Shown piece by piece: positions 1 to 21,729 of a stretch of 21,729 nt of DNA (position 1 is its first letter; every line of letters begins with the position of its first letter). Source of the stretch: a virus; the IMG/VR virus record IMGVR_UViG_3300009702_000092, positions 1 to 21,729 of that record, one strand, 5' to 3'. The notes under the pieces are model-generated. The model was given only the letters and a program-made list of their open reading frames with translations, did not search any database and was not told the origin of the DNA. The position numbers were made by a program, and so were the translations under genes.

Positions 1-1
1 G

Positions 2-1381
2 AGGGAGAACGCGGGGGACTTCGCAACGCTCCCCCTTCCCATCGCCACTATCGAGGCGAGCCCCGGCGAGGTTGACCCCGGGTTTGAGGGTGCGCCCAAG
101 TCCATCCGGCGGTACTACGACTCTCAGACCGGGGAGGCTGTATCCCTCCCGTGGCCCCGGCACGACCGGATGGAGTTCGCGGTTACGTTCTGGTCTCGCT
201 ACAGATCGACGGACGCGTACATTGCCGAGTGGGTCCACAGCGAACTCGGGAAGCCCGGCGCAGCGCCGAGGGAGGCGTACATACCCGTCTCCCACCCGAA
301 CCCATGGGGTACGCTCAACCAGAGCGTGCTACTGGTCGGGGCGCAAGACCTGTCGGACTTGGAGGGTGGGGAGCAGCGGTACATCCGAACGACCTATACG
401 TTTTCGGTCCGGCACCTGACGATCCTGAACGAGACGGCGAGGGCCAAGCCGATCGAGGCTCCCGAGGTCGAGTACTGGCACGATCCGGGGTCGCCGTCGA
501 TCTTGCTCCCGCCCACGCTAGAGGAGCGGCAGGTTGTCGGGGGGCAGGACTTCACGCCCAACCTGTTCGTGTGGCCCGGGTCCGGCCGCCAGACCCTGCT
601 CGACTGGACGATCTCGGGGGCGATCCCACCCGGTGTGGACGCGCCGGTCGAGCCCGTGGGGTTCCAGCCGGATCCCGATCGGCCACGCCGGTCGTTCCGG
701 CTTGCCCTCAACCCGGCGGACCCGTCGTACAGGGTTATGCTGATCGAGTGGTTCTCCCGGCTGGATCTGGACGACGCCGCGTTCGGCCTGTCGGCCAGCC
801 CGATCGGCCTGATCCTCGCCGAGATGTCCTACACCACGTCGGGGGGTGACCTGTTCCTCGACCTCTACGAGCGGGCCGACACGTCGGTCGCGGCCACCCT
901 GACCCAGACTGTCCGCCTACCCCGCTCCGATGGGGCTTGGCGGGCCTTCAGCCGAATATTGATAGTCGGGGCCAACCTGTTCTCCCTGTGGCTTAGGGGC
1001 GACTCAGGGGCCGTTAGCGGGGTTGTGAGCGGGTTTGGGGTCCGGTCGTATAAGCGTGGCCGAACGCTGCTCGGTGATGCCGGGGGGTCGCTAGTGTGGG
1101 TGGGCCTGCGGGGGCGTCCCCACATATTTGTAGCGACAGCCCCCGTCGGGGGGGCCGACGGGACGGCGACGTGGATCAATGATCGACCCGGCGGATCGCC
1201 GGGCGTGAGCGTAGCCCGTAACTTCGGGCCGACGAAAGGCCGGGGGGCGGCGGTGTTCGGGGTGCCCGTCGCCGACGCCGCCGCCTACTCGGTTTCCGGC
1301 GCGGACGCTCCCGGCGTCGTGTTCGCGCTTGAGACGGCCCTACCGTACCCCGACGACGCATCGGTGCAGTCCGATGACTGA
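2..1381 (+). CDS. Neck/tail-terminator-like structural protein, 5' truncated
   Basis: The frame is open from base 2 to TGA at 1379-1381, giving 459 visible residues; the start lies upstream of the window. An internal ATG at 170 has no convincing ribosome site, and protein-like sequence (PKSIRRYYD, SLPWPRHDRMEFAVTFWSRY) runs through it, so it is not the true start. The pattern of a Pro/Trp-rich approach, a strand of the type EFAVTFWSRY and an amphipathic helix resembles tail-terminator or sheath-stabiliser proteins (T4 gp15-like), which would fit a position just upstream of the sheath gene. The second half (from about residue 240) is beta-rich (AFGLSASPIGLILAEMSYTT, FSLWLRGDSG) and looks like a separate appended domain. 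That it is a phage structural gene is an inference from context; the gp15-like role is tentative. Alternatives are a neck decoration or an unrelated structural protein. Confidence 0.5.
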   Translation, partial: RENAGDFATLPLPIATIEASPGEVDPGFEGAPKSIRRYYDSQTGEAVSLPWPRHDRMEFAVTFWSRYRSTDAYIAEWVHSELGKPGAAPREAYIPVSHPNPWGTLNQSVLLVGAQDLSDLEGGEQRYIRTTYTFSVRHLTILNETARAKPIEAPEVEYWHDPGSPSILLPPTLEERQVVGGQDFTPNLFVWPGSGRQTLLDWTISGAIPPGVDAPVEPVGFQPDPDRPRRSFRLALNPADPSYRVMLIEWFSRLDLDDAAFGLSASPIGLILAEMSYTTSGGDLFLDLYERADTSVAATLTQTVRLPRSDGAWRAFSRILIVGANLFSLWLRGDSGAVSGVVSGFGVRSYKRGRTLLGDAGGSLVWVGLRGRPHIFVATAPVGGADGTATWINDRPGGSPGVSVARNFGPTKGRGAAVFGVPVADAAAYSVSGADAPGVVFALETALPYPDDASVQSDD

Positions 1382-1386
1382 GTGGG

Positions 1387-1407
1387 ATCGTGACAACCTG
1401 TCACGAT
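1387..1407. repeat. Perfect 9-bp inverted repeat in the pre-sheath gap
   Basis: ATCGTGACA (1387-1395), spacer ACC, TGTCACGAT (1399-1407): a perfect palindrome with a 3-nt centre. It lies six bases after the stop of the upstream gene and 49 bases before the next start. The right arm recurs exactly at 5770-5778 and 13860-13868. It could be a protein-binding operator or, in RNA, a tight hairpin. There is no T-tract after it, so it is not a classical intrinsic terminator. Confidence 0.75.
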
Positions 1408-1456
1408 TGGCGCATGATTGGAACGGTGGGGCGGGCACGCTAGAATGGAGCCGGAT

Positions 1457-1648
1457 ATGGCGCAGGTCGTCCTGATAAACCGGCTGCACCAGTCGATCAC
1501 GGTCGGGCTGACCGTGAACGGGAGGGCTGTCGATCGGCAACTCCCCCCGCGTGGCACCCTCGGCCCCGTCAGCGACGGGGACGTGCCTGAGTATACAAGG
1601 TCGCTCGTCGAGCGAGGGTACGTCCGCATGATGGCGGCGCAGACGTGA
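1457..1648 (+). CDS. Small conserved-looking pre-sheath protein
   Basis: This encodes a 63-residue protein (MAQVVLINRLHQS...) that ends YVRMMAAQT. I chose ATG 1457 because GGAG at 1447-1450 sits six bases upstream; ATGs at 1418 and 1445 would only add a low-complexity leader. The protein has N-terminal beta strands (VVLINRLHQSITVGLTVNG), a proline/glycine turn (LPPRGTLGPVSDGDVPE) and a C-terminal helix with SLVERGYVRM. Small proteins of this style often sit beside sheath genes in contractile phages, but I cannot assign a role. It ends 10 bases before the sheath start, so the two are probably co-translated. It could be a neck or sheath-associated accessory, or an assembly factor. Confidence 0.7.
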   Translation: MAQVVLINRLHQSITVGLTVNGRAVDRQLPPRGTLGPVSDGDVPEYTRSLVERGYVRMMAAQT

Positions 1649-1658
1649 GGGCTTCGAG

Positions 1659-4049
1659 ATGCCACTGACCGACCCCCCGGGGATCTTCTTTCGGGAACTG
1701 GACTTTACGCACGCGGCGAGGACCGTGGGGGAGACGCTGCTCCTGTGCGCGGGTGGGGCGACAAAGGGCGCGATCAATACACCCACGCTGGTAAACAGTG
1801 AGGCCGAGTTGGTCGATGCGTTCGGCCCGCCGATCCTGAGCGACTACGCGATCCAGTCGGCCGTGCAATACCTCCGCCGCGGGCGGTCGTGCGTGTTTCT
1901 GCGGCTGGCCGGGGCGAGCGTGGAAACAGCATCGGTCGGCGTGGTCGGGCTGACCGGCGGGTCGGTTGCGGCGGCGGGTGTGGGGAGTGTGGAGTTCACT
2001 GGGAACCCGTCTGAGGCCACGGCGGCGGACTTCATCGACATCAGCGACGGCGTTATCTCGGTGTCGTTCGAGTTCGACAGCGACTCGTCTGTAACAGCCG
2101 GGAAGGTTCCGGTAACGATCGGTGCGGACGCGTCGGCGACGATGGCGAACTTCATCGCGGCCGTCAATGCGAGCATCCTCGACGTAACAGCCCTAGCGGC
2201 TGTGGGGGCTGCGAACCCGAAGGCTACGATTACACACAACCGGACGGGTGCCCGTGCTGGCGTATCAATCGCGGATACGGAGGGTGGGGCGCGGACCAAC
2301 ATTACCGTCGTGGACTTCGCCGGGGGGGCGGCACCCGGCCCGTCTACGGGGCTGATCCAGTTCCTTTCCGGGAGTAACGCTGCCGATGGCGACCTCGTTA
2401 CGATCAGCGACGACGGCGGGGCTACGACCACGGTATTCGAGTTCGACACCGGCGACGGTGTTGCGGCTCCGAACGTCGCGGTGGCCGTCGGGGGGACCGC
2501 CGCGATCAGCGCCACGAACCTGCGGACGGCGATCAACAACTCAAGCCTCGGGATCGTCGCTACCGACGCGCTCGGGGACGCTACTACACCGCCGAAGCCG
2601 TCCGTATTCCTGCTTGCGATTGCGGGCGGGTCCGCGAGCAGCATCACCGCGACGACGATCGTAGCGGGTGCAACTACGGCAACCGTTGCGGGTGAGGACG
2701 CGACCGCCCCGTCAACTCAGGCGTCCGTAATGACGGTCGGCGCATCGACCCCGGGGACGTGGGGGAACGGCGTGGACGTGCAGTTGCAGGCCACAACCGT
2801 ACCCGGCGCGCCGTCGGGCAACTTCGACCTGCTCGTCCTTGCGGCGCGCGACCCGACCCTGCCGACGATCAAGTCCGTCGTGGAGCGGTATAACAACCTG
2901 TCCCTCGACTCCACCGACTCCCGGTTTGTAACGGACGTGGTGGCGGGAAAGACGAGTGAGAACGCGGTCGCCAGCAAGTTCATCGTGATCGAGTCGGTTG
3001 CTGGCGGTTCGAGCGTATCGCCAGCGACGTACACGCTCGGCACCGGGAACGGCCGCGTCGGCCACGACGGGATCGTCCACAATGCGGCAACGGGGAAGGA
3101 CGGGCTGTTCGACGCCGCGGGGGCCGTGATCCCGGCGGCCTACATTGGTGTGGAGGGCGGGGCGGCACCGACGGGACTGAAGGCCGCGAGGGACACCGAG
3201 CGGGTAGTGTTCAACATCGCCGCTGTCCCCGGCGTGTCCCACACGCAGATCATCGACGAGATGATCGACCTCGCAACGAGTCGGGGGGACTCTATCGCGC
3301 TGGTCGATCCCCCGCTGGCCCTTACGGTGGATCAGGTGATCGACTGGCACAACGGCGTCTTGACCGGCGTGCCCGGCGTGCCCAACCCGCCGAACAAGAG
3401 GCTGGACAGCAGTTTCGCCACCGTGAACTACTCGTGGGTGAAGGTACACGACTCGTACAACAAGGTGGACATCTTTATCCCACCGAGCGGCCTGGTGGCC
3501 GGGCTCATGGCGCGTACCGACGTGATCGCCCGCCCGTGGTTCCCGTCCGCCGGGCATACCCGTGGGCGGTTGAGCGTACTCGCGGTTGAGACGAGCCCGA
3601 GCGCTGCCGAGCGGACGAGGATGCTCCGCAACGGGAACAGCGTCAATCCGATCGTGGACTTTCAGGGTTCGGGGCCGACGCTGTTCGGCAGCCAGACCCT
3701 CCTGCGGCGGGACTCCATCCTGCAACAGGTCCACGTCCGGCGGCTGCTCATCTTCGCCCGGGCGGCCATCCGCACGAGCGTCAAGTTCCTCCTGTGGGAG
3801 CCGAACGACGACGTGACCCGTCGCCGGTTTGTCAAGCGGGTCGGTGCGATCTTGGAGAGCATCAAGGGGGGCCGCGGGCTTGAGGACTTCGCGGTGATCG
3901 CGGACAAGTCCGTGAATACGCCCGATGTCATCAACGAGCGGCGGCTGGTCGGGAAGGTGCTCCTCAAGCCGTTCAACGCCGTCGAGCGGATCGAAATCGA
4001 CTTCGCGCTGTTCGATCAGGGGGCCGATTTCAACGAGCGGGTGGTCTAG
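1659..4049 (+). CDS. Tail sheath protein with a tandem inserted domain
   Basis: This 796-residue protein polymerises around the tail tube and contracts to drive the tube into the host. The C-terminal third is typical of phage sheath proteins: ARPWFPSAGHTRG, LRRDSILQQVHVRRLLIFARAAIR, then FVKRVGAILESIKGGRGLEDF and a final beta region (VGKVLLKPFNAVERIEIDFALF) used in inter-subunit strand exchange. The N-terminus (PGIFFRELDFTHAART) and the GTWGNGVDVQL segment near residue 365 are also sheath-like. At about 800 residues it is well above the 400-650 common for the family. The excess is two tandem beta-rich modules at residues 109-225 and 231-347, lying between the RLAGAS strand and GTWGN. The start is ATG 1659, with GAGG about eight bases upstream overlapping the previous stop. 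It is followed by a hairpin and then the tube gene. The identification is confident. Confidence 0.95.
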   Translation: MPLTDPPGIFFRELDFTHAARTVGETLLLCAGGATKGAINTPTLVNSEAELVDAFGPPILSDYAIQSAVQYLRRGRSCVFLRLAGASVETASVGVVGLTGGSVAAAGVGSVEFTGNPSEATAADFIDISDGVISVSFEFDSDSSVTAGKVPVTIGADASATMANFIAAVNASILDVTALAAVGAANPKATITHNRTGARAGVSIADTEGGARTNITVVDFAGGAAPGPSTGLIQFLSGSNAADGDLVTISDDGGATTTVFEFDTGDGVAAPNVAVAVGGTAAISATNLRTAINNSSLGIVATDALGDATTPPKPSVFLLAIAGGSASSITATTIVAGATTATVAGEDATAPSTQASVMTVGASTPGTWGNGVDVQLQATTVPGAPSGNFDLLVLAARDPTLPTIKSVVERYNNLSLDSTDSRFVTDVVAGKTSENAVASKFIVIESVAGGSSVSPATYTLGTGNGRVGHDGIVHNAATGKDGLFDAAGAVIPAAYIGVEGGAAPTGLKAARDTERVVFNIAAVPGVSHTQIIDEMIDLATSRGDSIALVDPPLALTVDQVIDWHNGVLTGVPGVPNPPNKRLDSSFATVNYSWVKVHDSYNKVDIFIPPSGLVAGLMARTDVIARPWFPSAGHTRGRLSVLAVETSPSAAERTRMLRNGNSVNPIVDFQGSGPTLFGSQTLLRRDSILQQVHVRRLLIFARAAIRTSVKFLLWEPNDDVTRRRFVKRVGAILESIKGGRGLEDFAVIADKSVNTPDVINERRLVGKVLLKPFNAVERIEIDFALFDQGADFNERVV
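1983..2333 (+). repeat. Inserted beta-module, sheath copy 1
   Basis: Sheath residues 109-225. It starts GSVEFTGNPSEA, then has DFIDISDG, an FEFDSDS strand, KVPVTIGADAS, a helix ATMANFIAAVNAS, and a final strand region ending VVDFAGGAA. Read alongside the second copy, it shares the order G-x-hydrophobic-x-F ... D-hydrophobic-x-I-S-D ... FEFD ... V-x-V-x-x-G ... helix N-F/L-x-x-A-hydrophobic-N. Confidence 0.7.
2349..2699 (+). repeat. Inserted beta-module, sheath copy 2
   Basis: Sheath residues 231-347. It starts GLIQFLSGSNAADGDLVTISD, then VFEFDTGDG, NVAVAVGGTAA, the helix SATNLRTAINNS, and ends near TVAGED. The landmarks match copy 1 in the same order and with similar spacing, so the sheath carries a tandem duplication. 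The copies are diverged at protein level, so the duplication is not recent. Confidence 0.7.
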
Positions 4050-4077
4050 GCCGGTTGCACCGGCCCGCGGGCGGGCC
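4049..4077 (+). promoter_or_regulatory. GC-rich hairpins between sheath and tube genes
   Basis: GGCCGGT (4049-4055) pairs with ACCGGCC (4059-4065) across a TGC loop, beginning at the last base of the sheath stop codon. An overlapping alternative stem pairs GGCCCGC (4062-4068) with GCGGGCC (4071-4077). No T-run follows. The likeliest role is mRNA stabilisation or attenuation between two highly expressed tail genes; this is inference. Confidence 0.45.
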
Positions 4078-4098
4078 GCTACCGTCAAGGAGGCTGCA

Positions 4099-4689
4099 AT
4101 GGCGATCGAAGGATTGGAACTGAGCGCGTCGCACTTGAGGGGCAAGGACCAGTTCGAGCCCCAGCGGTCGAACAATGCGATGCTCGTGATCGACGGGCTA
4201 CCCGGCGAGCAGGGCGACTCCAAGTTCGTCGAACTGGCGATCAATACGTTCTACCTGCCCAAGTCGAACCACAACCCGACCGAGATCCACTGGCTGAATC
4301 GTGTATTCAAGTACGCGGGGAAGCGGGTCTACGACGACTTGACGCTGGAGTTGAACCAGTACGTCGATCGGGACATCGCCGCTATCCTCTACGCTTGGTA
4401 CGCGCAGGTACAGGGCGACAAGGGGCCGATCGCGCAGGGGATCAGCGACCCGCTGCTCGACGGTGCGCTCGGGCTGGCGCGCGACTACAAGAAGGACGCC
4501 GACATCTTCCTCTACCCCCCCAACGCGCTCACCGGCGAGATGGTCCGGGCGTATGAGTTGGAGGGGGTCTGGCCCCAGTCGGTTGACGGGGGCGAGATCG
4601 ACATGAGCAGCGACGAGCCGGTCCGCATGAGCATCAACCTGTCCATCGACCAGATGCGATACCTCGGGAACAACGTCCCGACCAGATAG
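4099..4689 (+). CDS. Tail tube protein (gp19-like)
   Basis: This 196-residue protein stacks as hexamers to form the rigid inner tube of the contractile tail. Length and layout suit the T4 gp19 family: an early beta strand (NNAMLVIDGLPG), a helix-loop with FKYAGKRVYDDLTLELNQY, the hydrophobic helix AAILYAWYAQVQ, and a C-terminal strand pair (GEMVRAYELEGVWPQSVDGGEIDMSSDEPVRMSINLSID). The W-P-x-S/Q segment and the D-rich turn before the last strand are typical of the family. ATG 4099 is chosen because AAGGAGG (4087-4093) lies five bases upstream; the same frame is open further upstream inside the sheath gene, but that part is not protein-like. Placement directly after the sheath is the classical order. 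The identification is confident. Confidence 0.93.
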   Translation: MAIEGLELSASHLRGKDQFEPQRSNNAMLVIDGLPGEQGDSKFVELAINTFYLPKSNHNPTEIHWLNRVFKYAGKRVYDDLTLELNQYVDRDIAAILYAWYAQVQGDKGPIAQGISDPLLDGALGLARDYKKDADIFLYPPNALTGEMVRAYELEGVWPQSVDGGEIDMSSDEPVRMSINLSIDQMRYLGNNVPTR

Positions 4690-4697
4690 CACAACGT

Positions 4698-4720
4698 ACC
4701 GGCTGCGAGGCGTAGCCGGT
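4698..4720 (+). promoter_or_regulatory. Hairpin downstream of the tube gene
   Basis: ACCGGCT (4698-4704) pairs with AGCCGGT (4714-4720) around a 9-base loop, nine bases after the tube stop codon. No T-tract follows. Together with the hairpin before the tube gene, it brackets the tube message, as stabilising stem-loops do for abundant structural mRNAs. The function is inferred. Confidence 0.45.
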
Positions 4721-4729
4721 TGGCCCCCA

Positions 4730-4746
4730 CTCCATCAATGTTGGAG
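4730..4746 (+). promoter_or_regulatory. Possible ribosome-site-masking hairpin
   Basis: CTCCA (4730-4734) can pair with TGGAG (4742-4746). The latter contains the Shine-Dalgarno sequence GGAG (4743-4746) for the ATG at 4755. Folding would hide the ribosome site of the gp26-like gene and lower its output relative to the tube. The stem is only 5 bp, so this is tentative. Confidence 0.35.
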
Positions 4747-4754
4747 CCGCCGTA

Positions 4755-5573
4755 ATGACCGACACCGGCACAGACAGCGCCCTTGATTACAAGTCCGTCA
4801 AGTTGCCATCCCGTGGGGTTTTCTACGGGGGCGCACTCCCCGACGGGGGTGTCGAGGTCCGCCCGCTGACCGTCGATGAGGAGTCCCTCCTGTTCGCTTC
4901 CGGGGGGGACGCGACCGAGAAGGTCCACCGGATCATCCGGCAGTGCGTCCGGTTCCCGGACGGGTTCAGGATCTCGGACCTGCTGCTTACCGACCGCATG
5001 GCAATCATGCTGTACCTGCGGGTTCTGTCCTACGGGCCGTCGTACAACTTCCGGTGGAGGTGCCCGTATTGCAATGCGGCGAACGTCTCCGAGGTCAACC
5101 TTGCGGACGACCTCAAGGACACCACCCCCGAGGACGTCGAGGCTACCGTTCGCCGCAGGTACAGCGTGCCCGATTTCCGTGTTGACGAGCCGCTCGACGT
5201 TGCGCTCCCCTCCGGCAAGTCGCTGTCGATCCGGTTCCTGCGTGTATCCGACGACAGGACTATCCAGCAGCGGGTGAGGCAGGGCCGGAGCAAGGGGGGC
5301 GCGGGCGGGCTGGAATACGTCCTTACGATCGCCCTGTCCGTAGTCTCTATCGGTGGGCGGGAGGACTTGCGGGTCACCGAGCGGGAGGAGTGGGTGCGCC
5401 GGTTGTCCGCCCGGGACGGTATGTACCTTCGCAACTTCCGCGACGATGCCGAGACGGGCATCGACACGACCGTACACCCGACGTGCTCGTCTTGTAACGG
5501 TGACGCGGACTTCCCGCTCCCGCTGGACGCGGAGTTTTTTCGTCCAACCGCCGTACCGGAGGGAGGATCTTGA
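4755..5573 (+). CDS. T4 gp26-like baseplate/tail assembly protein
   Basis: This 272-residue protein resembles the T4 baseplate hub gp26 family: the N-terminal KLPSRGVFYGGALPDGGVEVRPLTVDEESLL, then CVRFPDG, DLLLTDRMAIMLYLRVLSYGPSYNFRWRCPYC. It carries CxxC at C103/C106 and a second CxxC at C244/C247, which could form a zinc site. In contractile phages these genes often sit just before the tape measure gene, where lambda-like phages carry tail assembly chaperones. A baseplate-hub or assembly-chaperone role is therefore inferred. The start at 4755 has GGAG at 4743-4746. The 3' end overlaps an open +1 frame that continues to 5760, and a TTTTTT run occurs at 5535-5540 (see the next entry). Confidence 0.75.
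   Translation: MTDTGTDSALDYKSVKLPSRGVFYGGALPDGGVEVRPLTVDEESLLFASGGDATEKVHRIIRQCVRFPDGFRISDLLLTDRMAIMLYLRVLSYGPSYNFRWRCPYCNAANVSEVNLADDLKDTTPEDVEATVRRRYSVPDFRVDEPLDVALPSGKSLSIRFLRVSDDRTIQQRVRQGRSKGGAGGLEYVLTIALSVVSIGGREDLRVTEREEWVRRLSARDGMYLRNFRDDAETGIDTTVHPTCSSCNGDADFPLPLDAEFFRPTAVPEGGS
5535..5540 (+). other. Candidate ribosomal frameshift site (T6)
   Basis: In the gp26-like frame the codons read GAG TTT TTT CGT. A phenylalanine tRNA on the second TTT could slip +1 onto TTC and continue GTC CAA CCG, entering the frame that stays open to 5760. A -2 slip on the same run also reaches that frame. Supporting this, the +1 frame has no ATG, GTG, TTG or CTG between this run and 5635. It is untested. 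Confidence 0.35.
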
Positions 5574-5760
5574 GGCCAACCGGTTCCTCCTCATCTATCA
5601 TGGGAAGGGGTACACCTACGAGGGCACGGGTGGGATGATAGTGCTGGAAATGCGCCGCCACTCGGAGATGCTGCTTGAGCAACTACAGCGGGAGAAGCAG
5701 GCCCACGACGCAGATGTAAGCCGGGCCAAGGGTCAGGCCCGCCGGTCCGGCAGGCGGTGA
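5572..5760 (+). CDS. Small C-terminal/extension reading frame before tape measure
   Basis: This frame encodes EANRFLLIYHGKGYTYEG, then a strand/helix MIVLEMRRHSEMLLEQLQREKQ and a basic tail SRAKGQARRSGRR, ending in TGA 5758-5760. It looks genuinely coding, but its first usable start codon is ATG 5635, which would remove the well-formed FLLIYHGKGYTYEG segment. The limits given here are therefore for the protein-like part, not a proven start. It may be translated as a frameshifted extension of the gp26-like protein, like lambda gpG-T, or as a short 41-residue protein from 5635. The charged helical content and the position just before the tape measure suit a tail assembly chaperone tail that binds the tape measure; this is inference. 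Confidence 0.5.
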   Translation, partial: EANRFLLIYHGKGYTYEGTGGMIVLEMRRHSEMLLEQLQREKQAHDADVSRAKGQARRSGRR

Positions 5761-5769
5761 TTGGCGGGT

Positions 5770-5778
5770 TGTCACGAT
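5770..5778. repeat. TGTCACGAT half-site before the tape measure gene
   Basis: An exact copy of the right arm of the palindrome at 1387-1407. It lies in the gap after the small extension frame and 12 bases before GTG 5791. No good left arm is present, so this is a half-site. CGGGTTGTCA (5765-5774) is also shared with 13046-13055. Confidence 0.6.
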
Positions 5779-5790
5779 CGGGGCGGACGA

Positions 5791-8700
5791 GTGGCGTTCA
5801 GCGACGACACAATCGGGTTCTTCCTCAAACTCGACGACCAGTTGACCCCCGCGCTGTCGTCCGCATCCAAGTCGTATACCAGGTTCGTTGACGCGATCGA
5901 CCGGGCGAACCGGACGGCGCAGCGGTCCGCCGAGAGGGGACTGGGGGCGTTGTCCGACCTCGCCCGATCGTTTGCGGATGTCCCGAAGTCGATGGCGGAC
6001 GAGTACGCCAAGGCGATCGGGCGGCTGAGGCGGCGTATCAAGCCGATCGTGCAGTCGGTTGAGTTCGACTTCTCCGCGGGGCGCAGGGGGGGCGGACGCG
6101 GGATCAGTAAGGAACTCGGGTCCATGCTCCGAAGCGCGACCATCCGGCTCAGCGCTACCGTGCCGCTGCGCAAGAGTCCCCTATTCGAGCCCGGGGGGCT
6201 CCGGGCGGCGTACCGGACCCAGCCCCAGCCGCCCGACTACAGGGGGCGGTTTCAGGGCATACCGAAGTTCGCCAAGGGCGGGGTTGTGGGCGGGAACAAG
6301 GGCGACAAGGCGCTCATGGACAAGGTGCTCGCGTTCCTGACCCCCGGTGAGATCGTGCTTCCGAAGGCTGTCGGGGACCAGTTGAGGGAGATGAACATCG
6401 GGAAGCCGCCGAAGATGGTCAAGAGTCTGGTTGCGGACGTGACGAACCTGGCGAACGCGATGGGGCACGTCCGCGACGCCGCCGAGTTGGGGCTGGACCC
6501 CGACGCCCCCGAGTTGTACGAGAAGGGGCTGGCATCGCTCGAAGCGAAGATGAAGGATCTGATCGGGCGGACCCGCCAGATGAGCACGCAAACCCAGCGG
6601 AAGTTTGCACCGACGCTCCGGGGCCTCACCGATCGACTGGCCGACGTTTCTAAGCAGGCGGAGGAATCGACCGTTAGCGTCAGGGGGTTCGGTGCCGTCA
6701 AGTTTGTCGCTATCTCGGAGGCGATCAAGCGGGTATCGGCCGGGTTTGCGCAGTTCCTCAGCAGTAGTAAGCCGCTCATCTCGACCGTCGGCGGGGGTGA
6801 TGTTGCGTCTATGGCCGAGGGCATGAACGACCTGCGGAAGGTCATGCCCATCAAGGAACTCCGGGCCGCAAAGGGGGAACTTGCCGGGATGGCTAAGGCA
6901 ACGAAGGGCCTTGGGGTCTTGGACGTTCGCAACGCCTTCTCCGCCCTGCGGGGGACGCTCCGGTTTACTACGGAGGATGCGATCGCCTACGCGAAGTCGG
7001 TGGGGCTTATGGTTACGGCTACCGACCTCTCCGCCGCGTCGGTCGGCCTGCTCGTGAAGTCGATGGGGCAGGTTACGAGTACGAGTCGGGAGCAGCGGGA
7101 GGCGGTCCTCGCAACTGTCAACGCGATGGGGGACTACTCCAACGCTACGGACGAGATAGTCTCATCGTCGCTCAGCCAGTTCTTGAGCAGCGCCGGGTCG
7201 GAGATGAAGAACTTGGGGCTTACTGGCGAGCAGCAGGCGGGCGTAATGAAGTCGGTCGCTACCGCCGCCGCGGCCGCGGAGACGGCGTTTGCGGGCGGGG
7301 GGCAGGCGCTGACTACGCTGCTGTCTACCGCTCTCAGTACCGACCCGACGGTTGCGGCCGAGGCGCTGGGCCCGCTCGGGATGAGTGCGGACGGGTTGGC
7401 GAAGATCCTCGCCGGGCCGGGCGGCCCCGTGAAGATCATGGCCATCCTCAAGGATCGCATGGGGGATACGCAGGGTGCGGCCCTTGCGCTGAAGGGTCTG
7501 TTCCACCTTACGGGCGACGAGGCTGGCAAGTTTGCGGGCAGCATGGATGATGCGGTTGCCGCCGCAGCCGACCTGAGCGAGCAGATCGTCCCGACCGGGA
7601 AGGGAACGGATTCGTTGGGGGCGGCCGCGACCAACGCAAAGACGGCGTTCCAGCGCCTGTCCGATTGGGTCGGGGCGGCAATGGCGAACTTCAGGGCCTT
7701 CGGCGTCTCAACGCTCGACGTGTTCGACGCCGTGAACGAACTGAGTCCCGCGCTGGTCCTGCTCGGGGCCGGTGCGATCAAGGGCGTTGTCAAGAAGATT
7801 TACGCGATGGGGATTGCGGAGACCGTATCCGGGCAGGCTACGGGGGCGTGGAGCGCCCGCTTGGTAGTCCATACGGCCATTACAAAGGCTTGGGCTGTTG
7901 CTCAGGGGATAGCCACAGCGGCGACTACCGCGTGGAGTGTAGCCGTTCGCGTGCTGGGGGCGGCATGGAAGACAACCCTCGGCCCCATCGCAATAATCAT
8001 CGGGGTAGTGGGCCTCCTTGTAGCCGGGTTCGTGCTCCTCAATAAGAAGTTCCACATCGTCTCCAAGGCTGTGTCGTTCTTTACGTCCCTGTGGGCCGAC
8101 CTCAACGCGTGGTTCACAAGGGTTACGGGCGGGATGCAACTCATACCGACCCTGCTCGAAGCGGCCAAGAAGGCGCTCTACGTTGTAACGCTCCCCATGC
8201 GGCTCATCATCAAGGGGATCTCCGCCGTGTTCGGGTGGCTGAACAGGATCGGCGTATTCAGCGCCATGCTCAAGGCGTTCGGGGTCTACTGGTCGCTCAT
8301 CGGTAAGGCCGTGTCGTTCATCGTCCGGCCGATCAAGGCGATCTTCGGATTCCTGTCCCCCGTTGTGTCCATGTTCGGGCGGTTCCTTGGGATCACGAAG
8401 GAAACCGACGACGCGCTCACGACGAACTCGCTGGTCCCGTCGTTCGGGATGCTCGCCGACATGCTCGAAAGGGTAGGGGGGTTCCTTCGCAACTTGGTGC
8501 AGCCCGCACTTGAGGCGGTCAAGGTGGTTGTCAAGGCTGTGCAGACTGTGGTGCTGACCGCAATGGACAAGATTGAGGCGATCATCATGCGGGTGTGGGA
8601 GTCTATCAAGGCCCCCATTACGTCTATACTCGGCCTCGCGTCCAAGGGTGCCGGGCTGGTCGCGTCCGGGCTCGGCCGGTTGTTCGGGGGGGCCGAGGCT

Positions 8701-8955
8701 ACCGCCATGCACGGTCGGGTGCTCCCGACGGCGAAGCAGATCGGTAGCGTCATCACGGTGCGGCTCGCCGCCGACACAACGGACCGCCCGGTTCTCAGGG
8801 CTGTCGAGACGTTGCACGAGGACATGGTTGCCATGCTCGCGGTGCTGCGGGCGTCTACCCCCGGCAGCCCGGCCGCCATGCCGCAGCCGATCGGGATACA
8901 GGCGTCGCCCGTGGTCGGGTCTCGCACGTCCTCGATTGCCGATGGGGGGCTGTAG
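5791..8955 (+). CDS. Tail tape measure protein
   Basis: This 1054-residue protein fills the tube lumen during assembly and fixes tail length; it probably leaves with the DNA at infection. It is the longest gene and lies between the assembly-protein region and the baseplate genes, as expected. It is rich in Ala/Lys-containing helices. It has the motif FAKGGVVGG (about residue 160) followed by FLTPGEIVLPKAVG (about residue 180), which is common in tape measure proteins. A strong hydrophobic segment (GPIAIIIGVVGLLVAGFVLL, about residues 732-751) could insert in the host membrane, with more amphipathic helices nearby. GTG 5791 is chosen over an in-frame TTG at 5761, because FSDDTIGFFLKLDDQLTPAL is the typical family N-terminus and the extra ten residues overlap the TGTCACGAT element. 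At about 1.5 angstroms per residue the tail would be near 160 nm. Confidence 0.92.
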   Translation: MAFSDDTIGFFLKLDDQLTPALSSASKSYTRFVDAIDRANRTAQRSAERGLGALSDLARSFADVPKSMADEYAKAIGRLRRRIKPIVQSVEFDFSAGRRGGGRGISKELGSMLRSATIRLSATVPLRKSPLFEPGGLRAAYRTQPQPPDYRGRFQGIPKFAKGGVVGGNKGDKALMDKVLAFLTPGEIVLPKAVGDQLREMNIGKPPKMVKSLVADVTNLANAMGHVRDAAELGLDPDAPELYEKGLASLEAKMKDLIGRTRQMSTQTQRKFAPTLRGLTDRLADVSKQAEESTVSVRGFGAVKFVAISEAIKRVSAGFAQFLSSSKPLISTVGGGDVASMAEGMNDLRKVMPIKELRAAKGELAGMAKATKGLGVLDVRNAFSALRGTLRFTTEDAIAYAKSVGLMVTATDLSAASVGLLVKSMGQVTSTSREQREAVLATVNAMGDYSNATDEIVSSSLSQFLSSAGSEMKNLGLTGEQQAGVMKSVATAAAAAETAFAGGGQALTTLLSTALSTDPTVAAEALGPLGMSADGLAKILAGPGGPVKIMAILKDRMGDTQGAALALKGLFHLTGDEAGKFAGSMDDAVAAAADLSEQIVPTGKGTDSLGAAATNAKTAFQRLSDWVGAAMANFRAFGVSTLDVFDAVNELSPALVLLGAGAIKGVVKKIYAMGIAETVSGQATGAWSARLVVHTAITKAWAVAQGIATAATTAWSVAVRVLGAAWKTTLGPIAIIIGVVGLLVAGFVLLNKKFHIVSKAVSFFTSLWADLNAWFTRVTGGMQLIPTLLEAAKKALYVVTLPMRLIIKGISAVFGWLNRIGVFSAMLKAFGVYWSLIGKAVSFIVRPIKAIFGFLSPVVSMFGRFLGITKETDDALTTNSLVPSFGMLADMLERVGGFLRNLVQPALEAVKVVVKAVQTVVLTAMDKIEAIIMRVWESIKAPITSILGLASKGAGLVASGLGRLFGGAEATAMHGRVLPTAKQIGSVITVRLAADTTDRPVLRAVETLHEDMVAMLAVLRASTPGSPAAMPQPIGIQASPVVGSRTSSIADGGL

Positions 8956-9641
8956 TGCCGTCCGGCGTGCATACACGGCTGGCTCACCCGCTGGATGGAG
9001 TCCTGACCGTCCGGGTTGACTCGTCGTGGCCGCACACGCGCGCGTGGGAGTCCTCGAACGCCGGGAACCCCGAGGGCAACCCGATCAAGCAGTCGTTTAC
9101 GTTCCTCGACCAGTTCGACTCCGGGTTCGAGGAGCAGGCCGGTACGTCGTATGCGGTAGTGGATATCGTGGGCAGGACCGAGGCGTACCGGACGTGGACG
9201 GGGAACGCCAACCGGACCATTCCCATCGTATTCAAGATGTTCGTTCAGGGCCTCGATACGTCCCCGTCCGACGTGGCCGGGAGGATCAAGGCCGAGGTGG
9301 TTGGACCCGCGAGGTGGCTGGACGCGACGCGGTACCCCGTGCTTGTTGTCGGGAACCGGCTGGTATCCCCGCCGCCGCTCCTGTTGCAGGTCGGTAGCCT
9401 CTACTTCGGGAGGGTGCAGGCGGAGGAGGTTTCGATCCGGTGGGTGCCCCCGTTCGAGCCCGACACGCTGCTCCCCCACGGCGCGGACGTGTCTGTGACG
9501 TTTGTTGAGATCAATCGGTCCCCCGGGCAGTACAATCGGGTAGACCCGTCGAGGTCGATTCCGGGCGGGTCGCCGACGGCGCTGGCGCGGGCTGGCTCCC
9601 CAATCGGGGTCGGCGGGCTGGCACAACTGGGGGCGACGTAG
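8955..9641 (+). CDS. Putative baseplate tube-initiator protein
   Basis: This 228-residue protein starts at GTG 8955, overlapping the tape measure TAG by one base (TAGTG). It contains a beta strand, helix and strand pattern: RTIPIVFKMFVQGLD, VGPARWLDATRYPVLVVG, PPPLLLQVGSLYFGRVQAEEVSIRWVPPFEPDTLLPHGADVSVTFVEI. The W-L...Y-P...P-P-x-hydrophobic-x-hydrophobic-x-x-G...V-x-I-x-W...LP-x-x-A-x-V-x-V motif series is seen in proteins between the tape measure and LysM genes of contractile phages, where tube-initiator or tail-tube-fold proteins (T4 gp48/gp54-like) sit. The last 40 residues are a flexible Ser/Pro/Gly tail. The baseplate assignment is reasonable; the exact role is inferred. Confidence 0.6.
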   Translation: MPSGVHTRLAHPLDGVLTVRVDSSWPHTRAWESSNAGNPEGNPIKQSFTFLDQFDSGFEEQAGTSYAVVDIVGRTEAYRTWTGNANRTIPIVFKMFVQGLDTSPSDVAGRIKAEVVGPARWLDATRYPVLVVGNRLVSPPPLLLQVGSLYFGRVQAEEVSIRWVPPFEPDTLLPHGADVSVTFVEINRSPGQYNRVDPSRSIPGGSPTALARAGSPIGVGGLAQLGAT

Positions 9642-9643
9642 CC

Positions 9644-9985
9644 GTGGCCGAAACCGTGGTCATCCCGAGGGGGAGCAGGTACAAGGACACGGCCGTATTC
9701 CGGTCTACCGTCGGGCTGGAGTACGGGACGTACACGGTCCCGAGGGAGTTCCGGCGGGCCGACGGGTTCTCGACCTACCGGGTTACGCAGGGCGACGTGG
9801 GGATGCTGGACCGGGTAGCGGTGGCGTTCTACGGGCAGGGGATGGAGCCGATGTGGTGGGTGATCGCGCTAGCCAATGCGATGATCGACCCCGAGTTGGA
9901 AATGCGCGCTGGGCAGGTACTTGTGATCCCCCCGGTGGAGGTCGCTAGCGCGTACATCTCTCGCGGTGCCGAGCCGGACGGTTGA
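9644..9985 (+). CDS. LysM/gp53-like baseplate protein
   Basis: This 113-residue protein begins at GTG 9644, two bases after the previous stop. Its core matches the LysM-like motif of small baseplate proteins: YRVTQGD (residues 45-51), LDRVAVAFYGQGMEPMWWVIALANAMIDP (about 55-83) and GQVLVIPP (90-97). Proteins of this type (T4 gp53-like, or the LysM part of Bacillus XkdP) clamp the hub and inner baseplate together. LysM in this context is structural and need not bind peptidoglycan. It lies between the putative tube initiator and the hub, the usual place. The N-terminal 40 residues precede the LysM core and are unassigned. Confidence 0.8.
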   Translation: MAETVVIPRGSRYKDTAVFRSTVGLEYGTYTVPREFRRADGFSTYRVTQGDVGMLDRVAVAFYGQGMEPMWWVIALANAMIDPELEMRAGQVLVIPPVEVASAYISRGAEPDG

Positions 9986-9988
9986 CCG

Positions 9989-11338
9989 ATGGATTCGAGG
10001 AGGCCGATATTCGCGGAGTTGTCGCTTGTCCCGGAGGGTGCTAATCCGGTCGTATTCGACACCCGCGGCGTGCTCAAGTCCATTACTGTAGAGGTGCTGA
10101 GTTCATCGGCTGTCAAGGGGAACGTATCCCTGTTCGATCCCGCCTTTACCCGGATAGAGTCGATCCTTGTTGCCACGAGCGGCTCGCGGAAGATCCGGCT
10201 GAGGTTCGGTTGGGAGGAGGACGCGCCCCCGGCTGGCAATGTCCCCACGTTCTACGGGACGATTACCGAGTACCAGCCCGGGTTTGCGGTCGAGGGCCTG
10301 TCCCTGTCGCTCGACTTCATCGGTACCGCCATGCTGCTCCAGGCGCTCGACAAGAAGCCCGAGAAGCGGGCGTGGCCCGAGGGCACCGTAGTTAGCCAGA
10401 TCGTGAGGGATCTGGCTACCTCGTTCGGGTGGGCTACCGAAGACGTATTTGACGGGCGGACGACCCCGACGGTTGAGACGACCGACGGGGTGACGGATAC
10501 GGCGCTCGGGATCAACGACGAGAGCGCGTTCAAGTTCATACAGGACACGCTGATAAAGCGGGCCGTAAACTCTCGCGGCGAGGGGTACTACGCGCACCTC
10601 GACGACACGCGGACCCCGGCGGTAATCCATTTCCACAGCGAGAACTTCCTTACGTCGGCCGGTCCCGTCGGGCAGTCTGCCGCCCATAGGTTCGTGTTCG
10701 CCCGTGGGCAGCCGTCCCGCGTCCAATCCTTTGAGGTGGCGGAGACGGGGATCTTTCAGGCGTTGCTCGGCGCGAAGGGCGGCGAGTACGAGTCGAACGA
10801 TTCTGTCGATGGAACGCGGGTCAGGGGCGAGGGAGCAAAGCCGGGGGATGAGGCGAAGAAGGGCTTGGCGAAGGACCACCGGCTGCTCCCCGATGAGGTG
10901 TCCCTCCCGGCCCCGTTGGCAACGGGGACCGTGAAGTCCCGGCGGCCGATCATCGCCCGGGACGACGCGGAGATGGTCCGGCAGGCGCAGGCGATCATCT
11001 CCCGGACGATTGAGCACGCGGTCAAGGCGACCCTGAAGGTGATCGGGACGCACGATGTCCGCGTGTTTGACTTGGTTGAGGTGGTGTACCAGACCCCGAG
11101 CGTGTCCGAGTCTGTGCAGGCCCACTACCTGTCGGGTGTCTACACCTGCCACGGGGTCAGCCACGACTTCGGCAGCGGCGGGTGGACGACGACCCTCAAA
11201 ATGCTCCGGCGTGGCGGGCTGGCAACCGGCGGGCCCGGACGCGATGCGAGGGTAGACGGTAAGCGGGTAGCCGTTTCACTCCCCGCGTCCGACGGCGGGG
11301 CGGGGGGGAGCGTCGGTGTCTTGAAGGGAGTGGGGTAG
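9989..11338 (+). CDS. Baseplate hub protein (gp27/gpD-like)
   Basis: This 449-residue protein forms the central hub between tube and spike. The family layout is visible: an N-terminal beta domain (VLKSITVEVLSSSAVKGNVSLFD, KIRLRFGW, TFYGTITEYQPGF), the segment GTVVSQIVRDLATSFGW, then NDESAFKFIQDTLIKRA and YYAHLD, and late strands TLKVIGTHDVRVFDLVEV and SGVYTCHGVSHDF with GGWTTTLKMLR. That last part is the typical C-terminal end of gpD/VgrG-N/gp27 proteins. A charged glycine-rich linker (about residues 265-300) and a glycine-rich tail follow the domains. The start is ATG 9989, three bases after the previous stop. Neighbours on both sides are baseplate parts, supporting the call. Confidence 0.85.
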   Translation: MDSRRPIFAELSLVPEGANPVVFDTRGVLKSITVEVLSSSAVKGNVSLFDPAFTRIESILVATSGSRKIRLRFGWEEDAPPAGNVPTFYGTITEYQPGFAVEGLSLSLDFIGTAMLLQALDKKPEKRAWPEGTVVSQIVRDLATSFGWATEDVFDGRTTPTVETTDGVTDTALGINDESAFKFIQDTLIKRAVNSRGEGYYAHLDDTRTPAVIHFHSENFLTSAGPVGQSAAHRFVFARGQPSRVQSFEVAETGIFQALLGAKGGEYESNDSVDGTRVRGEGAKPGDEAKKGLAKDHRLLPDEVSLPAPLATGTVKSRRPIIARDDAEMVRQAQAIISRTIEHAVKATLKVIGTHDVRVFDLVEVVYQTPSVSESVQAHYLSGVYTCHGVSHDFGSGGWTTTLKMLRRGGLATGGPGRDARVDGKRVAVSLPASDGGAGGSVGVLKGVG

Positions 11339-11340
11339 CG

Positions 11341-12216
11341 ATGGGTACCAGTACGTTCGCCGGATGCTACCGGGGCGTGGTCGAGGCCGTGGACGATCCC
11401 GACCGGCGCGGCCGGTACAGGGTGAGGGTGACGTACGTTCACCCGCTGGAAATAGAGACCGAGCACCTGCCGTGGGCCGAGGTATCCGGGTTCGGTGGGC
11501 GGGGGTTCGGCGACGTGCCGACGAACTACGACGTGGGGGATCTGGTATGGATTATGTTCGAGGGCGGGAGGAGGGAGTACCCCGTTGTTCTGGGCGGGTG
11601 GATCTCGCGGCGGGACGGGATCCACGACCTCTCGCCGGATCAGGTGCAGGACTACGGGAGGAACCGCCAGCGGTGGGTCCGTGCCGACCGCGCCGGGAAC
11701 CGGATCGAGTTCGTGGACGTGCCCGGCGATGAGAAGGTCAAGGTACGCTCCGGGTACGCGATCATCGAACTGCGAAAGACGGACGATTGCGTTGATATCC
11801 TTACGACGGGGTGCATAACGGCGGACGCCCCCCGCGTGCGGATTGTCTCGACACAGACGTACTTAGTCGGCGACGACGTGATCGTACAGGCCCGCGGTGA
11901 GGATGGGGGCGGTGCTGCGGACGGGCTGGTCGGCCTGTACGCCAGCGGGGAGGTCCGCGTCTACGGCGCGAATACAACGCTGATCGGCCAGTACGTCGAT
12001 GACTTGGGAGAGGCGAGGCAGAGCGGCGAGAGCCGTTTGCAGGCGAGGGCTATCAGGGTGGGCGTGCAGTCCCCGTCGGACGGGAGTAAGGCGACCCTCA
12101 CGGTGGACGTGGAGGGGTCGAGTCGGGTCCGGCTCGCATCGGCGTCGTCCGTCCTGATCCAGTGCGGCGGGACCGTGCGGATCGAAGCGAAGAGGGTCGA
12201 GATCGTCGAGAGTTGA
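11341..12216 (+). CDS. Baseplate spike protein (gp5/gpV-like, OB fold)
   Basis: This 291-residue protein is the membrane-piercing spike. Residues about 5-90 form an OB-fold: YRGVVEAVDDPDRRGRYRVRVTYVHP, then LPWAEVSGFGG, YDVGDLVWIMFEGG and YPVVLGGWIS. The rest (from about residue 105) is short repeated beta strands (NRIEFVDVPGDEKVKVRSGYAIIELRK and later VRLASASSVLIQCGGTVRIEAKRVEIVE), as in a triple-stranded beta-helix needle. Unlike T4 gp5 it has no lysozyme domain between these parts; I see none of the lysozyme motifs, and no PAAR-type tip gene elsewhere in the window. It starts at ATG 11341 with AAGGGAG at 11324-11330. The coupling with the hub gene (two-base gap) fits direct partners. Confidence 0.85.
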   Translation: MGTSTFAGCYRGVVEAVDDPDRRGRYRVRVTYVHPLEIETEHLPWAEVSGFGGRGFGDVPTNYDVGDLVWIMFEGGRREYPVVLGGWISRRDGIHDLSPDQVQDYGRNRQRWVRADRAGNRIEFVDVPGDEKVKVRSGYAIIELRKTDDCVDILTTGCITADAPRVRIVSTQTYLVGDDVIVQARGEDGGGAADGLVGLYASGEVRVYGANTTLIGQYVDDLGEARQSGESRLQARAIRVGVQSPSDGSKATLTVDVEGSSRVRLASASSVLIQCGGTVRIEAKRVEIVES

Positions 12217-12220
12217 TCGC

Positions 12221-13045
12221 ATGGCGACCGTGTTCCTCAACCCCAATCCCCTTTCGGTCGAGGCTCGCGTCTCCGTCGTGTTCGATTACAAGGTTGACTT
12301 CGGGGCCGTTACGGCTCTGGGGTTGCTTCAGGGGTTGGTCGGGGACATCGACGATGCCGCCTCTATTGTTGGACCGGCGGGGGCGATCGCGGCGGGGGAC
12401 CAGTGCCGGATGGGGTTCGCCAGTGACCGGGCGATCGCCCTGAAGATCCGGGCTGATGAGATGAACGTGGGGCTCGGCCGGTTGCTATCACAGGGGCAGG
12501 CGGGGGCGAACGCTACCGCCGACGTGGACGCATCGTGCGCAACGATCCCCACCGTGGGCGGGTCCGGGCTGTTCTCCCTTGGGGATCTCGGCGGGTTCCT
12601 TGGGGGGACGGCCGCGCTGGGGCTGACGTGCCTCTCACAGTCCCAGTGGGAGGGGCTGGACCCGAAGGTACGGCTCGATGCGCTGTCCCGCCGGGGGAGC
12701 AGGCGGGTCGGGTGCATCATGGCGGACTTCCGCAAAGACCTTCGCGGGCGCGCGAGTTGGCCCGTGATTCGGACGGGGCTGCTCTACTTGGAGGATCTCA
12801 AACTGCTGGGATTCGAGAATGAGTCCGGCCTGTTCGCGTGTGTGTTACAGGCCGTCCTCGGATCGTTTCCCGGGCTGGGGTCGGGCTCCCCGATCAACGT
12901 ATTCGGCGGCACGACGAGCGACATGGACCTTACCAGCCTGCTCCCCGTGGCGCTGGACCCGGCCGTTCAGTCGTTCATGGAATCAATCGTGAAGTGTGAG
13001 GTGAAGTTGAGGGGCTGGCGGAAGGCGGCTGTGGTGAGATCGTGA
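12221..13045 (+). CDS. Unrecognised baseplate-region protein
   Basis: I do not recognise this 274-residue protein. It starts at ATG 12221, four bases after the spike stop, and its stop TGA (13043-13045) is part of the degenerate palindrome at 13039-13060. The N-terminus (VFLNPNPLSVEARVSVVFDYKVDFGAVTALGLLQGLVGDIDDAASIVG) is followed by a glycine-rich hydrophobic stretch (LFSLGDLGGFLGGTAALGLTCL), then a basic region (DALSRRGSRRVGCIMADFRKDLRGRASW) and a helical C-terminus. Six cysteines are spread along the protein (in CRMGF, SCATI, LTCLS, GCIMA, FACVL, KCEV), an unusual number for this tail set. Its place between spike and gp25-like genes suggests a hub or inner-baseplate accessory; membrane interaction or disulfide/metal use is possible but unproven. 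Confidence 0.75.
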   Translation: MATVFLNPNPLSVEARVSVVFDYKVDFGAVTALGLLQGLVGDIDDAASIVGPAGAIAAGDQCRMGFASDRAIALKIRADEMNVGLGRLLSQGQAGANATADVDASCATIPTVGGSGLFSLGDLGGFLGGTAALGLTCLSQSQWEGLDPKVRLDALSRRGSRRVGCIMADFRKDLRGRASWPVIRTGLLYLEDLKLLGFENESGLFACVLQAVLGSFPGLGSGSPINVFGGTTSDMDLTSLLPVALDPAVQSFMESIVKCEVKLRGWRKAAVVRS

Positions 13046-13060
13046 CGGGTTGTCAAGGAT
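13039..13060. repeat. Degenerate copy of the junction palindrome
   Basis: ATCGTGAC (13039-13046) matches eight bases of the left arm seen at 1387. The right side TGTCAAGGAT (13051-13060) is an imperfect version of TGTCACGAT with a changed base and an extra G. It overlaps the stop of the upstream gene and provides AAGGA as the ribosome site for the next one. Confidence 0.5.
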
Positions 13061-13067
13061 CCGGTGT

Positions 13068-13388
13068 ATGGTAGGAACCCCGTGGGAAGTATCGGTTGTG
13101 CTCGACGAGGTGTGGCTGGATTGCGGGGACCATACCCGCCACGTTGTCTTCGACCGTGGGGAGTCCCTAGCCGCCGTAGACGGGCGGGACGTGATCGTGG
13201 AGGGTATCCCGGTCTCGGGCGACGGGACGATCCTGACGGCTGTAGACCCCCTTGTAGACCGGACACAGGTCACGTCCCTCCGGGGGCGTCGGGTGCTGTA
13301 CGTCGGGTCGGTAGTGCGCGACGGGGGCGGGTGCGTGGGTACGATTACCCGGACGGTGCCCGTGCCCCTCCCGGTGGCGTGGGCATAG
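13068..13388 (+). CDS. Small unrecognised beta-rich baseplate-region protein
   Basis: This encodes a 106-residue protein starting at ATG 13068, with AAGGA (13055-13059) about eight bases upstream. An in-frame TTG at 13050 would add six residues, but it lies inside the palindrome-like element and has no ribosome site. The sequence is nearly all predicted strand (WEVSVVLDEVWLDCGDHTRHVVFD, RDVIVEGIPVSGDGTILTAVD, RRVLYVGSVVRDGGGCVGTITRTVPVP), with two cysteines. I do not recognise the family. It lies between the cysteine-containing unknown gene and the gp25-like gene, so a small baseplate connector is the most economical guess. Confidence 0.7.
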   Translation: MVGTPWEVSVVLDEVWLDCGDHTRHVVFDRGESLAAVDGRDVIVEGIPVSGDGTILTAVDPLVDRTQVTSLRGRRVLYVGSVVRDGGGCVGTITRTVPVPLPVAWA

Positions 13389-13400
13389 GATGGGGCTGGC

Positions 13401-13847
13401 ATGATCGGAGTCCCCACGACCGCCGACCTCCGCTCGATCACGCGGCCCCGTGTGGGGCTGGCGCTCCCGGCGAGCCGTATCCCCGGCGGGTACGTTCGGT
13501 CCAAGCAGCCGCTCGATACCGCGTGGGGCGACCTCATGCAGGCGGTCCTGACGCCGATCGGTGCGAGGCCGATGGCCCGCGCGTTCGGCTCCCCCCTGCG
13601 CGACTACCTGTTCGACCCGAACGACTCGCGGAACCAGCCCCTGATCGAGCAGGCGATCAGGGCGGCGGCGGCAACTTGGACCCCCCACGTTGTTATCTTC
13701 AGTGTAGAGGTACGGGTTGTCCCCGAGGGGCGGGTGCAGGTGGCGATCCGGTTCGGGCTGCTGGGCGATTCGGAGCCGGCGGAGCGTATGATAGAGGTCA
13801 ACCGGAAGGGTGAGATTTCGGTGGCGCAGGATGCGACGGCCCGGTAG
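13401..13847 (+). CDS. Baseplate wedge protein (gp25/gpW-like)
   Basis: This 148-residue protein is part of the wedge core that links the baseplate to the first sheath ring and starts sheath assembly. The signature region is clear: DLMQAVLTPIGARPMARAFGSPLRDYLFDP (about residues 44-73), then PLIEQAIRAAAATWTPHVVIFSVEVRV. In gp25/TssE relatives the position after the helix usually carries an EPR motif (W-x-PR-V); here it reads T94-P95-H96, so only the proline is kept. The N-terminus has an extra 30 residues before the core. The start is ATG 13401, with AGGATGGGG just upstream. It is followed by the junction palindrome and the J-like gene, the classical W-J order. Confidence 0.92.
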   Translation: MIGVPTTADLRSITRPRVGLALPASRIPGGYVRSKQPLDTAWGDLMQAVLTPIGARPMARAFGSPLRDYLFDPNDSRNQPLIEQAIRAAAATWTPHVVIFSVEVRVVPEGRVQVAIRFGLLGDSEPAERMIEVNRKGEISVAQDATAR

Positions 13848-13849
13848 CG

Positions 13850-13866
13850 CGTGACAGTTTGTCACG
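13850..13866. repeat. 7-bp inverted repeat in the gp25-J junction
   Basis: CGTGACA (13850-13856), spacer GTT, TGTCACG (13860-13866), with the exact half-site TGTCACGAT running to 13868. The geometry (3-base centre) is the same as at 1387-1407. It lies three bases after the gp25-like stop and ends 13 bases before the chosen J start. Confidence 0.75.
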
Positions 13867-13881
13867 ATGGACGGCGGACGA

Positions 13882-16086
13882 ATGACGACGTGTAAGAGGA
13901 TCACGACCCAGCCGCCCCGGATCAAGTTTACCGGGAGGGACTTTACGACCATCGTAGCCGAGTTGGAGGAGTACGTCCGGCTTACGCGTCCCCAAGAGTG
14001 GTCCGACTTCTTCCGGGCCAACCTGGGGCAAACGCTGATTGAGGCGGTCGCCCTACAGGGCGACATGCTCGCGTACGGGCAGGACTCCGTTGCCAGCGAG
14101 TTGTTCCTTCACACAATGCGCCGCCGGGAGTCCGCCGTCCGGTTCGCCAAGTCGATCGGCTACCCGATCCGGGCCGCGACGGCGGCGGAGGTGACGGTTG
14201 ACGCCGTTGCGATCCCCCTGACCGTGACCGCGAAGGGCGGCCTTATCCCGGCTGGTACGTCGCTCAGCGGCCCCACCGGGGTAGAGTACGAGTCTAAGAA
14301 GGACGTCTACGTCCCCCCGGGGTCTACCGCGTTCGCCCTGACGCTGACCGAGGGGAAGGAGCAGACCGACCAGTTCACGGGCAACGGGCAGCCCGACCAG
14401 ACGTTCACGACCGAGCGGGCCGTTGTAGAAGACGGGTCGTGGTCCGTGTTCGTCGGGGCTGTAATAGACGACAACAAGTGGGAGCAGGTTGATACGCTCA
14501 CGCTCGCAAAGTCCAAGAGGGTCTACGAGGCGACGTTCACGGGCGACGGCCGGTTGCAGATCAAGTTCGGGGGTAGGACCGCCGCCGTCGGGGCCGTACT
14601 CCCCGAGTCCCCGACCGGGACGATTACCGTCAAGTACCGGACTACGAGGGGGGCGGAGGGGAACGCCCCGCTCCTGTCTGTCAGGGGGGGAGTCGGCGTT
14701 GAGGTGGGTGTGGTACTCAGCGGCGACGGGCTCCCGATTCCCGGGAGCGGCGACGGGACGATCGAGACGGTCCAGTTTGAGAACTCCAACGCTGTCGCTA
14801 CGGGCGGGCAGGACGGGGAGACGCTGGATGAGATGCGGAGGAACATCCCAGCGTTCATCCGGAGCGTGGACAAGTTTGTTACGCGGACCGACTACGACCC
14901 CAACGTCGAGCGGTCCCCGGGGGTGGGGGTGGCGCTCGCGTTCTCGGAGCCTTACGTCTCGTCCTTCCTGGCGAACCACGTCAAGGTCCACGTCTGGGCG
15001 TCCGAGGACGTGACGTTTACGTCCGAGACGCCGGGGGGGTCGATCAATCCGATCAACTCCACCGCCGAGTACCGCCGGTACTCGCAGTTCCCCGCGAGCA
15101 GTATCAACGACCTCCGGGGCTTCATGTTCCCCCGCTCGATGGTTTCTGTGAACAACGTAACCATCCGGCCGACGATAACGTGGGTGGACCTCTACTTCGA
15201 CAGGGTGACGTTTGACCCGTCGGCGGTGAGGGAAACCGTCCACGCCGCCGTCACGAAGGCGGTGGTGGAACTGTTCGAGTGCTCGTCCGGCCTTGCGATT
15301 CAGGTATCGGACGTTTACGACGCGGTTGAGGGTGCGGATGGGGTGGACCGCCTCTACATCGAGCGGATCGTCGTAGAGACGCAGAGGGTTGGGGCTATCA
15401 AGTTCGGCGGCGGCGTAGCCGGGGAGTCGGGGTCAACCCAGCCGGTTGACGGGGATACGGTCGCGCTCGCCGATAGCCGGACCACGGCGCCCAAGGTATT
15501 CGAGTTCGACGACGACTCATCCGTAGCCCCCGGGAACATCGCCGTGGCGATCGGCGCGACCGTGCGGGATACCGTGCTCAACTTTCAGACGGCGGTTGAG
15601 GCCGCCCTGAATATCCGGGTCGTGGTGGACATCGCGGCCCCGTGGGTCGCGCTGGACTACCCGGAGGGCGAGGGCGACCTGTCGTCGTTTGTGGCCGTGT
15701 CGGGTACGGGTATCTCCCTGCTCAACGCCTTCTCGGTAGAGAGGCTGACCGTCCGCGAGGACCACCGGCGGGACCAGAATCCGATCAGCGACCCGTACCC
15801 CCCCGGCTCGCCGCCGAACGACCCGGCGAACTACGACCCGCCGGATACGCTTACGGCGGGCGGGGGCCTGAGCCCCGGGTGGCAGGACGGTGGGATCCTT
15901 CCCTACCGGCGTATCGAGGACGTGCGAACAATGGTCCGCCCCGCGATCCGGCGGTACTATGATGAGACGTTCCTCTACAACAACGAGATCCGCTACGACT
16001 CGACGGCGGACCTCAACGCGAGCGTGACCGCTATCAACCTTCGCCGGTTGGTATTCGACTTGGAACCGAAGTCTGTTGGGAGATGA
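13882..16086 (+). CDS. Baseplate wedge protein (gp6/gpJ-like)
   Basis: This 734-residue protein forms the ring-forming wedge that drives baseplate expansion and triggers contraction. The N-terminus is typical: RIKFTGRDFTTIVAELEEYVR, LGQTLIEAVALQGDMLAYGQDSVASELFLHTMRRRESAVRFAKSIGYPIR. A beta insertion (about residues 160-265) has the family pattern ending LQIKFGGRTAAVGAVLPESPTGTITVKYRTTRGAEGNAP. The core follows: NAVATGGQDGETLDEMRRNIPAFIRSVDKFVTRTDYD. Late in the protein (about residues 514-623) is a further inserted beta-module related to those in the sheath. ATG 13882 is chosen over ATG 13867 because the latter overlaps the palindrome and lacks a ribosome site, while 13882 has a weak GGCGGA. 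The C-terminus is RLVFDLEPKSVGR. The identification is confident. Confidence 0.92.
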   Translation: MTTCKRITTQPPRIKFTGRDFTTIVAELEEYVRLTRPQEWSDFFRANLGQTLIEAVALQGDMLAYGQDSVASELFLHTMRRRESAVRFAKSIGYPIRAATAAEVTVDAVAIPLTVTAKGGLIPAGTSLSGPTGVEYESKKDVYVPPGSTAFALTLTEGKEQTDQFTGNGQPDQTFTTERAVVEDGSWSVFVGAVIDDNKWEQVDTLTLAKSKRVYEATFTGDGRLQIKFGGRTAAVGAVLPESPTGTITVKYRTTRGAEGNAPLLSVRGGVGVEVGVVLSGDGLPIPGSGDGTIETVQFENSNAVATGGQDGETLDEMRRNIPAFIRSVDKFVTRTDYDPNVERSPGVGVALAFSEPYVSSFLANHVKVHVWASEDVTFTSETPGGSINPINSTAEYRRYSQFPASSINDLRGFMFPRSMVSVNNVTIRPTITWVDLYFDRVTFDPSAVRETVHAAVTKAVVELFECSSGLAIQVSDVYDAVEGADGVDRLYIERIVVETQRVGAIKFGGGVAGESGSTQPVDGDTVALADSRTTAPKVFEFDDDSSVAPGNIAVAIGATVRDTVLNFQTAVEAALNIRVVVDIAAPWVALDYPEGEGDLSSFVAVSGTGISLLNAFSVERLTVREDHRRDQNPISDPYPPGSPPNDPANYDPPDTLTAGGGLSPGWQDGGILPYRRIEDVRTMVRPAIRRYYDETFLYNNEIRYDSTADLNASVTAINLRRLVFDLEPKSVGR
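15421..15750 (+). repeat. Inserted beta-module, wedge (J) copy
   Basis: J residues about 514-623: PVDGDTVALADS, then KVFEFDDDSSVAPGNIAVAIGATV, the helix DTVLNFQTAVEAALNIRVVVD, and a final strand region to LLNAFSVERL. The FEFD-D/S-S-V-A-x-G-N/K-hydrophobic-x-V-x-I-G run is strikingly like sheath copy 1 (FEFDSDSSVTAGKVPVTIG). The start is less like the sheath copies than the centre is. Confidence 0.6.
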
Positions 16087-16089
16087 GCA

Positions 16090-16668
16090 ATGGCAGTAGC
16101 ATCGCTGACCCTTCTCGGTAAGGAAATCGCCCTCATCGGCGGGTACTTCGATTCTGCCAGTAGCGACCCCCCGATTGCTGCGCCGGGTGAGTTCTCCGGC
16201 ACCTCGATCAACGTGGGGCAGGAGCCATCGGGGAGTCCCCCGGCGAGGTTCAAGGCCGGGGGGATCCCGTTCTTCGGCACGAGGTTGCGGCTGTACGAGT
16301 CGATGGCCCTGACGAGTCCGACGGCGATTTCGACGTTTGTAGAGTCGAGTGGCCCGGGGTACCCGGGGCCCGTATCGCTTGCGATGGGTACCGGGACTGG
16401 GACAACGGGCGATCAGTTCACGGGCGGCGACTGGCAGTTGAAGTTTGGCGCAGCGGACGGGAGTACCACGAAGGACCGCAAGAAACTCCTCATCGCGCAG
16501 AAGTCGTGGCTAGCCACCGGCGATACGTTCGACGTACTGGGAGCGTACCTGACCAACGCGGTGGGAGATCTCGTGATCGCGTGGTGGAGCAGGACCAGTC
16601 CGGTCACGATTGCCGCTGGTGATACGTTTACGGCGGACAACCTCGAAATCGCACTGACGATCCCGTGA
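16090..16668 (+). CDS. Fibre-associated structural protein (C-terminal strand motif)
   Basis: This 192-residue protein starts at ATG 16090, three bases after the J stop, with GGGAGA (16078-16083) as ribosome site. The N-terminus begins with a strand pair (SLTLLGKEIALIGGYFDSASSDPP), the middle is glycine/proline-rich, and the end DVLGAYLTNAVGDLVIAWWSRTSPVTIAAGDTFTADNLEIALTIP resembles the last strands of small phage decoration or fibre-adaptor proteins (G-x-x-hydrophobic-T ... P-x-T-hydrophobic-A-x-GDT). It is flanked by J and another beta-rich protein, so a wedge-to-fibre adaptor is plausible. I cannot name the family with confidence. Confidence 0.7.
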   Translation: MAVASLTLLGKEIALIGGYFDSASSDPPIAAPGEFSGTSINVGQEPSGSPPARFKAGGIPFFGTRLRLYESMALTSPTAISTFVESSGPGYPGPVSLAMGTGTGTTGDQFTGGDWQLKFGAADGSTTKDRKKLLIAQKSWLATGDTFDVLGAYLTNAVGDLVIAWWSRTSPVTIAAGDTFTADNLEIALTIP

Positions 16669-16689
16669 TCCGCAGGGAGTAAGCAGCCC

Positions 16690-17325
16690 ATGTCGCTCAT
16701 TCCGCTCCGTAAGCCGTCGGCCCCGACGAATACCGACTTGACGAATGGTACGGACCTCTTCAGCCAAGTGGTGAGCCTTGAGGACTCGATGGTCGTGGTA
16801 GACGTTGAGGTGGGGGACGGGGTAACGCAACTCGCGGCGGCCGCAGCCTACAAGTTGGACCTACGGGTTACCATCAACGGGAACGTCGTCGTCCCGGAGT
16901 TCTCCGTGACGGTCGATACGACTACTGCGGCGCTCCAGCGGGTGAGGCTCCGAACCGATCCCATCCCCATCAACGACGGGGACTTGGTCGTGGCCAACCT
17001 GAAGGGGGACCAAGCGGCGCAGACCTCGATCCCCGTCCTCGCGTCGCTCTGGGCCATCCCCGCCAGCAGGCAGATCGTGGGGACCGTAAGCGGGACTCCC
17101 GCGACGAACAAGTTTCAGGCGACCCTTTCCGGCTTCGCGGCGGCCCCGTCGAGCGCGGGCTACTTCAACGGGCGTGTGATAGAGTTCGTCAAGTCGGCTC
17201 AGGGGCTGGTCGGGCAGTCCCGGCTGATTGTCGGGTACATCAGCAACGCGGGTACCGCCGAGTTCAACGTGTTGGACTTCTCTACCGCACCCGCTTCGGG
17301 CGACGTATTCGTAATCAAACTTTGA
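16690..17325 (+). CDS. Beta-rich tail structural protein
   Basis: This 211-residue protein starts at ATG 16690, with AGGGAG (16674-16679) about ten bases upstream. The first half is strands (SMVVVDVEVGDGVTQL, YKLDLRVTINGNVVVPEFSVTVDT). The second half, YFNGRVIEFVKSAQGLVGQSRLIVGYISNAGTAEFNVLDFSTAPASGDVFVIKL, follows a pattern seen in many phage tail and fibre proteins: Y-x-G-x-hydrophobic-x-F, G-x-x-R-x-I-x-x-Y, P-x-x-GD-x-F-x-I. It lies between J and I genes together with the previous protein, suggesting a fibre-docking or decoration role. No enzymatic motif is visible. Confidence 0.7.
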   Translation: MSLIPLRKPSAPTNTDLTNGTDLFSQVVSLEDSMVVVDVEVGDGVTQLAAAAAYKLDLRVTINGNVVVPEFSVTVDTTTAALQRVRLRTDPIPINDGDLVVANLKGDQAAQTSIPVLASLWAIPASRQIVGTVSGTPATNKFQATLSGFAAAPSSAGYFNGRVIEFVKSAQGLVGQSRLIVGYISNAGTAEFNVLDFSTAPASGDVFVIKL

Positions 17326-17342
17326 CCCCGGGGGTGTAGCCG

Positions 17343-19274
17343 ATGCAGTCCCGGGTCGCTGGCGCATCGCTCCCAAGGGGCTCGTTCCCGAGCGGTTCGT
17401 TCCCGAGCGGCTCGTTCCCCTCGGTCCCGTTCCCGATCCCCCTGTTCGTGGGCACCCCCACGATCCAGCGCAACTACTCCCTCGGGTGGAGGGACGCGGC
17501 GCTCCGGGCCATGATGGTCCCGGTCCTGCCGGAGTCGGTGCTTACCGGCATTGTGGCTGCGAACGCGGCCCTCTCGTGGACGCACTCCACAACCGGCGGG
17601 GTTACGGGGACTATCGGGGTTGACGCCGTTCTCGGGGGGACGGTGGCGTCCACGATCGGGCTCCCGTCTCCGGCGGTTACGGCCGTTGCCGACCTGTCCG
17701 AGTTCTTTCACTACGACGACCGGATTACGGGGGCCGATGCCGTCGTCACCGTACACGCGGCACTCTCGGCGTCGCCGGTCATCGTGGCCCAGCCGTCGTC
17801 CGACCCGGAGGGGCGGTATGCCACACTCGGCTACCGGCCCGGGATGCCGCTGATCGTGTACGCGATCGGGGTGCTGAGCACCCAAGACATCGCTACGGGC
17901 ACGTTCACCATTCCCATCCCGGCTGGCGCGGCCAGCCCCCCCGACGACGGGATCCAGATCCCGACCGGGGGGAGTTTCCTCGTGGACGAGGCGTTTATAG
18001 ACGCCGTTTCAACGGGGCTGCCGTCTGCGAGAAGCGGCTACATCGGGACCAAGAGCATCACGTCTACCGGGGCTGTGTCGTTTACGTTCCGCCCCCCCGA
18101 CGTGGGGGAGGTCGTGTGGTACGTCTCCCTTACGTTCAGTGGCGCAACTGGGTTTCAGGCCGTGGACATCGTGGAGGGCGACGGGACCGTCAAGACGTAC
18201 CCGATCCCGATCGACCACGGGCTGTACCGATGGGACGGGCACGCCTGGAGGCCGTACCGGAGTGTGCCCGAGCGGACGCTGGACGCCCAGCGGGTGTTTG
18301 AGCACTTGGACCCCGACGGGATCTACTCATACTTCGCAAGGGTGGTCGGCGCGGGCTACCCGATGGTTTCTGCCGACTCGTTCGGTACGCTCGACCTGTT
18401 CGACTCCCGGACCTCCCCCGAGCGGTTCCTTGTCGAGATCGCCCGGCAGTACGGGATGTCGTTTCGGGAGGACGACACTACCGAGGTCAAGCGGCGGCGG
18501 CTCAGCAGCATTGTCGCTACGGCAAGGGCGCACGGGCTGCCGTCGCTGGTGGAGAGTCGGCTTGCCGACCTCGGGTTCTCGGGGTTCGTGAACGAGGTGT
18601 GGGTCAATACGGCCGCTCCGGATAACTGGACCGACCTTACAAGCGCTCCCGCGGCGATACGGGCGGACGCGCGGGCGCGCGGGATCGACGATAGGATCAT
18701 GGCCGAGAGCGGGCAGAAGGGGCAGGACATCCTCGACAAGCCCGTACAGTGGCCCATGCCCCCAGCCCTATTCGCGGACCACCCGGCGGATGGTGGCCCG
18801 CTCTACGTCCTGAGCAGCCGCGTATCCGTCCACGTCAACCACCTCGACGGGAGCCCCATCCCCGACACGCCCGGGCTGGATGCGATCAAGGAGGATGTCG
18901 CGCGGGAACTCATGCTCGACGTTCTCCCGATGCACGTTGACATCCGCTACTTCGTGACGGGGTACCCGTCGGACGATACGGGCGAGACGGCGATCCTGAC
19001 GGACGGCTTCGGGTTCACGGTCAACCAGCAGGGTGTGGGTGGCCCGATCGTTGCAGCCGCCATGCTGTCCGCTACCTTCAGGGTCGATGGGGGGATTGGG
19101 CCTAGCGGGGCCGGTACAATAACTGTGAGCGGCGACCTGTCGGGGGTGGTCCTACAGGGCGACGCTGGCGTCGGGGGTACGATCACTGTGGAGGGGGACG
19201 TACAAGGGTTTGTTGGCCCGCCGCACGATACATTTACACAGTCCCCGCCCCCGGGCGGATTATTCGAGCCCTGA
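17343..19274 (+). CDS. gpI-like tail protein with repeat-bearing ends
   Basis: This 643-residue protein is much longer than P2 gpI (about 180 residues). The gpI-like part lies at about residues 345-420: LDLFDSRTSPERFLVEIARQYGMSFREDDTTEVKRRRLSSIVATARAHGLPSLVESRLADLGFSG, with the usual kR-x-L...H-x-x-G pattern. This protein links the wedge to the fibres. The N-terminus opens with three GSFPS repeats, then a beta-rich region. Two types of short repeat (GTI-x-V-x-x-x-L-x-G-x-V) occur, once at residues 89-101 and twice at the C-terminal end (591-603, 612-624). It begins at ATG 17343 after a short gap containing CCCCGGGG. The next gene starts 14 bases after its stop. Confidence 0.75.
   Translation: MQSRVAGASLPRGSFPSGSFPSGSFPSVPFPIPLFVGTPTIQRNYSLGWRDAALRAMMVPVLPESVLTGIVAANAALSWTHSTTGGVTGTIGVDAVLGGTVASTIGLPSPAVTAVADLSEFFHYDDRITGADAVVTVHAALSASPVIVAQPSSDPEGRYATLGYRPGMPLIVYAIGVLSTQDIATGTFTIPIPAGAASPPDDGIQIPTGGSFLVDEAFIDAVSTGLPSARSGYIGTKSITSTGAVSFTFRPPDVGEVVWYVSLTFSGATGFQAVDIVEGDGTVKTYPIPIDHGLYRWDGHAWRPYRSVPERTLDAQRVFEHLDPDGIYSYFARVVGAGYPMVSADSFGTLDLFDSRTSPERFLVEIARQYGMSFREDDTTEVKRRRLSSIVATARAHGLPSLVESRLADLGFSGFVNEVWVNTAAPDNWTDLTSAPAAIRADARARGIDDRIMAESGQKGQDILDKPVQWPMPPALFADHPADGGPLYVLSSRVSVHVNHLDGSPIPDTPGLDAIKEDVARELMLDVLPMHVDIRYFVTGYPSDDTGETAILTDGFGFTVNQQGVGGPIVAAAMLSATFRVDGGIGPSGAGTITVSGDLSGVVLQGDAGVGGTITVEGDVQGFVGPPHDTFTQSPPPGGLFEP
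17379..17423 (+). repeat. Three tandem 15-bp repeats (GSFPS)
   Basis: Three consecutive 15-bp units (17379-17393, 17394-17408, 17409-17423) encode GSFPS each; the first two differ at one base (GGC/GGT) and the third has CCCTCG at its end. A related VPFP follows. Unit length is a multiple of three, so copy number can change without loss of frame. Confidence 0.85.
19113..19214 (+). repeat. Two C-terminal GTITV beta repeats in gpI-like protein
   Basis: GTITVSGDLSGVV (19113-19151) and GTITVEGDVQGFV (19176-19214) are 63 bases apart. A related unit, GTIGVDAVLGGTV, occurs far upstream at 17607-17645 in the same gene. These are short strand-turn units of a kind that stack into beta structures. Confidence 0.65.
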
Positions 19275-19287
19275 GCGAGACCCCAAG

Positions 19288-20295
19288 GTGGCCCCAGACA
19301 CGATACACCCCCGGTACCAGAGCAACCCCGTACAGTTGGTCGGTCGCTTCCGCGCCACTGCGATCCGGGGGCTGTCGAGCCCCCTCCCGGCGGGCGACAT
19401 CGACCGCGCAATCCGAGAGGGTCGCGGCGGGGTCTGCGCAGACGAGTCGAACCTGATCGTGGACGCGGCGCTGGATTCGGTGACGGCCCTGCTTGCCGGT
19501 GGGTACGGGATGCCGACTGTATATGGGGGGACGATTCAGGACTTCGAGGCGGCCCCCTCCGGCGACACATCTATTTCAAGCCTGTTCATCACCGAGATGC
19601 GCGTTACCGATCCCGCTTCCCCCGCGGAGCCGCTGCCCGGTGATACCACGATAGACGAGACGGGGACGGTCGTTGTATTCCGCAGCCCCGGTACGGGGGC
19701 GGCCCCCGGAACACTTACGCCGACGTACAACCCCGGAGGGGGCCGGGGCGTCCTGCGCCTCTCTGCGGTAATCGGCCCGACGGACTACAACGGGGTCACG
19801 TTCACCGAGGAGGGGCTGTTTACAAACCACAGCACGCCCAAGTTGTTTGCCCGAGCCCTATTCGGGCGGAAGGCCCGAGGGACGATTGAGTTTGTGGGTA
19901 CGCCGTCGGCGGGCGAGACGATCACGATAGACGACGACTCCCCCGGTGCCCCCCCGGGCGGGCACCGGCAGTTGTTCACCTTCGTTGCATCGCCCCCGGA
20001 TCCGCCCGACCCGAATCAGATCGTGATAGGCCCGCTGGGGAGCATGGCCGGGGCGCTTATCAGCGGGATTGAATCGACCATTCTCAACGTAGCGGCCCGG
20101 TCGGTCTTGGGCGGCAATCCCACCGTAGAGGTCATTGCCGACTCGGTGGGCGCCGCGTTCAACCAGCCGATGTCGTCCGCGTCGCCCGCGATCAAACTGA
20201 GTGGGCTGTCGGGTGGGATCGACCCGCCGACCAAGGGGGCCGGGATAGGGATCCAGTTGGACCACACGATCACAGTGATTAGGGGGACTGCATAG
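19288..20295 (+). CDS. Collar/fibre-attachment-type structural protein
   Basis: This 335-residue protein begins at GTG 19288, 13 bases after the gpI-like stop (an upstream in-frame ATG at 19210 lies inside that gene and is rejected). It has the layout of proteins placed just before tail fibres in many contractile phages: NLIVDAALDSVTALLAGG, a beta middle (GVLRLSAVIGPTDYNGVTFTEEGLFTNHSTPKLFARALF) and a final strand (LDHTITVIRGTA). Between LFARALF and that strand an extra segment (about residues 198-311) interrupts the usual arrangement and resembles the sheath and J modules. It ends at TAG 20293-20295, overlapping the fibre GTG. The role is inferred to be fibre docking or collar. Confidence 0.65.
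   Translation: MAPDTIHPRYQSNPVQLVGRFRATAIRGLSSPLPAGDIDRAIREGRGGVCADESNLIVDAALDSVTALLAGGYGMPTVYGGTIQDFEAAPSGDTSISSLFITEMRVTDPASPAEPLPGDTTIDETGTVVVFRSPGTGAAPGTLTPTYNPGGGRGVLRLSAVIGPTDYNGVTFTEEGLFTNHSTPKLFARALFGRKARGTIEFVGTPSAGETITIDDDSPGAPPGGHRQLFTFVASPPDPPDPNQIVIGPLGSMAGALISGIESTILNVAARSVLGGNPTVEVIADSVGAAFNQPMSSASPAIKLSGLSGGIDPPTKGAGIGIQLDHTITVIRGTA
19879..20220 (+). repeat. Inserted beta-module, collar copy
   Basis: Residues about 198-311: GTIEFVGTPSAGETITIDDDS, then LFTFVAS, QIVIGPLGS, the helix AGALISGIESTILNVAARS, and a strand end KLSGLSGG. The opening (G-x-I/V-E-F-x-G-x-P-S) is close to sheath copy 1 (GSVEFTGNPS). FEFD is replaced by FTFV. It is the most diverged of the four. Confidence 0.55.
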
Positions 20296-21569
20296 TGGCT
20301 AGCAAGTTGCCCACCCCGAGCATTACGCCCCTCGGCGCGTTCCCGGCGCTCTCGTCTATCCAGACCATCGACCTTGTTGGCCCGCTGGCGGCGAACCGTC
20401 AGCCGGATGCGCTGCTCGCCGACTTGGAGACGATGCGGGCTACCGTCAATACGCTCGCGGTAGATATGAACGCCGTCGCGGGGAAGGCCGCCGACTCATC
20501 GAGCATCATAAGCGACGGTCTTGACACCTACCTTGCGAGGGACGGGGTTGACCCGATGCAGGGCACCCTCAACATGAACTCCCACATCGTATCGAACGTG
20601 GCGGGCGGGGCCGCCGCCTCGGGGGGGACAGACGCAACTACGACGGGTGCCCTGTGGGACCACCTTCCCCGGGACGGTACGCGGGCTATGACCGGTGTTC
20701 TGAACATGGGGGGGCACGAGGTATCCGCCGTAGGCGAGACTGTTATCACGTCGGGCGGGGCCGACGCGGCGACTACGAATCAGGTCTGGCTACAACTGCC
20801 ACGGGACGGGACACGGGACATGACCGGCGCGCTCCACATGGGGGCGGGCACCGGCGACCTCCACCAGATCAACTTCTTGGCCGACGGGACCGCCGACAAC
20901 GACGCCGTTGCTATGAGGCAGTTGCCCCGGATACACAGCGTCGGCACTGTTATCAGCGGGTCCGGGGTGCAGCCGTCCGACGGCGGGCCGGGGGTCGAGG
21001 TTCCCCTCAAGTTTGACCCGAGGCTTGTGATTATCCGCGTGACCGATTCCTACAACACGGCGGGAAAGCCGGTTATCGACCCGAGGCTGTCCATCATCCT
21101 CCACTGGGAGCACGGCGCGAACGATCCCCTGACCTCGACGGGGCTGGCGGACATCCCCGGGGACGAGGTTGTGTGGGATAGTTCGATCAACCCTAACCAT
21201 GCGGGCGGGAATATGCCGTGGCCGAGAAAGTTGGTTGCGCCGCTGAACCCCGGGTTCACCGACTCTACCGCCCCCGCCTCGTTGGCGGACGCGGCTGTGA
21301 GGGCGCTCCTCGGCCACATGGCCCAGCCGGGGCCGACCGGGGGGTTCGGGGTCTACCCCATCGGGCAGACGGTAGACGGCTCGGACGATCCGGTTTACTT
21401 GGGGGTGAACGTCGGCCCAAGGACCGACGGATCGGGGCTACCGGCGATCTTCCTACAGTTGTTTGCCGTTGATATTTCCGCCGGGGGGGAGTACTGGGGT
21501 CTAGGCAGTATCGGGTACGTTCAGGTGATGGTGTTCTACGCTGCGTATGCGCCGAACGACGTGCCCTGA
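20295..21569 (+). CDS. Tail fibre protein with RDG repeats
   Basis: This 424-residue protein is the likely receptor-binding fibre. After an N-terminal docking segment with a coiled-coil-like helix (LLADLETMRATVNTLAVDMNAVAGKA, about residues 40-66), three repeats of the type R-D-G-x-x-x-M-x-G-x-L-x-M-x occur at about residues 79-124, 125-168 and 169-210, typical of phage tail fibres. From about residue 220 a distinct C-terminal domain follows (LKFDPRLVIIRVTDSYN ... YWGLGSIGYVQVMVFYAAYAPNDVP), with no match I recognise; it is the probable tip. The start is GTG 20295, overlapping the collar TAG (TAGTG). Stop TGA 21567-21569. No adhesin enzyme motif is visible. Confidence 0.85.
   Translation: MASKLPTPSITPLGAFPALSSIQTIDLVGPLAANRQPDALLADLETMRATVNTLAVDMNAVAGKAADSSSIISDGLDTYLARDGVDPMQGTLNMNSHIVSNVAGGAAASGGTDATTTGALWDHLPRDGTRAMTGVLNMGGHEVSAVGETVITSGGADAATTNQVWLQLPRDGTRDMTGALHMGAGTGDLHQINFLADGTADNDAVAMRQLPRIHSVGTVISGSGVQPSDGGPGVEVPLKFDPRLVIIRVTDSYNTAGKPVIDPRLSIILHWEHGANDPLTSTGLADIPGDEVVWDSSINPNHAGGNMPWPRKLVAPLNPGFTDSTAPASLADAAVRALLGHMAQPGPTGGFGVYPIGQTVDGSDDPVYLGVNVGPRTDGSGLPAIFLQLFAVDISAGGEYWGLGSIGYVQVMVFYAAYAPNDVP
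20529..20924 (+). repeat. Three fibre repeats (RDG...M-G-x-L-x-M)
   Basis: Units start at 20529, 20667 and 20799. The core is ARDGVDPMQGTLNM, PRDGTRAMTGVLNM and PRDGTRDMTGALHM. The second and third are the most alike, and all three keep the D-A/T-x-x-x-x-x-L ending. The first and second are 46 and 44 codons; the third is 42. Confidence 0.85.
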
Positions 21570-21590
21570 CCCGGCATAGGAGAACGAATC

Positions 21591-21729
21591 GTGCTTGAAA
21601 TCGTGCTGATCGCGCAGGCCGGGGCGAGTACCCCGACTGTCCCGTCCGACGCCCCGTGGTACGTCCAGTTGATTGTGCCCCTGGTCGCGGTTGTTATCGC
21701 CGGGTTCCTGCTCCCGTTCCTCCGCCAGA
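21591..21729 (+). CDS. Small membrane protein, 3' truncated (possible holin)
   Basis: The frame opens at GTG 21591, with AGGAGA (21578-21583) seven bases upstream, and runs off the window end with 46 residues visible. After a short polar N-terminus (VLIAQAGASTPTVPSDAPWY) a single hydrophobic span follows (VQLIVPLVAVVIAGFLLPFL) before R-Q. Small one-span proteins right after tail fibres are often holins, but this could also be a fibre-linked membrane protein or a short structural protein. Without the C-terminus a lysis role is only a suggestion. Confidence 0.55.
   Translation, partial: MLEIVLIAQAGASTPTVPSDAPWYVQLIVPLVAVVIAGFLLPFLRQ

Follow-up and report, generated by a model that had tools for sequence, protein, structure and literature searches.

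Similar stretches occur in three tail proteins encoded by one phage, and the question that this locus raises is whether a single domain was built into all three and, if so, what it does on the virion. The DNA analysed, hereafter the window, is a stretch of an IMG/VR record with a length of 21,729 bases and 65.6% G+C, whose gene content is that of a tail and baseplate operon. The tail sheath gene (1659..4049, +; 796 aa) belongs to the tail sheath family, as indicated by matches to phrog_23 (2.6e-60) and to Phage_sheath_1C (PF17482, C-terminal domain; 3e-9), and its best isolate relative is the sheath of Bacillus phage SP-15. The J-like (gp6-like) baseplate wedge gene (13867..16086, +; 739 aa) was assigned to the wedge family through phrog_219 (baseplate wedge, 9e-30); matches to TIGR02243 (3e-17) and PF04865 (just 0.008) were below cut-off. 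In all relatives, J is followed by a family of ~140-190 residues, whose window member (16090-16668) had no PHROG match. A Tail_P2_I-like gene (17343..19274, +; Tail_P2_I 8e-4) is without the domain in the window, and the corresponding proteins of the relatives L012 (945 aa) and L050 (475 aa) have one copy each. The gene that we call 'collar' (19210..20295, +), a label that rests on gene position, gave phrog_5417 (6.6e-8), a family without assigned function, as its sole match in the family scans. Note that the collar ORF opens with a TTG that falls within the upstream gene. The homologues in L050 and L100 begin near window position 19330, and the true collar start is probably later, near 19288 or 19330.

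Copies of the domain, a module of ~115 residues, were detected with a profile made of 39 modules from other genomes only, with zero window sequences, which was searched against the 194 ORFs of the window. The modules from other contigs had been gathered by a fixed DNA pattern first and then by profiles. The profile found two tandem modules in the sheath, S1 (1977..2333, +; aa 107-225; 1.9e-24) and S2 (2343..2702, +; 1.7e-19), one in a position of J that we call slot A (15385..15750, +; aa 507-628; 3.5e-18) and one in the collar protein (19873..20223, +; aa 222-338; 2.9e-8), and the next-best window ORF scored 0.25, with nothing below 3.4 among reversed proteins. The earlier note had placed versions of the sheath module in J (15421-15750) and in the collar protein (19879-20220), and the strings that it quoted were found at these places. 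Pairwise Smith-Waterman z scores were 10.2 for S1 and S2, 8.9 for S1 and J, and 10.1 for S2 and J. The scores of the collar copy were 5.1 with S1, 3.4 with S2 and 3.2 with J, and 1-9 of 1000 shuffles scored as high, so that its membership would be doubtful from pairwise comparison alone. When separate sheath, J and collar profiles were compared by hhalign, they matched end to end with probabilities of 99.8%, 98.5% and 98.6% (E-values are those of single pairs), which goes beyond generic beta content and passes the refuting test that the earlier note had set. The J copy is divergent in its final third; of 111 positions, the window-free profile aligns just 9-79 with this copy. At the sequence level, all four segments belong to a single domain family.

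S1, S2 and J have the string FEFDxDSSVxxGxxxVxIG in common, and the core motif F31, E32, F33 and V46 is kept at 91-95% across modules. An acidic motif, DGDT..DG....FEFD at S1 positions 13-34, is also strongly kept, with residues D13, D18, D24, E32 and D34 mostly 81-93% conserved; the collar copy is without E32 and D34. This conserved acidic pattern could be a metal site. Scans of the modules against Pfam, PHROG and NCBIfam gave zero matches, indicating that these databases hold no model for the module, and no module had a Pfam match to the Ig-like families Big, fn3 and I-set. As tblastn of the modules against isolate phages and plasmids gave no match either, the family was collected from environmental contigs and genomes.

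The earlier note had proposed to search related phages for sheath, J and collar genes lacking the module at the same points, and such empty sites were found. In the sheaths of relatives, all modules lie at one place, between '..FLRxA..' and '..TPGTWGN', and their number varies from 0 in SP-15 and 1 in L045 to 2 in the window, L077, L075 and L074 and 3 or more in L004, L013, L052, L061 and L070. J has two slots. Slot A is occupied in all 6 close homologues, and the alignment of a distant module-less J with the window J stops where slot A starts. L044, L046 and L050 have a further module in slot B, which lies in a proline-rich linker (HRRDQNP..YPPGS..; 15751..15879, +) and is unoccupied in the window, L091 and L100. 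In the collar protein, the strand LFARALF (19843..19863, +) stands directly before the insertion point. It is kept in the module-less homologues of L050 and L100, where it is joined directly by the last strand, TKGAGIGIQLDHTITV in the window (20224..20292, +); in L050, 'KLIARTTY' passes directly into 'TKTSALALQFDHTIT'. The module is present at the same insertion point in the window and L012, and the collar copy does lie between LFARALF and the last strand, as the earlier note had it. This presence and absence at equivalent points, together with the detection of all four copies by the window-free profile, supports the view that three tail proteins have the same domain.

Some module-bearing viral proteins are without a counterpart in the window (L059:7677-9173, L075:8187-10016 and positions 23490-23834 of the G005 record). 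Those of L059 and L075 had no PHROG match and lie directly after a homologue of window 4755-5573, and the one of L059 precedes the tape measure. In L067 (4427-7621), a viral protein of 1065 residues consists nearly entirely of tandem modules.

AlphaFold predicted S1, from an alignment of 43 modules, as four strands, a helix and four strands (pLDDT 90, pTM 0.87). Prediction of the full collar protein from four sequences was unusable (pLDDT 45), although the strand order agrees. The top Foldseek matches in the PDB were FliD D2-D3 (prob 0.98, E 6e-3, TM ~0.5) and the Mu tail trunk (prob 0.99); the best TM to solved structures was just ~0.5, and all E-values were above 1e-3. Ig chains appeared in Foldseek with E above 1 only. 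Structural matches in BFVD were J-like, major tail and tail tubular proteins. The module profile also matched residues 106-197 of the phage Milano sheath gp20 (E 2.2e-4), and this match falls inside the external sheath extension domain of gp20, residues 91-203 (PMC10811340). A profile of eleven Mu-like sheaths matched the module at Mu residues 103-215 (hhalign 95%, E 3.5e-8; 8-21 bits forward versus at most 5 reversed), whereas the Mu sheath as a single sequence gave 0.4%. Domain III of the Mu sheath is stated to project outward (PMC11915804). S1 and S2 lie between the N-terminal part and the remainder of the sheath (aa 107-348, versus Mu 103-215), and SP-15 has a gap there; the J and collar copies lie in other proteins. 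Judged by profile and position, the window sheath has two copies of what is usually the outer sheath domain, and those in J and the collar protein are members of this family placed elsewhere.

The family also extends to cells. A search whose profile was built from phage modules alone (nominally 100,000 sequences) recovered the module in four FlgE proteins of flagellar hooks (E 1.9e-10 to 7e-18) and in numerous giant proteins of planctomycetes; in one of the latter, it is accompanied by cadherin, dockerin, Big_9 and GEVED domains. The FlgE carriers (L017, L018, L026 and L033) are from Planctomycetota and Alphaproteobacteria and have one copy each, in the outer region. Among L019-L043, the giant planctomycete surface proteins have several to ~20 copies, and those scanned contain cadherin, dockerin and GEVED. 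The cellular carriers are surface structures. The family may tentatively be seen as a general add-on of exposed helical machines, i.e., sheaths, wedges, fibre-base proteins, hooks and giant surface proteins, that has moved between viruses and cells, a view to which we give a little less than even weight.

Several other readings of these similarities have to be weighed. That the segments are unrelated beta-rich domains, alike by composition, is hardly tenable: the weak pairwise scores of the collar copy and sequences rich in G, A, T, S and V would fit it, but the window-free profile with its reversed controls, the full-length profile-profile matches and the L012 collar module at the identical insertion point all speak against it. 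Another reading, in line with the earlier note's suggestion that recombination inside the genome spread the domain, is that one module was recently duplicated into the other genes of this phage. The string shared by S1, S2 and J could be taken that way, as could a within-genome pair in L075, in which sheath S1 and a separate ORF are 52% identical with support of 99/94. However, the window copies are only 16-29% identical in residues and 40-46% in bases over aligned codons. Moreover, a tree of 40 modules, with few starred branches and poor deep support, groups them by protein position, with 8 label changes versus 14.9 shuffled (none of 300 shuffles reached so low a number), whereas it does not group them by phage (30 versus 30.1). 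The window J copy joins the J copies of other phages (95/90); the window collar copy has a branch of 2.6 and its placement is unsafe. Since clustering follows protein position and is not within the genome, recent within-genome spread is not supported, and we consider it very unlikely. The copies are ancient, and each has mostly been passed down in the slot that it occupies from a time before the split of these phages; the module did spread between proteins, for the most part before that split.

It is also conceivable, but improbable, that a readily tolerated domain spread neutrally and selfishly, with no function in the virion. Presence and absence in homologues and the variable copy number would be expected from such spread, yet the copies are open, the core motif is kept as described above despite deep divergence, and the same slots remain filled across phages. 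The main alternative to a coat in contact with the host is structural cement, in which copies on neighbouring sheath subunits, the wedge and the fibre base would be in contact, either steadying the tail in its extended state or linking the baseplate with the first ring of the sheath. We regard this as possible, with roughly one chance in three. Additional sheath domains have already been proposed as stabilisers of sheath discs (PMC9230969), and one domain in the sheath, J and the fibre base would yield self-complementary surfaces. Against cementing, homologous sheaths carry anything between no copy and 3 or more, and close relatives lack the module at the collar site and in J slot B, indicating that no fixed interface is needed; the domain is also found in the unrelated hook and giant surface proteins.

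Taken as a whole, the explanation that we favour, and consider probable, is that the modules are one family, related to the sheath extension domain that points outward, and are accessory units plugged into surface loops of structural proteins. In the sheath, where it is doubled, the module should project from the tail surface; it also lies behind the core of the baseplate wedge J and, in the small collar protein of the fibre-base region, within a hairpin. The repeated copies could act as a sticky coat whose contacts with polymers on the host surface are weak but numerous. We prefer such multivalent contact because copy number varies freely and the cellular carriers are exposed surface structures, but we hold this function itself only provisionally, at somewhat under an even chance; no catalytic or ligand site was identified in the module. 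The exposed accessory role of the module is well supported. The earlier note's proposal of a shared function on the outside of the virion is supported for the sheath, since the homologous Milano domain is the external sheath extension domain (PMC10811340); for the J and collar copies, we infer exposure.

Extra outer sheath domains are well known and are usually taken as sheath-specific or Ig-like. Here, members of one sequence-detectable family serve in three to four different tail proteins within a phage lineage, and the clean empty and filled sites provide a natural knock-out series for the function of the sheath extension domain. Because the family is without a model in Pfam, PHROGs and NCBIfam, a new model would help to annotate numerous proteins of environmental phages, flagellar hooks and planctomycete surfaces.

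Among known systems, the sheath extension domain of Milano (gp20, 8fop; PMC10811340) resembles the module in its profile match and its equivalent place in the sheath, and it is external in the virion. Unlike the module, it is present as one copy, in the sheath, and the match spans just the second half (profile positions 40-98). Domain III of Mu gp39 and the Mu-like sheaths (PHROG 165; 9khy) are alike by the hhalign and Foldseek matches given above, but they have the module's first half in reduced form only, lack the FEFD motif and carry a single copy. The sheath insertion domain of XM1 was compared to FliD D3 by its authors (PMC10457771), and FliD D2-D3 is among the top Foldseek matches of the window module, at a TM of ~0.5; FliD gave no sequence-level match in the PDB search. 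Finally, the accretion of Ig-like or BACON-type domains in tailed phages is similar in that small beta domains are gained and lost in tail structural proteins, whereas the window module gave no Ig-like match and is without a model in Pfam, PHROG and NCBIfam.
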